DNA of 64,000 nt from an uncultured Bacteroidales bacterium (GTDB taxonomy: Bacteria > Bacteroidota > Bacteroidia > Bacteroidales > P3): positions 1 to 64,000 of the forward strand of contig ONJQ01000005.1 of NCBI GenBank assembly GCA_900318175.1, written 5' to 3'. The position numbers and the translations under genes were made by a program. Below are positions 1-64,000 of this stretch, piece by piece (position 1 is the stretch's first letter; each line of letters begins with the position of its first letter). Below the pieces are notes generated by a model. That model was not told where the DNA came from. It worked only from the letters and a program-made list of their open reading frames with translations, and did not search any database.

Positions 1-2
1 TG

Positions 3-92
3 TTTTTGTCCCCACCAAATTTCGACTTAAAAAACAGCCTACTTTTTGTCCACTCGGACTCTTCGTCTCAAAAACAGCCTACATTTTGTCCA
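3..92. repeat. Direct repeats with 40-bp period at window edge
   Basis: Two near-identical 23-bp units lie at 30-52 and 70-92 with one mismatch. The tail of a third unit (TTTTTGTC) lies at 3-10, exactly 40 bp earlier. The 17-bp spacers differ from each other. No further unit follows 92. A 10-bp tandem copy (AAAGGTGGCC) sits at about 124-143. The array continues outside the window, so its nature (iterons, recombination sites, short satellite) is unresolved. Confidence 0.6.
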
Positions 93-167
93 TTACGCCA
101 CAAAATCCGACAAAACGTCAAAAAGGTGGCCAAAAGGTGGCCAAGGAAAGTGAATCAAACAAAATCC

Positions 168-466
168 TCATTTGGCATAATATCCACCTGTCTTTTTAGA
201 ATCTCGATGTTCAATCAAACCTTCTTTTAAAGGATAGCTATATGTCTGTCGATTGTAGGAATACTCTTTCCTAATATATCAGCAATGTCTTTACCTTGAA
301 TCCCAGGATTGGAACTGATAATAGTGTATGTTGTCATTACACTATCATTTAATCTATCATTTAATCCATCATTTAATCTATCATTTAATCTATCATTTAT
401 CGTATCACTTGCATCTCTATTCCTATTATTAGGTACCGGGAGCACAAATTCCTTATCTATTAGTTC
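168..466 (-). pseudogene. C-terminal remnant of AlbA_2-type ATP-binding/HTH protein
   Basis: The reading frame enters without a proper start (it follows a TAA at 467) and reads a linker with repeated NDRL units, then a winged-helix-like segment (GKDIADILGKSIPTIDRHIA). At about 227 the frame stops. The next frame continues the expected family sequence (LKEGLIEHRDSKKTGGYY) to a TGA at 168, so a 1- or 2-base frameshift is visible. This C-terminus is typical of Bacteroidota AlbA_2 (Schlafen-like AAA_4) putative regulators. Together with the N-terminal scrap at 1231-1314 it represents one decayed gene. A homopolymer sequencing error could explain the shift but not the missing middle. Confidence 0.65.
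344..403. repeat. 12-bp tandem repeat, five units
   Basis: Five consecutive copies of ATCATTTAATCT, the third-to-fifth nearly perfect and the last diverged, lie inside the AlbA_2 remnant. On the minus strand they encode NDRL/NDGL units. Because the unit is a multiple of three, copy changes would keep frame. Confidence 0.85.
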
Positions 467-1220
467 TTATATCACCAATTATTCCCCATACGACTTCTCT
501 CCACACGGGATACAAATTTCTCGGCCACTTCTTCTTTGTCCCATCAGGTAATGGGGGCATTCCGTCAGAATATATTCGCTCTGCCTCTTTGGAGAAGGGT
601 TCAACAATCGACTTATCCACCCACATTCCAGTTCCCAATCCCATATGGAAGAATGTATCGTCCCTTCCAAACGTAAACTCATTGTAATTGGGGAACACCT
701 TTTGAATCTCACTTTCCTTAATAGTATCCAAGTAAAACCATCCCCCATATTCATCAATGATTTCATAATATGGCACACCTGAATACAACGAGGCAAATGC
801 AATCATCTTTCGTGGTGAATAATCTATATAATTACTGCTAGTAAGTGTCACCCTATGTTTATCAACTATTATCTCATAGATAAAATCTGGATTCCATTTG
901 AGCAACCCACTTGTTCGTTCCAGGTATTCTTCTTCTATCGATTTATGGATAAACCGCCTAATAACAATCGAACCGTTTCTAATCGACGTTTCAATTTTCA
1001 ACCAGTCACCGTTATTCATGGCCTCTTCCCAAGTGCCTTCATCTGTACAATTGAATATCAATTCCAATGGGAGGTCGTTGTAGTCATCGTACCGAAACAA
1101 TCGGTTCTTTCTATCATACAGCTTGTGGAATGATTCATCTACAGCAATAATGTCGTAAGGTGCATATTGCTGATAGTTGCTGTTATTGTCTAACTGGATA
1201 TCTTTATACATGGCATTCAT
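453..1220 (-). CDS. Unknown 255-aa protein inside decayed AlbA_2 locus
   Basis: I do not recognise this family. The 255-residue product has no signal peptide or membrane segment and is rich in aromatic and acidic residues, with repeated Tyr/Trp positions and a short C-terminal basic stretch near KKKWPRNLYPVW. It starts with ATG at 1220, 10 bases after the stop of the AlbA_2 N-terminal scrap. Its stop at 453 overlaps the entry of the C-terminal remnant. It therefore sits exactly where the middle of that gene has been lost. It is most likely a cytoplasmic protein carried by the island; an inserted cargo gene or an immunity-type protein is possible but unproven. The ORF is long and AT-rich like its neighbours, which supports it being real. 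Confidence 0.6.
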   Translation of the reverse strand: MNAMYKDIQLDNNSNYQQYAPYDIIAVDESFHKLYDRKNRLFRYDDYNDLPLELIFNCTDEGTWEEAMNNGDWLKIETSIRNGSIVIRRFIHKSIEEEYLERTSGLLKWNPDFIYEIIVDKHRVTLTSSNYIDYSPRKMIAFASLYSGVPYYEIIDEYGGWFYLDTIKESEIQKVFPNYNEFTFGRDDTFFHMGLGTGMWVDKSIVEPFSKEAERIYSDGMPPLPDGTKKKWPRNLYPVWREVVWGIIGDIRTNR

Positions 1221-1230
1221 TTGATAATCC

Positions 1231-1314
1231 CTAAACCTTTGATTTAGCTCGCTTGCACTCCAAAGTCACACACTCGCCATTCAGCAGCAATTCTTTTATT
1301 TCGTTCTTTGTCAT
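1231..1314 (-). pseudogene. N-terminal scrap of AlbA_2-type protein
   Basis: A 27-codon reading frame begins ATG at 1314 and encodes TKNEIKELLLNGECVTLECK followed by RAKSKV and a TAG. This is the classic opening of AlbA_2-domain (divergent AAA_4) proteins, which normally run on for several hundred residues. Here it stops at once, and the C-terminal part of the same kind of protein is found at 168-466. The gene has lost its central region. Confidence 0.65.
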
Positions 1315-1364
1315 ATCATTTTCACATAATCATAGTGACGTATTTACTGTTCGCAACATTTGTA

Positions 1365-2066
1365 CTAAAATGGCAAATCATCATCGACATCTGTATGTTG
1401 GGACTTCTTCGGAGAAATATCAAAAATCTTACTTACAAATTTGTAGGCTCTTTGCTCATTAGCATAAAAACCTGTTTCTTTTGGAATAGAAATTACGATA
1501 TATGCCTGTTCAAACTCTACTTCGTTACCATTCTTTATTTTGTCGTAAAACTCTTGGTCAGTCATAGAAACCCATTTTAATCGGAACCTTGCCCCTTCCC
1601 AATCAAAATCTATTTTTGCTTTGTCGTTATCATCAGTATATATACGAATACAAGACACCTTTAAGATAGATTCAGAGGGGGTATTAATATTGTCAAATTC
1701 TTCTTCATTTAGAAACGACTTATAATTATTCCAGTAACCATGATACCCGTATTTATTGTATGCCCAATCAAGTATTTCTTTGTCAGACCCATTTCCGTTT
1801 TTCAATCGTCCTTTTCCCAATTTTTTACAGGAATTATTGTCGATAACCCAATTTTCTTGTTGCTTCCCTTGTGGCATCGGTCGCCCATCAAATTCAATAA
1901 TATCCAATGGCTCTGCAAAATCTATTTCAAAACCTTGAACTGCACCTGAACGGCCATCGTCTTTAACGATTCTAATCCAATTTTCAGGATTATCCAAGTC
2001 AAGTCCACCAGGGCACAATCCACCCTCTCGGCAACTAACAGCCAACAACAAAACTTTTTTTTTCAT
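1365..2066 (-). CDS. Dual-OB-domain-like protein
   Basis: The product has 233 residues. It starts with a short beta strand and a Cys pair (VSCREGGLCPGG), contains a long beta-rich body and ends in an acidic tail (DVDDDLPF). The opening motif and length fit the dual OB-containing family, proposed to bind nucleic acid, found in mobile and conflict-related loci. The ATG shares one base with the stop of the upstream DUF488 gene (TAATG), which indicates translational coupling as the last gene of an overlapping operon. The assignment rests on recalled sequence features; catalytic residues are not evident. It could be a nucleic-acid sensor or adaptor for the DUF488 proteins, which is inference. Confidence 0.6.
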   Translation of the reverse strand: MKKKVLLLAVSCREGGLCPGGLDLDNPENWIRIVKDDGRSGAVQGFEIDFAEPLDIIEFDGRPMPQGKQQENWVIDNNSCKKLGKGRLKNGNGSDKEILDWAYNKYGYHGYWNNYKSFLNEEEFDNINTPSESILKVSCIRIYTDDNDKAKIDFDWEGARFRLKWVSMTDQEFYDKIKNGNEVEFEQAYIVISIPKETGFYANEQRAYKFVSKIFDISPKKSQHTDVDDDLPF

Positions 2067-2530
2067 TATAAATTTCCTCCAAACTTTATGTCTTTATCAA
2101 ATCTATCAAGTAACATTTCACTTACAACTCTTCGGTGACATTTTTCATTTGTCGGCTCTGAACATAGTAAAACAACATTTTCGTATTTGTTGAAACGCTC
2201 CACAAAATTGGATATTTTGGATTTTTCTCTTAACTGCTGGATAAAAGCTTTTTCAAACAACTTATAATCCTTACTCATAGGGTTGTCTTTATCTCTTACA
2301 TCTTTCAGCAATTCTTTTGTCGGTGCTAAATCAATACGATGTACATACTTGCAACCATCTACTAATTTGTCCAAAAAGAATGGCAAATCTTTTTCAAATG
2401 CAAAACGGGATAGTTGACCATTGGGGTTAAGTCTAATATCGACCAGACATTCTATTTTGTTTTTCTTAAGAATCCCAAAGAATTCCTCTGCGGTTTTCTG
2501 CGTAAAACCAATGTTAAAAAGCTTAATCAT
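2066..2530 (-). CDS. DUF488 family protein B
   Basis: This 154-residue protein shows the DUF488 pattern: an opening strand with NIGF, then LVDIRLNPNG, and near the C-terminus CSEPTNEKCHRR, the conserved Cys-His-Arg motif. The function of DUF488 is not established; the conserved Cys, His and Arg suggest an enzyme or a phosphate/nucleic-acid binding site. I chose the ATG at 2530 because it overlaps the upstream stop by 8 bases (ATGATTAA), while the longer extension reads into the preceding gene. It is clearly different from the DUF488 protein encoded just upstream, so this is not a recent duplication. Confidence 0.75.
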   Translation of the reverse strand: MIKLFNIGFTQKTAEEFFGILKKNKIECLVDIRLNPNGQLSRFAFEKDLPFFLDKLVDGCKYVHRIDLAPTKELLKDVRDKDNPMSKDYKLFEKAFIQQLREKSKISNFVERFNKYENVVLLCSEPTNEKCHRRVVSEMLLDRFDKDIKFGGNL

Positions 2531-3320
2531 ATTCTTCGTTATTAAGTGAATTATTGTATTTTTTCCAACCATGCAATAAGTTCCAATACCTGTCACAAAA
2601 ATCTTCTATTTTCTCTTGCCGTGTTTTACCGAAATAATTGTCAATCTTAGCTGGTTCAAACATAGATGGGTTTAAAACATCTAAATTAGCGATTTCAGAC
2701 TTTTTGAATATTAATTCTTGGAGTTGACAAGCGAGGTCAGCATTGCTCAGTGTACCTATAGTACCATCTGTGTTTTGAACGATATGTCTTATTTCAATCC
2801 ATTCTCCATATTTTTGTTCTAACGCTTTGCTTATAAAGAAATATCTATGGCAATCTATGGGCTTCTTTTCACTACACATTAGGGCTAAAACGAACCCCTT
2901 CTCGTACGCCGTTTCTATTCTCTTTAATCCATCTTTGAAATATTCACTATTTCTAAATTTTCTAAAGTCCACAATTTCTTCATTCGCTAGCAGTTCGATT
3001 TTCTCAGGACGGTTACTTTTTGAAACAGGGAAAATATCATCAAAGAAAATTTCACTAGCTTTTGAAAAAACATCTTGCGAACTATCAGCTTTTGCACCAA
3101 CTTCTGGCATATGAATATAAGGTATGTTATATCGTTTGCCAAGAACTTTTAAATTATCAGCGTTGCATTGTGGGTATTGTTTTGAATAAGGAACAGACCG
3201 AACGTCAACCAAATGAGTTACATTGAATTGATGGAGCGTCTTAAATAAAGCATCCACATCGTAATAATTGCCATTTTGAAACAATGTGTATCCAATTGTG
3301 TATATGACTTTTTTATCCAT
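2523..3320 (-). CDS. DUF488 family protein A
   Basis: This 265-residue protein begins VIYTIGYTL, has DVRSVPYSK at about residue 40 and MCSEKKPIDCHRYF at about residue 170, all hallmarks of DUF488. A further 90 residues follow the CHR motif, giving a C-terminal extension that protein B lacks. The start overlaps the stop of the upstream FkbH-like gene by 8 bases. The family has no proven biochemical role. Two unlike DUF488 proteins in one operon suggest a heteromeric or two-step function, which is inference. Confidence 0.75.
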   Translation of the reverse strand: MDKKVIYTIGYTLFQNGNYYDVDALFKTLHQFNVTHLVDVRSVPYSKQYPQCNADNLKVLGKRYNIPYIHMPEVGAKADSSQDVFSKASEIFFDDIFPVSKSNRPEKIELLANEEIVDFRKFRNSEYFKDGLKRIETAYEKGFVLALMCSEKKPIDCHRYFFISKALEQKYGEWIEIRHIVQNTDGTIGTLSNADLACQLQELIFKKSEIANLDVLNPSMFEPAKIDNYFGKTRQEKIEDFCDRYWNLLHGWKKYNNSLNNEEYD

Positions 3321-4797
3321 TATATGATTTTAACTTAGTATTTTCTTCTACGAAATTTATTCCACCTTCCGTACATTCATATATGTCATATAATTGAAAA
3401 CCTCCTATCTCATCTCTTGTTACTATTAATTGTGGTTTAATCGCATTGTCCGGATAATAATCAAGAAACACATTACTATCATTAGGAATACTACTGCTAT
3501 CATCCATTATTATCTTCCCATAGTATTTGTCAATCAATTCTATGACCTTTTGGTTTTGGTCAGTTGTTTGAAAAATGAATGAGATGGTTTTATGTTTTTT
3601 TCTTTTAAGTATGTACAGCAATATAAATTCTTCTAATCCGATTTCAAAGAATCTACAACTTATTGCCCAATTTAGAATCACAAACTCATTATCGCAGGAA
3701 TAATATGTAATAGCAGAACAAATTCCTAAACTATCGCCATTGGGGCGAAATATTTCAAAGAATAGAGAAGACGTACTTTCGTTAAAATTATTATCGAGTT
3801 TTGACAACTTAAATTGATTCGACTTAGCGTATAGTTTCTTTGCCTCTGTGTGCTCCTTATCTTCGTGCACTCTGATGTATAGTTCCGGCAGTGTGTTATT
3901 CTTCCTTTCTTCTTGTATAATCTTAAACTGCTTCTTCCTGTTTTTTGTATTGACAGACAATTCATTTCGCTCAAAGAAACAGCATACAATTAACAGTGTA
4001 ATCAACTCATTATGATGCTCCCAATCAGGTACATACATTTCTGGTATTTTACTGAGTACTTCGTCCCGAACAATTTGGTTGTCATCGATAAATACAATTG
4101 CATTTGGCAAAATCGACAGATATTTTGCAATACTCCTTATATTTTCGCTTTTGTCGTTAGTGTTTGATACTACTAAATCAATTTGATTCTTGATTGGGAA
4201 AATATCCTCATTGATTTCTTCTAATAACGATTGAACTAAACTAGAATCATTTCTCGTGCATATTGCAATATAGATTCCCAATTCTTCAGCAATTGATTTT
4301 ATAAATTTCATAAATGTAATATACGGATAGCCACTTTCAGATGTCAATTTTTGAACGATACCTTCTTTGCCATCTTCAGATAAAATACCATTCCATAGTG
4401 TCTCATCAAGGTCAAGGACAATGGCCTTATAGATAATTTTCTTACGACAAATCACACTCGACACAACTCTCATTGTAACCAAACATAGTGCTGACAACCC
4501 CGTTTGTTGTGATAATTCAAATAAAGATGGCAAACTCCCAATTGAAAATGAATGTGATTGGTTGTCGCTGCCTATTGTATATTCAACTGGAATACATTGT
4601 TCAATAGTATTACATTCTTTTATTGTGACATCAATATCAGCCTCGTGTAAGAGTTCTATACACTTTTGAGTAGTACTATCCTTTTCGTTCCCAATGTTTT
4701 TTAACCAAGGGAATTTTACAACTATATGGTTTTGGTCAAATCTTCGGAATGCTTTGATGTAAAAATCAACATATGTATTTAGATATGTGTTACTCAT
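3313..4797 (-). CDS. FkbH-family HAD phosphatase/acetyltransferase-like protein
   Basis: The 494-residue product has about 120 N-terminal residues of unknown type and then a HAD domain: motif I DLDETLWNGILSEDG, motif II ICTRND, a Lys in NDKSENIRSIAKYL and motif IV VFIDDNQIVRDEV. This is the FkbH/IIIC signature. A GNAT-like region follows, with KSNQFKLSK and NWAISCRFFEIGLEEFIL. FkbH proteins normally build glyceryl-ACP extender units in polyketide pathways. No ACP or synthase gene is visible here; instead the gene heads an overlapping operon with two DUF488 proteins and a dual-OB protein. Catalytic Asp residues are intact, so phosphatase or phosphoryl-transfer chemistry is plausible. The substrate is unknown. 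Confidence 0.8.
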   Translation of the reverse strand: MSNTYLNTYVDFYIKAFRRFDQNHIVVKFPWLKNIGNEKDSTTQKCIELLHEADIDVTIKECNTIEQCIPVEYTIGSDNQSHSFSIGSLPSLFELSQQTGLSALCLVTMRVVSSVICRKKIIYKAIVLDLDETLWNGILSEDGKEGIVQKLTSESGYPYITFMKFIKSIAEELGIYIAICTRNDSSLVQSLLEEINEDIFPIKNQIDLVVSNTNDKSENIRSIAKYLSILPNAIVFIDDNQIVRDEVLSKIPEMYVPDWEHHNELITLLIVCCFFERNELSVNTKNRKKQFKIIQEERKNNTLPELYIRVHEDKEHTEAKKLYAKSNQFKLSKLDNNFNESTSSLFFEIFRPNGDSLGICSAITYYSCDNEFVILNWAISCRFFEIGLEEFILLYILKRKKHKTISFIFQTTDQNQKVIELIDKYYGKIIMDDSSSIPNDSNVFLDYYPDNAIKPQLIVTRDEIGGFQLYDIYECTEGGINFVEENTKLKSYNG

Positions 4798-4829
4798 ATG
4801 ACAATATATAAATTAATGCCTAAAACATG

Positions 4830-5678
4830 TTAAAAGTTTGGCAAATCCATTTCGTGAACTTCCACAGAGAGTATTCTTTCTTTTGATGAAGTAAGAAAGA
4901 ATCCACAAATCACAGGCATTCCATTATTTTGAATTTGCTTTATTATCACAGCCCAATCTCCTGATTCTCCATTCCTGCCTATTTGTACTCGTTTGATTGA
5001 TTTTGTTCTCTGAAGTACATTAAACTTCCCTTCAAGATAGTCAAGATATTCCGCCCTACTGGACATATCGTCAAATACCGTATCGTTGGAATAATGGAAA
5101 TCTTTGTCCAAAACATTCTCCAAGATGGAAGCATCCAAAGTTTGCCAAGCAGTAGAATAAACCTGTGCTAACTCTTGGTCACTATATATCTTGTCAAGAG
5201 GTGGGTTTGATTGAGCTGGTGAAACAGCTTTTGATAGATATTGTGAGGCAAAATGGCATCCTTTCTTATACAGTTCTGGTGTTTGCTCTTCCAAACAAAA
5301 AACCGAGCCATAAATTATCTTAATATATGCATTCCTCATATAGTCTGGCAATTTGGAAACATCGACCTTGCCGATATCAGTTCCTTTCGGTAGGACAATG
5401 TAGTATGCCTTACGACCTCTTGTTCCGTGAAAATCGTCGATTACAATATCTGGGTAAAAAAGCGGGACTGTTATACCTTTCAACTTATCGAAAAAAGATA
5501 GTCTTGGTTTCACACATCGGGAAGCAACTGTGTGGCATTGGTTGTATATATCCAAAAGATTATCAACAAGGAATTCACGTTTTTCTTCCTCTGACATCAT
5601 TTGATTCTTTTCTGACACTGAACATTTATGTTCAAATATATATGGCTCACCGTTTCGTATAAGTTTCATCATAATCAA
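4830..5678 (-). CDS. Unknown protein with C-terminal NTF2/SnoaL-like domain
   Basis: This 282-residue protein has an N-terminal part of about 165 residues that I cannot assign. The C-terminal 115 residues resemble the NTF2-like fold: a helical opening (DQELAQVYSTAWQTLD), an acidic turn DKDFHYSND and two strands ending in VEVHEMDLPNF. NTF2-like domains bind small ligands or act as immunity proteins or enzymes. There are several Met codons at the start (residues 1, 3 and 4); the first is used here. The gene lies 32 bases upstream of the FkbH-like gene in the same direction and probably belongs to the same transcription unit, where it would be first. Confidence 0.55.
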   Translation of the reverse strand: MIMMKLIRNGEPYIFEHKCSVSEKNQMMSEEEKREFLVDNLLDIYNQCHTVASRCVKPRLSFFDKLKGITVPLFYPDIVIDDFHGTRGRKAYYIVLPKGTDIGKVDVSKLPDYMRNAYIKIIYGSVFCLEEQTPELYKKGCHFASQYLSKAVSPAQSNPPLDKIYSDQELAQVYSTAWQTLDASILENVLDKDFHYSNDTVFDDMSSRAEYLDYLEGKFNVLQRTKSIKRVQIGRNGESGDWAVIIKQIQNNGMPVICGFFLTSSKERILSVEVHEMDLPNF

Positions 5679-5773
5679 CCAGTTTTATTGTTGCAATTTG
5701 TTTAACTTTATTTCACTCGTGAAATAAAACGTGAAAATACATTTTTTATTGTCTATAACTGCCATAAAAATAA

Positions 5774-5802
5774 GAATCCCAGCGAGTTGCTCACTGGGAT
5801 TC
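5774..5802 (-). terminator. Stem-loop terminator
   Basis: A 9-bp perfect stem GAATCCCAG/CTGGGATTC with an 11-base loop is followed on the minus strand by TTATTTTTA. It would end transcripts from the small ORF and resolvase remnant. Confidence 0.6.
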
Positions 5803-5854
5803 GGTTGTGAAATAATGCCTAATATTATTAATCTACAGGCATTTAGTAGTGTGT

Positions 5855-6010
5855 TCAATCTGGAGGAAACATTCTCCTTAATTTTCTTAAAGTGTTGATT
5901 GCTCTCTCTGTCCTGCTCCTTACCTGACGAAGACTGAATCCTGACCTCAACAGTTCAATCTCTCCTCCGTATTCCATCATATAATCCACTTTGCACTTTG
6001 TACGTCCCAT
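5855..6010 (-). CDS. Small 51-aa ORF downstream of resolvase remnant
   Basis: The minus strand reads a 51-residue basic peptide beginning MGRTKCKVDYMMEYGGEIEL and ending LRRMFPPD. A good Shine-Dalgarno-like AAGGAGG lies 6-7 bases before the ATG, which is unusual in this genome, and a terminator follows. It sits 16 bases after the stop of the resolvase fragment. Small basic proteins of this sort commonly accompany mobile elements; no function can be assigned. Confidence 0.5.
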   Translation of the reverse strand: MGRTKCKVDYMMEYGGEIELLRSGFSLRQVRSRTERAINTLRKLRRMFPPD

Positions 6011-6026
6011 AATTACCTCCTTTCTG

Positions 6027-6211
6027 TTATGCTACATCTACAAATTTCTTCTTCATTCTCTGCACAGTGCTGATGCCCACACCCTCGTTCTTGGCAATCA
6101 TACGAATTGGATACCCTTTCCGTAGTTGTTTGATGACACCGGCATATTCTTCTTGCAACTTTTCGTCTGATTTCCGATACCCTTCCTTACGACCGACCTT
6201 TCCCCCTTCGG
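6027..6211 (-). pseudogene. C-terminal remnant of serine recombinase (resolvase)
   Basis: An open frame without a start codon (preceded by in-frame TAA) encodes about 60 residues: GGKVGRKEGYRKSDEKLQ, then IRMIAKNEGVGISTVQRMKK and a TAA. This matches the Gly/Arg/Lys linker plus C-terminal helix-turn-helix of small serine recombinases of the resolvase/invertase type. The catalytic N-terminal domain with its Ser is absent. It marks the end of the island near the tRNA genes and indicates past mobility. Confidence 0.6.
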
Positions 6212-6373
6212 TTATTTATTTCTCCTTTCATGAATTATGCTCTGAAAGGAAAATCCCAATAGCGGCATATCAATCAGAAAAAAAATGCTTGTGAGAGTCG
6301 TGCTCCTCACTTGTATAAAAGTGTTGTGTGAGGTTTCCAATAATATGGCCAAACTATGGCCAAGATTGGGATA

Positions 6374-6426
6374 TAAAAGAAAAAAGATTTTGCTTTTTCA
6401 CTCATTTTGAGTTACTTGCAAAATCT
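6374..6426 (-). terminator. Terminator after tRNA-Leu(CAG)-like gene
   Basis: On the minus strand a 9-bp perfect stem AGATTTTGC/GCAAAATCT is followed by TTTTTTCTTTT. The loop contains a further small ACTC/GAGT pairing. It begins four bases past the encoded CCA. Confidence 0.75.
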
Positions 6427-6429
6427 CTT

Positions 6430-6514
6430 TGGTGCCCGGAACAGGACTTGAACCTGCACTCCTTTCGGAACACGCACCTGAAACGTGCGCGTCTACCAAT
6501 TCCGCCCCTCTCTT
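6430..6514 (-). tRNA. tRNA-Leu(CAG)-like, acceptor stem disrupted
   Basis: Class II tRNA with D-arm GCG/CGC around GAATTGGTAGA, anticodon stem CACGT/GCGTG with loop TTCAGGT (anticodon CAG), a long variable arm and T-arm GCAGG-TTCAAGT-CCTGT. The 3' acceptor strand TCCGGGC plus A and encoded CCA is intact. The 5' strand should be near GCCCGGA but reads AAGAGAG, which pairs at only two of seven positions. The body is otherwise well formed. It may be a pseudo-tRNA or a recombination product at the island boundary. It follows a terminator and has no obvious promoter of its own. Confidence 0.65.
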
Positions 6515-6527
6515 GGAACTTGGTGGT

Positions 6528-6550
6528 AAAAAAAAGCAACCTTCGTTGCT
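6528..6550 (-). terminator. Terminator after tRNA-Leu(GAG)
   Basis: On the minus strand a 6-bp stem AGCAAC/GTTGCT with a GAAG tetraloop is followed by an eight-base T run. It separates the two tRNA genes. Confidence 0.75.
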
Positions 6551-6559
6551 CCTTTTCTG

Positions 6560-6643
6560 TGCCCAGGACAAGACTTGAACTTGCACCGCCCTACGGCGAC
6601 TACCCCCTCAAAGTAGCGTGTCTACCAATTCCACCACCTGGGC
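6560..6643 (-). tRNA. tRNA-Leu(GAG)
   Basis: Class II tRNA of 84 bases with acceptor GCCCAGG paired to CCTGGGC, D-arm GTG/CAC, anticodon stem CTACT/GGTAG with loop TTGAGGG (anticodon GAG), a long variable arm and a T-arm containing GTTCAAGTC. CCA is not encoded, unlike the adjacent CAG copy. A good promoter lies upstream and a terminator downstream, so it is an independent unit. Confidence 0.92.
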
Positions 6644-6675
6644 AAAACTTTCGTTTTCCTTTTCGAAAGCGGTTG

Positions 6676-6706
6676 CAAAAATACTAACTTTTTTCGACAT
6701 GACAAA
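6676..6706 (-). promoter_or_regulatory. Bacteroidota promoter for tRNA-Leu(GAG)
   Basis: On the minus strand TTTG and TATTTTTG are separated by 19 bases, matching the -33/-7 consensus (TTTG, TAnnTTTG). The expected start lies about 25 bases before the tRNA. Confidence 0.8.
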
Positions 6707-6906
6707 AAAAAACTCATTTTTTTTGAAAAAGAATACCTAACACACTGCTTATCAAAGGCTTTTTGAACGCATTATTACAGCATATTAGTCATCAAAGAAA
6801 TCATTTCCCGCTTTTCAGGAGCCTTTTTTCTTGGATTTGGGGGCATTAAACACAGCCCTCACCGCACAAATCTAAATAACTTATTGAATACAACAATATT
6901 ACACAC

Positions 6907-6947
6907 AAAATCCAGTATAGAGCGTCATAATCTCCACACTGGATTTT
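6907..6947 (-). terminator. Terminator of the giant exported-protein gene
   Basis: A 10-bp perfect inverted repeat AAAATCCAGT/ACTGGATTTT with a 21-base loop begins about 25 bases after the stop codon, followed on the minus strand by TGTGTGT. The stem ends supply a T stretch. The remaining part of 6707-6906 shows no recognisable feature. Confidence 0.6.
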
Positions 6948-6972
6948 GTCAGATTGTCAATCAGTTTGGACG

Positions 6973-9900
6973 TTACTCGTCGTCCGAGCCTTCGTCCCCG
7001 TAGTCCTCTTCTTCCTCGTCGGTTCCGTCAGAGGTAAAGGAGGCGAGGAATCGTTGTACCTCAGTCTTGGAACCTGCTAACGAATAGCTGAAAGTGTCGG
7101 ATGTCCGCTTATCTTTCTTGATGGAAAGGAGTCGGTCGTTCCATTCGCCAACACTGGACGAGATGGTGAGGTGGTGAGTCTGATACTGGTAGTTGAAATA
7201 GTACCAATGGTCGTTGGCCACTTGCAGATAGAGCACCAGATGGGTCTGGTTACCTCGGTTGAACAACTGTGCACGGACTCTCACATTTACATGCAACTGT
7301 TTCGAACCTACATTGCAAAGAGCTGCCGTACCCGCAGCCGTGTAGCCCACCTTTGGCGAATACTTCCAACGGATGCCCTCAATCAGGAAGGTATTATTGA
7401 GGAAGCCCTCCAACTTGTCAAAAGCTCCTGTGCTAAGGTAGGTCTGATAGGCCAATTCGCCGTCAGGGTCACCCATGTGGAAGAGCAATGCGCGGTCAAG
7501 CAACTCATTGTCGCGATCAGCTGGCGTTGGCCGCAGGTCGTCTTCAATCTGTTTTGCCATCTGGGTGAGGAGCGACTGGTCTATGGGGAAGGTGACACCG
7601 AAGATCGTATGCATACTGAAATCATCCTGTTTTTCGGGATCGAAGTGCAACGTACCGTAGGCTTGAACACCTGCCGGCTGGGCTATCGGTCCGAAGGTAA
7701 TAGGTCCCTCACCATCTATCTGGCAGTTTTCTGTATTGAGTGTCAGGTAGCGGTCGACGAACTCGGGGTCGTCCAGTTTCTCCTGCGACGTAATGGTATA
7801 GGTGCCAGCACCCTCATCAAAGTGGAGCAGACCATGACTGCTGAGAAGGGGATTTACACCCGTCTTGCGGAGGAGGAAAGCCGACGAAGGCTGCAATCCG
7901 GGGCTGCCCATAGCCACGGAAGCGCTGATGGCTTTACCCTTCCAGTCGACAGGATTCTCGGGCACCACGACACGGATATTGGCAGGGTCGAGATAATCGG
8001 AATAAGAGAGCAGTGCAAGCTGCTCGGTAGGGGCACACTTGTGGAGCAAACGAACGCCACCGTTGAAATGGTAGAATCTGTGCTGCGCATCCACTCGCAT
8101 AGTTCCCGCAAATCCAAAAGCCGTGGAGAGGGTGAACTGCGCCGTGTCGGAGATTGTGCCTTCCGCGGTGCTCACACCCTGCGCGTCGAGAGCGATCTGG
8201 GTCATATAGACTGGCTGCTTCTTTTCGTCCACACTGATATAGTCAATTGTTCCCTTACCACTATATTTCTGCCCATTAGCAACCATCAGGTCACAGTTGT
8301 AGAAAAGATGGAAAGCGCTGTCGCGCGGGAAGAGCAGCTGGCTCCCTGCCATAAGGGAGAACACACCACCCTTGGAGATATGCACCGAGTCGCCGCCCGG
8401 AGCTATCAATGCGTCAGCAATAGGCAGAGCATAGACATTGTGGTTGGAGAGTTCCAGTTGGTCATAGCGGTAGAGACTATTGATAGCATGGAAGCGAATA
8501 TCCTTCAAGGCTGCATCGGTGCTTTGGAACAGGGCTCCCGGCATCTTGTCGAGCCGTTTGGAGCGTTCGCGCAGTGTGAGGGCTTCCGTGCCCTGAGTCT
8601 CCATGCTCTTGCTGTTGTCGAGGGCAAGCAGTTTGTTGTCCCACTGCCACGTGTATTGGTCAACCCAAGCCGAAAACCCAAGGGCTGGCAAGAAAGTCTG
8701 CGTCACTGTATCATTGGAGGTAAACTGAGCCGTGTGGCCTTCGTAGTCGACAAGGGAGCGCATGTCGGAGGCCTCGAATGCTACATTATTATACAAGTTA
8801 GAACGGAGCGTAAAATCCGTATGGTCGGCATCCATCTGAAGCGTGCGGAGCCGGAACAGCTTGGAGCGCAGCGTGCCCTCATAGAGGTCTGCCGTACCGT
8901 AACCCGTGGCGCCCTTGGGCTGCAGCGTGACGCGTCCTGCAAGGGTAGTGACACCATGGTAGAGGGAGAAGGGGGTGCCGTCACGCAGCTGCGACACGGT
9001 CATTGAGTCCTGATAGGGGTACCACCGCAACAGCGCGTGGCCATTATGCACATCAGGATAATCATCCTCCTCCTTCACGTAGAAGGTGTCCGTCAAGGCC
9101 ATGGCAGAATCGGGCATGAAGAGGTATTTGTCCGTGACTGCGGTGGAGGTGAGGTACTTCAGCGTACCCTCGCCACGGAGGCCTCGATAGCTGAGGTCAA
9201 TCAGATTCTGGAAAGTACCTTTACCCCCATAGGCGGGATGGCCGTCGGTGGGGATAGTGACACGGAATCCCAGCGAGTAGTCCCGCTGCACTTTCAGCGG
9301 CTCTTCGATGTCGGGGAATATCCCTGCCGAGGTCAGGGTGCCGAGGAATTCGAGACTGTCCGTCTGAAAGTCCGTGAGCTGTTTGATGACAAAGGGGTGC
9401 AGTGAGTAGTAGAACTTCTGGCGTTCATACACTCCGTTGAAGATAAAGGGTCGGTCGTAATAGACGTATGAGGGTTTGACACTGTTGAAGATGGGATAGT
9501 CTTTATTCTTTTTGAGGCCGCAGTGGTTGTCGGGCTTGTCAATCTGTATGTCGCCCACAAGGTTGTAGAGCGGGGTGCGGACCATGACCTGCTTCTGCGG
9601 GTCGGTGAAGGAGGTGACGGAGAAGCGGAGCGAGTCAATCTGTGGCAGGTCGAAACGGAAATCGTCGTAGAAGAAAGTTGCGTCGGTGACGTTCATCTCA
9701 AAGCGGCCCACATTGATATAGCCCGAGAAGAGGATGTCGCGATTGCGCTTCACGATGATGTCTCCCAAATAGGGTTTCACCACCACCAACTGGCTGTCGC
9801 TCACAACGAATTTCTTGATGCCATGCACTCTCAAGTCGAGTGTCGCAAGGTCCAGCTCTGCGTTGTTCTCCTTGGTGTCGGACTGGAGGGTCAGTGCGTC

Positions 9901-11523
9901 GTAGTCATGTCCCTGCTGCTTGACAATGGCCTTGTAGAAGCCTATCAGCTTGTCGTGCACATGGATGCGCGAACGGCCCTCGTCGTACGATACCAAGCCG
10001 TGGCGCGACAGGCCATGTATCATCAGTTTTGTCTGCCCCTCGTCCATGCGGATGAAATTCTGGAAGGAGACCAAGGAGAAGTCCTGCCGCATGTCGTGCG
10101 CTTTCATATATTTATACACACGCACCACGGGGCTGGTCTCGTCTATGCCCTGCACTTCGCGGTCCTTATTCTCCGAATAGTAGCGGTTGGACTCAAACGT
10201 GACGAAGGTCTGCGTACCCGCCTGCGCCACCATGTTAAACTCGATGATGTCTTTATCTATCAGCCAGTTTATATTCTCGCAGTAGATGTCCAACTGGTGG
10301 TAACTGTCGTTGTAGGGGCTGTAGTAGTTGCGCTTCGTGCTGTTGAGGAGGTTCACGCGGTTGTCCTTCGTGGTGTAGCGTATCAGTACACCGGCATTGC
10401 TGATGGAGTCGTCGCCGATATACATCTTCACCGCGGCCCGCTCGGAGGTGAGCATGTGGGGCAGGATTGTGAAGTGCGTCGAACTGGCCACAAGAAACCG
10501 TTTGCCGTTGCGATAGAAAATCATCGAGGCAGGATTCTTCTCGTCATTGGTGACAAAACGGGGACCATACATCATGAAGTTCCCCTCAAAATCCACGCCA
10601 GGCAGCACGTCCTTCAGCTGGAAGTCCTTCTGATATGAACGGAACTTGGGGAAGTTGTACTTATCCGGCTCCGTGCGGTTGGAGAGGGCCTCCTCCACAA
10701 CGCCCTTGATGGGGCTTTTGAAATAGTTGGTATTAATGAAGGTAACGGAGTCCGCGGTGAACTTAGGGAATTTGACCACGGCGGAGTAGTCCTGCAAATC
10801 GGCATAGCAGACGTTCCGCGCCACACCACAGCGCTCCCACGTGATGCGCCCACCCTTGCCCTCAAAGGTGTTGGTGAGGAAGAAGTAAGTGCCCTTAGTG
10901 CCAAGGATGATTGCCTGATCCGCATTGGCCCCAGTGCCGGAGGCATAGGTGAGGTCGAATGAACTGTTGAAGACCGTCTTGATGTCATTGCGGATAGGGA
11001 CAAAGGAGTACGTCGCGCCGTTCCCCACGCTCCACACGGAGGTCCGCGAAGCGTAGAGTGTGCGCTGGTTCAGCAGTCGGGAGGTATACTGTATAAAATC
11101 GTTGATCTCCTTCTTCTTGTTGGTGATGGACATGATGGCCGTGGTGGCGGACAACCATTCGTCGAAGAGTGTTGCTGTCAGTCGGTTGCCGCTATAGTCC
11201 ACCAGCGTTTGGGTCAAGACCTCATAGTCCGGGGTGGGCTCCATCTTGGTCTTGCGGGCGGCTATATAAAGGTCGGTCACTTTCTGTCTGTTCTGGTCGT
11301 CCAGATTGTTGTACACCGTTGTGAACTTGTCCACCAACTGCTTGTTGGCGGCCAATTTCTCCTCAGCCTTGGAGTTGCCGTTGAGGTACACCAGCAGCTG
11401 CGCCGGCAGCGAATCTACTTCAAATGTCACTTTCACCCGCTTGGGGCGGCTCTGTGCGTTGGCTTCATAGCCTTGTCCTGCAAGCAGCACTGCGGCAATA
11501 AGGATTAAGACAAACCGTTTCAT
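6973..11523 (-). CDS. Very large exported protein of unknown function
   Basis: The product has 1516 residues from the ATG at 11523. I chose this start because it begins the signal peptide MKRFVLILIAAVLLAGQG with an AQS cleavage region; an upstream start would add 22 residues that do not look like a signal. The rest is a mostly beta-rich protein with no membrane spans and few cysteines. An early helical region (about 60-180) is followed by a long repetitive beta body with many Tyr/Asp-containing strands. The C-terminus is an acidic tail (EEEEDYGDEGSDDE) instead of a T9SS sorting domain. I recognise no catalytic motif. It is probably periplasmic or an outer-membrane-associated structural protein. 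A conserved Bacteroidales orphan family seems likely, but a structure search would be needed to say more. Confidence 0.75.
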   Translation of the reverse strand: MKRFVLILIAAVLLAGQGYEANAQSRPKRVKVTFEVDSLPAQLLVYLNGNSKAEEKLAANKQLVDKFTTVYNNLDDQNRQKVTDLYIAARKTKMEPTPDYEVLTQTLVDYSGNRLTATLFDEWLSATTAIMSITNKKKEINDFIQYTSRLLNQRTLYASRTSVWSVGNGATYSFVPIRNDIKTVFNSSFDLTYASGTGANADQAIILGTKGTYFFLTNTFEGKGGRITWERCGVARNVCYADLQDYSAVVKFPKFTADSVTFINTNYFKSPIKGVVEEALSNRTEPDKYNFPKFRSYQKDFQLKDVLPGVDFEGNFMMYGPRFVTNDEKNPASMIFYRNGKRFLVASSTHFTILPHMLTSERAAVKMYIGDDSISNAGVLIRYTTKDNRVNLLNSTKRNYYSPYNDSYHQLDIYCENINWLIDKDIIEFNMVAQAGTQTFVTFESNRYYSENKDREVQGIDETSPVVRVYKYMKAHDMRQDFSLVSFQNFIRMDEGQTKLMIHGLSRHGLVSYDEGRSRIHVHDKLIGFYKAIVKQQGHDYDALTLQSDTKENNAELDLATLDLRVHGIKKFVVSDSQLVVVKPYLGDIIVKRNRDILFSGYINVGRFEMNVTDATFFYDDFRFDLPQIDSLRFSVTSFTDPQKQVMVRTPLYNLVGDIQIDKPDNHCGLKKNKDYPIFNSVKPSYVYYDRPFIFNGVYERQKFYYSLHPFVIKQLTDFQTDSLEFLGTLTSAGIFPDIEEPLKVQRDYSLGFRVTIPTDGHPAYGGKGTFQNLIDLSYRGLRGEGTLKYLTSTAVTDKYLFMPDSAMALTDTFYVKEEDDYPDVHNGHALLRWYPYQDSMTVSQLRDGTPFSLYHGVTTLAGRVTLQPKGATGYGTADLYEGTLRSKLFRLRTLQMDADHTDFTLRSNLYNNVAFEASDMRSLVDYEGHTAQFTSNDTVTQTFLPALGFSAWVDQYTWQWDNKLLALDNSKSMETQGTEALTLRERSKRLDKMPGALFQSTDAALKDIRFHAINSLYRYDQLELSNHNVYALPIADALIAPGGDSVHISKGGVFSLMAGSQLLFPRDSAFHLFYNCDLMVANGQKYSGKGTIDYISVDEKKQPVYMTQIALDAQGVSTAEGTISDTAQFTLSTAFGFAGTMRVDAQHRFYHFNGGVRLLHKCAPTEQLALLSYSDYLDPANIRVVVPENPVDWKGKAISASVAMGSPGLQPSSAFLLRKTGVNPLLSSHGLLHFDEGAGTYTITSQEKLDDPEFVDRYLTLNTENCQIDGEGPITFGPIAQPAGVQAYGTLHFDPEKQDDFSMHTIFGVTFPIDQSLLTQMAKQIEDDLRPTPADRDNELLDRALLFHMGDPDGELAYQTYLSTGAFDKLEGFLNNTFLIEGIRWKYSPKVGYTAAGTAALCNVGSKQLHVNVRVRAQLFNRGNQTHLVLYLQVANDHWYYFNYQYQTHHLTISSSVGEWNDRLLSIKKDKRTSDTFSYSLAGSKTEVQRFLASFTSDGTDEEEEDYGDEGSDDE

Positions 11524-11627
11524 TTGTATTGTGTTATTAAGTTGATGCGTCATTATGTTGACTATTTTCGCCCCTCTATCCATCCCCAACCTCTAATCCT
11601 CTTGTTTTTAGGGTTCCGATTTAAATG

Positions 11628-11635
11628 CAAAAATA
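11628..11635 (-). promoter_or_regulatory. Putative -7 element for the giant exported protein
   Basis: TATTTTTG on the minus strand fits TAnnTTTG and lies about 105 bases upstream of the start codon. No convincing -33 element is present. The region is divergent with the next promoter. Confidence 0.45.
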
Positions 11636-11698
11636 GCACTTTTTGCCGACATAGATAACGCAGATTATTGTTTTTTATTCATGGACGTTTGTTAATAA

Positions 11699-11728
11699 TT
11701 GTTTTTTCAAAAAAAAATCGTACCTTTG
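11699..11728 (+). promoter_or_regulatory. Promoter giving a near-leaderless mRNA
   Basis: TTG and TACCTTTG are separated by exactly 19 bases. The -7 element ends only nine bases before the ATG at 11738, so the transcript would have a leader of a few bases. This also rules out the longer upstream start for the following gene. Confidence 0.7.
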
Positions 11729-11737
11729 CACCCGCTT

Positions 11738-13678
11738 ATGAAACACTCTGCACGCTATAACTATATCGTTTTTGCCTACCTTGTCGGCATCGTCTTCTTC
11801 ACTCTTTTCCGTCTGGCTGGCACCTGGGTCTACCTCCTCAACGCCCCCAGCCGTCCCGACTTCGGCGGCCTCTACGGCCACGCCCTCTTCATGGGCTGGC
11901 GTTTCGACACCGCCGTCAGCTGCTACCTCCTCGCGCTCCCAGCCCTCATGCTGATTGTGGCCGAACTGGCTCGCATCCGTGCCAAGGCCTACTACCTTGT
12001 AGCCCATCACCTCCTCCTCATCGGCTACATCGTCAGCTTCTTTGCCTGCACTGCCGACATCCCCTTCTTTGCCTACTTCTTCACCCGCCTCAACGCCACT
12101 GCTATCAACGAGATTGACTCCTTTGCCATCATTGCCGACATGATTCTCTCCGAACCGATGTACCTTGCCGGCATCGCGGCTTTCCTTGCTGTGGCCGTGG
12201 GCTATTGGTTCCTTATGCGGTACATCTTCCGCCGCACCCTCGCCGCCGGGCTTGACAAGTTCCAACCCTACTCCCTGTGCATCCCCCTGGCGCTGCTCCT
12301 CGTCTTCGCCACCTTTGTGGGCATGCGGGGCCGCTTGAGCAAGAAGAGCCCTCTGCGTGTCGGCACAGCCTACTTCTGCTCCGACCCCTTCCTCAACCAG
12401 ATAGGCCTCAACCCCATCTTCACCTTCATCAAGAGTGCCTCCGAACTGGGCAAGCGTGCCAACCAACCCCTCACCCTCACCACCGCCGACGAAGCCCTGC
12501 AAGCCCTCGCTGCCGAGCAGCAGACGCCCGCCGACCCCGCCCTTATGCCTGCCGGCCTCGACCTGCCGCTGCCTGAAGGCACCAACGTCGTCCTCGTCAT
12601 CATGGAGTCCATGACTGTCGAGAAGACCTCCCTCTCCACCTCCGGACACCCCTCGCTCACCCCCTGTTTGGACAGCCTTATGGCCCAGTCGCTACTCTTC
12701 ACCCGCGCCTACTCCTCCGGCATCCACACCTACAACGGCATCTACTCCACCCTCTACTCGCGCCCCTGCGTCCCCTCACGCCACACCATGAAACAAGCTG
12801 TCATCCCGCAGGTCTACGGCCTGCCCCAAGTGCTCCACGAGGCCGGCTACCACACCGCCTACTTCATGACCCACGACGAGGATTTCGACAACATGCGCGG
12901 CTTCCTTTTTGGCAACGGCTTTGACAGCGTCATCGGCCAGCACAGCTATCCCGCCTCCGAAGTCATCGGCACCTGGGGCGTGCCGGACCACGTCATGTTC
13001 GACCACGCACTGCTCCACTGCAGCCAAGCCGCCTCACAAGGGCCCTTCTTCGCCACCATCATGACCTGCAGCGACCATGCGCCCTACGCCATCCCCTCCG
13101 GCATCGACTTCCACCCACGCAGCAAGGACATGAACAAACAAATCGTCGAGTATGCCGACTGGTCACTGGGCCGTTTCATGCGCATGGCACGCCGTCAACC
13201 CTGGTACGCCAACACCCTCTTCGTCTTCATTGCCGACCACGGCGGCGTGTGGGGCACCAACCGCTACGACATGCCCCTCACCTACCACCACATACCCATC
13301 CTCTTCCACAACCCCGCTCACCTCCGTCCGCAGCGGTCAGACCGCCTTGCCATGCAGGTAGACCTCGGCCCCACCCTCCTCGCCATGCTCCCCCTCACGT
13401 GGCAGAACACCACCTTCGGCCTCAACCTCCTTGCCCAACCCCGCCGCTATGCCTACTTCTGCAACGACGACAAAATAGGAGTCATCGACAATCAGTACTT
13501 CTACATCTACCGCACCGCCGAGGGCATCGAAAGCCTCCATCTCCTGTCCGACACCACTGCCGCTGACCTTCTCTCCACCCAGCAGCCCGACTCCCGCCGC
13601 CGAGCTGACGACATGCGCCACTACGGCCTCGCACTGACCCAAGCCTCAGATTTAAACACAAACCTACCAACTCATTAA
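11738..13678 (+). CDS. LTA synthase-like membrane sulfatase/phosphotransferase
   Basis: The product has 646 residues. About five transmembrane helices fill the first 220 residues, followed by an alkaline-phosphatase-superfamily (sulfatase) domain. Visible motifs are VVLVIMESM near residue 285 (metal-binding Glu), a Thr in SSGIHTYNGIYSTLYS in the position of the catalytic Thr of LtaS, and FVFIADHGG (metal-binding Asp-His). This architecture fits enzymes that transfer phosphoglycerol or phosphoethanolamine to envelope glycans or lipids on the outer face of the inner membrane. In a Gram-negative bacterium the substrate is unlikely to be lipoteichoic acid; lipid A or periplasmic glycan modification is more probable, which is inference. 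rsmE and a DUF4159 gene follow on the same strand. Confidence 0.85.
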   Translation: MKHSARYNYIVFAYLVGIVFFTLFRLAGTWVYLLNAPSRPDFGGLYGHALFMGWRFDTAVSCYLLALPALMLIVAELARIRAKAYYLVAHHLLLIGYIVSFFACTADIPFFAYFFTRLNATAINEIDSFAIIADMILSEPMYLAGIAAFLAVAVGYWFLMRYIFRRTLAAGLDKFQPYSLCIPLALLLVFATFVGMRGRLSKKSPLRVGTAYFCSDPFLNQIGLNPIFTFIKSASELGKRANQPLTLTTADEALQALAAEQQTPADPALMPAGLDLPLPEGTNVVLVIMESMTVEKTSLSTSGHPSLTPCLDSLMAQSLLFTRAYSSGIHTYNGIYSTLYSRPCVPSRHTMKQAVIPQVYGLPQVLHEAGYHTAYFMTHDEDFDNMRGFLFGNGFDSVIGQHSYPASEVIGTWGVPDHVMFDHALLHCSQAASQGPFFATIMTCSDHAPYAIPSGIDFHPRSKDMNKQIVEYADWSLGRFMRMARRQPWYANTLFVFIADHGGVWGTNRYDMPLTYHHIPILFHNPAHLRPQRSDRLAMQVDLGPTLLAMLPLTWQNTTFGLNLLAQPRRYAYFCNDDKIGVIDNQYFYIYRTAEGIESLHLLSDTTAADLLSTQQPDSRRRADDMRHYGLALTQASDLNTNLPTH

Positions 13679-13742
13679 TTCGTTTGTCAAAAGATTCTCA
13701 CATCAACACTTTAACGAATTAACCACTTCGAAAAAGATTCCC

Positions 13743-13773
13743 GAATTAACGCATTAACACATTAACACATTCA
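13743..13773 (+). repeat. Spacer repeat upstream of rsmE
   Basis: The motif ATTAACGCATTAACACATTA and a further ATTAACACATTC end just before the ATG of rsmE. It is the plus-strand version of the repeat family found in dcw spacers, in the same orientation relative to the gene. Confidence 0.75.
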
Positions 13774-13775
13774 AC

Positions 13776-14480
13776 ATGGTCCTCTTTCTCACCGACACCA
13801 CCGAAGGCCCCTACGCCACCCTCACGCCCGACGAGTCCAAGCACGCCATCCGCGTACTCCGCCTCACCGCTGCCGACGAAATCTTTGTCACCAGTGGCGA
13901 CGGGACCCTCTGCCGCGCACGCATCACGCTGCCGGACCCCTCCGCCTGCCAGGTCGAAATACTGGAGCGCATGCCCAACTACGGCGCCCTCCCCTACCGC
14001 CTGCACATCGCCGTGGCTCCCACCAAAAACAACGCTCGCCTGGAATGGTTTGTCGAGAAAGCCGTCGAAATAGGCATCCACCGCATCACGCCCCTCATCT
14101 GCCGCCACTCCGAGCGCACCACCCTCAACCTCAACCGCCTCAACAAAATAGCCCTCAGCGCCATGAAGCAGTCACTGCAGGCAACCCTGCCGCTCATCGA
14201 CCCTCCCACACCCATTGCCGACCTCCTTGCAGGTGCCCTTCCCGAATGCCGACTTGTGTGCCACTGTGCCGAAGGCCACCGCGACACCCTCCGCCAACTC
14301 TACACCCCCGGCACCGACGCCCTCGTCCTCATAGGTCCCGAAGGCGACTTCAGCCCCGACGAGATTGACCGCTGCCTCAGCCTTGGGTTCCACCCCGTCA
14401 CCCTCGGTACCAACCGTCTGCGCACCGAGACTGCCGCCCTCTACGCCCTCACAACCCTGCAATTCCTCAACCAATCCTGA
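13776..14480 (+). CDS. rsmE: 16S rRNA (uracil-1498-N3)-methyltransferase
   Basis: This 234-residue SPOUT methyltransferase methylates U1498 of 16S rRNA in the ribosomal decoding region using SAM. The N-terminal PUA-like part contains DESKHAIRVLRLTAADEI, and the C-terminal knotted SAM-binding motif reads LIGPEGDFSPDEID followed by LGTNRLRTETAAL. Length is typical. It is followed after 37 bases by the DUF4159 gene, a pairing I have seen in Bacteroidota. The codons are strikingly C-rich at third positions, as in the flanking plus-strand genes. Confidence 0.95.
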   Translation: MVLFLTDTTEGPYATLTPDESKHAIRVLRLTAADEIFVTSGDGTLCRARITLPDPSACQVEILERMPNYGALPYRLHIAVAPTKNNARLEWFVEKAVEIGIHRITPLICRHSERTTLNLNRLNKIALSAMKQSLQATLPLIDPPTPIADLLAGALPECRLVCHCAEGHRDTLRQLYTPGTDALVLIGPEGDFSPDEIDRCLSLGFHPVTLGTNRLRTETAALYALTTLQFLNQS

Positions 14481-14517
14481 TCATCATTTCTCAATCCCCA
14501 AACATCATCTCTCAACA

Positions 14518-15162
14518 ATGTATCGTTTCCTCCTCGCCCTCCTTCTGCTCCTCCCCGCCACCCTCGGGGCGCAGACCCAGATTGCCCTCCTCAAATACGA
14601 CGGCGGTGGCGACTGGTATGCCAATCCCACCTCCCTCACCAACCTCATAGCCTACTGCAACACCGATGCCCACATGAACCTCGCCACGGACTACGCCGTC
14701 GTCGACGTGGGCAGCAACCAACTCTTCAACTATCCCTTCGTCCACATGACCGGCCACGGCAACGTCGTCTTCTCCCCGCAGCAACGGCAAAACCTCCGCA
14801 ACTACCTGCTCGGCGGCGGCTTCCTGCACATCGACGACAACTACGGCATCAAGGACTTCATCCTCCCACAGATGAAACTCGTCTTCCCCGAACTCGACTT
14901 TGTCGAGCTCCCCTTCACCCATCCCATCTTCCACCAGCGGTACCACTTCCCCAACGGGCTGCCCAAAATCCATGAGCACGACAACCTCCCGCCCCGCGCC
15001 TACGGCCTCATCTACGAAGGCCGCCTCATCTGTCTTTTTACCTGGGAATGCGACCTCGGCGACGGTTGGGAGGACCCCGACGTCCACCACGACAGCCAGG
15101 CCACACGGCAGAAAGCTTTCCAGATGGGCGAGAACATCCTCCAATACGTCTTCACCCACTGA
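14518..15162 (+). CDS. Exported DUF4159 protein
   Basis: The product has 214 residues starting at the signal peptide MYRFLLALLLLLPATLGAQ; the longer frame upstream overlaps rsmE and is not used. The mature protein fits DUF4159: ALLKYDGGGDWYANPTSLTN, a central GGGFLHIDDNYGIKDF glycine-rich turn and ELPFTHPIFH. This fold resembles a glutamine-amidotransferase or trehalose-utilisation-like alpha/beta domain placed outside the cytoplasm. Its function is unknown. It is co-directional with rsmE and probably co-transcribed. Confidence 0.88.
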   Translation: MYRFLLALLLLLPATLGAQTQIALLKYDGGGDWYANPTSLTNLIAYCNTDAHMNLATDYAVVDVGSNQLFNYPFVHMTGHGNVVFSPQQRQNLRNYLLGGGFLHIDDNYGIKDFILPQMKLVFPELDFVELPFTHPIFHQRYHFPNGLPKIHEHDNLPPRAYGLIYEGRLICLFTWECDLGDGWEDPDVHHDSQATRQKAFQMGENILQYVFTH

Positions 15163-15228
15163 CCCCATGGCCACCAACTGCGCTCCTCCTCCACTCCCTC
15201 GCCCACATTTCTGGCACAATCGTTATGC

Positions 15229-15279
15229 ATTTGTTCCTCCCAGAGAGGAACAAATATTAGAGAAATGTTAGAGAACTGA
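15229..15279. repeat. Dispersed hairpin repeat, copy A
   Basis: An 11-bp perfect inverted repeat ATTTGTTCCTC/GAGGAACAAAT with a 5-base loop is followed by ATGTTAGAGAACTGA. The AGGAACAAAT core and the GTTAGAGAACTGA tail recur at 48389-48438, and the core also at 33241-33279. It lies between the convergent DUF4159 and mnmA genes and may also act as a terminator. Confidence 0.65.
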
Positions 15280-15325
15280 CCTATATGGAGTGGAGCCAGG
15301 GCGGAGCCGAGGCGCAGAATCACAT

Positions 15326-16411
15326 TCAGACATTGGCACCAATCATGCCCGAAGCCACCACAAGGTGCGCCTCGTTGTCGTAGATGGTGGCATACTGGCC
15401 CGCGGCAATGCCCTGCACACGCACGTCGGACTCAATGCGGTAGCCCTCGTCGGTGCGCATCAGGTGCCCTTGGGCAAAATCGGGCGTGTGGCGAATCTTG
15501 AACTTCACATCCACCGTCTCGCCGCGCTCCAAACGGTCGCCCCACAGGTCGCCCGTCAGCGGGTGATAGCCCAGCAGGTTGATGACGTTGCCGTACTGCG
15601 TGTCCGGGTCATAGCCTTGCGACACGTAGAGGACATTCTCGTCGATGTCCTTCTTCACCACAAACCACGGACCGCCGCTGAGGAAAAGCCCCTTGCGCTG
15701 CCCGATAGTGTGGAACCAATAGCCCCGGTGCGTGCCCAGCACGCGGCCCGTCTCCAGCTCCACAATCTTGCCCTCGCGCTCGCCGAGATAGCGGCGCAGG
15801 AAATCATTGTAGTTAATCTTGCCCAAGAAACAGATGCCTTGCGAGTCCTTGCGGTCCGCACTGGGCAGATGGGCATCGTGGGCCACTTGCCGCACCTCGC
15901 TCTTCATCATCTGCCCGATGGGGAACATCAGCTTGCTGATCTGCCTATAGTCCAATTGCGACAGGAAATCGGTTTGGTCCTTCACGGGGTCCTTGGCAGT
16001 GGCAAGGAACGGGGTGCCGTCCACGGTGCAGGTTGTGGCGTAATGGCCCGTAGCAATGCGGTCATAGTCATGCCCCCTGCGCTGCTCGAAAGCCCCGAAC
16101 TTAATCAGCTTGTTGCACATCACGTCAGGGTTGGGCGTCAGGCCGCGGCGCACCGAGTCAATGGTGTAAGCCACCACATTGTCCCAATACTCGCGGTGAA
16201 GATTCACCTCCTCGAAACGGCATCCATAGCGTTTGGCTATGAACTGGGTGATTTCGATATCCTCCTCGGCGGGGCAGTCGATATACCCCTCCTCGTCCTC
16301 CATGCCTATTCTGATATAAAAGATGTCAGGCTTGGTGCCCTGCTCGCAAAGCAGGTGCACCACCACGGAGCTGTCAACTCCTCCAGAGACCAATGCCGCT
16401 ATACTTTCCAT
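15326..16411 (-). CDS. mnmA: tRNA-specific 2-thiouridylase MnmA
   Basis: The 361-residue enzyme adenylates and thiolates U34 of tRNAs for Lys, Glu and Gln, taking sulfur from a persulfide relay. The PP-loop reads [15 protein letters not shown] near the N-terminus. The nucleophilic Cys lies in [10 protein letters not shown] and the second catalytic Cys in [10 protein letters not shown]. The C-terminal beta-barrel contains AGQYATIYD. Length and motif order are standard. The start ATG lies directly beside a spacer repeat. Its neighbour upstream is an EamA transporter gene in the same direction. Confidence 0.95.
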
Positions 16412-16414
16412 TTT

Positions 16415-16450
16415 GAATGCGTTAATTCTTGAATGCGTTAATTCTTGAAT
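16415..16450 (-). repeat. Spacer repeat upstream of mnmA
   Basis: Two 16-bp units (GAATGCGTTAATTCTT on the plus strand) in tandem plus GAAT fill the gap between the EamA transporter stop and the mnmA start. Confidence 0.8.
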
Positions 16451-16456
16451 CCCTTT

Positions 16457-17368
16457 TCATTTTCCACTCTCCACCTTCCTGCTTCCCGCCGATGCGACCA
16501 ATATCACGGCCGCCAGGATGAGCGCAATGCCCGCCGCCAGCCAGCCCGTGAAAGGCTCGCCGAACACCCCGATGCCAATCAGCACCGCCGTCAGCGGCTC
16601 CAAGGCGCCGAGGATGGCCGTTGTCGTCGAGCCCGCGTAACGCGCGGCATAGACCAACAGCACCAACGCCATGATGGCCGGCACCGTAGCCAGCCAGCCC
16701 ACGTAGAACCAGCTTGTGGCTGTGTGAGGCCACGTGATGGGCTCGCCGCTCAGCAACGAATAAACCAACATGCCCACAGCGCAGCACAACAGCACATAGA
16801 AATTAATCTGGAATGAGGACAACTTCAGCTTGCTGCGATTTACCACGATGATATACACAGCGTAGGTCAAAGCCGAGAGCAGCACCAGCACCACGCCGCC
16901 CCAGGGCAGCACCTGCGTGCCGTCGCCGCGGTAGAGCAACGCCACCCCGACAAAGGAGAGCACTATCGACGTCACCGTCACCCAATTCATGCGCTCGTGG
17001 AAAAAGAGAGCCATGATGACAGCCGTCATGACGGGATAGGTGAAGAGGATGGTCGACGCCACGCCCGCCTCCATCACGTGGAAACTGAGATAAAGCGTCA
17101 GCGAGGAGGCCGTAAACAATGCTCCCAAGCCTAACAGCACACGCAGCTCGCGGCGGGAGACGCGGACACTCTCATGGCGGAACAGGAGGACAAGGCTGAC
17201 AATGAGCCATGCCAGCCCAAAACGGTAGAACAGGACAGAACCCGTGGACATGCCTTCGGCGTAGAGCTTCAGCGCCCCAAGGGGGTTGGTGCCGTAGCAG
17301 ACCGCCGCCAGCACCCCGCACAACATGCCCAAGGCTCGTTTCGATTTAGTTACTTTAGTAGTGATCAT
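16457..17368 (-). CDS. EamA/DMT-family membrane transporter
   Basis: The 303-residue product has ten predicted transmembrane helices in two EamA repeats: the first contains GVLAAVCYGTNPLGAL, and the second VVLVLLSALTYAVYIIVVNR and LEPLTAVLIGIGVF. The family exports small metabolites or amino acids; the substrate cannot be deduced. I chose the ATG at 17368 (MITTKVTKSKRALG) because the upstream extension reads through a low-complexity AAGTGAAA hairpin. It follows ftsZ at 105 bases and precedes mnmA. Confidence 0.88.
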   Translation of the reverse strand: MITTKVTKSKRALGMLCGVLAAVCYGTNPLGALKLYAEGMSTGSVLFYRFGLAWLIVSLVLLFRHESVRVSRRELRVLLGLGALFTASSLTLYLSFHVMEAGVASTILFTYPVMTAVIMALFFHERMNWVTVTSIVLSFVGVALLYRGDGTQVLPWGGVVLVLLSALTYAVYIIVVNRSKLKLSSFQINFYVLLCCAVGMLVYSLLSGEPITWPHTATSWFYVGWLATVPAIMALVLLVYAARYAGSTTTAILGALEPLTAVLIGIGVFGEPFTGWLAAGIALILAAVILVASAGSRKVESGK

Positions 17369-17381
17369 CTGTATAGTAAAA

Positions 17382-17431
17382 GTTGAAAAGTGAAAGGTGA
17401 AAGGATGTACAAACCTCTTTTCACTTTTCAC
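17382..17431 (-). terminator. Hairpin between ftsZ and the transporter gene
   Basis: Imperfectly paired runs GAAAAGTGAAAGGTGAAAGG and CCTCTTTTCACTTTTCAC form a long stem with a 9-base loop after the ftsZ stop. It resembles a terminator or attenuator of the dcw transcript, although the following T-run is weak. The CACTTTTCAC words are shared with the dcw spacer repeats. Confidence 0.45.
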
Positions 17432-17473
17432 TTTTTCACTTCTTCGCTTATTTCAGTTGTTCCTTGACAGCCA

Positions 17474-19234
17474 TCAATCGGGCAGACTATACAAGGACGA
17501 GTTGGGGCGCACCGTGCCGTCAGGAGCGATGGTGGAACTGGTGGCCTCCGACTGGGCGGAGTAGATGGCACCCTCCTTGGTCTGCAAATCGTAGGCGGAC
17601 TGGCCGGTCAGCTGGTCAATGGTCATGGCCTCCACCTTCTGCGGGCCGTTCACATCGTTGCGGAGCAGGTTGTGGATGGCCTTGATGCGCTCGGCGCGGT
17701 CCTGAGCCATCTGGTCCAGAACGCGGTCGGGGTCCTGACGCTGTGAGGCAGCGGTGGCCGCAACCGTTTCGCGGTGCAACGTCTCAGCGTCGAAACGGCG
17801 TATCGGTTGCACTTCGGGCTCCTTGTGCTGCGGTTCGGGCACCGTGACTATAGGTTCGGGGGCGTTGTGGGACTGCAGACGGATGCCGTCGTCGGCTTGG
17901 CCGGCGGTATCCTTGGGCGTGAGCTTTGGCTGCTCAGGTTCATCGTCGAGGGTGAACACTCTGCCTTTTTGCCCGCTGGCAGCCTCCGACTGGGGGGCAA
18001 GGGGCACCACCGGTGGACGGTTGTTGGGGGCAGGGGTCTTGACAGTCTCTATGGTCGGCGGCTGATAGGGCGATGCCGGCTGTCTGAATTCGTCCACAAT
18101 GGTATTGATTGGCGGGACGGTCTGTTCGTCAGTGGGGCGAGTCCGAATGACAGGCTCCATCGGGTCGGTGGGCTTGGGCTGTGGAGCCACGGGGGTCTCT
18201 TTCAGCACATGTTTGATGGGTTCTTCCTGCTCGCGCTGCTCGAAACCAGTAGCTATGAGCGTGATCTTCACCTTGTCGCCTAAGGAATCGTCGCTGCCCA
18301 TGCCCCAGATGACATTTGTCTCCATGCTGCCCGTCTTGGAGGTGATATAGTCCGTCACCTCGCCCATCTCATCCATCGTAATCTCGTGTTCGGGACCGAA
18401 CGAGAAGTTCAGCAGCACATTCTTTGCTCCGGCAATATCATTGTCGTTGAGGAGGACGGAAGTCGTGGCCTCCTCTACGGCCTGACGGGCGCGTTTCTCG
18501 CCCTCGCCTTCGCCAATGCCCATCAGGGCCGTGCCACTGTTTTCCATCACCGTGTAGACATCGCGGAAATCAATATTCACATACGCATTCAGCGTGATGA
18601 TTTCGGCAATGCCCTTCACGGCAGTCAGCAACACATCGTTGGCCATGGCGAAAGCGTCCGTCATCACCAGATTGCCATACGAGCGGAGCTTTTCATTATT
18701 AATAACCAATATCGAATCGACATACTTGCGCAATTCCTCCACGCCCTCCTGTGCCTGCTGGATGCGGCGGTATCCCTCAAAGAGGAAAGGAGTGGTCACC
18801 ACAGCCACCACCAGGATTTGCGTTGGGTCGTCCTCATCCTCGTTCTCCAGCTTGATTTCCTTAGCCATACGGGCAATGACGGGAGCGGCTCCCGTACCCG
18901 TACCGCCACCCATGCCGGCGGTGATGAAGACCATCTTCGTATTATGCTCAAACTGCTGTTTTATCTCAGCCTCGCGTTCCTCAGCGGCTTTGCGAGCCTT
19001 TGCGGGCCGTCCGCCTACTCCCAGTCCTTCATGTCCCAGCACCAGCTTGTTGGGGACAGGACTGCCCTTCAGCGCCTTCATATCAGTATTGCTAACTATG
19101 AAATCGACCCCTGAGATGCCCTTACGGTACATGTGGTTCACGGCATTGTTGCCGCCACCTCCCACACCGATAACCTTGATGTAGGAAGACTGCTCCAAAG
19201 GCGAATCAAAAGTAATTAGTTGTGAATCGGGCAT
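17474..19234 (-). CDS. ftsZ: Cell division GTPase FtsZ, long C-terminal linker
   Basis: The 586-residue tubulin homologue assembles the Z ring at midcell. The GTP-binding core is intact: VGGGGNNAVNHM near residue 25, the tubulin signature GGGTGTGAAPVIA near 110, and a T7 loop with NIDFRDVYTVM near 220. The core ends near residue 335. About 250 residues follow, a Pro/Gln/Glu-rich linker ending GTVRPNSSLYSLPD. This tail is clearly longer than in most FtsZ proteins, and the terminal peptide is the probable FtsA contact. It is the last gene of the dcw cluster, with a 137-base AT-rich gap after ftsA that contains a TACATTTTG element which may be a weak promoter. Confidence 0.96.
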   Translation of the reverse strand: MPDSQLITFDSPLEQSSYIKVIGVGGGGNNAVNHMYRKGISGVDFIVSNTDMKALKGSPVPNKLVLGHEGLGVGGRPAKARKAAEEREAEIKQQFEHNTKMVFITAGMGGGTGTGAAPVIARMAKEIKLENEDEDDPTQILVVAVVTTPFLFEGYRRIQQAQEGVEELRKYVDSILVINNEKLRSYGNLVMTDAFAMANDVLLTAVKGIAEIITLNAYVNIDFRDVYTVMENSGTALMGIGEGEGEKRARQAVEEATTSVLLNDNDIAGAKNVLLNFSFGPEHEITMDEMGEVTDYITSKTGSMETNVIWGMGSDDSLGDKVKITLIATGFEQREQEEPIKHVLKETPVAPQPKPTDPMEPVIRTRPTDEQTVPPINTIVDEFRQPASPYQPPTIETVKTPAPNNRPPVVPLAPQSEAASGQKGRVFTLDDEPEQPKLTPKDTAGQADDGIRLQSHNAPEPIVTVPEPQHKEPEVQPIRRFDAETLHRETVAATAASQRQDPDRVLDQMAQDRAERIKAIHNLLRNDVNGPQKVEAMTIDQLTGQSAYDLQTKEGAIYSAQSEATSSTIAPDGTVRPNSSLYSLPD

Positions 19235-19371
19235 AATGATGAAAATTATAAATTATTATTACTTATATCGTTATACTATTAATCCAATGTAATTTCAAAA
19301 TGTAAAATTACGAATTTATTTCCAATTAAGGACTCTCTTCGCCGTCAGTTTATCAACACGTTATGAACAAG

Positions 19372-20751
19372 CTACTCATTCAGCCCATCTTCGGTGAAGT
19401 TACGGGTCAGCCATTCTGTGATGGACTTGCTGAAATTGCGGGCGTCAGCCGAGAGGGATTTGCGCTTCGACTTGTCGGCCTTCGACTTCTTCTTGTCCAC
19501 AGGTTCCTCCTCCGGCTCTGGCTCAGGCGCCGCTTGGGGTTCCGGTGCTGCTGCCACTGCCTGTGCTGCTGCCTCGCGCTCCTTGCTCTCTTCCTCCAAA
19601 AGGCCGTAAATCACCAGTCCCACACCGGTGGCATACATCGGGTGGCTCAAATCCTCGTAGGTCGTGCTGCGGTCGCGGTCCAAGTGTTCGTCAGGCGTGC
19701 CGATACGGGTGTCGATGCCCGTGATGAGCTCGGAATACTCCTTGATATGTTTAAGTTTGGAGCCGCCGCCCGTCAGCACCACGCCGGCAATCAGCTGCCG
19801 CTCAAAGCCCGACGACTGAATCTCGTACTGCACCTGTTCCAAAATCATGCGCATGCGGGCGTTGATGATGGTGGCCAGTGTCTTCACGTAAATCTCGCGG
19901 GGTTCCTGATTGCGGATACCGGGGATGGCGATGATGTCGTCCTGACTGACGTTGGAGGGGAGACAGGAACCGAACTTGGTCTTCAAGCTCTCGGCCTGAT
20001 GTTTCAGAATCTTGCAATTGTCGCGGATGTCGTTGGTAATCACATTGCCAGCCAAGGGTAGAACGGAAGTGTGGCGGATGATGCCCTCTTGGAAGATGGC
20101 AATGTCCGTCGTGCCACCGCCAATGTCTACCAAGGCCACGCCTGCAGCCTTGTCGCCATCGTCCAGCACACTGTAAGCCGATGCAATGGGTTCCAGCACC
20201 ACGCCCTTGATACGCAGGCCAGCCTCGGCCACAGCATCACGGATGTTGCGCACGTTGGCCGTGTTGCCCGTCACGATGTGGAAGTTGGACACAAGGCACT
20301 TACCAGCAACTCCCACGGGGTCGATGTCCGGGTCCAGCATATCGTTGTCCACAATATAATTCTGTGGGAAGACATGGATAATCTCCTCGCCGGGTTCCAG
20401 CATGATGCGGTATTGGTCCTCAATCAGGCGGTCAACGTCCGACTTCTCAATCAGGCGGTGCTCCTGCGGAATCATCACGCTGCCCTGGTTGGAGCGGCTT
20501 TTGATGTGTTGTCCGGCGATTCCAACATACACCTCGTCGACGTCATACTTGGCCATATCGGCGGCGTCGGCCACGGCACGGCGGATGGAGTCTGCTGTGC
20601 TGCGTATGTTTTTCACTATGCCACGTTCAACGCCCACGGACTCAGTCTTGCCGAATCCGACTATGCGTATCTTTCCTTTCTCGGCCCGCTCGCCAATGAA
20701 GCAGGCAATCTTGGTGGTTCCAATGTCAAGTCCTACGATGTATTTGTTCAT
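19372..20751 (-). CDS. ftsA: Cell division protein FtsA
   Basis: The 459-residue actin-like protein tethers FtsZ to the membrane and recruits late division proteins. The phosphate-1 loop reads GLDIGTTKIACFIG at the N-terminus. The SHS2-type 1C domain follows (residues ~85-165), then VDIGGGTTDIAIF and the adenosine motif VVLTGGGSKLKHI. After residue 390 there is an Ala/Pro/Glu-rich stretch with a Lys-rich patch, and the last 20 residues (SKSITEWLTRNFTEDGL) can form the amphipathic membrane-targeting helix. It sits between ftsQ and ftsZ as in other dcw clusters. Confidence 0.95.
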   Translation of the reverse strand: MNKYIVGLDIGTTKIACFIGERAEKGKIRIVGFGKTESVGVERGIVKNIRSTADSIRRAVADAADMAKYDVDEVYVGIAGQHIKSRSNQGSVMIPQEHRLIEKSDVDRLIEDQYRIMLEPGEEIIHVFPQNYIVDNDMLDPDIDPVGVAGKCLVSNFHIVTGNTANVRNIRDAVAEAGLRIKGVVLEPIASAYSVLDDGDKAAGVALVDIGGGTTDIAIFQEGIIRHTSVLPLAGNVITNDIRDNCKILKHQAESLKTKFGSCLPSNVSQDDIIAIPGIRNQEPREIYVKTLATIINARMRMILEQVQYEIQSSGFERQLIAGVVLTGGGSKLKHIKEYSELITGIDTRIGTPDEHLDRDRSTTYEDLSHPMYATGVGLVIYGLLEEESKEREAAAQAVAAAPEPQAAPEPEPEEEPVDKKKSKADKSKRKSLSADARNFSKSITEWLTRNFTEDGLNE

Positions 20752-20808
20752 ATTGCGTTGATTTTATTATTTTCTACTATAATTGGATTACTTTTTTCAT
20801 AGCTTGTT

Positions 20809-21549
20809 TTAGTTGCCCGCGGTGTTTCGCTGCCCCACCACCTGGCCGCGGTACTTGACGCTTATCTGGCTATAGGTCTCCCAGCCAGCCTGAGGGAGCG
20901 CATTGTGATAGAAGGCCATGAGGTTGATGAATTTGCTGTCCAAATCGTCCGGCGAACCAATCTGCACTACGTGGTTGCCGAGTTTGGGGGTGAGGAAAAG
21001 GTCGCCTTTGGCATCGCGATAAATCTGGTCGAAGAGGGGAGCAAGCTGCTTGTGGCCGTCAAGGTAGGAGGCAAGGGTCCATACATCCCTGAGGCCTTTG
21101 CCCCGCGGAGGTATGTTGCCGGAGGCCACAATAAGATCCGCCGAGCCCACGCGGCTGACGGGGACACGGTAGCCACGGTCGTCAAGGTAGTACTCGCCGC
21201 CGCGTGAGCAGACGCGCACTATGGGTCTGTGCTGCACGCCATGCACAACCACGGTACCGCTGATGGAGGTACCGGCCTCGCAGCGCAACAGCCACGGCGA
21301 GGCGACAGCCGCCTTGGCCACCTTCGAGAGGTCCACATCGCGCAACCGCTGCGAGGTGACGTCCGGCATGGTGTTCAAAACAAGGTCTGCCACCTGCTGG
21401 GGCATGACCAGCGTGTCGGCACCGCAGTAGTCGATGTCCACACGGATGCCTTGCACCTGCGAACTCCCGCGCCACAGGTTAGCAGCAACAATCAGCGCCA
21501 CAATCAGCAGCACAACACAGAGGGGTACTATTTTCAGTCTTTTCTTCAC
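20809..21549 (-). CDS. ftsQ: Cell division protein FtsQ
   Basis: The 246-residue bitopic protein has a short cytoplasmic N-terminus (MKKRLKIV) and one membrane span (VVLLIVALIVAANLW). A periplasmic POTRA-like and FtsQ domain follows, with a conserved YYLDDRGYRVPV segment. It bridges early and late division proteins through FtsB/FtsL. The start codon is GTG at 21549, twelve bases after the murC stop; no alternative ATG precedes the membrane span. The identification rests on topology and on its position between murC and ftsA. Confidence 0.88.
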   Translation of the reverse strand: MKKRLKIVPLCVVLLIVALIVAANLWRGSSQVQGIRVDIDYCGADTLVMPQQVADLVLNTMPDVTSQRLRDVDLSKVAKAAVASPWLLRCEAGTSISGTVVVHGVQHRPIVRVCSRGGEYYLDDRGYRVPVSRVGSADLIVASGNIPPRGKGLRDVWTLASYLDGHKQLAPLFDQIYRDAKGDLFLTPKLGNHVVQIGSPDDLDSKFINLMAFYHNALPQAGWETYSQISVKYRGQVVGQRNTAGN

Positions 21550-21561
21550 GCTTGGTTACTA

Positions 21562-22959
21562 TTACATGTTTTTCAAAGTCTCCTCCAACCGGGGCACAAG
21601 ACGGTCAATGTCGCCCGCACCCATGGTTACCACCACGTCGGGACAGAGGGCGGGGACAAGCTCCAGCACCTGGTCAGGGGTGCAAAGGTACTTGGACATG
21701 CTGTCGATTTTGCGCAATACCATCGAAGAGGTCACCCCAAGGATGGGTCGTTCGCGTGCGGGATAAATGGGAAGCATGATGAGTTCGTCGAGCGTGGAAA
21801 GGACCTGCGCAAACTGGTCGGCAAAATCGCGTGTGCGGGTGTAGAGGTGTGGCTGGAAGATGCCTACCACGCGCTTGCCTGGGTAGAGATAGCGGATGCT
21901 CTCCAGACAGGCGGCAATCTCCTGCGGGTGGTGGGCATAATCGTCAATGTAGACAAGGTCGGGAGTCTTGATACGATAGTCGAACCGACGGTTCACGCCC
22001 GCATAGGTCTTGAAACCGTGACGCAGCTCATACTCGTTCAGTCCCAGCGTCATTGCCACGGCGGCAGCGGCCACAGCGTTCTCCACGTTGTAGAGGGCGG
22101 TGTTGGGCAGTTCGATGTCGTAGATAACCCCTTTCGGAGTGCGGAGATCGAAGTAGATGTTGCCGTTGTAGTTGCGGACGTTCCAGGGGTAGTAGTCCGC
22201 CTCGATGCCGTGGGCGGTGTAGCTGTGCGTCTGGGCGGCAACACCCTCTATGTGAACGTCGTGGTCGTGGTGCTCTTCTTCGCCGTCGTCATGATGATGG
22301 TGAGGCTGAAGGGTGAGACCCTGTTTCAGAATGAGGGTGCCTTCGGGGTCCACCTGCGCGGCGAACTGGTGGAAGGCTTGGAGAAGGTTTTCGTGGGTGC
22401 CATAGATGTCGAGGTGGTCGTCGTCTGTGGCCGTGATGACTGCACAGTAGGGGTGCAGTTGCAGGAATGAGCGGTCATACTCATCCGCCTCGACCACAAC
22501 ATACTCGCTGTCGTTGTTGACAAGAAGGTTGGAGCCGAAGTTTTTGGATATGCCGCCAAGGAAGGCGCTGCAGCCCAACTCCGTCTGGCTGAGGAGATGG
22601 GCAATGAGGGTGGAGGTGGAGGTTTTGCCATGGGTCCCGGCAACAGCTATGCAGCGTTTGCCGCGGGTCAGCTCGCCCAGCACCTGCGAGCGCTTCTTGA
22701 TAGGTAGGCCGAGGGCCTGGAGATGCTGATACTCGGCAGTGTCCGTGGGTACGGCAGGGGTATAAATAACAAGGTCGATATGCGAAGGGATGAGCGAGGG
22801 GTCGTCGTCATAGTGCACGGGGATGCCCTCCTGCTCCAACTGGCGCGTGAGGGGTGAGGGCGTGCGGTCATAGCCGCTGACGCTATCGCCCCGCTGGTGC
22901 AGGAAGCGGGCTATGGCACTCATGCCTATGCCTCCGATGCCGAGAAAGTAGTAGTTCAT
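21562..22959 (-). CDS. murC: UDP-N-acetylmuramate--L-alanine ligase, with His-rich insert
   Basis: The 465-residue ligase adds L-Ala to UDP-MurNAc, the first step of the peptide stem, in the cytoplasm. The N-terminal Rossmann motif is LGIGGIGMSAIARFL, the ATP site is AVAGTHGKTSTST, and the C-terminal ligase domain contains YIDDYAHHPQEI. Residues 219-239 form an insertion PHHHHDDGEEEHHDHDVHIE that I know of in no other MurC. It falls in a surface region of the central domain, where Bacteroidota homologues have an ordinary short loop. The gene lies between murG (after a repeat-containing spacer) and ftsQ. Confidence 0.96.
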   Translation of the reverse strand: MNYYFLGIGGIGMSAIARFLHQRGDSVSGYDRTPSPLTRQLEQEGIPVHYDDDPSLIPSHIDLVIYTPAVPTDTAEYQHLQALGLPIKKRSQVLGELTRGKRCIAVAGTHGKTSTSTLIAHLLSQTELGCSAFLGGISKNFGSNLLVNNDSEYVVVEADEYDRSFLQLHPYCAVITATDDDHLDIYGTHENLLQAFHQFAAQVDPEGTLILKQGLTLQPHHHHDDGEEEHHDHDVHIEGVAAQTHSYTAHGIEADYYPWNVRNYNGNIYFDLRTPKGVIYDIELPNTALYNVENAVAAAAVAMTLGLNEYELRHGFKTYAGVNRRFDYRIKTPDLVYIDDYAHHPQEIAACLESIRYLYPGKRVVGIFQPHLYTRTRDFADQFAQVLSTLDELIMLPIYPARERPILGVTSSMVLRKIDSMSKYLCTPDQVLELVPALCPDVVVTMGAGDIDRLVPRLEETLKNM

Positions 22960-22974
22960 GACCTTTAAATATTT

Positions 22975-23027
22975 GAATGTGTTAATGCTTGAATGTGTTA
23001 ATGCGTAAGTCTTATTTCACTTTTCAC
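22975..23027 (-). repeat. Spacer repeat upstream of murC
   Basis: Two tandem 16-bp units (GAATGTGTTAATGCTT and GAATGTGTTAATGCGT, plus strand) are followed by AAGTCTTATTTCACTTTTCA. This is the fullest copy of the family, located between the murG stop and the murC start. Confidence 0.85.
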
Positions 23028-23099
23028 TTATCTCTTTTTCCTATTCCTCACAGGGGTTCTTTGTTTCTATTTAGTTTCTGTTTTATTTCTACTTTGTTT

Positions 23100-24242
23100 C
23101 TATTTAGTTTCTGTTGCAGAATCAATGACGTGGTTACGCACTAATATTGCGTCGATTTCGTCCACAATGCGGTCGGCAGCATGGGGCGCGGCAAGGGTGA
23201 GGATGGCTTGGCTCATGGCAGCACAACGCTCGGGGTTGTGCAGCAGGTCGAATGCCTGTGGCAGGCCTAGGTCGTGGCATTCGGCATCGGTCAGCATGAT
23301 GGCCGCCCCTTTGTCGGCAAGGGCTTTGGCGTTGCGCGTCTGGTGGTCTTCGGCCACGTTGGGCGAGGGGATGAGGAGTGCGGGTTTGCCAAGGAGACAG
23401 AGCTCGGAGATGGCAAGGGCACCGGCGCGGGAGATGACGAGGTCGGCAGCAGCGTAGGCAAGGTCCATGCGGCTGATGAAGGGGTGCACTTTGACCCACT
23501 GCCCCAATCCGGCACGCTCCACGGCCTGCCGTGCTTCATCATGCATGGCACCGCCTGTCTGGAAGATGATCTGCACGCGTTGCTGGGCAAAGAGCTGCAG
23601 ATTGTCCATCACCATGCGGTTGATGCTGCGGGCACCAAGGCTGCCGCCCACGCTGAGAATGACGGGCAGGGAGGGATCCAGCTGGAAGTGGGCGCAGCCC
23701 TCATCGCGCGTGCAGGAGAGCTGCTCAATATCGGCCCGCACGGGGTTGCCGGTGAGGACAATCTTGTCCGCCGGGAAGAAACGCTCCATGTCGGGATAGG
23801 CCACGCAGATGCGGTCGGCACCGCGGGCAAGGGTCTTGTTGGTAAGTCCGGCGTAGGAGTTCTGCTCCTGAAGGAGGGTGGGAAGCCCCATGCGCTGGGC
23901 TGTGCTGAGGGTCGGTTGGCTGGCAAAACCGCCCACGCCGACAACAATGTCAGGTGAGAACTGGCGCAGGATGCGGCGCACCAGAACCCGGCTGTGCAGC
24001 ATCTTGAAGGGCAGTTGCAGGTTCTTGATGATGTTGGAGAGGGTGAGTTGGCGTTGCAGCCCCGCAATTGGGAGCCCCTTGATGGGGTAACCCGCAGCGG
24101 GGACTTTCTCCATCTCCATGCGTCCACGAGCTCCGACAAAGAGGATGTCGGCCTCGGGGTGGCGCCGCTTCAGGGCAGCGGCTATTGCGAGTGCGGGGAA
24201 GATGTGGCCACCTGTGCCACCACCGCTAATGATTGCTTTCAT
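23100..24242 (-). CDS. murG: MurG N-acetylglucosaminyltransferase
   Basis: The 380-residue GT28 enzyme transfers GlcNAc from UDP-GlcNAc to lipid I, forming lipid II on the inner face of the membrane. The N-terminal loop reads SGGGTGGHIFPALAIA, and the acceptor-side VGVGGFAS and the donor-side SVGGSLGARSIN and SRAGALAISEL motifs are intact. The start overlaps the ftsW stop by 17 bases, so the two are translationally coupled. The last residues (SATETK) lie in low-complexity DNA with repeated CTATTTAGTTTCTGTT words. Confidence 0.95.
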   Translation of the reverse strand: MKAIISGGGTGGHIFPALAIAAALKRRHPEADILFVGARGRMEMEKVPAAGYPIKGLPIAGLQRQLTLSNIIKNLQLPFKMLHSRVLVRRILRQFSPDIVVGVGGFASQPTLSTAQRMGLPTLLQEQNSYAGLTNKTLARGADRICVAYPDMERFFPADKIVLTGNPVRADIEQLSCTRDEGCAHFQLDPSLPVILSVGGSLGARSINRMVMDNLQLFAQQRVQIIFQTGGAMHDEARQAVERAGLGQWVKVHPFISRMDLAYAAADLVISRAGALAISELCLLGKPALLIPSPNVAEDHQTRNAKALADKGAAIMLTDAECHDLGLPQAFDLLHNPERCAAMSQAILTLAAPHAADRIVDEIDAILVRNHVIDSATETK

Positions 24243-25476
24243 GACTGTGGTTATTATTTGATGGGCTGTTTTCGATTGTTGGGTTATCCGCCTTGACGGA
24301 ATCGGAGGGATTGGCTTCGGATGCTGCGTTGTTCGCTTTCATCTCTTCGGCTTTGGCACGGCGGGCCTGCCGCTTGTTGTCGAAGGCCACGGACTGGATG
24401 ACACCGAGGCCGAGACCGAGGAATAGGTAGGCTGAACCGCCATAGCTGATGAAGGGAAGCGTCTGGCCGGTGACGGGGAGCAGACCCACGGCCACGCTCA
24501 TATTGATGACGGCCTGCAGGAGGATGAGGGTGCCGATGCCGGCCACACAGAGGCTGCCGAACTGCCCCTTGCAGGCTGTGGCGATGCGGATGCAGCGGAA
24601 GTAAAACCAGGCATAGAGGGCAAAGATGGCGAGGGCGGCAAGGAGTCCGGCCTCCTCGATGATGATGGCGAAGATGAAGTCGTTATGGGCTTGGGTCATG
24701 AGGCGGCCATGGATGGTGGTGCCGATGCCATTGCCCCACATGCCTCCACGCGCCACGGCCATGCGGGCCATGTTCTCCTGGGTCAGCTCGTCGGGATTGG
24801 GGTGCACCCACGACTGGAGACGGTGGGACCATGTGGGGATACGTCCCACCTCGATATGGCTGCCCACATAGTAGAGGAAAAGGAACGCCGCCAAGGCAAT
24901 AAGCAGGACGACGATGAGGCTGCGCCACCAAAGCCGCTTGTTGACCCCGCCAAAGAAGAGGAGGATGTACGATGCCAATAGAATGAGGATGCCCGTGGAA
25001 AGGTTGGAGGGGGTGACAAGCAGGAAGACGACGAAGACGGGGAAGAGGAGTTTGACGAAGGTGCGGTTGTCGTCCAAGGGGTCTTTGTTGAGGGCTATGG
25101 CACGGGCAATGAAGACGATGAGGGCCACCTTGGCAATTTCGGAAGGCTGGAAACGGGTGACGTGTGGAATGACAAGCCAACGCTCGGTGCCCATGATGAG
25201 AACAACGACGAGGGCAATGACGGAGAGATAGAGCACCCACTTGGAGAGCGGCGCAAAACGACGGTAGTTGACATGGGAGAGCAGCACGACAGCTATGCAG
25301 GTGGCCACAACGAAACCCAGATGGCGACAGAAGATGTGCATGGGTGTCGAGTTGAGGTCAACGATGGCGGAGAGGCCGATGGTGCTGTAAACAGCCACCA
25401 GCGATATTCCCGAAAGGAGGAAGAATATCACCCAGAGGGCTTTGTCACCTGCCAGTATGTTCAGTTTGCGACGCAT
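24226..25476 (-). CDS. ftsW: FtsW peptidoglycan glycosyltransferase (SEDS)
   Basis: The 416-residue membrane protein has ten transmembrane helices and belongs to the SEDS family that polymerises lipid II at the septum together with a class B PBP. Recognisable SEDS signatures are TRFQPSEIAKVALIVF in the middle and the C-terminal LPVTGQTLPFISYGGSAYLF. The last 50 residues are a cytoplasmic, Asn/Ser-rich tail. Its position before murG and in the same cluster as ftsI (the partner PBP) favours FtsW over the elongation homologue RodA. Confidence 0.93.
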   Translation of the reverse strand: MRRKLNILAGDKALWVIFFLLSGISLVAVYSTIGLSAIVDLNSTPMHIFCRHLGFVVATCIAVVLLSHVNYRRFAPLSKWVLYLSVIALVVVLIMGTERWLVIPHVTRFQPSEIAKVALIVFIARAIALNKDPLDDNRTFVKLLFPVFVVFLLVTPSNLSTGILILLASYILLFFGGVNKRLWWRSLIVVLLIALAAFLFLYYVGSHIEVGRIPTWSHRLQSWVHPNPDELTQENMARMAVARGGMWGNGIGTTIHGRLMTQAHNDFIFAIIIEEAGLLAALAIFALYAWFYFRCIRIATACKGQFGSLCVAGIGTLILLQAVINMSVAVGLLPVTGQTLPFISYGGSAYLFLGLGLGVIQSVAFDNKRQARRAKAEEMKANNAASEANPSDSVKADNPTIENSPSNNNHSHESNH

Positions 25477-25481
25477 TTTCT

Positions 25482-25514
25482 GAATGTGTTAATTCTTGAG
25501 TCCTATTTCACTTT
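25482..25514 (-). repeat. Spacer repeat upstream of ftsW
   Basis: One 16-bp unit GAATGTGTTAATTCTT followed by GAGTCCTATTTCACTTT, placed between the MurD remnant gene and ftsW. Confidence 0.8.
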
Positions 25515-25536
25515 ATACTTTTTAATTTTCACTTCC

Positions 25537-26076
25537 TCAAAGTTCATTCACCTGATGGATGAATTGACGTGCCTCCTGCTCTGTGGGGTCGCCTTGCGGG
25601 GTTGCAGGGGAGAAGATGATGCGGGAGCCTTCGACGGCACTCAGCGCGGCCACCTTGACAGCGGTGGCAATATCGTCCACGTCCACTACCCGCGGCAAGA
25701 GCGAGCCGAAGGCCTTGTGGAGGGCTTGGGTGTGGCCGCCTACACAGATGAGCATGTCCACCTTGCGGAGCGCAATGGTTTGCAGGGGGGTGTAGTTGGC
25801 CAAATCGTCAGCAGCCATGGCAATCCACACTACTGGGCCGGTGGTGTTCTGCATGGTGTAGAGGGTGGCGTTGACGCTGCGGGCTGCGGCATCGTTGATA
25901 TATTCTTTGCCGTGGATGGTGGCCACATGCTCCATGCGGTGCGCGGTCTCGTCCATGCGACGAAAACAGGAACGCAAAGCGCTGTCACGCATCTGGCGCA
26001 GCAAGGCTGTGTCCACGGAGGCAAGGCTGCCATGCATCCGTTCTCTACTCTGTTTTGCAAGTTGTTCTATGCTCAT
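25537..26076 (-). CDS. murD: Isolated MurD C-terminal domain (no catalytic domains)
   Basis: This 179-residue protein sits exactly where murD belongs, between mraY and ftsW. Residues 45-179 align with the C-terminal glutamate-ligase domain of MurD: AHRMEHVATIHGKEYINDAA, VVWIAMAADDLANYT, LICVGGHTQALHKAFG and IIFSPATPQGD. The Rossmann domain and the central ATPase domain with its P-loop are absent. Only 62 bases separate it from mraY, so they cannot hide in another frame. Conserved ligase-domain residues are also changed: the usual NDSKATN reads NDAAARS and SPACASFD reads SPATPQGD. It cannot be an active ligase. A complete murD must exist elsewhere, or another enzyme must supply D-Glu addition. 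The ORF is intact and has kept codon use like its neighbours, so a retained structural or regulatory role is possible. Confidence 0.8.
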   Translation of the reverse strand: MSIEQLAKQSRERMHGSLASVDTALLRQMRDSALRSCFRRMDETAHRMEHVATIHGKEYINDAAARSVNATLYTMQNTTGPVVWIAMAADDLANYTPLQTIALRKVDMLICVGGHTQALHKAFGSLLPRVVDVDDIATAVKVAALSAVEGSRIIFSPATPQGDPTEQEARQFIHQVNEL

Positions 26077-26084
26077 CTCTTTTT

Positions 26085-26124
26085 GAATGTGTTAATTCGT
26101 GAATGTGTTAATGCTTGAGTCTTT
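26085..26124 (-). repeat. Spacer repeat upstream of the MurD remnant
   Basis: Tandem 16-bp units GAATGTGTTAATTCGT and GAATGTGTTAATGCTT followed by GAGTCTTT, filling most of the mraY-murD gap. Confidence 0.85.
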
Positions 26125-26138
26125 ACCCCCGCTTTGTG

Positions 26139-27311
26139 CTATCTCAGTTTGAGTGTCACAATGCTGACAATGGCCAGCAGGATGCCGATGATGACGAAAC
26201 GTTGCACTATCTTTGGCTCGGGCAGTCCCTGCTTCTGGTAGTGGTGGTGGATGGGGGTCATGAGGAATGGCCGCTTTTCTATGGGCACGGCTTCGGAGGG
26301 TGGCAGATGGTGCTTGCGACGGTAGATTTTGCAGCCCCAACGCTGCCAGATGACGGAGAAGTCCTCAACCACATAGATGCCACAGAGGATGGGGAGCAGC
26401 AGCTCTTTGCGAATCAGCAACGCGAAGACGGCAATGATGCCGCCCAAGGCCAAGGAGCCTGTGTCGCCCATAAAGACTTCGGCAGGAAAAGTGTTGAACC
26501 AAAGGAAGCCCAGCGTGGCACCCACGAAGGCGGTGATGAAGACGGTGAGCTCGCCAATGTCGGAGAGGTAAACGATGTTCAGATAGTTGGACATGATGAT
26601 GTTGCCGGAGAGCCATGCCAGAATGGCCAACGCACCGCCAATGATGGAGGCCGTGGAGGTTGCCAGACCGTCAATGCCATCGGTGAGGTTGGCGGCATTG
26701 GAGACAGCCGTCACCACAAAGATGGCCACCAGCACGTAGACCACCCACACCCAGTCCGCGGTCCAGCTGCCCATCCAGCTGATGAGCCAGGCGTAGTCGA
26801 ATTCGTTGCCCTTAACAAAGGGGATGGTGGTCTTGGTGGAAGCAATGTCGGGATGGAAGGAGAGCAGCAGTCCCACGCCCAAACCCAGCATCACCTGGCC
26901 GAAGACCTTGAACTTGCCGGGCATGCCCGCTTTGTCCTTCTTGAAGACTTTGATATAGTCGTCGATAAAGCCGATAAGCCCGAGCCAAAGGGTGGTGACA
27001 AGCATGGTGATGACGTATACGTTGTCCAGTTTGGCCAGCAGCAGGGTGGGCACCACGATGGCCGCCAGGATGAGCAGACCGCCCATGGTGGGGGTGCCCT
27101 CTTTCTCTTTCTGCCCTTCGAGGCCGAGGTTGCGGACGGTCTCGCCTATAGACTTGCGGCGGATGAAACGGATGAAAGGCTTGCCGCAAAACAGCATGAT
27201 GAGCAGCGAGAGTATTGCCGCCATCGAAGCGCGGAACGATATGTATTGGAACACTCCCGCACCGGGAATGTCAAAAGCCTTGTCCAACCAGTCAAACAGA
27301 TAGTATAGCAT
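26139..27311 (-). CDS. mraY: MraY phospho-MurNAc-pentapeptide transferase
   Basis: The 390-residue integral membrane enzyme attaches phospho-MurNAc-pentapeptide to undecaprenyl phosphate, forming lipid I. Signatures are [23 protein letters not shown] (catalytic Asp pair), [12 protein letters not shown] and [12 protein letters not shown]. The last part contains the HHHYQKQG metal/substrate motif. About ten membrane segments are visible. Bacteroidota MraY proteins are longer than the E. coli enzyme, consistent with this size. It follows murE across a repeat-containing spacer. Confidence 0.96.
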
Positions 27312-27325
27312 AAGAGTTAATTTTT

Positions 27326-27377
27326 GAATGCGTTAATTCTTGAATATATTAATGTGCGAGTCTTATCTCATTTTTCA
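27326..27377 (-). repeat. Spacer repeat upstream of mraY
   Basis: A 16-bp unit GAATGCGTTAATTCTT, a diverged unit GAATATATTAATGTGC and the tail GAGTCTTATCTCATTTTTCA. The murE stop codon lies inside the tail. Confidence 0.85.
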
Positions 27378-28816
27378 GTTTTCAATTTCAGTAGTTCCTC
27401 TTTGTCGTCGAAGTGGTGTTTCACTCCGTTGATGTCCTGATACTTCTCATGACCCTTGCCGGCAACGAGAATGATGTCACCCTCGTGTGCCATCATGACG
27501 GCGGTCTTGATGGCCTGACGGCGGTCCGTGATGCGCACAGTGCGGCTCTTCTCCTCCAAGGTCAATCCCGCCTCCATGTCGTCAAGGATGCTCTCTGGAT
27601 CCTCAGTGCGTGGGTTGTCCGAGGTCAGCACCAGCCTGTCGCTCATGGTGCAGGCAATCTTGGCCATCTCGGGGCGCTTGGTCTTGTCGCGGTCGCCTCC
27701 GCAACCCACCACGGTGAGCATCTGCTGCCCCGCAGTGCGGATGTCGTTAATGGTTTCCAGCACGTTCTGCAGGGCGTCTGGCGTGTGGGCATAGTCCACA
27801 ATGGCGGTGATGCCATCAAGGTTCACATACTGGAAACGCCCCTCGGCAGCCTCCAGGGTACTGAGTAGTCGCAGTGCCAAAGGACGTTCGACACCAAGCA
27901 GCACCGCTGCGCCGTAGATGGCCGTGAGGTTGTAGGCGTTGAAGCGCCCCACCAAGCGGGCATACACCTCGTGGCCGTCCATTTCCAGAAGGGTGCCTCC
28001 GAAGGTCTCCTCCATGACCCTGCAACGGAAGTCGGCCATGCGCTGCAGACTGTATGTACTGACCTTGGCCTTGGTGTTCTGCACCATGACGCGCCCGTTG
28101 CGGTCGTCCACATTCACCAGTGCAAAGGCGGTGGCGGGCAGATGGTCGAAGAACATCTTCTTGGCGGCGATATAGTTTGCCATGGTCTTGTGGAAGTCCA
28201 GATGGTCGTGGGTCAGGTTGCTGAAAATGCCACCGGCAAAAGTGAGCCCCGCTATGCGGTTCTGCACTACGCTGTGGCTGCTCACCTCCATGAAGGCGTA
28301 TTGGCATCCTGCCTCCACCATTCGGGCCAGCAGGGCGTTCAGCTCAAGGGCATCGGGCGTGGTATGCGTGGCGGGCACCTCGTCGTCGTCAATCTTGTTG
28401 ACAATTGTGGAGAGGAGCCCCGCGTGGCATCCCATAGCGCGGAACAGGCGATGCAGGAGGGTGACGGTGGTGGTCTTTCCGTTGGTGCCGGTGATGCCGA
28501 CAAGCTTGAGGCGGCGCGAGGGATGACTGTACCAGTTGTCGGCCATCACGCCCAGCGCGTAGTCGCTGTTCTCCACAAGGACAAAAGCGATGCCCTCATA
28601 CTCCTCTTCAGGCATGCGCTGGCAGACCACGGCAGCAGCGCCCTGCTGCACAGCGGTCGGTATATAATCGTGCCCGTCCACGCGGGTCCCCACCTGTGCC
28701 ACGAAGCAACTGCCCTGCCCCACCTTGCGCGAGTCGAAGCAGATGTCCGTCACCTCTGGGTTGCCCGCCACAGGGCGGAGCGGTGTGATTCCTTCTATAA
28801 GCGATTGCAGTCTCAT
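27368..28816 (-). CDS. murE: MurE, UDP-MurNAc-L-Ala-D-Glu--diaminopimelate ligase
   Basis: The 482-residue ligase adds the third stem-peptide residue. The P-loop reads VGITGTNGKTTTVTLL near residue 110, and the central and C-terminal domains contain DYAHTPDALQNVL and LTSDNPRTEDP. The DNPR motif marks specificity for meso-diaminopimelate over lysine. I chose the ATG at 28816 (MRLQSLIEG); the upstream in-frame start lies inside the intergenic repeat and adds residues derived from it. The gene is flanked by a repeat on each side. Confidence 0.95.
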   Translation of the reverse strand: MRLQSLIEGITPLRPVAGNPEVTDICFDSRKVGQGSCFVAQVGTRVDGHDYIPTAVQQGAAAVVCQRMPEEEYEGIAFVLVENSDYALGVMADNWYSHPSRRLKLVGITGTNGKTTTVTLLHRLFRAMGCHAGLLSTIVNKIDDDEVPATHTTPDALELNALLARMVEAGCQYAFMEVSSHSVVQNRIAGLTFAGGIFSNLTHDHLDFHKTMANYIAAKKMFFDHLPATAFALVNVDDRNGRVMVQNTKAKVSTYSLQRMADFRCRVMEETFGGTLLEMDGHEVYARLVGRFNAYNLTAIYGAAVLLGVERPLALRLLSTLEAAEGRFQYVNLDGITAIVDYAHTPDALQNVLETINDIRTAGQQMLTVVGCGGDRDKTKRPEMAKIACTMSDRLVLTSDNPRTEDPESILDDMEAGLTLEEKSRTVRITDRRQAIKTAVMMAHEGDIILVAGKGHEKYQDINGVKHHFDDKEELLKLKTEK

Positions 28817-28820
28817 TTTA

Positions 28821-28872
28821 TTAATTCTTGAATGTGTCAATGTGTTAATGCGTGAGTCTTATTTCACTTTTC
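28821..28872 (-). repeat. Spacer repeat upstream of murE, overlapping ftsI end
   Basis: Contains TTAATTCTT, GAATGTGTCAATGTGTTAATGCGT (written in parts here because the unit is disturbed) and GAGTCTTATTTCACTTTTC. The last codons and the stop of ftsI read through its tail. Confidence 0.8.
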
Positions 28873-31073
28873 TGCAGTTCCAATGTCACGGTCGTTCCCT
28901 TGCGGGCGGCAGTGCGGGCGGCGGGCGATTGCGAAACCACCTTGCCCTGACCCGTGAAGCGCACGCGCATGCCCGCGGCACGCAGCAGGGCCATAGCGTC
29001 CCTTACCGTCATCCCGTGGCAGTCCGGCACCCTGCCCTGCGGCACATCATAGTCCACATAGAGTCCCTTGCCCGGGTCATAGACCGTCCACTCCGTAAAC
29101 CTTGCGCTGTCAGGCTGTGCAAAGGGCAGCCCCAACAAATTGTGGGCGGCTTGGAGCCCCGCGCGGCGGCCCTTGGTGAGCACCGGGCGCATCACACGGC
29201 CCGAATCCTGCAAGTCCACGCTCCCCAGCTCCTCGTCAAAAGCCACCACGCAGTCAGCAATCTTCTTGAACACAGGGGCGGCGGCCATACGTCCGGCTAT
29301 GCTCGTCCTTTCCACCAGCACCAGACAGGTGTACTTCGGATTCTCAGCGGGGAAGAAACCCACGAATGAAGAGTTCTTTATGCTCTTGTCACTGATACCC
29401 TGCGTCGTGCCCGTCTTACCACCGATGCCGTAGACCGTGTTGTACACATTGTTGCCCGTGCCGTTCTTCACCACGCCCACCAGCAACTCGCGCATCTGCT
29501 TGGCCACCTCCTCGCTGCACACCCTCTCGTTCAGCACCACCGGCTTCACACTCCGTCCGCGTCCGCCCTCAATCACCTCCTTGCAGAAGAGGGGTTTCAC
29601 CATCTTGCCGCCGTTAGCCAAGGCGTTGTAGAATGTCACCACCTGCAGGGGCGTCACCGTGGCGCTGTAGCCATAGCTGAGGTTCAAGAAATCGCGGTCC
29701 GAATTAAGGTTCACCACGCGGGTGTTGGGTTCGATGACATCAAGGTCCGGGTGCAACCTTCCGAAGGGGAAGACACCCTCGATGCCCTTCTTCAGGTCGT
29801 CGCGACGGTTGCGGTAATACTCCCATGCCAGCTCGCACATGCCCACATTGCTGCTCTGCGCCAGCACCCCGGCCAGGTTGGCCGTGTCCGTCGTGTAGCC
29901 ATGGCCTGCGTTAATCTCGCCGCTCGTGGCGCTATAGCGTTTCACGCCGCCGCACTGCACGCGCTTTGACGTGTCCAGTTCAATCTTCTTGTCGTTAAAC
30001 ATGGCCACCATGGCCACCGTTTTAAAGGTCGAGCCCGGCTCATAGCTGTCGCTGCACGCCACATTGCTCCACAGGTTCTCACTGAGGTGCCCCGTCGTGT
30101 CGCGCGTCAGGCTGCTGCATGCAAGCACGTAGCCCGTCTTCACCTCCATCAGTATGGCGCATCCCGCCTGGCCGCCGTACTGGTTCATCGAGCTGCGCAA
30201 AGCGCTCTCCGCAATATCCTGGTAGCGGGTGTCGATTGTGGCCACAATGTTCTTTCCGTCCACGCGGTGGCGCACCAGGGTTGAGTCTTCGTCCGGCACG
30301 CTGCCGTCCTCCACGGCTATCCATGTGCCCCTCGTCAAGCGGCGGCACAGATACTGGCCGTCCTGCCCGCGCAGCACACTGTCGTAGTAACCCTCCAGGC
30401 CCGTGTAGCCCTCACGGTTCGGGGTCTTGTAATGCAACCCGATGACATTCTCGCCCATATTACCGTAGATGTGGGCGCGCACAAAACTCTTCACGTCGCC
30501 GTCCGCCGTCCTCTCCACCACGCAGCGGCCCCAGCCGGGCAACTTGCGGATGGCATCCCATTTCGAGTACGGCACGCGGCGTTCCACATACAGGCAGCGG
30601 CTCGGCTTCTCCTTGTTGCGCTCACGCACTATGCGGTTGTAGTAATACTCATACGACCTGTTCGGGAACAGCTCATGCAGCATGCGACACACCTTCGGGA
30701 GGTTCTCCCACCACAGTCTTTCATTCTTCTCGTCACCTATGCAGCTCTCCATCACCACTTGGCCTTTCTTATCCACAACCTCGTTGCCATGGCTGTCGCG
30801 CTTCGGCCAGCGGCCCAAGTCCACACAGAAGTCGCAGACCGGCACCGTGGTGGCCAGCACCTTTCCGTCGGACGAGAAGATGGTGCCCCTGCGGGCCTCC
30901 TCCGTGCGGGTAATCTCCTCACGGCAGCGGGCCTTCTCGCGCCACATCTCCCCGTTCACCACTTGCGTGTTGATGGTGCACAGCAGCATGCCCCCGCCGA
31001 TTACAACCACTATCAGCAGATACAGCACCAACATCTTGGTGAACAGAACCTTATTATGTCTATTGTCTTCCAA
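28845..31073 (-). CDS. ftsI: Septal class B penicillin-binding protein with PASTA domain
   Basis: The 742-residue transpeptidase crosslinks septal peptidoglycan with FtsW. One N-terminal membrane span (LVLYLLIVVVIGGGMLLC) is followed by a PBP dimerisation region and the transpeptidase domain, with the SxxK motif in EPGSTFKTVAMV, SSN in AQSSNVGM and KTG in GGKTGTTQG. A C-terminal PASTA domain (VPDCHGMTVRDAMALLRAAG) ends in VTLELQ. The final residues SEIRLTH come from the spacer repeat. The start is TTG at 31073; a stop precedes it in frame. Its place between ftsL and murE identifies it as FtsI. Confidence 0.94.
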   Translation of the reverse strand: MEDNRHNKVLFTKMLVLYLLIVVVIGGGMLLCTINTQVVNGEMWREKARCREEITRTEEARRGTIFSSDGKVLATTVPVCDFCVDLGRWPKRDSHGNEVVDKKGQVVMESCIGDEKNERLWWENLPKVCRMLHELFPNRSYEYYYNRIVRERNKEKPSRCLYVERRVPYSKWDAIRKLPGWGRCVVERTADGDVKSFVRAHIYGNMGENVIGLHYKTPNREGYTGLEGYYDSVLRGQDGQYLCRRLTRGTWIAVEDGSVPDEDSTLVRHRVDGKNIVATIDTRYQDIAESALRSSMNQYGGQAGCAILMEVKTGYVLACSSLTRDTTGHLSENLWSNVACSDSYEPGSTFKTVAMVAMFNDKKIELDTSKRVQCGGVKRYSATSGEINAGHGYTTDTANLAGVLAQSSNVGMCELAWEYYRNRRDDLKKGIEGVFPFGRLHPDLDVIEPNTRVVNLNSDRDFLNLSYGYSATVTPLQVVTFYNALANGGKMVKPLFCKEVIEGGRGRSVKPVVLNERVCSEEVAKQMRELLVGVVKNGTGNNVYNTVYGIGGKTGTTQGISDKSIKNSSFVGFFPAENPKYTCLVLVERTSIAGRMAAAPVFKKIADCVVAFDEELGSVDLQDSGRVMRPVLTKGRRAGLQAAHNLLGLPFAQPDSARFTEWTVYDPGKGLYVDYDVPQGRVPDCHGMTVRDAMALLRAAGMRVRFTGQGKVVSQSPAARTAARKGTTVTLELQKSEIRLTH

Positions 31074-31117
31074 TTCGAATGGGTTAAAGTGTTATTGTGC
31101 TATATGTTTTTCTGTGC

Positions 31118-31534
31118 TCAGTTTTTCAAGTACTTCTCCATGCCGTCAACATCCAGTTCGTAGGGAGGTCCCGCGGTGATGCCTATTCCAGTGCCATCAA
31201 GCATCTCGGCGATCTGCGAAATCTTGATGGTCTCCTGGTAGCGTTTCTGCAGTTCGATGCGGGCCTCGCGCAGGTAGGTGATGCGTTCCTGTGCGGCGGC
31301 GCGTTCCTTGGTCAGGTCCTCAACCCTGTAACGGTTATAGACCAGCAGAATGGCGTAGAAGCAGAGCATCACAATCAGAGGGCCCTGCCGCAGCACAGCG
31401 CGGCTCTGCAACACATCGCCACCCAAAATACGAGCCACCCAGTTGGGCTTTTTGCGCTCCGTGGGCTGCTGCTGGGTATTGGTCTCAGCCATGGGCTGAC
31501 CCTCCTCGACGGTGTTCTGTTCCTGCTTGTCCAT
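31118..31534 (-). CDS. ftsL: FtsL-like division protein
   Basis: The 138-residue bitopic protein has a hydrophilic Gln/Glu-rich N-terminus, one membrane span (LIVMLCFYAILLVYNRYR) and a periplasmic coiled coil (LTKERAAAQERITYLREARIE). It matches the Bacteroidota FtsL-type family and lies between rsmH and ftsI, as expected. It joins FtsQ and FtsB to activate FtsW-FtsI. The ATG at 31534 is preferred over a TTG two codons upstream. Confidence 0.85.
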   Translation of the reverse strand: MDKQEQNTVEEGQPMAETNTQQQPTERKKPNWVARILGGDVLQSRAVLRQGPLIVMLCFYAILLVYNRYRVEDLTKERAAAQERITYLREARIELQKRYQETIKISQIAEMLDGTGIGITAGPPYELDVDGMEKYLKN

Positions 31535-31557
31535 TATCAACGCTATATTTTTAATTC

Positions 31558-32463
31558 CTAACTCTTTATGATACGTTTAGCCACACGCAGCCGCGCGCTG
31601 CGGGAACGCGGGTTGAGCTGCACCTCCTGCTCGGTAGCCACAATGGCCTTGCGGCTTACGGGCACAAGCGGCACTATGGGGTTGCCGTAGAAATCCTTCT
31701 CCACCTCGCCCTCGAAGTTGCCGGCACGGAAGTAGTTCTTCACCAGTCTGTCCTCCAGCGAGTGGTAGGACATCACCACCATCCTGCCCTCAGGTTTCAG
31801 CAATTCGGTCCCTTGTTGCAGCAGTGCCTGCAGGGCCTCCAACTCACCGTTGACCACAATGCGGAGGGCCTGAAACAGCATGGCCAAATACTTGTTCTCC
31901 ATGCCGCGGGGCAAGTGGCGGCTCACTGCATTGCGGAGGTCGAAAGTGGTGACTATCTCGGCTTCGGAACGTGCGTGGCAGATAGCTCTTGCCATCTGGC
32001 GGGCGTTGGGCAACTCACCATACAGTCGCAACATCTGCGCCAGCTCCTCCTCGGAGGCGGTGTTGACCAGCGTGCGCGCCGTCAACTCCTGTCGGCGGTC
32101 CATGCGCAGGTCCAATTCGCCCTCCAATCGGGTGGAGAAGCCACGCTCGGCCTCATCGAACTGGTGCGACGACACCCCGAGGTCTGCCAACAGGCCGTCC
32201 ACAGCCCTCACGCCCTCAAGACGGAGGAAACTCTTCACATGCTTGAAATTCTCATGTATCAGCTTGAACCGCGGGTCGTCAATGGCATTGGCCAAGGCAT
32301 CGGCATCCTGGTCAAAAGCAAAGAGACGCCCATCGGGCCCCAGGTGCGACAAAATAGCACGCGAGTGGCCGCCTCCCCCAAAGGTGGCGTCCACATAGGT
32401 CCCGTCAGGACGAATGTTCAGATTCTCGATGCATTCATTGAGCATCACCGGTTGATGGTACAT
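31558..32463 (-). CDS. rsmH: 16S rRNA (cytosine-1402-N4)-methyltransferase RsmH
   Basis: The 301-residue SAM-dependent enzyme methylates N4 of C1402 in 16S rRNA. Motif I is YVDATFGGGGHSRAIL, followed by FAFDQDADAL, and the C-terminal part contains VMSYHSLEDRLVKNYF. The gene begins inside the last 29 bases of mraZ, so expression is coupled. This mraZ-rsmH start of the dcw cluster is highly conserved. Confidence 0.96.
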   Translation of the reverse strand: MYHQPVMLNECIENLNIRPDGTYVDATFGGGGHSRAILSHLGPDGRLFAFDQDADALANAIDDPRFKLIHENFKHVKSFLRLEGVRAVDGLLADLGVSSHQFDEAERGFSTRLEGELDLRMDRRQELTARTLVNTASEEELAQMLRLYGELPNARQMARAICHARSEAEIVTTFDLRNAVSRHLPRGMENKYLAMLFQALRIVVNGELEALQALLQQGTELLKPEGRMVVMSYHSLEDRLVKNYFRAGNFEGEVEKDFYGNPIVPLVPVSRKAIVATEQEVQLNPRSRSARLRVAKRIIKS

Positions 32464-32932
32464 CGTTCAGCATAGTTTGTGTAGCCGAGGACTTCCGTCC
32501 CAGTCTACTGTCAACAATCGAAGCGAAATCGACAATTTCGCTGTTCATCTTGTCGTATGCCGAACGTTCCCAAATCTCGATGCACTTGCCCGTTGACTGG
32601 AGTACAATCTCCTTCGCGTTGCCGATTACCGACTTCCGCTCCGGGGGCACCATCAGGCGGTCGTTGCTGTCCAGCTCCACGAGGTTGGCACGCGTCATCT
32701 GCCGCATGATTTGGTTGTCGCGGATGCTGTAAGGATTCAACTCTTTTCGGAGGGTTTCCACCTCATCCTGGAAACTGGCATACGTCCATAGCTCCAAACA
32801 CTCGGCTGTAAACCCTTGACGGATTACAAAACGGCAATCCTCCGTTTCCAATTGCCTTTTTAGGGCAATCGGGAACTTGAAACGACCGTTCGAATCTATC
32901 TTACAGTATTCTGTACCAAGTATTAAAGCCAT
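32435..32932 (-). CDS. mraZ: MraZ transcriptional regulator
   Basis: The 165-residue protein carries two SpoVT/AbrB-like repeats, the first near YCKIDSNGRFKFPIALKRQL and the second near VELDSNDRLMVPPE. MraZ oligomerises into a ring and binds direct repeats in front of its own gene, usually repressing the dcw operon. It is the first gene of the cluster here. The upstream 85 bases contain a weak TATTTTAG element at 32957-32964 on the minus strand, but I see no clear MraZ operator. The C-terminal 20 residues form a Ser/Thr-rich tail overlapping rsmH. Confidence 0.94.
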   Translation of the reverse strand: MALILGTEYCKIDSNGRFKFPIALKRQLETEDCRFVIRQGFTAECLELWTYASFQDEVETLRKELNPYSIRDNQIMRQMTRANLVELDSNDRLMVPPERKSVIGNAKEIVLQSTGKCIEIWERSAYDKMNSEIVDFASIVDSRLGRKSSATQTMLNDVPSTGDAQ

Positions 32933-33240
32933 TTATATATACTATTTTTCAGAATGCTAAAATACAACTATTTTTCCAATAATTGCCATTTTTTGCCAAA
33001 AAAAGTTTTCAACTGCCATTTTTTCATATCCCGCTTATACGCAATTGCCGAAAAAAAGTTTCATTTTTCGACAAAAATCTGTTCATAAATTTTTTGCCGG
33101 AGGCTCCCTGAGGGTCAGTTACTAACGCTCGGATAAGTGGTTGACCCCTGCCTGACGGCCACGTTCAGCCCCATATTCACACGGCAGCATACACACCTCA
33201 TTTCCAGACTTTCTCCACTCGTTGTTTTTCAGTTGTTCCT

Positions 33241-33279
33241 CATTTGTTCCTCATTTGTTCCTCTTTCATTGGACAAATG
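33241..33279 (-). repeat. Dispersed hairpin repeat, copy B
   Basis: A 39-bp segment that reads CATTTGTCCAATGAAA then AGGAACAAATGAGGAACAAA on the minus strand. It matches 48389-48427 (plus strand) with a single difference. CATTTGT and ACAAATG inside it can pair. Confidence 0.8.
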
Positions 33280-33448
33280 GTACAACTAACGACCCCTCTC
33301 TGACCCCGAAGGAGCGACCCTACTACGAGCGAACGGAACAGCAACCGCGACAGCACGCCGACCGGGCACCGAGAGCGGGAGAGGGTGCCGCAGTGGCAGC
33401 AACGAAAGCGATAGAATGAAAAAAGTTATTGAATTAAAAAAAAATCGT

Positions 33449-33456
33449 ATTTTTGC
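33449..33456 (+). promoter_or_regulatory. Putative -7 element for the S46 peptidase gene
   Basis: TATTTTTG matches TAnnTTTG; the preceding 20 bases are A/T-rich with no clear TTTG at the usual spacing. It predicts a 5' leader of about 190 bases before the ATG at 33652. Confidence 0.5.
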
Positions 33457-33651
33457 ACTTCAAAAAAGATTGGCAGACATAGCGGTAGGGCTGTCGGAGA
33501 ATGGCACAAAAGGGGAAGGATGCTGATGCCGTTCCACACCGTGCAGCACATTGTCCACCAATACGATGCAACACACAGCCTCGCATCGGATACGATGCTC
33601 AGGCCATTATTATATACGGAAAAAACAATATTATTAATAAATACTATCAAC

Positions 33652-35823
33652 ATGAAAAAACTCATTCTTACCCTGACCCTGGCCCTTTTGGTCATGGCTC
33701 CGGCCAGCAGCCGAGCTGACGAGGGCATGTGGCTCCTCTCGCTCATCGGCAAGAACTATGCCGACATGCAGAAGGCCGGCTTCAAACTCTCGCCCGAGGA
33801 CATCTACAGCATCAACCAGAACTGCATCAAGGATGCTATCGTAGGCCTTGGCAATGAGGGCCGCCCGTTCTGGCATTTCTGCACAGGCGAGATTATCAGC
33901 AACAAAGGCCTTATTTCCACCAACCACCACTGCGGCTACGGCAAACTGCAGGAGCACTCGACCGTAGAGCACGACTATCTGCGTGACGGCTTCTGGGCTT
34001 ACAACATGGCGCAGGAACTCCCTAACCCCGGCCTGACGGCTTCAATCCTGATACGCATGGAGGATGTCACCCCGCGCGTGCTGGAGTGTCTGAGCGACGA
34101 CATGAGCGAGGACGACCGCGCCAAGGCTGTCCGCAACGTGAGCCAGCGCATTGCCGAAGAGGCCACCCGCGGCACAGACTATGAGGCTACGGTGAAGCCC
34201 ATGTTCAACGGCAACCAGTACTTCCTCTTTGTCCACATTATTTATAAGGATGTGCGCTTGGTGGGTGCTCCCCCCTCGTCGATGGGCAAATTCGGCGGCG
34301 ACACGGACAACTGGTCTTGGCCCCGCCACACTTGTGATTTCTCCATGTTCCGCATCTACACTGCTCCCGATGGCAAGCCCGCTGCTTACGCCAAGGAGAA
34401 CATCCCCCTGAAGCCCAAGCACCACCTGCCTGTGAGCGCCCGCGAGCTGAAGGACGGCGACTTTGCCATGGTTCTTGGTTTCCCCGGCACGACGGACCAC
34501 TTCCTGACTTCCTACGGCCTGAAGGAGACCATGGAGGTGAGCAACAAGCTGCGCTATGAACTCCGCACCGTGAAAATCAACATCCTCCGCGAGGAGATGG
34601 ACAAAGACCAAGCCATCAAGATTAAGTATGCCTCGAAGTATGCCGGTTGCTCCAACTACTGGAAATACAGCCACGAGCAGAACATCGCCCTGAAGAAACT
34701 GAACACCATGGAGCTGAAGAAAGAGGTGGAGAAGGAGTATTACGATTGGGCACTGGACAAGGACCCGAAATATCGCAATGCCCTCAACCTGATTGAGAAG
34801 AGCTATGCCGACCGCCGCGAGTTGCAGGAGGCCATCACCTACCTCGACGAGGGTTTGCTGGAAGGCCCCGAACTGCTGTACCAAGCCACTATGTTTGGCC
34901 GCTACATCAAGGCTTTCTGCCAAGAGGACAACCCTGACCAGAAGGATGCCCTGCTGGCTGAGCTGCGCGAGGATGCCGCCAAGTTCTACAAGGACTATGA
35001 CGAGGCTGTCGAGCAGCGCGTCATGGCTGCCATGATGGAGTACACCTACCGCAACATCAATGTGAAGTATATCCCCGACTGCCTGAAGACTGCCGACCGC
35101 AAATTCCGCGGCAACTTCACTTCGCTGGTAGCCCATCTGTTCAATGGCTCCATCTTTGCCAACCAGAAAGCCTTTGAGGAGTTCCTGAAGAACCCCACGA
35201 TGAAGAAACTGGAGCGCGACGATATCTATAAGTTCGGCACTGAAATTCTGGACAAATACCGCGAGGTGTACCTCTCCATCCCCAAGGAGAACCGCGACAA
35301 TCTGACCCGCGGCACGCGCGACTTTGTGGACGGAATCCTGCAAATTAACGCTGGCAAGAAACTCCTCTCGCCGGATGCCAACAGCACCATCCGCCTGACT
35401 TACGGCAACGTAAAGGCTTACGAGCCCCGCGACGGTGTTACCTACCACTTCTACACCACGCTTGAGGGTGTGATGCAGAAAGAGGACCCGACGAACACTG
35501 AGTTCATCGTGCCCCAGCGCCTGAAGGACCTCTATGCCGCAAAGGACTACGGCACCTACGCCAATGCCAAGGGCGAGCTGCCCACCTGCTTTATCACCAA
35601 CAATGACATCACTGGCGGTAACAGCGGCTCGCCTGTGCTGGATGCTTACGGCAACCTGATTGGTCTGGCTTTCGACGGCAACGGAGAGGCCATGAGCGGC
35701 GACATCGACTTCGAGGAGAACCTGCAACGCTGCATCTGCTTGGACAGCCGTTACATGCTGTTTGTGATTGACAAGTACGCCAACGCCCAGAACCTGATTG
35801 ACGAGATGGACATCGTGCGTTAA
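33652..35823 (+). CDS. S46 dipeptidyl-peptidase, DPP7-like
   Basis: This 723-residue periplasmic serine exopeptidase releases dipeptides from oligopeptide N-termini, a key step for amino-acid-fermenting Bacteroidota. A signal peptide (MKKLILTLTLALLVMAP) is followed by a chymotrypsin-like fold. The catalytic His is in STNHHCGYG, the Asp in GGDTDNWSWPRH and the Ser in GGNSGSPVLD. The residue that separates S46 specificities is Gly here (LAFDGNGEAMSGDI) and not the Arg of DPP11. This predicts preference for hydrophobic residues at the second position (DPP7 type). I chose the ATG at 33652 because it begins the signal peptide. A strong bidirectional terminator follows. Confidence 0.95.
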   Translation: MKKLILTLTLALLVMAPASSRADEGMWLLSLIGKNYADMQKAGFKLSPEDIYSINQNCIKDAIVGLGNEGRPFWHFCTGEIISNKGLISTNHHCGYGKLQEHSTVEHDYLRDGFWAYNMAQELPNPGLTASILIRMEDVTPRVLECLSDDMSEDDRAKAVRNVSQRIAEEATRGTDYEATVKPMFNGNQYFLFVHIIYKDVRLVGAPPSSMGKFGGDTDNWSWPRHTCDFSMFRIYTAPDGKPAAYAKENIPLKPKHHLPVSARELKDGDFAMVLGFPGTTDHFLTSYGLKETMEVSNKLRYELRTVKINILREEMDKDQAIKIKYASKYAGCSNYWKYSHEQNIALKKLNTMELKKEVEKEYYDWALDKDPKYRNALNLIEKSYADRRELQEAITYLDEGLLEGPELLYQATMFGRYIKAFCQEDNPDQKDALLAELREDAAKFYKDYDEAVEQRVMAAMMEYTYRNINVKYIPDCLKTADRKFRGNFTSLVAHLFNGSIFANQKAFEEFLKNPTMKKLERDDIYKFGTEILDKYREVYLSIPKENRDNLTRGTRDFVDGILQINAGKKLLSPDANSTIRLTYGNVKAYEPRDGVTYHFYTTLEGVMQKEDPTNTEFIVPQRLKDLYAAKDYGTYANAKGELPTCFITNNDITGGNSGSPVLDAYGNLIGLAFDGNGEAMSGDIDFEENLQRCICLDSRYMLFVIDKYANAQNLIDEMDIVR

Positions 35824-35860
35824 GCATCGGTGAGCCTCCACAGGCTATCCTAAAGGGTAA

Positions 35861-35899
35861 AAAAAAGAAGGTGGTCGGTTTCGACCACCTTCTTTTTTT
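35861..35899. terminator. Bidirectional rho-independent terminator
   Basis: An 11-bp stem GAAGGTGGTCG/CGACCACCTTC with a 4-base loop is flanked by A6 and T7. It can end both the S46 transcript (plus) and the HU transcript (minus). Confidence 0.92.
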
Positions 35900-35942
35900 A
35901 TATCAGACGGGACTTCTCAGCTTCGGGTTTGGGCAAAGGAAA

Positions 35943-35979
35943 GGGGGACGGGCCACGGCAATGCCGCAGCCCGTCCCCC
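35943..35979. other. Strong GC-rich hairpin 3' of the HU gene
   Basis: An 11-bp perfect stem GGGGGACGGGC/GCCCGTCCCCC encloses a second small stem (CGGCA/TGCCG). No T-run follows on either strand. It lies 22 bases past the HU stop codon, upstream of the shared terminator, and would cap the 3' UTR of the HU mRNA. Confidence 0.7.
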
Positions 35980-36001
35980 GTGTAGACAGCCTTTGGACTA
36001 A

Positions 36002-36262
36002 TTAAATGAGTCCTTTGCCGGGTTTGAACTTGGCTGATTTCTTGGCTGCAATCTTGATGGAGGCGCCAGTGCGGGGGTTGCGACCCACGCGGGCAGGACG
36101 CTCATTGACAGCGAAGGTGCCAAAGCCCACAAGGGTAACCCTTTCGCCTTTGGTGAGCTGCTCTTTGACTACGTCTACATAGGCGTTAAGCGCTTTACCA
36201 GCGTCAACCTTGCTCATTCCAGCTTTCTCAGCCATCGCGGCAATTAATTCGGTTTTGTTCAT
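36002..36262 (-). CDS. HU-family DNA-binding protein
   Basis: The 86-residue histone-like protein bends and compacts DNA as a dimer. MNKTELIAAMAEKAGMSK opens the helical body, followed by VTLVGFGTFAV, and the arm contains RPARVGRNPRTG, the conserved minor-groove-intercalating region. Length is typical. I chose the ATG at 36262; the upstream extension lies over the leader. A TATATTTG element at 36305-36312 precedes it. Confidence 0.95.
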   Translation of the reverse strand: MNKTELIAAMAEKAGMSKVDAGKALNAYVDVVKEQLTKGERVTLVGFGTFAVNERPARVGRNPRTGASIKIAAKKSAKFKPGKGLI

Positions 36263-36304
36263 AGTGGTTTTTTTTACTGGGTTGTTACAATATTTTTTCG
36301 CGTG

Positions 36305-36312
36305 CAAATATA
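36305..36312 (-). promoter_or_regulatory. Putative -7 element of the HU gene
   Basis: TATATTTG on the minus strand matches TAnnTTTG and would start transcription about 35-40 bases before the HU ATG. A well-spaced -33 element is not visible. Confidence 0.55.
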
Positions 36313-36377
36313 AACCTTTTTTTTGACAAGTTGGCAGAATGGGTGAAAAAAAATGTGTTAAAAAACGGAAGCTATCA

Positions 36378-37319
36378 CTACATCACTATTTTCCAATCTG
36401 TTATATCGCAACCTCGAAGAAATTCGGCGGTGGTCATACGTTTTTTGCCACTGATTTGAAGGTTCAAAATGGTGATAAAACCGTCCGCAACTCCGATTTT
36501 TAGGGTGGTTTTGTTATCGGTTACCACCTGCCCCGGAGTGGCACTGGGGGCAGGGGTGAATTGGACTTGATAGAGCTTGAAGGGATGGGTGTTGCCAGCG
36601 GGGTCTGCCATGAGCATGGTGGCGGCGGGGTAGGGCGAGAGGCCACGGACGTGATCCACTACACGGGTGCCGGGTAGGCGCCAGTCTACGGCACAGTCGG
36701 CCTTGAAGATTTTGGGCGCTGGGGGCGCAAGGGGGTCCTGCGGCTGGGGCACAGGGGTGAGGGTGCCGGAGGCAAGTCCGCTGAGAGTGCTGACAACGAG
36801 GGCGCTGCCCATCTCGGCAAGGCGGTCATGGAGGGTTTCGGCGGTGTCGTCAGGTGTGATGGGAGTGGACTGCTGCAGGAGGATGGCCCCCTGGTCAATA
36901 TGTTCATTGAGCATGAAGGTAGTCACGCCGGTGAGGGTGTCGCCGTTGATGATGGCCCAGTTGATGGGGGCTGCACCACGGTAGCGAGGCAGGAGTGAGG
37001 CGTGAAGGTTGAAGGTACCCATGGGGGGCAGGGCCCAGACACTCTGGGGGAGCATGCGGAAGGCGACGACGACGAAGATGTCGGCATCCCACTGGCGGAG
37101 GGCTTCGTGGAACTGGGGGTCGCGGAGACGTTCGGGCTGGAGGAGGGGAAGGCCATGCTCCAAGGCGAACTGCTTGACGGGGGAGGCGGTGATTTTAAGG
37201 CCACGGCCTGTGGGACGGTCGGGGACGGTGACTACGCCAACAACTTGATGGCCGGCATCGATAATGGCTTGGAGGGAGCGGACGGCGAAGTCCGGGGTGC
37301 CCATAAAGACGATTCTCAT
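36378..37319 (-). CDS. fmt: Methionyl-tRNA formyltransferase
   Basis: The 313-residue enzyme formylates initiator Met-tRNA using 10-formyl-tetrahydrofolate. The N-terminal Rossmann part starts IVFMGTPDFAVRSLQA, and the catalytic signature FNLHASLLPRYRGAAPINWA contains the Asn-His pair, with the Asp in LNEHIDQGAILLQ. The C-terminal beta-barrel for tRNA binding starts near residue 205. The stop of the upstream rpoN fusion lies 32 bases before the start. Confidence 0.96.
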   Translation of the reverse strand: MRIVFMGTPDFAVRSLQAIIDAGHQVVGVVTVPDRPTGRGLKITASPVKQFALEHGLPLLQPERLRDPQFHEALRQWDADIFVVVAFRMLPQSVWALPPMGTFNLHASLLPRYRGAAPINWAIINGDTLTGVTTFMLNEHIDQGAILLQQSTPITPDDTAETLHDRLAEMGSALVVSTLSGLASGTLTPVPQPQDPLAPPAPKIFKADCAVDWRLPGTRVVDHVRGLSPYPAATMLMADPAGNTHPFKLYQVQFTPAPSATPGQVVTDNKTTLKIGVADGFITILNLQISGKKRMTTAEFLRGCDITDWKIVM

Positions 37320-37351
37320 TGTGAAGGGGTGAAAGGGGGTAAAACTTGTAT

Positions 37352-39826
37352 TTATCGGACCCGGACGCGCATGCCGGATTTGAACTTGGTGACATCGGGG
37401 TTGAGTTCCTTGAGCTTTTGGGTGGTAGTGTAGTTGCGCCGGGCAAGGTCGTCAATGCTTTCGCCTTTGCGCATGGTGGCATAGAGGGGTTTGCCCGAAG
37501 TGCGGGGCGCAGCAACCTCTTCGGGGACGATGCTTTTGTCAGCTTTGTAAACAAGGCTTTCGCCTTTGGTGGGCTTTCGGATGCCGAAGTAGGTTTTGTC
37601 GAGGTAGAGTTTGCGGGTACGGAGGGTGTAGTTGGAGAAATCGAGTATCCACTCGGGGTCGAAGGGTTCGTATTGGAAACGGACTTCGAAATGGAGGTGT
37701 GGCCCGGTGGAGCGGCCGGTGCTGCCGCCAAGCCCGATGACCTGGCCCGCTGCGACGACTTGCATGGGCTTGACGTTGATTTTGGAGAGGTGGCCATAGA
37801 CGGTTTCGAGGCCGTTGTAGTGGCGGACGACGACGAGGTTGCCGTAGGCTCCCATGGGGCGTGCAATGCGGACTACGCCATTGAAGGCGCAGTGGACGGG
37901 TTCGCCCACGCGGAGGCGTATGTCGACCCCGCGGTGGGGACGGTTCCAACGCCATCCGTAAGGTGAGGTGATGATGTTCTTGACAGGGAAGCAGAAACGC
38001 TCGTTGGGCTTGAGAAGGTGGATGGAGATCTCGTCAGGGAGGGAGTCCATGGAGAGGTTGACAAGGCGGACATGGGCACCACTAAGGTTGCTGCCATACC
38101 AGAGGGGCGAGGGCGGCGGGAGGGTGGAGTTGTACATAACGTCGATAAGCTCGTCGCCGGTGGCGAGGGCGGTGTCGATGGCGGTGGGGTCGGGTTCTGG
38201 TTCGTGAATTTCGAGAGCGGGACGCGTGACCTTGCCATTGATAGGTTTGCCCTTCTTGCTGCCCGTTGCTTTCTCGGCACGTGCCTTGGCCTGCCCTTCG
38301 CGGATGCGGGCATTGAGGAGGGAGTCGAAATAGCTCTCTTTCTGCGGTTGCTGGGCGGCAAGCGTCCCGCCGAGAGCAAGGAGGAGTATCAGCATCTTGA
38401 GCTGCCGCCGGAGACGACCCACGGGAATGCCCAGCATTTCGCGGTATTTGGCCACGGTGCGTCGGGCCACGGGGAATCCACGCTGGGTGAGTTGCACGGC
38501 AAGAGCCTCGTCAGAGAGGGGGTTGCGCTTGTCCTCGGAGTCGACAAGGGTTTTGAGTTCGCGCCGGACGGCTTCTGTGGCCACCTGTTGGCCGTCGTCG
38601 GCCACGATGGCTTGGGAGAAACACTCTTTGAGGAGAAATGTACCAAATTCGGTCTGGACGTATTTGCTGTTGACCACACGTGAGACGGTGGAGATGTCGT
38701 AGCCGGTCTGCGCGGCGACATCCTTTTGCAGGAGGGGTTGGAGGTCGGCGGTGTCGCCAGTGAGGAAGAATCGATATTGTTTTTTCAGAATGACGCGCAT
38801 GACGCGCAGCAGGCTGGTATGGCGCTGCTGAAGGGTGTCGACAAGGAGGTCGGCACTGTCGAAATTGTTGCGGAGAAAGTCGAGAGCCTCCTGCTCTGAG
38901 GGCGAGGGTTTGCGGATGTGTTGAAGTTCCTGTAGCATGTCGTGGTAGTCCTGACTCTTCTGCAGCTGGGGGAGGTAGCGGTCGTTGAGGGTGAGGGTGA
39001 GCTGGTCGTCATGACGGGTGACGATGAAGTCCGGCACGATGTAGCGGGCATGGGAGGTGTCAACGTCGCCGGTGCCGGGCTTGGGGTTGAGGCGGCGGAT
39101 GCGAGCTATGGCAGCATCCACTTGTTCCTCGGTGAGGTTGAGCTGCTCCATGACACGGCGGTAGTTATGTGCGGCAAAGGCTTCGAAGCAGTTGTCCACA
39201 ATGGCTGTTGCCCAGCGGATGTCGTCGGTCTGTTCAGCAGAGCGATGCAACTGGATGGATAGGCACTCCTGCAGATTGCGAGCGGCTATGCCTGGGGGGT
39301 CCATCTGCTGGATGATGTGGAGCACCTCCTCCACCTCGTCGGGGTTGACTTCGATGCCCTGAGTGAAGGCGAGGTCGTTGGCAATGAGGTCAAGGCTGCG
39401 GCCTACGTAGCCGGCATCGTCGAGGCTGCCCACTATTTCCTGTGCTATGTCGTATTGGCGGGGAGTGAGGGCGCGCATGGAGAGTTGTCCCATGAGATGG
39501 TCAAAGTAGGAGTCCTCCGAAACGAAGACAGTCTCGTGGGCGTCCTGGTTCTTGTCCCGTTCCTGTCGTTCGCGGTAGCTGTAGTCATCGTCGTCAGTGT
39601 CTATGCTCATCAAGTCGTAGCCCTCGTTGCCACTTTCGGGCAGGGGTTCCATCACGTCGCTGGCAGCAGAGGAGACTTCCAAGACGGGGTTTTTCTCGAC
39701 CTCCTCTTTTAGACGCTGCTCCAACTCGGTGACAGGCATCTGGATGAGCTGCAGAAGTAGCAGTTGTTGCGGCGACAGTTTCTGCTGCATCTTCATGGTC
39801 TGATGTTGTCCGCTCTTCATAGGCAT
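37352..39826 (-). CDS. rpoN: In-frame fusion: sigma-54 (RpoN) plus exported M23/LysM peptidase
   Basis: A single open frame of 824 codons joins two normally separate proteins. Residues 1-477 are a complete sigma-54: the Gln-rich activator region (KLSPQQLLLLQLIQMP), the core-binding region, a helix-turn-helix (TGYDISTVSRVVNSKYV) and a perfect RpoN box ARRTVAKYRE, ending LGIPVGRLRRQL as free RpoN proteins do. After one Lys comes MLILLLALGGTLAAQQ, a signal peptide, at 38395. Then follow a linker, an M23 domain (HRGVDIRLRVG, GPHLHFEV) and a C-terminal LysM-like repeat. A cytoplasmic sigma factor and a periplasmic endopeptidase should not work as one chain. The peptidase may be made from the internal ATG, or the stop was lost by one substitution (TAG to AAG would do). 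An ATG at 39820 is an alternative start. Confidence 0.85.
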   Translation of the reverse strand: MPMKSGQHQTMKMQQKLSPQQLLLLQLIQMPVTELEQRLKEEVEKNPVLEVSSAASDVMEPLPESGNEGYDLMSIDTDDDDYSYRERQERDKNQDAHETVFVSEDSYFDHLMGQLSMRALTPRQYDIAQEIVGSLDDAGYVGRSLDLIANDLAFTQGIEVNPDEVEEVLHIIQQMDPPGIAARNLQECLSIQLHRSAEQTDDIRWATAIVDNCFEAFAAHNYRRVMEQLNLTEEQVDAAIARIRRLNPKPGTGDVDTSHARYIVPDFIVTRHDDQLTLTLNDRYLPQLQKSQDYHDMLQELQHIRKPSPSEQEALDFLRNNFDSADLLVDTLQQRHTSLLRVMRVILKKQYRFFLTGDTADLQPLLQKDVAAQTGYDISTVSRVVNSKYVQTEFGTFLLKECFSQAIVADDGQQVATEAVRRELKTLVDSEDKRNPLSDEALAVQLTQRGFPVARRTVAKYREMLGIPVGRLRRQLKMLILLLALGGTLAAQQPQKESYFDSLLNARIREGQAKARAEKATGSKKGKPINGKVTRPALEIHEPEPDPTAIDTALATGDELIDVMYNSTLPPPSPLWYGSNLSGAHVRLVNLSMDSLPDEISIHLLKPNERFCFPVKNIITSPYGWRWNRPHRGVDIRLRVGEPVHCAFNGVVRIARPMGAYGNLVVVRHYNGLETVYGHLSKINVKPMQVVAAGQVIGLGGSTGRSTGPHLHFEVRFQYEPFDPEWILDFSNYTLRTRKLYLDKTYFGIRKPTKGESLVYKADKSIVPEEVAAPRTSGKPLYATMRKGESIDDLARRNYTTTQKLKELNPDVTKFKSGMRVRVR

Positions 39827-39926
39827 ATATAGTTTGATAGATATACTTGCTGTCAAAACGGGGTGAATCCTGGTGGATAGCCCCGACACATGCACACAAT
39901 GCGTACCTTGGATAAAGAGATAACTG

Positions 39927-41372
39927 CTAATTGTCGAAAATATTATCCCCGGCACCAAAAAATTTATCCTCGAAGTTGAGGAGATAGACCTTGCCCGTGG
40001 CACGGGTGACGGCGGTGTAAAGCCAACGGAGATACTCGCGGTCTATCATTTCGTCGGTCAAGTAGCCTTGGTCAATAATGGCCGTGCGCCATTGCCCACC
40101 CTGTGTTTTATGGCAGGTGAGGGCGTAGGAAAACTTCACCTGCAAAGCGTTGAAATAGGGATTCTGCTTGACGGCTTTCAGTCGGTCGGCCTTGTAGGGC
40201 ATGTCGGCATAGTCCTCCATCACGGCCTCGAACAGCTGCTGCGACTCCTGATAGGTGAGCGAGGGCGACTCGCTGTGCAAGGTCTCCAAGAGGAGTTTGC
40301 AATCCTGGGCTGGCATGTCGGGGTAGTCGACAAAACGGAGAGTGGCATCCACGAAGTGGAAACCGTACAATTCCTGATGGTTGCGGAGGCTCTGCACCTC
40401 TACGATGTCGCCGTTGGCAATGAAGCCTATCCCGCTTTCGGGCTCCAACCAGTAGTAATTGTTCTTGACCACCATGAGATAGTCGCCCGCGTTGACCTCC
40501 TCCTCGCGGTAGAGTATCCGGTTGCGGATTTCCTGGTTAAAGAGGTTGGCGCGCTTGTTGCTGCGCGTGATGATGGCCACCTGCTCAAGGCTGTCCTCGT
40601 CATACTCACGGTTCAGCACCTCCTCCAGCTCGGCTCCTGGCAGCCTCACCACGTCGTCGCAGTCTTCAAGGTCAAAAAGCGGCAGACTGGGAACCCCTCC
40701 ATCCTCCAATTCGGCTATCTGGCGGCGCAGCAATGTGGCATTGAGCAGGATTCCCGAAAGGCTCCTCTGACGAACCACTTCCGTCAATTCGGCACAATGC
40801 ACCGTGAGGCAAAGCACGGAGCGAAGATACTCCACATCCAGCGCAGGGCTCTGCGTGGAACCCACTGGAGGCAGCTGTGCCGTGTCGCCAATCAGCATCA
40901 GACGGCAGTGGTTCCCCTCGCCCACATAGTCCACCAAGTCCTCCAGCAGGTTGTGGCGGTCGGAGCCTCCCTCATCATTCTGGCCTATCATCGAGGCCTC
41001 GTCGACGATGAAGAGGGTGTAGGAATGTTTATTCAGCGCCCTTGCCATACGCATCATGCCTGTGCTGTCCGTGACGGTCTGGTAAATCTTGCGGTGTATG
41101 GTGAAGGCGGGGTTTCCAGAATATCCAGCCAGCACCTTGGCTGCACGTCCCGTGGGGGCCAGCAGCAATGTTTTTATACGCAAGGCCGATGCCGAACGGA
41201 CCAACGCACTGACCAGCGAGGTCTTTCCCGTACCCGCATAACCACGCAACACGAAAGCCGACGCGGGGTCCGGGTCATAGAGGAAGCGCACCATCTCTCT
41301 GCAAGCCTGCTCCTGCATGGACGTGGGCTGGTGGGGGAAGTGTGACAAGATGAAACGGACAACCTTTTCCAT
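39927..41372 (-). CDS. RecD-like superfamily 1 DNA helicase
   Basis: The 481-residue ATPase has Walker A RGYAGTGKTSLVSAL near residue 45, Walker B LFIVDEASMIG near 120, a Q-loop region GDTAQLPPVGS, and a C-terminal UvrD_C_2-type motif ALTCHKTQGGQW with YTAVTRATGKVYLL. It resembles the short single-subunit RecD2/Dda-like helicases common in Bacteroidota, which unwind DNA 5'-3'. The long N-terminal domains of RecD2 are absent. It sits upstream of the rpoN fusion with a 100-base gap. Confidence 0.88.
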   Translation of the reverse strand: MEKVVRFILSHFPHQPTSMQEQACREMVRFLYDPDPASAFVLRGYAGTGKTSLVSALVRSASALRIKTLLLAPTGRAAKVLAGYSGNPAFTIHRKIYQTVTDSTGMMRMARALNKHSYTLFIVDEASMIGQNDEGGSDRHNLLEDLVDYVGEGNHCRLMLIGDTAQLPPVGSTQSPALDVEYLRSVLCLTVHCAELTEVVRQRSLSGILLNATLLRRQIAELEDGGVPSLPLFDLEDCDDVVRLPGAELEEVLNREYDEDSLEQVAIITRSNKRANLFNQEIRNRILYREEEVNAGDYLMVVKNNYYWLEPESGIGFIANGDIVEVQSLRNHQELYGFHFVDATLRFVDYPDMPAQDCKLLLETLHSESPSLTYQESQQLFEAVMEDYADMPYKADRLKAVKQNPYFNALQVKFSYALTCHKTQGGQWRTAIIDQGYLTDEMIDREYLRWLYTAVTRATGKVYLLNFEDKFFGAGDNIFDN

Positions 41373-41447
41373 ATCTCAATTGTGGGGATAACAAAAGGGA
41401 GGTTCGCCTTCATGGACGAATCTCCCCTTATTGTTCTATGCGGCGCA

Positions 41448-41810
41448 TTACTCAGCCTCGGGGGCAGGGGCAGCCTCAACAGGGGCAGCCTCGGCGGCGG
41501 CGGTAGCAGCTGCGGGAGCGGCAACAGGAGTCAGGCTCTTGGCAGCGCTGGCATCAACTTCGGTGTTGATGGCCGATTCGGCACTATGGCGAGGAATGGC
41601 AGTAGTGGCAGCCAACGAAAGGACTACCAATGCGATGGCCAGACCCCAGGTAATCTTCTCGATAGTCTCGGTGGTCTTGCGGACACCCAGCACCTGGTTG
41701 GGAGCAGAGAAGTTAGCGGCCAGTCCGCCACCCTTCGAGTTTTGCACTAATACGGCAAGCGCCAATGCGATACATACAATCAGAATGAGGATAACAATAA
41801 AGGTGTACAT
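41448..41810 (-). CDS. secG: Protein translocase subunit SecG
   Basis: The 120-residue inner-membrane protein assists SecYEG translocation. Two membrane spans (IVILILIVCIALALAVLV and TWGLAIALVVLSLAATT) flank the conserved loop VQNSKGGGLAANFSAPNQVLG. The C-terminus is an Ala/Pro/Glu-rich tail, common in Bacteroidota SecG. It is probably co-transcribed with the upstream 223-residue helical protein gene, separated by 25 bases. Confidence 0.93.
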   Translation of the reverse strand: MYTFIVILILIVCIALALAVLVQNSKGGGLAANFSAPNQVLGVRKTTETIEKITWGLAIALVVLSLAATTAIPRHSAESAINTEVDASAAKSLTPVAAPAAATAAAEAAPVEAAPAPEAE

Positions 41811-41835
41811 CGTTTGTTGTTGTTATTATTTATTA

Positions 41836-42507
41836 TTACTTTTTTAATTCGTCTAAATGCTTTTTCAAGTCGGCAATTCGAACTGCAAAAGTACTACTTT
41901 TTTCGGGATTTTTGACCATTAATTTTTCATACATCTCCAAAGCCTGCTGAAACTTCCCCTGTTTTTCAAGTATAACAGCAAGAGTCTCAGACTCGAAGGC
42001 AGTTGATGGCCGAACGCTATTTTTGGCAAGTTCTTGCACAGAAATGTTGTCGAACGACTCGAAATCTGGCACAATTCCACCGTCTTTTTCTAAAAAAATG
42101 GACAGAATCACACTCTTCGGAGCCGTCTTGAACGACACATCCTGATAGGCATTAATCTCTTGCAGGATGTCAAAGTCGCCATCCGGTTGCTGCACCTTGG
42201 GCGCTGGGGGAACAGGAGCGGGCTCGATGACGGGTTTCACACCGGAAGGCTCCGGACGTGTTGTGGGTCGCGCAAGAGTCTCCATCTGCTCATACAATCT
42301 GTCCGCATCCTGCACATATAGCGTCACCACGGGCAGGGTCTGCTTCTCCCACAGCGGGGCTCCAGCGGCCTTGTCGGCCAACAGTGACACCACCTGCAGG
42401 GGGGCACAATAGGGATAGCGGTCCCGCTCACGGTGCAACTCCTCCCACTCGTCGGGGCTGAGCGTGCCGGGATGGCCCATCATCTTGCCGAAACTGTTTT
42501 TATCCAT
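41836..42507 (-). CDS. TPR-like cytoplasmic protein upstream of secG
   Basis: The 223-residue protein has a helical N-terminus (DEWEELHRERDRYPYCAPLQ), a Pro-rich linker (about residues 85-115) and a C-terminal helical pair resembling a tetratricopeptide unit (FESETLAVILEKQGKFQQAL, EMYEKLMVKNPEKSSTFA). There is no signal peptide. Similar proteins sit next to secG in other Bacteroidota, but I know of no assigned function. A good promoter lies 37 bases upstream. Confidence 0.75.
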   Translation of the reverse strand: MDKNSFGKMMGHPGTLSPDEWEELHRERDRYPYCAPLQVVSLLADKAAGAPLWEKQTLPVVTLYVQDADRLYEQMETLARPTTRPEPSGVKPVIEPAPVPPAPKVQQPDGDFDILQEINAYQDVSFKTAPKSVILSIFLEKDGGIVPDFESFDNISVQELAKNSVRPSTAFESETLAVILEKQGKFQQALEMYEKLMVKNPEKSSTFAVRIADLKKHLDELKK

Positions 42508-42543
42508 TACATTAACAACTTTTTACATCACAAATTCCGACTG

Positions 42544-42573
42544 CAAAGGTACAGTTTTTTTTTGAACCGCAAA
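42544..42573 (-). promoter_or_regulatory. Promoter of the TPR-like gene and secG
   Basis: On the minus strand TTTG and TACCTTTG are separated by 18 bases. The predicted start is about 30 bases before the ATG at 42507. Confidence 0.7.
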
Positions 42574-42654
42574 AAAAACAATTATTTTTTCTCTATACAA
42601 CGGTATTTTTCAGCAACTTACACTCACATCATTGAATTCCATATCACTTTTTTC

Positions 42655-42684
42655 TTGCCAATTGAAAAAAAGTTCGTACTTTTG
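42655..42684 (+). promoter_or_regulatory. Promoter of rpmH
   Basis: TTG and TACTTTTG are separated by 19 bases. The -7 element lies 22 bases before the rpmH ATG. Confidence 0.75.
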
Positions 42685-42706
42685 CAACTCAAAAAATTGA
42701 AGAAAA

Positions 42707-42853
42707 ATGAAGAGAACATTCCAACCATCACGCAGAAAAAGAGCCAATAAGCACGGATTTCGCCAAAGAATGTCCACTGCTAACGGACGCAAAGTTTTGG
42801 CCGCACGCCGCAGAAAAGGCAGAAAAAAACTTACCGTCTCCGACGAGCGATAA
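42707..42853 (+). CDS. rpmH: 50S ribosomal protein L34
   Basis: This 48-residue, extremely basic protein reads [20 protein letters not shown] followed by [20 protein letters not shown], the unmistakable L34 sequence. It is a component of the large ribosomal subunit. The Bacteroidota form keeps the short C-terminal LTVSDER. It has its own promoter and terminator. It is shorter than 60 residues and easily missed. Confidence 0.98.
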
Positions 42854-42897
42854 GAACGGATTGATCCGAATCCAGGCATACGACTCTTTGCAAAGAG

Positions 42898-42935
42898 AAA
42901 AAGAAGTATTGTTACGTTGCAGTACTTCTTTTTTT
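42898..42935 (+). terminator. Terminator of rpmH
   Basis: An 11-bp stem AAAAAGAAGTA/TACTTCTTTTT with a 14-base loop is followed by further T. It begins 45 bases after the rpmH stop. Confidence 0.88.
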
Positions 42936-43029
42936 GCATCCGTCCTCCCCTGCCCATCTTTCTGCGGCTGATGGCTCCACGCCCCTCGCCCCCGCGCTTC
43001 CCCAAAGCCCAGTCCCAAACCCCACATCC

Positions 43030-44448
43030 ATGAAGAAGAAAAAAGAGCAACCCATTCTCGAAAACATCACCATCACCGACATCGGAGCTGAAGGCAAGGC
43101 CATTGCCCGTGTTGACGGCATGGTCATCTTCGTCCCCTTTGTCGTCCCCGGCGACATAGCCGACATCAAAATCCTCAAGAAGAAAAAGAGTTATGCCGAG
43201 GGCCACGCCGTGGCCATCCACCACTACTCCGATAAGCGTGTCCCCTCGCGTTGCCCCCATTTCGGCACCTGTGGCGGATGCCGTTGGCAAACCCTCAACT
43301 ATGCCGACCAACTTGCCGCCAAGCAGCAGCAAGTGCGCGACAACTTCGAGCGTCTCGGCCATCTTGACTGCTCCGGCATGCAACCCATCTGTGGCTCCGA
43401 GAACATCTATGAATATCGCAACAAGCTCGAATTCACCTTCTCTTCACGGGCCTGGCACGACCTCCCTCCTGCCCTGGACGCTCCCCCTGAGCCTGGTGCC
43501 TTGGGATTCCACATCCCCACCCTCTTCGACAAGGTCCTCAACATAGAGCATTGCGCCCTCCAGCCATCCCTCAGCGACAGCATCCGGCTGGCCGTCCGCG
43601 ACTACGCCACCGCTCGCCAGCTCCCCTTCTACGACATCCGCAACCACACCGGCTGCCTCCGCAACCTCATCATCCGCAACACCAGCACAGGCCAGTGGAT
43701 GGTCGTCCTCGTCATTGCCGAATACCATCCTGGCTGGCAAGGCCTGCTGGACCACCTCCGCGACACCTTCCCGCAAATCACCTCCCTTCAATACATCTTT
43801 AACGACAAATTCAACGACTCCTACGCCGACCTCCCCTCCGTCACCTATGCCGGCGAGGACCACGTTCAGGAAGTCATGCTGGGCTTTGACGGAGCCCCCT
43901 CTCTCCACTTCACCATCCGTCCCCAGACCTTCTATCAGACCAACTCACCCCAAGCACAGCGGCTCTACTCCTTCGTGGCGCAATATGCCCAGCTTGCCCC
44001 CACCGACACCGTCTACGACCTCTACACCGGCACTGGCACCATAGCCCTCTTCCTTTCTCACCTCTGCCGCCAGATAGTAGGCATTGAATATGTCGAGGAC
44101 TCCATCGTCGCCGCACGCCAAAACGCCATTGCCAACCACATCGACAACACCCGTTTCTTTGCTGGCGACATGGCCAAAGTGCTCACCCCGCAATTTGTCG
44201 AGGAGCAAGGACGCCCGGACGTCGTCGTCACCGACCCTCCCCGAGCCGGAATGCACGAAAAGGTTGTCGAGCAACTCCTTGCCATGGAGCCCCGCCGCAT
44301 CGTATACGTCAGTTGTAACCCCGCCACCCAGGCCCGCGACATAGCACTCCTCGCATCCAAATATCGCGTCGGGCGCATCCAACCCGTCGACATGTTCCCG
44401 CACACACAACATGTCGAGAACGTCGCCGAACTCATCCTAAACAACTGA
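43030..44448 (+). CDS. rlmD: 23S rRNA (uracil-C5)-methyltransferase, RlmD/RumA type
   Basis: The 472-residue SAM-dependent enzyme has an N-terminal TRAM domain (ITDIGAEGKAIARVDG), iron-sulfur cysteines in CPHFGTCGGCRWQ, and a methyltransferase core with YDLYTGTGTIALFL, TDPPRAGMHEK and the nucleophilic Cys in VYVSCNPATQARD. These mark the RlmD/RumA/TrmA family; Bacteroidota often have several paralogues, so the exact uridine target is inferred. I chose the ATG at 43030 (MKKKKEQP); the earlier frame entry overlaps the rpmH terminator. Confidence 0.9.
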   Translation: MKKKKEQPILENITITDIGAEGKAIARVDGMVIFVPFVVPGDIADIKILKKKKSYAEGHAVAIHHYSDKRVPSRCPHFGTCGGCRWQTLNYADQLAAKQQQVRDNFERLGHLDCSGMQPICGSENIYEYRNKLEFTFSSRAWHDLPPALDAPPEPGALGFHIPTLFDKVLNIEHCALQPSLSDSIRLAVRDYATARQLPFYDIRNHTGCLRNLIIRNTSTGQWMVVLVIAEYHPGWQGLLDHLRDTFPQITSLQYIFNDKFNDSYADLPSVTYAGEDHVQEVMLGFDGAPSLHFTIRPQTFYQTNSPQAQRLYSFVAQYAQLAPTDTVYDLYTGTGTIALFLSHLCRQIVGIEYVEDSIVAARQNAIANHIDNTRFFAGDMAKVLTPQFVEEQGRPDVVVTDPPRAGMHEKVVEQLLAMEPRRIVYVSCNPATQARDIALLASKYRVGRIQPVDMFPHTQHVENVAELILNN

Positions 44449-44519
44449 CCTTCCCGACCCTCGAAATCCCAAAAACTCTCTATTTATAAAAAAAATATCT
44501 CCATTTCAAAAAAAAATAT

Positions 44520-44527
44520 TATCTTTG
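44520..44527 (+). promoter_or_regulatory. Putative -7 element of the T9SS cargo gene
   Basis: TATCTTTG matches TAnnTTTG; the upstream 60 bases are A/T-rich. The leader to the ATG at 44620 would be about 85 bases. Confidence 0.5.
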
Positions 44528-44619
44528 CATGTTGTTTCTTTGCATACCGCATCGTACAACATGTATATTAATACACTGATAATAAATAAACAAAGGATAA
44601 ACTAACAAATTTTCACACG

Positions 44620-46299
44620 ATGAAAAAAGCATTATTAAGTCTGTTATTGGCCGTTGCCATCATGCCTTTGGCCTTAGCCCAGGACAACACACAACGCACC
44701 ATTGTCACCAACAATTCCACAGCCTGTGGTACTTTCACATGGACTGCCAACGGTCAAACATACACCAGCGACACCGTGGTCCACTACATCAATCCCACCG
44801 ACGACACCCTCTTCGTCCTCAACCTCACCATCAACCACCCCTACATCAACAATGAGACCGTCTACGGCACTCGCTGCACCTTCACTTGGCGCGGTACCGA
44901 GTATCTGCTCTCCGGCCTCTACAGCGACACCGTTGACGCTGCCGTCGGTTCTGGTGAATGCGACAGCATCTACAACCTCAACCTCACCCTCTCCAGCACC
45001 GAGACCGACTACGACACCGTCCACGCCTGCGGTTATTACATTTGGCTTGGCGACACCCTCACCGCTTCTGGCAACTACTTTGACTCCATCTACAATCCCT
45101 CTAACAATTGCATGCACTACGACAGATTGAATCTGAGCATCGTCACCACCATCAACACCAACCTCCAAGTGTCCAACTGCGGTGACTATCACTGGTTCGA
45201 CACCATCCTCACCACCACGGGCAACTACACCCATCTTTATGAGGACACCGTCTCCGGCTGCGACACCCTCTACAACCTCAACCTCACCATCGTTGTCGAC
45301 TCTGCTGCCATGATTAAAGACTCCGCCTGTGCTTCCAAGACCTGGCGCGGCAACACCTACACCGAGTCCGGCGTTTACTTCGTCCTCGACACCAACGCCA
45401 CCACCCACTGCGTCACCTATCGTCCCATCACCCTCAACATCAAAACGCCCCGCACCCCCGAATCCGACCACGTGCTTGAAGGCTGCAACAGCATCCTCTT
45501 CACCATCAACTCCCTCACTGGTTCCACTACCAAGCGTTTCACTGAAAACACCGACTTCGACACCGTCCTGATTGACCGCCGTTATGCCCGCTGCTACGAC
45601 AGTGCCATCCACGTCCACGTCACCATCCACAAGTCTGGCCGTGACACCACTCACGTCATCGCTTGCGACAACTACACCTGGCCTCTCAATGGCGCCACCT
45701 ACTACGCCACCCCCACCAAATATCCCTCCTATGCCTTCGCTACCGACACCTTCGGCTGCGACAGTCTGATGCTCCTTGACCTCACTATCAAGAAATCTCC
45801 CGTCATCACCGCCATCCGTGGCGAGTGGCATCTCAACCAGGGCGAGACTGCCAAGCTTTATCCCGTCTGCACCAGTGGCGCCACTTTCAAATGGACCTAT
45901 GGCAACCAGACCTCCACTGAGGACACACTCATTATCCCCAATGTTCAGGGCAACATCGATGTCGCTCTGCAAGCCACCCTCAACTACCCCGCCAACAACT
46001 TCGCCTGCCACGACACCAGCTGGATTACCATTGTCACCTTCGTGGGCATCAACGATGTTGAGGGCACCAACGTCTCCCTCTATCCCAATCCTACCGTTGG
46101 CCAGCTCAACATCGAGAGCGCCGAAGCCATCAACCAGGTAGCCATCTTCAACGCCCTTGGCCAGCAGATCCTCCTCAACAACAACCTTGGCAACAAGGCC
46201 GTCATGGATCTCACCAACCTCCCCAAAGGCTCCTACTCCATGCGCCTCACCCTCCAGAACGGCGAGACCATCATCCGCAAATTCATTATCACCAAATAA
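44620..46299 (+). CDS. T9SS-secreted protein with seven Cys/Trp repeats
   Basis: The 559-residue protein starts with a signal peptide (MKKALLSLLLAVAIMPLALAQ). From residue 30 to 390 there are about seven repeats of 40-65 residues, each opening with Cys plus Trp/Phe (for example CTFTWRGTEYLLSGLYSDT) and ending in CDSIYNLNLTL. An Ig-like strand region follows. The last 80 residues form a type A T9SS sorting domain (VSLYPNPTVGQLNIESAEA, GSYSMRLTLQNGE). It is therefore exported to the cell surface through T9SS. The repeats suggest an adhesin or a surface-layer component rather than an enzyme. It is bounded by its own promoter and terminator. Confidence 0.9.
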   Translation: MKKALLSLLLAVAIMPLALAQDNTQRTIVTNNSTACGTFTWTANGQTYTSDTVVHYINPTDDTLFVLNLTINHPYINNETVYGTRCTFTWRGTEYLLSGLYSDTVDAAVGSGECDSIYNLNLTLSSTETDYDTVHACGYYIWLGDTLTASGNYFDSIYNPSNNCMHYDRLNLSIVTTINTNLQVSNCGDYHWFDTILTTTGNYTHLYEDTVSGCDTLYNLNLTIVVDSAAMIKDSACASKTWRGNTYTESGVYFVLDTNATTHCVTYRPITLNIKTPRTPESDHVLEGCNSILFTINSLTGSTTKRFTENTDFDTVLIDRRYARCYDSAIHVHVTIHKSGRDTTHVIACDNYTWPLNGATYYATPTKYPSYAFATDTFGCDSLMLLDLTIKKSPVITAIRGEWHLNQGETAKLYPVCTSGATFKWTYGNQTSTEDTLIIPNVQGNIDVALQATLNYPANNFACHDTSWITIVTFVGINDVEGTNVSLYPNPTVGQLNIESAEAINQVAIFNALGQQILLNNNLGNKAVMDLTNLPKGSYSMRLTLQNGETIIRKFIITK

Positions 46300-46320
46300 T
46301 GTAATCATTCTTTAACCCTA

Positions 46321-46355
46321 AGCGTCCTGCACTCGGGTGCTGGACGCTTTTTTTC
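46321..46355 (+). terminator. Terminator of the T9SS cargo gene
   Basis: Stem AGCGTCC/GGACGCT extended by GCAC/GTGC around a small loop, followed by seven T. It begins 20 bases after the stop codon. Confidence 0.9.
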
Positions 46356-46368
46356 TTCACCATCGCAC

Positions 46369-47385
46369 ATGAAGCACCGCTTACCCCTCCTCGCCCTCCT
46401 GCTGCTGCTTGCTGCCGCCTGTTCCGCACCCAATGAACCCACACGGCTGCAAGGTGAGGCACAAGGCACCTTCTACACCATCGCCTATTGCGACAAGCAG
46501 CACCGCGACCTCCGCCCTCAAATCGACTCGCTGCTGCACGCCTTCGACCTCACGGCCTCGCTCTGGGAAGAGAACTCACTCATCCGCCAAGCCAACCTCC
46601 ACCAGCCCACACACGTCAACAGCACCTTCTGCCACCTCCTCAACAATTCACTGCAAATGGAGCAATACACCCAAGGTGCCTTCAATTGCAAAATCGGCGC
46701 CCTGGTCAACCTCTATGGTTTCGGGTTCGAGAATCGCAGCGACATCACCGACGTGCAGGTCGACAGTCTTCTGCGCCTCATCCATCAGGGGCAATGCACC
46801 CTTACCCTCGACGCTGACAGCCTCCCCACCGTCATCCTCTCGCCTGGTGTCCAGTTGGACTTCAACGCCATTGCCCAAGGCTACTCCGTGGACCTCTTAG
46901 CCGCTCTGTTCGACAGTCTGGATGTCACCGACTACCTCATCGACGTGGGCGGCGAGGTGCGCGCCAAGGGTTCCAAACCCGATGGCACCCCCTGGGCCGT
47001 AGGCATCGAGCGTCCCGCGCAGAACAAATATAGCGCACAGGAAATCGAAACCGCCATCGCCCTCACCAACCGCTCCGTAGTCACCTCCGGCAACTACCGT
47101 AAATACTACGAGCAGGACGGGGTGCGCTACTCCCACACCATCGACCCTGCCACAGGCCGCCCTGTCAGCCACTCGCTCCTCAGTGCCTCCGTGGTCAGTG
47201 CCGAAGCATGGTATGCCGATGCCATGGCCACCGCCTTTATGGTCATGGGGCTGGAGCGCAGCCTCCAATTCATCCAAGACCACCCGGACAACCCCGATAT
47301 CCAAGCCGCCTTTTTCATCTACCACGACGGCTCCGAATACCGCACACTGGCCACACCGGCTTTTCAAGACATCATCATCCAATAA
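46369..47385 (+). CDS. apbE: FAD:protein FMN transferase ApbE
   Basis: The 338-residue lipoprotein covalently attaches FMN from FAD to threonines of redox subunits such as those of the Na+-translocating NADH:quinone reductase. The signal peptide ends in the lipobox LLAAACS. The catalytic features are LDFNAIAQGYSVDLLA, YLIDVGGEVRAKG and the metal-binding HTIDPATGRP. Length is normal. No nqr or rnf genes are visible nearby. yicC follows after 23 bases. Confidence 0.94.
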   Translation: MKHRLPLLALLLLLAAACSAPNEPTRLQGEAQGTFYTIAYCDKQHRDLRPQIDSLLHAFDLTASLWEENSLIRQANLHQPTHVNSTFCHLLNNSLQMEQYTQGAFNCKIGALVNLYGFGFENRSDITDVQVDSLLRLIHQGQCTLTLDADSLPTVILSPGVQLDFNAIAQGYSVDLLAALFDSLDVTDYLIDVGGEVRAKGSKPDGTPWAVGIERPAQNKYSAQEIETAIALTNRSVVTSGNYRKYYEQDGVRYSHTIDPATGRPVSHSLLSASVVSAEAWYADAMATAFMVMGLERSLQFIQDHPDNPDIQAAFFIYHDGSEYRTLATPAFQDIIIQ

Positions 47386-47408
47386 CCCTTCAAAAACCTA
47401 TCAAGCCT

Positions 47409-48272
47409 ATGAAATCAATGACTGGCTTTGCCAAACGCCAATGCACCATAGCCGACCGTAAATTCACCGTCGAAATCAAGACCCTCAACAGCAAGACCCT
47501 CGACCTCATCACCAAAATCCCCGCCACACTGCGGACCAAGGAGCTGGACATCCGCGCCCTTCTGTCCCCGCTTGAGCGCGGCAAAGTAGACCTCATCATC
47601 ACCGAGGAGAACGGTCCTGCCACGGCGGCCCACGCCAACAGCGAACTCATTAGCCAGCGTTTTGCCGACCTCTCGCGGCTGGCCCAAACCCTGGGACAGA
47701 CCAATGACCACCTCCTCGACACCATCCTCGCCATGCCCGACGTGTGGGGCACTGCCAACAACGACGAACTCACCGACACCGAATGGGAAACCCTCGCACA
47801 AACCATCTCCCAAACCGTTGCCGATGTCGACGCCTTCCGTCTGCACGAGGGCGAGATACTGAAAAAAGACTTCATCAAGCATGTCGACCTCATAGAGCAA
47901 AAGCTCCAAGCCATTCCCCAGTACGAGTCCGAGCGCATTGCCAACGCCAAAGAGCGCATCATGCGCTACTTTGCCGACGCCGCCATCAAGGAAATAGACC
48001 AGAACCGTTTCGAGCAGGAACTCATCTACTATCTTGAAAAACTCGACATCACCGAGGAGAAAATCCGCCTTGCCAAGCACATCGACTACTTCCGCCACAC
48101 CATGGACACCGAAGAGAACAGCGGCAAGAAACTGGGCTTCGTGGCTCAGGAGATGGGGCGCGAAATCAACACCACCGGCTCAAAAGCCAACCATGTGGAG
48201 ATTCAGAAACTCGTTGTCGGAATGAAGGACGAGTTAGAGAAAATCAAAGAGCAGCTGGGCAACATCCTCTAA
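47409..48272 (+). CDS. yicC: YicC-family endoribonuclease
   Basis: The 287-residue protein begins MKSMTGFAKRQ, the YicC signature, and ends with the conserved C-terminal block GFVAQEMGREINTTGSKAN. YicC homologues act as RNases on selected mRNAs and small RNAs. I chose the ATG at 47409 because the longer frame reads back into apbE. A 15-bp hairpin follows the stop codon. A guanylate kinase gene (gmk), the usual neighbour in other bacteria, is not present. Confidence 0.92.
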   Translation: MKSMTGFAKRQCTIADRKFTVEIKTLNSKTLDLITKIPATLRTKELDIRALLSPLERGKVDLIITEENGPATAAHANSELISQRFADLSRLAQTLGQTNDHLLDTILAMPDVWGTANNDELTDTEWETLAQTISQTVADVDAFRLHEGEILKKDFIKHVDLIEQKLQAIPQYESERIANAKERIMRYFADAAIKEIDQNRFEQELIYYLEKLDITEEKIRLAKHIDYFRHTMDTEENSGKKLGFVAQEMGREINTTGSKANHVEIQKLVVGMKDELEKIKEQLGNIL

Positions 48273-48289
48273 TCCGCTGCTCACCCCCT

Positions 48290-48327
48290 GCGGCCACCGC
48301 CACGTATGCGTGGCGGTGGCCGCTTGC
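48290..48327 (+). terminator. Terminator of yicC
   Basis: A 15-bp perfect stem GCGGCCACCGCCACG/CGTGGCGGTGGCCGC with a TATG loop is followed by TTGCTTTT. This very stable structure lies 18 bases after the stop. Confidence 0.85.
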
Positions 48328-48388
48328 TTTTCCCACGGTCCACACTTGCTCCATTCCCTCTCCCACAATTCACCCACATTTGTAGGTT

Positions 48389-48438
48389 CATTTGTCCAAT
48401 GAAAAAGGAACAAATGAGGAACAAATGTTAGAGAACTG
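48389..48438 (+). repeat. Dispersed hairpin repeat, copy C
   Basis: Contains CATTTGTCCAATGAAA, AGGAACAAATGAGGAACAAA and GTTAGAGAACTGA. The first 39 bp match 33241-33279 on the opposite strand with one difference. The tail matches copy A at 15229-15279. Confidence 0.82.
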
Positions 48439-48439
48439 A

Positions 48440-48840
48440 GGAAAAAGGAGCGAAGCGAGAGCAAAGGTGGGTTGTAAGAGACAAGGTTTGCTATTGAAGA
48501 AAGCCTTGCCACCGAAAAAGCAAGCCCAAGCATGGCGTTGACTTCGAATGGTGTATCAGCCTACTATCCCGTCTATACTTACGCAGGATTGGCAGACAAT
48601 CGGCAGGGGGTGAAAAAGCCCCGTATTGATCGATGTGGTCCGATGTCAACTCCTGAGGGATTGCCTCACGCCGCCCATGCGGGATTACGGGACGCTGAAG
48701 AGGCTCGGCATGGGCGACGCTCCGCCTACGCCTGACAACCGCATTTGTACCCTGTGCGAACAGCCAGCACGCGTCATGTAGACCGCAGAGCCACTATTAC
48801 CTGATGCGAGCTGTTATGCAATGGCCTATTCAAGGCGTAT
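48440..48840. other. Structured non-coding stretch, unexplained
   Basis: About 400 bases without a credible protein. A perfect 9-bp stem CGCCCATGC/GCATGGGCG (48672-48680 with 48708-48716) lies in the centre; a small GGGG/CCCC hairpin lies near 48605-48625, and AACAGC can pair with GCTGTT around 48760-48815. GATTGGCAGACA at about 48588 also occurs near 33470 in the other long spacer. The start looks like the flank of the dispersed repeat. No tmRNA, RNase P or SRP RNA signature is visible. Confidence 0.45.
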
Positions 48841-48874
48841 AAAAAACAAGCGAGGGGTTTTGCCCCTCGCTTGT
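48840..48874 (-). terminator. Terminator of the downstream T9SS cargo paralogue
   Basis: A 12-bp perfect stem ACAAGCGAGGGG/CCCCTCGCTTGT is followed on the minus strand by TTTTTT. It starts 36 bases past the stop at 48910. Confidence 0.9.
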
Positions 48875-48909
48875 GTGGAGAATCAGATAACGATTTCTAA
48901 GCTCTGCTA

Positions 48910-51477
48910 TTAACGGACTATCAATTTCTCGACCTTGCAGAACTGGCTGTTGGTGATGCGGACAAAGTAGGCTCCCTTGGCAAGATTGCTCAGGTCTATT
49001 ACATGGCCGCCCTCGGCATTAATGTGCTGACTGTAGACTTCGCGGCCACTCATATCGATGAGTGCGCAGCGGACCAAGCCAGTAACACCGCTGAGACCAA
49101 GACGGACCTGCGAAGTGGCGGGGTTGGGCTGCAGCGTCATCTTCACGGCGTCGGCCACAGGGTTGATGCCAACAGACGGACGGTGCTGCGAGAAGACGAA
49201 TTTGATGGTGTGGTCGGCAACAAGGTTGGTGAAACGGTAGCGGTAGGTGTAGGAATTGTCACTGCTGTTGTAGGTTTCGATCAGATTCATGTCGCCCTCA
49301 TCGTTGTCCTCATCGTATGGCATGATTTCAACACCGTCGACATAACAATGGGCCACAGCGCAGTCTGGGGAGCTCTTGCCATAGATGTAGATTGAGGAGC
49401 CCTCGGCAGGGGTAATGACAGTGCCGCAGGCCGCCTCGTCACGATAGGTTGCGGAGCCGAAGTTGGCGCTGTCGCACTCCACACTGATGTTGACACGGTT
49501 GACGGGCTGTGCTGGGCCGACAAGAAGACGAATCATTGGATTGTCCTCACGCAATGCAAAGGAACCAAGCTGATTAGGACTGAATGGGTCGATAAAATAG
49601 TTCTGGTAGAAGTTGGGGATGTAGCTGTGTGCATATTTGGCCGTGGCAGGATCGTTGCGGAAATAGATGACGGTGTCATAGATTTCGGGATTGGTGGGAG
49701 AAGCAACACTGTATCTGTCAAGTGCCTCATGGGCGAGGGCGAAGTAGCCGTCTTCTTCCATACTGTAACCCACACGATAGGAGGTGTTAGGAGTGAGGGC
49801 GGGCTGCTCCGGGAAGGGGATGATGACGGTATTGTATTGACCCAGCTCACGGTAGCCGTTGGAATTACGGCCAATAATGGTGCTGTCGTTGACTTCGGCA
49901 GCTGTTACTTCTTTTATGTTGGCTCCAGTGACGACTGTTTGGAAGGAGACGCTGTCGCCATAATAAACATCCTTCAGAAGAACGGAGGAGATTTTGGAGC
50001 CGGGGGTGTGGTAGCCCTCAACAGGGGAGGCGACCAACTCAACCCCACGTATCACCCACCCTTCGGGGACAACGGCATCGGTTGTGAAACGGGTGGTCAC
50101 CGTATAGCCTGCGTTATAGAAATGAACCTCTTCAGGGTCCTCGGTGATATACCAGTCGCCATTTGAATAAAGGTAGCCCGTCAACCAACAATTGTCCTTC
50201 ATATAGGCGAGGACACCATTGTCATGACCCCAACGGTAGTAGCCGTCGGTTTGGGGAGTGACGTTGTAGTACATGGTGTCGTAGGTGAGGAGGACGGGGT
50301 CACTGCTGACAGTGGCGTAGATAAAATGGTCACCGAGAGTGTCGGTGGGCAAGCTGATGCCGGTACCACTGGGGGTATGGGTGGAGTATCCAAACCAGCC
50401 GCGATATTCGAGGCTGTCGATTGGCAACCAACCCGCATGGTCAACGATAACGGGACGACGCATGCACGAAGATATGGACTGATTGTTGAAGGTGGCAATT
50501 GTGGTCTCGAAGTTCTGCTCAGCGTTGAGGTGATGGAGTGTGGCTGTGACATTGTTGCGGACGTTGATACCATTGTTCTCGACAAGGGTGTACCAAGCCG
50601 GATTGATTTGCATGCCTTCGGGTACGAGACCATAGTTGCCTTGGACATACTCGTCAGTATATTGCCGCATACGGTCGGGGCCACAGCTGACAAGGCTGAC
50701 ATCATCTACAAGCCACCAATAGCCGTAGTGCTGACCTTGGATGCCTAAGCTCTTCCAACGAATACGGACGCTGAGGTTGCTCCAGCCCGCAGCGGAGAGA
50801 GGGAGGCTGTAACGATAGAAACCGTGCATATTACCGCTTGATAAAACATCTATACCATTCACATTGACTTGTACCTCAATCCAGGTGGAAGCGTTGTCTG
50901 TAGAATAGTCAATGTAACATTCATCATAATAACTCTGATAATACTGGTAGAAACGGATGTCAAGGGAAGAGGCTTGGGAGGCATCAATACTATCTATTTG
51001 GATAAAGGCATTGAAAATACCGGTATTGAGTTGACGCTGGTCGAGCATTGACATAAACATGAAACCGTTTTCGGCAGAGGAAACAGATGAGTCTGCCATG
51101 TCGCGTAATGTATTGGCAAAGGTACTATTGGAATAACCTCCAAGATATTGGACAAGGTAAGGATAGACATCACTCTGTAATTCGAGAGTAGACTGCTCAA
51201 CATTGGGGATACGACGCCAGTGGGCAAAATCATAGAATTGTGTATGTGCGTGAAGTCCTCCGGTAACTATACCCACAGAGTAGTCGAGATTGTAGTCGCT
51301 AAAGTCAACATACTTGATGACCGTTTCATCCTTGGTGAAGAAATCGGAATGTCTGGGTTGGGTTGAAGTGGTCTTGACTTCGGCTTTGGCTGGGAGAACT
51401 TTAGAGAGGGAGACAGGCTGTGAAAATAGGATATTTGAACAGAGAGCCAGAATGAGGATTGTTAGCGTCTTTTTCAT
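48910..51477 (-). CDS. T9SS-secreted surface protein, paralogue 1
   Basis: The 855-residue protein has a signal peptide (MKKTLTILILALCSNILFSQ). A jelly-roll-like N-terminal half follows (FNAFIQIDSIDASQASSLDI, YYDECYIDYSTDNASTWIEV), then a middle region with PEGWVIRGVELVASPVEGYH. The last 80 residues are a type A sorting domain: VKMTLQPNPATSQVRLGLSG and GAYFVRITNSQFCKVEKLIV. It is exported by T9SS. I see no catalytic motif. It has the same length and domain order as the next gene upstream, to which it is similar throughout. I chose the ATG at 51477; the GTG-initiated extension is leader sequence. Confidence 0.9.
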   Translation of the reverse strand: MKKTLTILILALCSNILFSQPVSLSKVLPAKAEVKTTSTQPRHSDFFTKDETVIKYVDFSDYNLDYSVGIVTGGLHAHTQFYDFAHWRRIPNVEQSTLELQSDVYPYLVQYLGGYSNSTFANTLRDMADSSVSSAENGFMFMSMLDQRQLNTGIFNAFIQIDSIDASQASSLDIRFYQYYQSYYDECYIDYSTDNASTWIEVQVNVNGIDVLSSGNMHGFYRYSLPLSAAGWSNLSVRIRWKSLGIQGQHYGYWWLVDDVSLVSCGPDRMRQYTDEYVQGNYGLVPEGMQINPAWYTLVENNGINVRNNVTATLHHLNAEQNFETTIATFNNQSISSCMRRPVIVDHAGWLPIDSLEYRGWFGYSTHTPSGTGISLPTDTLGDHFIYATVSSDPVLLTYDTMYYNVTPQTDGYYRWGHDNGVLAYMKDNCWLTGYLYSNGDWYITEDPEEVHFYNAGYTVTTRFTTDAVVPEGWVIRGVELVASPVEGYHTPGSKISSVLLKDVYYGDSVSFQTVVTGANIKEVTAAEVNDSTIIGRNSNGYRELGQYNTVIIPFPEQPALTPNTSYRVGYSMEEDGYFALAHEALDRYSVASPTNPEIYDTVIYFRNDPATAKYAHSYIPNFYQNYFIDPFSPNQLGSFALREDNPMIRLLVGPAQPVNRVNISVECDSANFGSATYRDEAACGTVITPAEGSSIYIYGKSSPDCAVAHCYVDGVEIMPYDEDNDEGDMNLIETYNSSDNSYTYRYRFTNLVADHTIKFVFSQHRPSVGINPVADAVKMTLQPNPATSQVRLGLSGVTGLVRCALIDMSGREVYSQHINAEGGHVIDLSNLAKGAYFVRITNSQFCKVEKLIVR

Positions 51478-51590
51478 AGTTAGAAATATTTTTATGGGTT
51501 TAACAATAAAAGAAAGAACCAGATTCACGAATTCTTTTACAATTCTTTACATCAATGAAAGAAACCTGATGGACGAGGTGTTTCAGAATG

Positions 51591-51598
51591 CAAATATA
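51591..51598 (-). promoter_or_regulatory. -7 element of T9SS paralogue 1
   Basis: TATATTTG on the minus strand fits TAnnTTTG. The words around it (TGCAAATATA and ACATGG about 20 bases further) also surround the promoter of paralogue 2, so promoter and gene appear to have been duplicated together. Confidence 0.6.
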
Positions 51599-51690
51599 CA
51601 CAATTATTTTCACATGGTAGAGAAAAAATATAATTAACAAAAAGCCGAAAAAAGAAAAGAGAGGTGATAGCAGATGATATGAAAAGACAA

Positions 51691-51723
51691 AAAAGAAGGC
51701 GGAATGCATTGCTGCATTCCGCC
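51691..51723 (-). terminator. Terminator of T9SS paralogue 2
   Basis: An 11-bp perfect stem GGCGGAATGCA/TGCATTCCGCC with a 4-base loop is followed on the minus strand by TTCTTTTTTG. It separates the two paralogues into independent units. Confidence 0.9.
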
Positions 51724-51754
51724 TGAAAAATCTTTAGAGAATGATGTTCAGCGA

Positions 51755-54322
51755 TTAGCGAACAATCAGCTTCTCAACTTTGCTGAACTGGTTGTTGGTG
51801 ATGCGGACAAAGTAAGCACCCTTGGCAAGATTGCTCAGGTTGATTACGTTGTTGCTTTCAGCATTGATGTTCTGGTTGTAAACCACGCGACCGCTCATGT
51901 CGATAAGAGCGCAGTTGACCATACCGGTAACACCGTCGAGTTTCAGGTTGACCTGAGAGGTGGCGGGGTTGGGCTGGAGGTTCATCTTAACAGCGTCGGC
52001 GATAGGATCGATACCGATGGTCTGACGATTCTCGGAGAAGACGAACTTGACAGTGTGGTCAGCAGCCAGGTTGGAGAAGCGATACTGATAGGTGTAGGAC
52101 TGGTTGACGCTATCATAGAGCTCAAACAGGTTGGGGTCACCTTCTTCAGTCTGTTCATCCCAAGGGAATACCTCGACACCGTCGATGAAGCAATGCTCAA
52201 CATGGCAGCCGTTGGCACTCTCACCGTAGATAACGATGGATGAGCCCTCAGCGGGAGTGAGTTCGGTACCGCAAACTTCCTCACCAGCATAGATGGCAGA
52301 ACCGAAATCGGTGCTGTCGCATTCGATGTTGATATGGACGCGGTTGACGGCCTGAGCGGGACCAACAAGAAGACGAATCATAGGATTGTCTCCGCGGCCT
52401 GCGAAGATGCTGGTACGATCCTGTCTGGTGGGGTCGCCAATGAAGGTCTGGTAGCCATTGGGGGTGAAGAAGTGAGAATACTTGGCAGTAGACTCATTGT
52501 TGCGGAAGCGGAGGATGGTGTCGTACTCGTCGGGACGAGAAGGAGAAGCAACACGGTAGCTGCCTTGAGCCTCGTGTGCAAGGGCGAAGTAACCGTCTTC
52601 CTCCATGCTGTAACCAACACGGAAAGTGGTGTTGGGGGTCAGAGCGGGCTGTTCGGGGAAGTTGATGATGACAGTGTTGTACTGACCCAGCTCACGGTAA
52701 CCATTGGAGTTACGGCCAATAACGGTGCTGTCGTTGACATCAGCAGCGGTGATTTCCTTCACGTTGGCACCGGTAAGAATGTTACGGAAACGAACTTCGC
52801 CACCATCGTACTCATCCTGCATCAGAATAGCAGAAATCTTGGAACCGGTGTTGTGGAAGTTGGTGACAGGGGAAGCAACCAGCTCAACGCCACGGATGAC
52901 CCAACCTTCGGGGACAACAGCGTCAGTGGTGTAGCGTGAGGTCACGAAGTAACCAGTGGAGTAGTAGTGAACGTCTTCACGATCTTCGGTCACATACCAA
53001 TTTCCGCCAGACTGAACCCAACCATACAGCCAATGGTTAGTGGGAGTATAAACGAGGACACCATTGTCATGGCCCCAACGATAGAAACCGTCGGTGAGGG
53101 GAGTAACATTGTAGTACATGGTGTCATAGTTGAGGGTGAGAGCGTCGCTGCTGACAGTGGCATACATATAGTTGTCACCAACAGTGCTGGTGGGCAGGTT
53201 GATACCTGTGCCATTGGGGCTGTGGGTGATGTAGCCATACCAACCACGATAGTCGAGAGAGTCTAAGAGCAGCCAACCATACTTGTCGACAACAATACCT
53301 TTGGTGGCCCCAGTGGGGAGAGACTGGTTGTTGAAGGAGGCAATTGTGGTCTCAGTGTCCTGAGCGGCATTGAGGTGGTGGAGAGTAGCGGTAACGTTGT
53401 TGCGAACGTTGGAACCATTGTTTTCAACGAGGCTGTACCAAGCGGGGTTGATTTGGAGACCTTCGGGGATGAGGCCGTAGTTACCCTCGACATACTCGTC
53501 GGCGAACTGACGCATGCGGTCGGCTTCGCAAGAGATGATGCTGACATCGTCGAGAATCCAAACATAACCGTAGGAGTTACCACGCTCGCCAATGCACTGC
53601 CAACGAACACGGACGCTCAAGCTGCTGGAACCTGCAGCGGCGAGAGGCAGAGTGTAACGGTAGAAACCTCTCAAAGCAGAGTTGACCTGAACGTCGACAC
53701 CACCAATGTTGACCTCGGTGGAAACCCAAGTGGAACCGTTGTTGATAGAGTAGTCAACATAGTTCTGATCATAGTATTTCTGATACCACTGATAGAAGCG
53801 GATGTCGAGGACAGTGGCAGCGGAAGCATCGATGTTGTCGATACGGATGAAAGCGTTGAAGTTACCCGAGTTAGGAGTGGTCTGATCCAACATGTCCATG
53901 AACATGAAGCCATTCTCAGCAGAAGAGACAGAGGAGTCGGCCAAGTTGCGGAAAGTGTTGGCGAAAGAAGTAACATCTCCACCGCCGAACCAACGGACAA
54001 CAGTAGGATAGGTTTCAGCCTGAGATTCGAGGGTAGACTGCTCAACATTGGGGATACGGCGCCACTGAGCGTAGTCAAAGTTCTGGCTGTGGGCAGCAGC
54101 ACCGGTGGTGACGATACCAGTGGTGTAGTCGAGGTTGTCGCCGCTGAAGTCGACATACTTGAGAACAGTTTCATCCTTTGTGAAGATGGAGCTGTTACTG
54201 TTCTGAGTAATGACAGCCTTGGAGGCAGCCTTAACTTCACGTCCTTGGTAAGGAGTGGCCGTCTGTGCGAAAGCGATGGATCCACACAGGGCAAAAGTTA
54301 GAACCATTAATGTTTTTTTCAT
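51755..54322 (-). CDS. T9SS-secreted surface protein, paralogue 2
   Basis: The 855-residue protein has a signal peptide (MKKTLMVLTFALCGSIAFAQ) and the same architecture as paralogue 1: the jelly-roll-like half (FNAFIRIDNIDASAATVLDI), PEGWVIRGVELVASPVTNFH, and a type A sorting domain (VKMNLQPNPATSQVNLKLDG, GAYFVRITNNQFSKVEKLIV). Both share the EQPALTPNT...RVGYSMEEDG segment. The highest divergence is in the central loops (for example around residues 405-430 and 620-650). I chose the ATG at 54322 on the signal peptide. Function is unknown; a surface-attached binding protein is likely. Confidence 0.9.
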   Translation of the reverse strand: MKKTLMVLTFALCGSIAFAQTATPYQGREVKAASKAVITQNSNSSIFTKDETVLKYVDFSGDNLDYTTGIVTTGAAAHSQNFDYAQWRRIPNVEQSTLESQAETYPTVVRWFGGGDVTSFANTFRNLADSSVSSAENGFMFMDMLDQTTPNSGNFNAFIRIDNIDASAATVLDIRFYQWYQKYYDQNYVDYSINNGSTWVSTEVNIGGVDVQVNSALRGFYRYTLPLAAAGSSSLSVRVRWQCIGERGNSYGYVWILDDVSIISCEADRMRQFADEYVEGNYGLIPEGLQINPAWYSLVENNGSNVRNNVTATLHHLNAAQDTETTIASFNNQSLPTGATKGIVVDKYGWLLLDSLDYRGWYGYITHSPNGTGINLPTSTVGDNYMYATVSSDALTLNYDTMYYNVTPLTDGFYRWGHDNGVLVYTPTNHWLYGWVQSGGNWYVTEDREDVHYYSTGYFVTSRYTTDAVVPEGWVIRGVELVASPVTNFHNTGSKISAILMQDEYDGGEVRFRNILTGANVKEITAADVNDSTVIGRNSNGYRELGQYNTVIINFPEQPALTPNTTFRVGYSMEEDGYFALAHEAQGSYRVASPSRPDEYDTILRFRNNESTAKYSHFFTPNGYQTFIGDPTRQDRTSIFAGRGDNPMIRLLVGPAQAVNRVHINIECDSTDFGSAIYAGEEVCGTELTPAEGSSIVIYGESANGCHVEHCFIDGVEVFPWDEQTEEGDPNLFELYDSVNQSYTYQYRFSNLAADHTVKFVFSENRQTIGIDPIADAVKMNLQPNPATSQVNLKLDGVTGMVNCALIDMSGRVVYNQNINAESNNVINLSNLAKGAYFVRITNNQFSKVEKLIVR

Positions 54323-54437
54323 TGTTGTTTGTAATTTTGATGAATAATAAATTTCCATTTTAACATAGCCTACAACTCTCTTCCACAACATTTTGCAGTA
54401 TTGTTTGGAGGGCATTCGGGTATATTGTTTTACAATG

Positions 54438-54445
54438 CAAATATA
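54438..54445 (-). promoter_or_regulatory. -7 element of T9SS paralogue 2
   Basis: TATATTTG on the minus strand fits TAnnTTTG; leader of about 110 bases. The adjacent 54446-54617 shows nothing else recognisable. Confidence 0.6.
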
Positions 54446-54617
54446 TATGATTTTTTTGACATGGAAAGTTTTTTTTGGTTTTTTAATTATTTTTCACCCT
54501 TAGCGTAGCAGAATGACGGGGAAGGGTAAGGTGGCGTCGGGAAGAAATGTTAGGGTTGGCACAATAAAAAGTAGAAATGTCAGTTAAAGGGGCGTGAGAA
54601 AAGAAAACAGCAAGACT

Positions 54618-55949
54618 ATGAGGAATAAAATCTATAATATAATCTTTTTAGCCACCATTACAGCACTGATGGCATCATGTGTCGGGGGGAAGAAGGCTAC
54701 AGAGACTAAGAATCCCTACCGAAGGGCTCCGATACGAGAGGTGACCGCGGAGGAGCTGAGCAACGATTCAGCCTTGATCGACGCCACGATGCAGCACCTG
54801 CTGGGGAAGGAGGAGGAGTCGGTGGATATGTACCAAGGGCTGCTGAAGAAGAGCCCCTTGTATTCCCCAGCGCACTATGGGCTGGGGAGACTGTATTTCT
54901 CGATGGGATGGTTGGACAGTGCCCTGTACCACACCCGCAGGGCTTGCGAGCTGGACGACAACAACGCTTGGTACAAAATACAGCTGGCAAGGATATACGA
55001 ACAGATGCGCGACACGAAGAATGTGAAGGCCACATGGGAGGAGCTGGTGAAGAAGTATCCCGACAATACGGACTACTACTACAGCCTGTCGAACGCATAC
55101 CTGTTCTGCAACGATGTGCCGGGGAGCATCGCGGTGTTGGACCGCGTGGAGAAGCGTTTCGGCATCAAAGAGGAGGTGTCGCTACAAAAGCAGAAATTGT
55201 GGAACGCTATCAACAAGCCGGACAAGGCGCGCAAGGAGCTGGAGAAACTGGCAGCAGCAGTGCCATCGGAGCCCCGATACAGCGCCATATTGGCGGAGAG
55301 CTATATGAACGAGAAGAACTACGAGAAGGCTCTACAATATTATAATTACATCTTGGAGACAAATCCAACGGATGAGAACATACACATTTCGCTGGCCTCA
55401 TGCCACCTGGCTATGGGAAACATGCGCGATGCCTACATCCATCTGCGAAAAGGAGTGTTGAACCCAGCGTTACGCTGCCGCGACAGAATGGTGTTCATGA
55501 CGGAGTTTTTGCACAACGAGGCTTTCTTCAACGCCTACGGGAAGAAATGCTTTGCACTGGCTGACAGTATTGCCGGAGGATGCTCAGAGAGCGAGGGGTT
55601 TGCCGTGATGTACGGACAGATGCTGGCAGCACAGGAGCGTTTCCGCGAGGCGGCGGAGCAGTTTAAGACCCATCTGGCCACGGACAAGAGCCAGTATGGG
55701 ATATGGGAGATGCTGCTGATTTGCGAAGGACAGTACGAAGAGGGCGAAGCAGAGATGCTGGAGCATGCACGCCAAGCATCGGAGTTGTTCCCGCTGCACC
55801 TGCGCCCATATCTTATTTTGGCTGAGGGGTACCTGAAGCATGGAAACTGTGAGAAAGCCCGCTTCTACCTTGACCGATGCATGATGATTGCTCCGAACGA
55901 GAAAGCAGTAAAAGACGTGAAACAAAAAATAGAACAGACATGTCGTTAA
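54618..55949 (+). CDS. TPR-repeat lipoprotein
   Basis: The 443-residue protein has a lipoprotein signal (IIFLATITALMASC) and then at least six tetratricopeptide units, for example ALYHTRRACELDDNNAWYKI and ALQYYNYILETNPTDENIHI. Lipidation places it in the envelope, probably on the periplasmic face of a membrane. TPR scaffolds bind partner proteins. The next gene starts inside its last codons, so it is coupled with the DUF4292 lipoprotein. A TPR protein followed by a DUF4292 protein is a recurring Bacteroidota arrangement, often ending with an M23 peptidase, absent here. Start chosen at ATG 54618, on the signal peptide. Confidence 0.88.
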   Translation: MRNKIYNIIFLATITALMASCVGGKKATETKNPYRRAPIREVTAEELSNDSALIDATMQHLLGKEEESVDMYQGLLKKSPLYSPAHYGLGRLYFSMGWLDSALYHTRRACELDDNNAWYKIQLARIYEQMRDTKNVKATWEELVKKYPDNTDYYYSLSNAYLFCNDVPGSIAVLDRVEKRFGIKEEVSLQKQKLWNAINKPDKARKELEKLAAAVPSEPRYSAILAESYMNEKNYEKALQYYNYILETNPTDENIHISLASCHLAMGNMRDAYIHLRKGVLNPALRCRDRMVFMTEFLHNEAFFNAYGKKCFALADSIAGGCSESEGFAVMYGQMLAAQERFREAAEQFKTHLATDKSQYGIWEMLLICEGQYEEGEAEMLEHARQASELFPLHLRPYLILAEGYLKHGNCEKARFYLDRCMMIAPNEKAVKDVKQKIEQTCR

Positions 55950-56452
55950 AGAAACACATACTCCCTATCTTGTTGGGATTAACTATAATGGCCACAGGAT
56001 GCCGCAGCCAACGGGACGGCGCTACAACAGCGGACACAAGCACCCCCACGACGACAAGCGCAAAGCTGTACACAGCCAACTTCAGCGTGAGTACCGATGG
56101 GCTTTCGGCCAACGGGCAGATGAGAATGATGGAGGACAGCATCCTCTGGATTAGTGCCTCGAAGGTGCTGGAACTGGGACGGGCAAAGTTCACGCCCGAC
56201 TCGGTGATGGTGTATGCCACGGTGATGAACCGCTATTTTAAGGGGACTTACGAAGAGCTGTACCGTCGTTTTCAGCTGCGGACGGATTTCAAAACGATGT
56301 CCGAGACGGTGCGTTCAGCCGATGCGGGAGCACGGCTTGCAGAAATGGCAAGACAATTCGGCTTCGATGCCACCATCGTGATGGAACCGTGGAAACAGGT
56401 GGACAACCTGGCCTTCCCCTTTGCAATACCCAAAAGCGTCAAACCGTTATAA
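55940..56452 (+). CDS. DUF4292 lipoprotein (LolB-like), short form
   Basis: The 170-residue protein has the lipobox IMATGC and a half-barrel like that of LolA/LolB-type carriers: LSANGQMRMMEDSILWISAS, LELGRAKFTPDSVMVYATVM. It fits DUF4292 but is shorter than the usual 230-260 residues, lacking part of the second half. Its start overlaps the TPR gene by ten bases. The family is suspected of envelope lipid or lipoprotein handling, which is inference from fold. Confidence 0.78.
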   Translation: MSLKKHILPILLGLTIMATGCRSQRDGATTADTSTPTTTSAKLYTANFSVSTDGLSANGQMRMMEDSILWISASKVLELGRAKFTPDSVMVYATVMNRYFKGTYEELYRRFQLRTDFKTMSETVRSADAGARLAEMARQFGFDATIVMEPWKQVDNLAFPFAIPKSVKPL

Positions 56453-56461
56453 TTAAAGGAT

Positions 56462-57247
56462 ATGAAAAGGAAACTGTTTTTATTACTTATGGCAGTATTG
56501 TTGTCGGCAGGAATGCAGGCACAGACCACGGCAGACTCGCTGAAGATTGACCCGACGAAGGGAGACACCTCCATGGCCGCCTCGATCATTGACAACTATC
56601 TGGGGTATGTAAACTTCAACCACCTGCTGAAAGACAGCATCCTGTTTGTGCAATCGTGGGTGGTGGAACGCGAGCATCCGGAGGACTCAATTAAAATACT
56701 AAGATGGTATGGGGCCAACCGACAGAACCGCATAGAGATGTGGCAAAATGGACGTATGGAGGATGCATACTATTCTGACGGAAAGAAGCTGTTCAAGCGA
56801 TTCTCACGGACCTACCGCACATGGCGAAACATGTCGCAACCTTCATACTATGACAACACCATGGCACTGGACATACGCGGTGCGCTATACGATTGGCGCA
56901 GCAAAGGTGCTGAAGCATATTACATGGGGCAATACACCTACAATGACCACCCCGCATATAGGGTTTTCGTGATGTCGCCGGGCACCTATGACAGAAATTA
57001 CTTCTTCGAAAAGGAGACAGGACTATTGTTTGTAGTGACGGAGGAGGACCATCTGTTTGGCGATGCAGAACCTGCCTTGGATGCACAACGTGTGGACTGG
57101 AGAGGGTGGCATGAATTCACCCCTTTCAGAGGATGTCTGCTGCCCACAATAGAGTCGTACCAGATTGAGGGGCAATTATTCATTATTCACAACAAATATG
57201 AGATGGTGGCACCGAATAGTGCCTATTTCAACAAAAACGTGTATTGA
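56462..57247 (+). CDS. Exported protein of unknown function
   Basis: The 261-residue product has a signal peptide (MKRKLFLLLMAVLLSAGMQAQ) and a beta-rich body with several Tyr/Trp-rich strands (YRTWRNMSQPSYYDN, GQYTYNDHPAYRVFVMSP). Strand spacing is reminiscent of LolA/LolB-like half-barrels, so it could be a partner of the DUF4292 protein nine bases upstream. I cannot name the family. tadA begins two bases after its stop. Confidence 0.65.
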   Translation: MKRKLFLLLMAVLLSAGMQAQTTADSLKIDPTKGDTSMAASIIDNYLGYVNFNHLLKDSILFVQSWVVEREHPEDSIKILRWYGANRQNRIEMWQNGRMEDAYYSDGKKLFKRFSRTYRTWRNMSQPSYYDNTMALDIRGALYDWRSKGAEAYYMGQYTYNDHPAYRVFVMSPGTYDRNYFFEKETGLLFVVTEEDHLFGDAEPALDAQRVDWRGWHEFTPFRGCLLPTIESYQIEGQLFIIHNKYEMVAPNSAYFNKNVY

Positions 57248-57249
57248 GC

Positions 57250-57699
57250 ATGAGCCTTTTCGACAATCCTGATGAATATTATATGCAGCAGGCTCTGCGC
57301 GAGGCCCGTACGGCTTTCGACGAGGACGAGATACCCGTGGGCGCTGTGATAGTGGGCAACGAGCGCATCATTGCACGTGCACACAACAACACGGAAAGGC
57401 TGCACGACGTGACAGCCCATGCCGAGATGCTGGCCTTCACGGCAGCAACCAACATGCTTGATGCCAAATACCTGACGGAATGCACGCTTTATGTAACCCT
57501 TGAGCCCTGTGTGATGTGCGCTGGCGCGGCTGGATGGACTCAGATAGGACGCATCGTATACGGGGCTTCTGACCCCAAACGCGGTTTCGAACGCCTTGGA
57601 CGTGGAATGTTGCACCCGAAGACAAAGGTGGAGAGCGGCGTGTTGAAAGTGGAGTGCGAAGCCTTGCTGAAAGAGTTTTTCATAAAGAAAAGACAATAG
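57250..57699 (+). CDS. tadA: tRNA-specific adenosine deaminase TadA
   Basis: The 149-residue zinc deaminase converts A34 of tRNA-Arg(ACG) to inosine. The zinc and proton-relay motif is TAHAEMLAF and the second zinc motif EPCVMCAGA. Length is normal. A TTG two codons earlier is also in frame; the ATG at 57250 is preferred. Confidence 0.94.
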   Translation: MSLFDNPDEYYMQQALREARTAFDEDEIPVGAVIVGNERIIARAHNNTERLHDVTAHAEMLAFTAATNMLDAKYLTECTLYVTLEPCVMCAGAAGWTQIGRIVYGASDPKRGFERLGRGMLHPKTKVESGVLKVECEALLKEFFIKKRQ

Positions 57700-57732
57700 A
57701 TTTCTCATCTCACCCATCACAACACAAGGATC

Positions 57733-58881
57733 ATGAAAGATTTTTTATCAAAGAACATCTCCACAACCCTGAACCCCACTAAAAGAATAGAATGGATAGA
57801 CGCATTGCGTGGGTTCACTATGATACTGGTGGTGTTTTCACATATTGAGGTCTTTGGATTCGGGATACCCAGCAACACGGTAAACAGTTTCTTCTCACAG
57901 TTCAGAATGCCACTGTTCTTCTTCATCAGTGGGTTTATTGCTTTCCGCGCAGGTGAGGTATGGGACAGGAAGTACTATACCCGTCAGATGTTGAAGAAGA
58001 TGCGGATACAAATAATCCCCACATTGTTTTTTGGACTGCTCTTCTCCATCACCGTTTTCTCCCACTTGCACAACCAAACACCCTCCAGCAGCATTTTGAT
58101 GTTCATTGACAATCCCGCCAAACTGGGATACTGGTTTACTATCGCACTGTTGGCAATGTTTGTCGTCTACTACACGCTGTCATTTGCTCTTGCCCGATGC
58201 AAACTATCAACAAGACAGGTGGTATTGGCAGCCATAGCCCTAATCCTCTATCTGATAACACTGGCAGGAAGTACTACCATATATAGCTATCCCGTGGCTC
58301 GATGGTTTAGCATTTTCAACTTTATGCTTTACTTTCAATTCTTTGTGTTTGGCAATATCTTTGCCTGTTATCAGGAGCGTATCTTTCGCTTTCTTCAACG
58401 CCCCAACATCATAGCCGTAATCATCCTGTTGTTATTTGGGCTCTTTATAGTCAATAGTTTCATTAAATCCTCCAGTCTGATAGATTCTTTAGTTTGGCGA
58501 GTAGTCAGTAAAATGCTTGTGGAGGTGATCCGTTATTTGGGGATCCTCAGTGTGGTGTCTGCTTTCAGACATTACGAGCACTCCTTCTCTTCAAATACCC
58601 GCATTGGGCGCAGTCTTCAATATATAGGGAAACGGACACTCGACGTATATTTGCTACACTATTTCCTTATACCTCAACTGCCTATGGTGGGCGATTTCTT
58701 CATGAAAGCAGAGAATACCGTACTTCTTGCTACTTGTGCCACGATTCTCGCGTTGCTTGTGATTGCCTTCTGTCTGATGATTAGCAACTTTATCCGAACC
58801 AGCCCTACCCTGGCCTATTACCTGTTCGGGGTGAAGAAAAACAAGCAAGGCACCCCAGCTTCAAACATTGACTTGAAATAA
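57733..58881 (+). CDS. Membrane acyltransferase (acyltransferase 3 family)
   Basis: The 382-residue protein has about ten membrane spans. It opens with the family signature RIEWIDALRGFTMILVVFSH, including the catalytic Arg and His, followed by FFFISGF. Members O-acetylate or succinylate surface polysaccharides or lipids. The substrate is unknown. The sequence is more AT-rich than its neighbours, which may point to transfer. It stands alone between tadA and the nucleotidyltransferase gene. Confidence 0.88.
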   Translation: MKDFLSKNISTTLNPTKRIEWIDALRGFTMILVVFSHIEVFGFGIPSNTVNSFFSQFRMPLFFFISGFIAFRAGEVWDRKYYTRQMLKKMRIQIIPTLFFGLLFSITVFSHLHNQTPSSSILMFIDNPAKLGYWFTIALLAMFVVYYTLSFALARCKLSTRQVVLAAIALILYLITLAGSTTIYSYPVARWFSIFNFMLYFQFFVFGNIFACYQERIFRFLQRPNIIAVIILLLFGLFIVNSFIKSSSLIDSLVWRVVSKMLVEVIRYLGILSVVSAFRHYEHSFSSNTRIGRSLQYIGKRTLDVYLLHYFLIPQLPMVGDFFMKAENTVLLATCATILALLVIAFCLMISNFIRTSPTLAYYLFGVKKNKQGTPASNIDLK

Positions 58882-58912
58882 ACAAATAAAACAACATAAA
58901 AAACACAATAAT

Positions 58913-59803
58913 ATGCAACCTACATTATTAGTTCTTGCTGCCGGAATGGGCAGCCGATATGGCGGTCTGAAACAAATGGACGGACTGGGCCCCAATGGTG
59001 AAATCATCATGGACTATTCCATCAACGATGCTATCCGCGCCGGTTTCGGGAAAGTGGTCTTTGTTATCCGCCACAGCTTCGAAAAGGAATTCAAGGAAAA
59101 AATCAATGCTGAACATTTCGGCAACCGCATAGCCGTGGAATATGTCTTCCAGGAGCTAGACTGCCTGCCAGAGGGTTTCAGCGTACCCGAGGGCCGCGAG
59201 AAGCCTTGGGGAACCAACCATGCAATCCTGATGGCAAAGGATGCCATCCACGAGCCTTTCGCCATCATCAATGCTGACGATTTCTACGGACGGGACGCAT
59301 TCCAAGTGATGGCAGACCATCTGCGCACCCTCGATGGGACAAAAGGTCAATACTGCATGGTGGGTTATAGACTAGAAAACACGCTGAGCGAGAACGGCAC
59401 CGTGTCCCGCGGAGTGTGCGAAGTGGATGCAAACGGTCTGCTTGCCGGCATGACGGAGCGGACCAGCATCGGTCGCACAGCCAATGGGATTGAGTACAAA
59501 GATACTGACGGGTCGATGCATCCCCTTTCTCCCGATGCAACCGTGTCCATGAATCTGTTCGGCTTCACACCAGACTACTTTGTGGAGAGCGAGAAGTTGT
59601 TCTTAACCTTCCTGCGCGAGCATGGCACCGAGATGAAATCGGAATACTACATCCCATACGCTGTCAATACGTTCATCAACAATGGATACGCCACTATGCG
59701 AGTGCTGAAGACCACTGCCCAGTGGTTCGGCGTCACATACAAAGAGGACCGTCCCATCGTGGTTGAGCGACTGAAAAGACTGCATGACGAGGGAGTTTAT
59801 TGA
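58913..59803 (+). CDS. Sugar nucleotidyltransferase
   Basis: The 296-residue enzyme has the nucleotide-binding motif LLVLAAGMGSRYGGLKQMDG, the acceptor motif AIINADDFYGRDAFQVM, and a C-terminal region NTFINNGYATMRVLKT. It belongs to the NTP_transferase family (UDP-glucose/glucose-1-phosphate thymidylyltransferase-like). Many Bacteroidota carry this stand-alone form; the sugar is not determined. The stop overlaps the next gene by 20 bases. Confidence 0.88.
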   Translation: MQPTLLVLAAGMGSRYGGLKQMDGLGPNGEIIMDYSINDAIRAGFGKVVFVIRHSFEKEFKEKINAEHFGNRIAVEYVFQELDCLPEGFSVPEGREKPWGTNHAILMAKDAIHEPFAIINADDFYGRDAFQVMADHLRTLDGTKGQYCMVGYRLENTLSENGTVSRGVCEVDANGLLAGMTERTSIGRTANGIEYKDTDGSMHPLSPDATVSMNLFGFTPDYFVESEKLFLTFLREHGTEMKSEYYIPYAVNTFINNGYATMRVLKTTAQWFGVTYKEDRPIVVERLKRLHDEGVY

Positions 59804-60980
59804 TTTTGTAAGGGCACACTTAACGGAGGATACCTCGCGCCTGCTGCTGTCGGCTGCGAGGTATCCTTCTATTGATATGCACGACGCCGTACAGCAGATT
59901 GAAGGATTGCGCACCGCACGGGAAAAATGGCCATCGTTGCTGCAATATGACGGGTTCCGCTACCCCCCTCGACTCAACCGAGAACAGAGTTCTTCGGAAC
60001 AGACTGCTAAGTACAAAGCCGATGTAGCAAAAGTATTATGCGATGACAGGCTCTCCATCTCTATAGCCGACCTTACTGGCGGGATGGGCATAGACAGCCT
60101 TGCCTTTGCCCAGGAAGGGACCTGCAAGACCACGGTGGATTACGTAGAACAAAGTCCTGAACTATGCACCTTGATGGAGCAGAATATACAAGCTATGGGG
60201 ACAGACAACCTTACCGTTCATCAAGGGGACAGCCTTGTCTGGCTGACCGAAACTAATCGCAAATTCGACATCATTTATATTGATCCTGCCCGTCGTTCCT
60301 CGTCGGGACGGAAAGTGACAGCCTTTGAGGATTGCGAACCCAACATTCTGCAACAGATGCCCCTTTTGCTATCGCACTGCCAATGGCTGATGGTGAAGGC
60401 TTCGCCCATGATTGACCTCAATCTGGCACAATCCCAATTAGGAGTGGTATCCCAAGTGCATATCATCTCAGTGAAAGGAGAGTGCAAGGAGGTTCTGTTT
60501 GTGTGCGGCGATCATGATGGCGAGACAACAATCCACTGCACTTCTATACAAGCCGTCGGCACATGCGAATGCACTTTTACAAAGAGCCAAGAAGCCACAG
60601 CCGAACCCGTGTTCTGCAGTCATGTGAAACGTTTCCTCTTCGAGCCCGATGCCGCCCTGATGAAAGGTGGCCCATTCAACCTGCTCTGCCAATGGACAGA
60701 CATGGAGAAGCTGGCCCGCAATACCCATCTTTACACAGCAGACCATTATCCCGAAACAGTTGCGGGACGTACATTCCGTGTGCTAAAAGAGATCAAACCC
60801 ACACGCAAAGAGATAGCCACCGCCATACCCTGCGGGAAAGCACATGTGGTGACCCGCAACTACCCCATCGAAGCAGCCACCCTGCAACGCCAATTAGGCC
60901 TCAAAGAAGGCGGCGACCTGTTTGTCGTGGCCACCACCGTCGGCCAGCACAAAACAGCCTTACTTTGCAGTCTGCCCTGA
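59784..60980 (+). CDS. Class I methyltransferase with THUMP-like C-terminal domain
   Basis: The 398-residue protein has a SAM site (IADLTGGMGIDSLAF), IIYIDPARRSSSGRKVTAF resembling the DPPR-type catalytic motif, and a C-terminal THUMP-like domain ending in VATTVGQHKTALLCSL. It fits a Bacteroidota family thought to methylate RNA; the target is not known. It begins within the last 20 bases of the nucleotidyltransferase gene, so the two are translationally coupled, a functionally unobvious pair. Confidence 0.85.
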   Translation: MTREFIDFVRAHLTEDTSRLLLSAARYPSIDMHDAVQQIEGLRTAREKWPSLLQYDGFRYPPRLNREQSSSEQTAKYKADVAKVLCDDRLSISIADLTGGMGIDSLAFAQEGTCKTTVDYVEQSPELCTLMEQNIQAMGTDNLTVHQGDSLVWLTETNRKFDIIYIDPARRSSSGRKVTAFEDCEPNILQQMPLLLSHCQWLMVKASPMIDLNLAQSQLGVVSQVHIISVKGECKEVLFVCGDHDGETTIHCTSIQAVGTCECTFTKSQEATAEPVFCSHVKRFLFEPDAALMKGGPFNLLCQWTDMEKLARNTHLYTADHYPETVAGRTFRVLKEIKPTRKEIATAIPCGKAHVVTRNYPIEAATLQRQLGLKEGGDLFVVATTVGQHKTALLCSLP

Positions 60981-61017
60981 AGAGGAAAGCACTTTTTATA
61001 GAGAAAGTGAAAAAATA

Positions 61018-61049
61018 TTTGGCTGGTTGAAAAAATGTTCGTAACTTTG
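61018..61049 (+). promoter_or_regulatory. Promoter of the rplM-rpsI operon
   Basis: TTTG and TAACTTTG are separated by 20 bases, fitting the Bacteroidota consensus. The predicted start leaves a leader of about 160 bases. Confidence 0.75.
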
Positions 61050-61054
61050 CAGTC

Positions 61055-61215
61055 TCCAAAAATGGTGCAAAAATGCTTGATTTACCCGTTCAAAGCATTC
61101 TGCATCAAGTTGATAAACAGGTAGGCCGTATATCCGTCGACGGCCGAAAAGTTGTTCAATCGGAGGAGTTATCAACAAGAAAACAAAAAAAACACCATCG
61201 TTAGTAAAATAAAAA
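61055..61215 (+). promoter_or_regulatory. Structured leader of rplM, candidate L13 autoregulatory RNA
   Basis: Three pairings are visible: CTTGAT (61076) with ATCAAG (61104); an outer GTTGATAA (61109) with TTATCAAC (61169); and inside it GGCCGT (61124) with ACGGCC (61140). An alternative pairing AATGCTT (61072) with AAGCATT (61093) competes with the first. Ribosomal protein operons commonly use such leaders for feedback by the protein itself, and L13 leaders have been proposed in Bacteroidia. A 43-codon ORF (61073-61204) also spans it and could be a leader peptide or chance. Confidence 0.55.
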
Positions 61216-61671
61216 ATGAGTACATTAAGTTACAAAACAATCTCCGCCAACAAAAACACCGTCCAGAAGGAATGGGTGCTCGTTGATGCCGAGAATCAGA
61301 CCGTAGGCCGTCTGGCTACCCGCGTAGCCAACATCCTGCGCGGCAAGACCAAACCTTGCTACACCCCGCATGTCGACTGCGGAGACAATGTCATCATCAT
61401 CAATGCCGAGAAGATTGTCTTCACCGGCAAGAAAATGACCGACAAAATCTACCAACGCTACACTGGATATCCCGGTGGCCAGCGCGAGACCACCCCTGCA
61501 AAGGTCCTCGCCACCCATCCGGAGCGCGTTCTCGAACACGCTATCCGTGGCATGCTTCCTAAAAACCGTCTTGGCGACGCCCTGTACCGCAACCTGCATA
61601 TCTATGCCGGTCCCGAGCATCCCCATCAGGGTCAGAATCCCAAAGCAATCAATATTAACGACGTTAGATAA
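61216..61671 (+). CDS. rplM: 50S ribosomal protein L13
   Basis: The 151-residue protein is an early-assembly component of the large subunit. Visible L13 features are WVLVDAENQTVGRLATRVAN, the GDNVIIINAEKI strand and PHQGQNPKAININDV at the C-terminus. rpsI follows after 8 bases, the standard rplM-rpsI pair. It is the presumed regulator of the structured leader. Confidence 0.98.
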   Translation: MSTLSYKTISANKNTVQKEWVLVDAENQTVGRLATRVANILRGKTKPCYTPHVDCGDNVIIINAEKIVFTGKKMTDKIYQRYTGYPGGQRETTPAKVLATHPERVLEHAIRGMLPKNRLGDALYRNLHIYAGPEHPHQGQNPKAININDVR

Positions 61672-61679
61672 ATAAAGAT

Positions 61680-62066
61680 ATGGAAGTAATCAACACCATT
61701 GGTAGAAGAAAATGTTCCGTTGCCCGCATCTATATGACCCCTGGCACCGGCAAGATTGTTGTCAACTCAAGAGACTATAAAGAGTATTTCCCCACTGGTC
61801 CGCTGCAGTTCATCGTCAACCAGCCTTTGCAGGTTGCCGGTGCTGAAGGCAAATGGGACATCAAAGCCAACCTCGACGGCGGTGGAATCACCGGTCAGGC
61901 TCAGGCTCTTCGCATGGCCATTGCCCGCGCACTCTGCGAGAACAACATCGAGGATCGTCCCGCTCTCAAGAAGGAAGGCTTCCTGATGCGCGACCCCCGT
62001 ATGGTTGAGCGTAAAAAGCCCGGCCAGCCCAAAGCCCGTAAGCGCTTCCAGTTCAGCAAACGTTAA
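61680..62066 (+). CDS. rpsI: 30S ribosomal protein S9
   Basis: The 128-residue protein shows GRRKCSVARIYMTPGTGKI at the N-terminus, the GGGITGQAQALRMAIARAL block and the C-terminal basic tail KPGQPKARKRFQFSKR that reaches the decoding centre. Length is normal. Confidence 0.98.
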   Translation: MEVINTIGRRKCSVARIYMTPGTGKIVVNSRDYKEYFPTGPLQFIVNQPLQVAGAEGKWDIKANLDGGGITGQAQALRMAIARALCENNIEDRPALKKEGFLMRDPRMVERKKPGQPKARKRFQFSKR

Positions 62067-62238
62067 CCGTTGGAAAGCTGTAGCACTTAACAGAACAACA
62101 AAATTAAAGTTTAGAATCCAAATCGGAGAGACGCTCCGCCTGGTTGCCAGTTCGGCAGCATAGGACCGCCGAAAAACCAAGCCCAAAGGACTACTCTACG
62201 ATTGGTTCAAATTAGGAAAGTAAACAATATAAAAAGAA
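62067..62238 (+). promoter_or_regulatory. Structured leader of rpsB, candidate S2 regulatory RNA
   Basis: A hairpin CGGAG/CTCCG (62124-62138) is followed by a longer stem TGGTT...TTCGGC paired with GCCGAA...AACCA (62141-62179). AACCAA can alternatively pair with TTGGTT at 62202, so two mutually exclusive states are possible before the rpsB start at 62239. This fits an autoregulated S2 leader, by analogy to other bacteria. No T-run terminator is evident. Confidence 0.45.
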
Positions 62239-63060
62239 ATGACTGAATTAAAATTCGAAGAACTCCTTGAGGCCGGTTGTCACTTTGGACACCTCAAGAG
62301 AAAATGGAATCCCAAAATGGCTCCCTACATTTTCAAGGAGCACAACGGTATCCACGTTATTGACCTGCAGAAGACCATCGCCAAGGCTGACGAGGCTGCT
62401 GCTGCACTGAAACAGATTGCCAAGAGCGGCAAGAAAGTTCTGTTCGTGGCCACCAAAAAACAGGCTAAAGATATCGTAGGCGAGATGGCCAAGAGCGTTG
62501 ACATGCCCTTCGTCACCGAGCGTTGGCCCGGCGGTATGCTCACCAACTTCGCCACCATCCGCAAGGCTGTGAAGAAGATGAACAATCTCGACCAGCTGAT
62601 GCACGACAAGGATTTCAACAATATCAGCAAACGCGAGCGCCTTCAGGTGCAGCGCGAACGTGCCAAGCTCGACAAGAACTTGGGTAGCATCGCCGACCTT
62701 ACCCGTCTGCCCAGCGCCCTGTTCGTCATCGACATCAACAAAGAGCACATTGCCGTCGCCGAGGCTCGCCGTCTGAACATCCCCACCTTTGCTCTGGTCG
62801 ACACCAACTGCAACCCCGACCTTATCGACTTCCCGATCCCCGCTAACGATGATGCTTCCAAGTCGATTGCCGCCATCCTGAAACACATGACGGAGGCTAT
62901 CCAGGAAGGTCTTAACGAGCGCATGCTCGACAAAGACGCCCAAAATGAGGAGAAGGACGAAGTTCAGGCCGAGGAGACTCCCGTTGAGAGAAAGACCCGT
63001 CCCCGCAGACCTCGTACCGACGCCCCCAAGGCAAAGGAAGAAGAGCCCAAGGCTGAATAA
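62239..63060 (+). CDS. rpsB: 30S ribosomal protein S2
   Basis: The 273-residue protein has the S2 signatures LLEAGCHFGHLKRKWNPKMA, FVTERWPGGMLTNFATIRK and LVDTNCNPDLIDFPIPANDD. The last 45 residues are an acidic/basic low-complexity extension (EEKDEVQAEETPVERKTRPR). tsf follows after 51 bases, the universal rpsB-tsf order. Confidence 0.98.
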   Translation: MTELKFEELLEAGCHFGHLKRKWNPKMAPYIFKEHNGIHVIDLQKTIAKADEAAAALKQIAKSGKKVLFVATKKQAKDIVGEMAKSVDMPFVTERWPGGMLTNFATIRKAVKKMNNLDQLMHDKDFNNISKRERLQVQRERAKLDKNLGSIADLTRLPSALFVIDINKEHIAVAEARRLNIPTFALVDTNCNPDLIDFPIPANDDASKSIAAILKHMTEAIQEGLNERMLDKDAQNEEKDEVQAEETPVERKTRPRRPRTDAPKAKEEEPKAE

Positions 63061-63111
63061 AGAATTGGCTCTGCAAAACAATAATCATTAACAAGAAAGA
63101 ATCTCATTACT

Positions 63112-64000
63112 ATGGCAAATATCACCGCAAAACAGGTAAACGAACTGCGCCAATTGACCGGTGTCGGCATGATGGACTGCAAGAAAGCCCTCGTCGAATG
63201 CGACGGCGACTTCGAGAAAGCTATCGACTTCCTCCGTCAGAAAGGCCAGAAGATGGCTGCCAAGCGTGCTGACCGCGACGCCAACGAAGGCTGCGTACTG
63301 GCTAAGAGCAATGGCAACTATGGTGCCGTCATCATGCTGAGCTGCGAAACCGACTTCGTGGCTACCAATGCTGACTTCGTGGCTTTCACCACCAGCATCC
63401 TCGACAACGCCATGGCCAAGCGCCTCACCACCAAGGAGCAGGTGCTCGACATGGATCTTGAAGGCCGCAAGGTGAGCGACTGCATCACCGACCAGATTGC
63501 CAAGATTGGTGAGAAGATTGAGCTTGCTCACTTCGAGACCATCGAGGCCGCCAAGGTCTATGCTTACATCCACCCCGGCAACCGCATGGCTTCCATCGTT
63601 GGAATGTCCAAGGAAGGTTACGATGAGGTTGGCCACAACATTGCCATGCAGGTTGTCGCCATGCGTCCTCTGGCACTCGATGCTGACAGCATCTCCCAAG
63701 AGATCAAGGACAAGGAACTGGCCGTCGCCGCTGAGAAGACCCGCGAGGAACTCATTGGCAAGGCTGTTGACGCTGCCCTGAAAAAGGCTGGCATCAACCC
63801 CGCCCACGTGGACAGCGAAGAGCACATGGCTTCCAACTGCGCCAAAGGCTGGATTACCGAGGAACAGGTAGAACAGGCCAAGAAAATCAAAGAGGAAGAG
63901 AGAGCCAAGAAGGCTGCCGCCCTCAATGAGAACCAGATTCAGCAGATTGCTCAGGGCCGCCTGAACAAGTTCTTCAAAGAGAACACCCTGGTTGAGCAGG
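63112..64000 (+). CDS. tsf: Elongation factor Ts, cut by the window edge
   Basis: The frame is open to the last base; 296 residues are visible. EF-Ts recycles EF-Tu by GDP release. The N-terminal UBA-like part contains the TDFV-adjacent signature LRQLTGVGMMDCKKALVEC and the core SCETDFVATNADF, the EF-Tu-contacting TDFV motif. The C-terminal helical part has the form seen in Bacteroidota (GWITEEQVEQAKKIK). The stop codon lies beyond 64000. Confidence 0.97.
   Translation, partial: MANITAKQVNELRQLTGVGMMDCKKALVECDGDFEKAIDFLRQKGQKMAAKRADRDANEGCVLAKSNGNYGAVIMLSCETDFVATNADFVAFTTSILDNAMAKRLTTKEQVLDMDLEGRKVSDCITDQIAKIGEKIELAHFETIEAAKVYAYIHPGNRMASIVGMSKEGYDEVGHNIAMQVVAMRPLALDADSISQEIKDKELAVAAEKTREELIGKAVDAALKKAGINPAHVDSEEHMASNCAKGWITEEQVEQAKKIKEEERAKKAAALNENQIQQIAQGRLNKFFKENTLVEQ

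Follow-up and report, generated by a model that had tools for sequence, protein, structure and literature searches.

FbcH of Bradyrhizobium is a cytochrome b/c1 polyprotein that is cut at an internal signal sequence. Sigma factors that are bound to the membrane have likewise been described, namely pro-sigma-K and pro-sigma-E of Bacillus and the ECF proteins in which a sigma and an anti-sigma part form a single chain. Here we describe a gene in which one minus-strand frame encodes a complete sigma-54, a predicted export signal and an M23 endopeptidase (Table 1). It would resemble FbcH in being one chain that is cut inside by signal peptidase, and the pro-sigma and ECF proteins in having a covalent extension that may hold a sigma factor at the membrane.

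Table 1. Features of the fused gene and its surroundings, with positions in the window
Feature	Position	Strand	Basis
Whole fused gene rpoN-signal peptide-M23, 824 aa (824 codons)	37352..39826	minus	one open frame
Complete sigma-54, residues 1-476	38399..39826	minus	Pfam AID, CBD, DBD; TIGR02395; solved chains
RpoN box ARRTVAKYR, residues 454-462	38441..38467	minus	read in translation
RLRR (471-474), end of sigma-54 and presumed basic n-region	38405..38416	minus	sequence of join
Hydrophobic segment 478-491, predicted signal peptidase I site between A491 and Q492	38354..38395	minus	motif and hydropathy
Peptidase M23 domain, residues 630-724, with HxGxD and HLHFE zinc motifs	37655..37939	minus	Pfam, 108 bits
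Divergent LysM-like end	37400..37471	minus	LysM E 0.0062, 16.9 bits, below cut-off 20.9
SecG subunit of Sec translocase, two genes upstream (context only)	41448..41810	minus	Pfam SecG, 63.5 bits

A sigma-54/M23 fusion in one genus and beyond

The window, by which we mean the whole stretch of 64,000 nucleotides that was analysed, belongs to a contig of 108 kb, one of the 70 that make up a 2.9 Mb genome. The three sigma-54 regions of the fused protein were all recognized by Pfam above the cut-offs, with Sigma54_AID at residues 7-51 (46.3 bits versus 23.8), Sigma54_CBD at residues 99-294 (190 versus 22.9) and Sigma54_DBD at residues 317-475 (161 versus 22.8). TIGR02395 matches the same half at 392.5 bits (cut-off 277.35), and the matches to the other NCBIfam sigma-54 models listed lie below their cut-offs. 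The alignment to solved sigma-54 chains such as 7qv9 extends to query residue 476, which corresponds to residue 476 of 477 in the solved chain, and the join therefore coincides with the natural end of sigma-54. As the first-pass annotation had stated, codon 477 (38398-38396) encodes Lys (AAG) and is followed by ATG at 38395-38393. The view that a complete RpoN with its RpoN box is fused in frame at its natural end is thus confirmed by the frame, the Pfam domains, the box itself and a total of 86 distinct fused frames. The pattern ARRT[VI][AS][KN]YR occurs in 84 of these frames, and the remaining two are each one letter off.

The Pfam match to Peptidase_M23 is also above its cut-off and covers the HxxxD and HxH zinc ligands; the zinc motifs HxGxD and HxHFE are intact in each of the 86 fused frames. 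Of the M23/LysM part that had been annotated, the peptidase stands, but the 'LysM repeat' of the window is reduced to one divergent copy below the cut-off. The fused protein of G204, a genome of another genus, has a LysM match above the cut-off (37.8 bits). In 38 of the 86 fused proteins at most 75 residues follow HLHFE, so that the LysM-like end is probably missing there.

The fusion was found in 85 of 120 genomes of the gut Bacteroidales genus Ca. Colimorpha/UBA1711, so that over 80 species retain it, and in G204. The genus appears to include records under the names UBA1711 and Candidatus Colimorpha merdihippi, and the consulted part of PMC8957277 assigns the latter to GTDB genus UBA1711 (family P3, Bacteroidales). 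Of 145 distinct sigma-54 rows that we read, 82 were fused and 63 unfused, and four more fused ones were added later. A tally of 104 of the genus genomes gave 77 with the fusion, 26 with a separate M23 and one without M23 nearby, after which five fused genomes and one unfused were added. Three more (G085, G087 and G109) were counted as fused and presumably correspond to the loci read as L086, L085 and L084, to judge from equal frame lengths. Outside the tally stand seven genomes, namely G082, G125 and G137, which were not read, and G003, G032, G067 and G148, in which no sigma-54 DNA-binding domain was found among the matches listed. The same fusion is thus present in relatives, where it had been proposed to look for it. 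A stop at the join in relatives had been regarded as a sign of separate genes; 28 of the 110 genus genomes read are indeed unfused, but the 85 genomes with the fusion have no stop at this place.

Frame lengths give the same picture: among the best approximately 150 matches to PF04552, many genus genomes have frames of about 740-900 aa, versus about 470-640 aa or fragments in nearly all others, the exception outside the genus being the 836 aa frame of G204. No further fusion was found among the best approximately 150 matches listed for 295 genomes of the order, nor in the phylum set of 395 genomes among the matches at E 1e-160, which come from 8 genomes. G204 itself is outside the matches at E 1e-165, and diverged fusions could be missed. 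Three genomes (G165, G185 and G191) that first seemed fused have a stop between the two genes. The PF04552 search revealed no second sigma-54, among the matches listed, in any of the 85 fused genus genomes.

That the fusion arose in sequencing or assembly, or that the gene is decaying, we consider next to impossible. Its carriers do seem to be metagenome assemblies, but the same join recurs in 86 distinct frames, taken from records of several different sources and with both halves intact, and its occurrence across the genus and in G204 excludes a sequencing error; the relatives refute this explanation. The literature searched, including the consulted parts of PMC12316311, PMC7406223, PMC9249621 and PMC8957277, contains no report of a sigma-54/M23 fusion. 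The fusion is real, conserved and undescribed in that literature, and represents a new architecture of two known families.

Upstream of the fused gene and on the same strand, positions 39927-42507 of the window encode a TPR-like protein (below the Pfam cut-offs), SecG and a RecD/PIF1-like helicase, which possibly form one transcription unit with it. The position of SecG is suggestive, but no more. The region 33520-35823 resembles, by eye only, an exported S46-type dipeptidyl peptidase.

The join and the predicted export signal

Past RLRR or its equivalent, the motif [AGS]Q is found after 14-29 residues (median 17) in all 86 fused frames, a number to be read with the fact that the search required the motif. 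Position -1 of the predicted signal peptidase I cut is A in 83 of the 86, and at -3 the commonest residue is Leu (36 of the 86), which is not a small residue. The 15-residue stretch after RLRR has a mean hydropathy of 2.05 in the frame used versus −0.06 and −0.43 in the other two frames. Judged by motif and hydropathy only, the segment therefore has the basic n-region, the hydrophobic core and the small residue at -1 of a Sec signal peptide. The core is somewhat less hydrophobic in the fused proteins than in the best stretch before the unfused M23 (medians of 2.19, n = 86, and 2.33, n = 35; p = 0.006).

Fused and unfused sigma-54 also differ in charge. In the two places after RLR[RK], D or E is present in 48 of 59 unfused sequences (63 rows, of which four had no anchor match) versus one of 86 fused ones, and the first 12 residues after RLRR include an acidic residue in only one of the 86. 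The Leu at the second place after RLR[RK] is nevertheless kept in at least 57 of the 86 fused sequences (counted over the ten commonest pairs). The end of sigma-54 thus appears to be retained, but without the acidic charge, which would interfere with a signal sequence. Since the acidic residue is absent and the hydrophobic stretch directly follows RLRR, the end of sigma-54 presumably also supplies the basic residues with which the signal peptide starts. Nothing else points as strongly as this charge loss to insertion of the chain in one piece, although it could partly reflect where the join happened to fall.

Two further explanations of the join were discarded. Slippery heptamers as needed for a programmed frameshift occur near 5 of the 86 joins, which is about the background of 0.05 per equal window. 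Nor did synonymous sites point to a hidden start or RNA element at the join: over codons -13 to 0 they showed no excess conservation in either of two clades, one of 19 rows (z = −0.59, 6 usable codons) and one of 33 (z = −1.74, 10 usable codons), although these are few codons.

The latter result also bears on the idea that translation starts internally near the end of rpoN, at an ATG or GTG around GIPV-ARLRR, which would give an M23 with a normal short signal peptide and would reduce the long chain to a by-product, its extension being tolerated or else trimmed off. We consider this rather unlikely as a full account. Possible starts are certainly at hand: in the window, ATG codons lie in frame at -11 and +3, an ATG is located within -12 to +5 in 47 of the 86 frames and some ATG, GTG or TTG within -25 to +5 in 85, while GTG is mildly enriched at -6 (48 of 67 Val codons versus a background of 58%; p = 0.015). 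Moreover, the M23 of unfused relatives starts at or near the rpoN stop, as seen in 25 unfused loci with a same-strand M23 within 400 bases. However, no start is conserved. ATG is commonest at -11 (23 of 86) and next at -10, +2 and +3 (9 each), 39 of the 86 frames have none within -12 to +5, synonymous conservation at the join shows no excess in either clade, and the full sigma-54 chain always bears the extension because the stop is absent. The internal ATG at 38395, which had been suggested as a start, is not conserved either, as an ATG stands at +3 after RLRR in those 9 frames only and 56 of the 86 lack one from -6 to +5. An extra internal start for M23 alongside the polyprotein is nonetheless possible.

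A second alternative is a two-faced membrane protein that is never cleaved, the segment being a permanent anchor that ties a periplasmic M23 sensor or enzyme to sigma-54. The orientation and hydrophobicity of the segment are compatible with this, but the stretch to [AGS]Q is short, A is almost invariable at -1, and most unfused homologues have a similar stretch ending near Q (in most of the 25 unfused loci M23 begins with a basic stretch and a hydrophobic core, with Q soon after), which together make it quite improbable.

Unfused relatives and the origin of the fusion

The unfused loci indicate what the fusion was made from. Among the 25 tight pairs, rpoN and M23 overlap by ATGA in five (L102, L105, L126, L161 and L187), and such tight pairs are present in several genera. 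The precursor was therefore likely an rpoN closely trailed by an M23 gene with its own start and signal peptide. Stop-codon readthrough in the unfused relatives was considered and rejected, as M23 is in the rpoN frame in 9 of the 25 tight pairs, close to the one in three that chance would give, and the stretches between the two genes are dissimilar by eye. In one unfused locus (L112) the sigma-54 match ends early, at query residue 395, possibly due to an assembly frameshift.

The fusion seems to have arisen at least twice. A quick tree of sigma-54 requires four changes of the fused label, two of which are forced by starred branches. A single clade of the 81 fused genus rows was not rejected (p-AU = 0.317), whereas a clade of these rows together with that of G204 (L189) was (p-AU = 3.3e-5). 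In the free tree several fused rows (for example L029 and L080) stand apart and the unfused row L051 falls inside, so that the data neither establish nor reject a single origin for the genus. The gene order in G204 is asnS-[rpoN-M23]-ribH-fmt, and in its unfused sister G196 it is asnS-rpoN-X-M23-ribH-fmt (asnS, ribH and fmt were named by eye in both). X (L190:3352-3978) encodes 208 aa, is multi-span by eye and has no Pfam match. Given the same neighbours in both genomes and the missing X, G204 seems to have become fused after losing X. Gaps of about 0.7-1.3 kb between rpoN and M23 are present in other unfused loci too.

Sigma-54 promoters and a possible tie to protein export

An activator domain (PF00158, E ≤ 1e-30) was detected in 110 of the 120 genus genomes; seven of the ten without one at this threshold carry the fusion, and those are 64-92% complete. 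The genome of the window has one clear sigma-54 activator, with GAFTGA and a Fis-type HTH. This activator, at L200:8607-10193, is located directly behind a primase-like gene and has no receiver domain in Pfam. A genome-wide scan for -24/-12 sites yielded 19 sites, versus 2 for the reversed pattern. Because 16 of the 19 are inside open frames of at least 150 codons, the dnaK site alone was taken further; it lies 69 bases before dnaK (G000:C64:18749-18764, L230). Another intergenic site precedes a small heat-shock-like protein (L224, named by eye). Of 59 genomes searched, 40 had a match and 30 returned loci, and in all 30 (24 fused, 6 unfused) the best forward site upstream of dnaK has the form TGGCA[CT]-N5-TTG, versus none of the 30 for the best reverse-strand site; these genomes are related and do not count as 30 independent cases. 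In the consulted part of PMC12316311, chaperone genes of Bacteroidota belong to the predicted sigma-54-linked set, and GrpE and GroES of B. thetaiotaomicron are called sigma-54-dependent. To judge from these sites, the fused sigma-54, the only one found, seems to remain in use at -24/-12 promoters, that of dnaK among them.

The first-pass annotation had argued that a single chain would need cleavage or membrane anchoring of the sigma factor, and with an in-frame fusion at the end of sigma-54 this was right; the link between envelope state and transcription that it also raised is conjectural. On the sequence evidence, the product is probably a polyprotein: signal peptidase I would split off M23, and the sigma-54 part would keep a tail embedded in the membrane. 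Sigma-54 would be synthesised first as part of the single chain. Once out of the ribosome, the hydrophobic segment past RLRR would act as an internal Sec signal sequence in an N-in orientation, with RLRR as its n-region. The chain would then be threaded through the inner membrane, and a cut between A and Q would set free a periplasmic M23 endopeptidase. Sigma-54 would remain on the cytoplasmic side, tethered to the membrane by its hydrophobic C-terminal tail until removal of the tail, if any, and could still act with the conserved activator protein at -24/-12 promoters, including the one before dnaK. Points that weigh against this reading are the possible internal starts, the slightly lower hydrophobicity of the segment, the fused genomes in which no activator was detected at the threshold and the 28 genus genomes that manage without a fusion.

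A reading that overlaps with this polyprotein holds that export and cleavage do take place but that the tail of sigma-54 is quickly removed and has no regulatory meaning, the fusion having become fixed since packed genes merge at no cost. This may well be so, although we would put it at somewhat below an even chance. It fits the tight gene pair in several genera as precursor, and the retention of the same dnaK promoter in the unfused genus members (6 of 6). Against it speak the fact that fusion occurred a second time, apparently once a gene between the two had been lost, and the long retention of two intact halves, although neither proves a benefit. At the other extreme, the polyprotein might serve as a secretion monitor: a sigma-54 made with a working export signal would be drawn to the membrane and kept at it, whereas Sec or folding stress would leave the precursor soluble, or its tail would be cut off, and dnaK and other chaperone genes would be turned on. 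We offer this tentatively and think it doubtful; if true, export capacity would set chaperone transcription via one covalent chain.

Irrespective of such a role, the absence of a stop at the join means that every complete sigma-54 chain carries the predicted export signal. The only detected sigma-54 of the fused species may therefore be a membrane-tethered transcription factor, and making it may be physically tied to protein export. The fusion makes it directly testable whether export controls transcription via one polypeptide.

Compared with the families that it joins, the fused protein shares all three regions and the box of the RpoN/sigma-54 family (PF00309, PF04963, PF04552; TIGR02395), and its genome also encodes an activator with the GAFTGA motif and contains -24/-12 sites. 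In unfused relatives, however, sigma-54 stops soon after RLR[RK], whereas the fused chain continues into the export signal and the enzyme. With M23 murein endopeptidases of the DipM, MepM and ShyA type it has the domain and zinc motifs in common, the NCBIfam matches to these types all being below their cut-offs. The M23 of the relatives is a separate gene with a signal-peptide-like start, while the fused M23 has no preceding stop and no conserved start of its own. We know of no earlier sigma-54 that is physically joined to an exported enzyme, and this one would be the first. Both parts of FbcH are membrane-bound cytochromes, whereas here one part is a transcription factor. The pro-sigma factors and the sigma/anti-sigma ECF proteins belong to the sigma-70 family and are extended by a pro-sequence or an anti-sigma domain. 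By contrast, Pfam and NCBIfam detected sigma-54 and M23 domains only in the fused protein, without any sigma-70-type or anti-sigma domain, and its extension is an exported enzyme behind a predicted cleavable signal.
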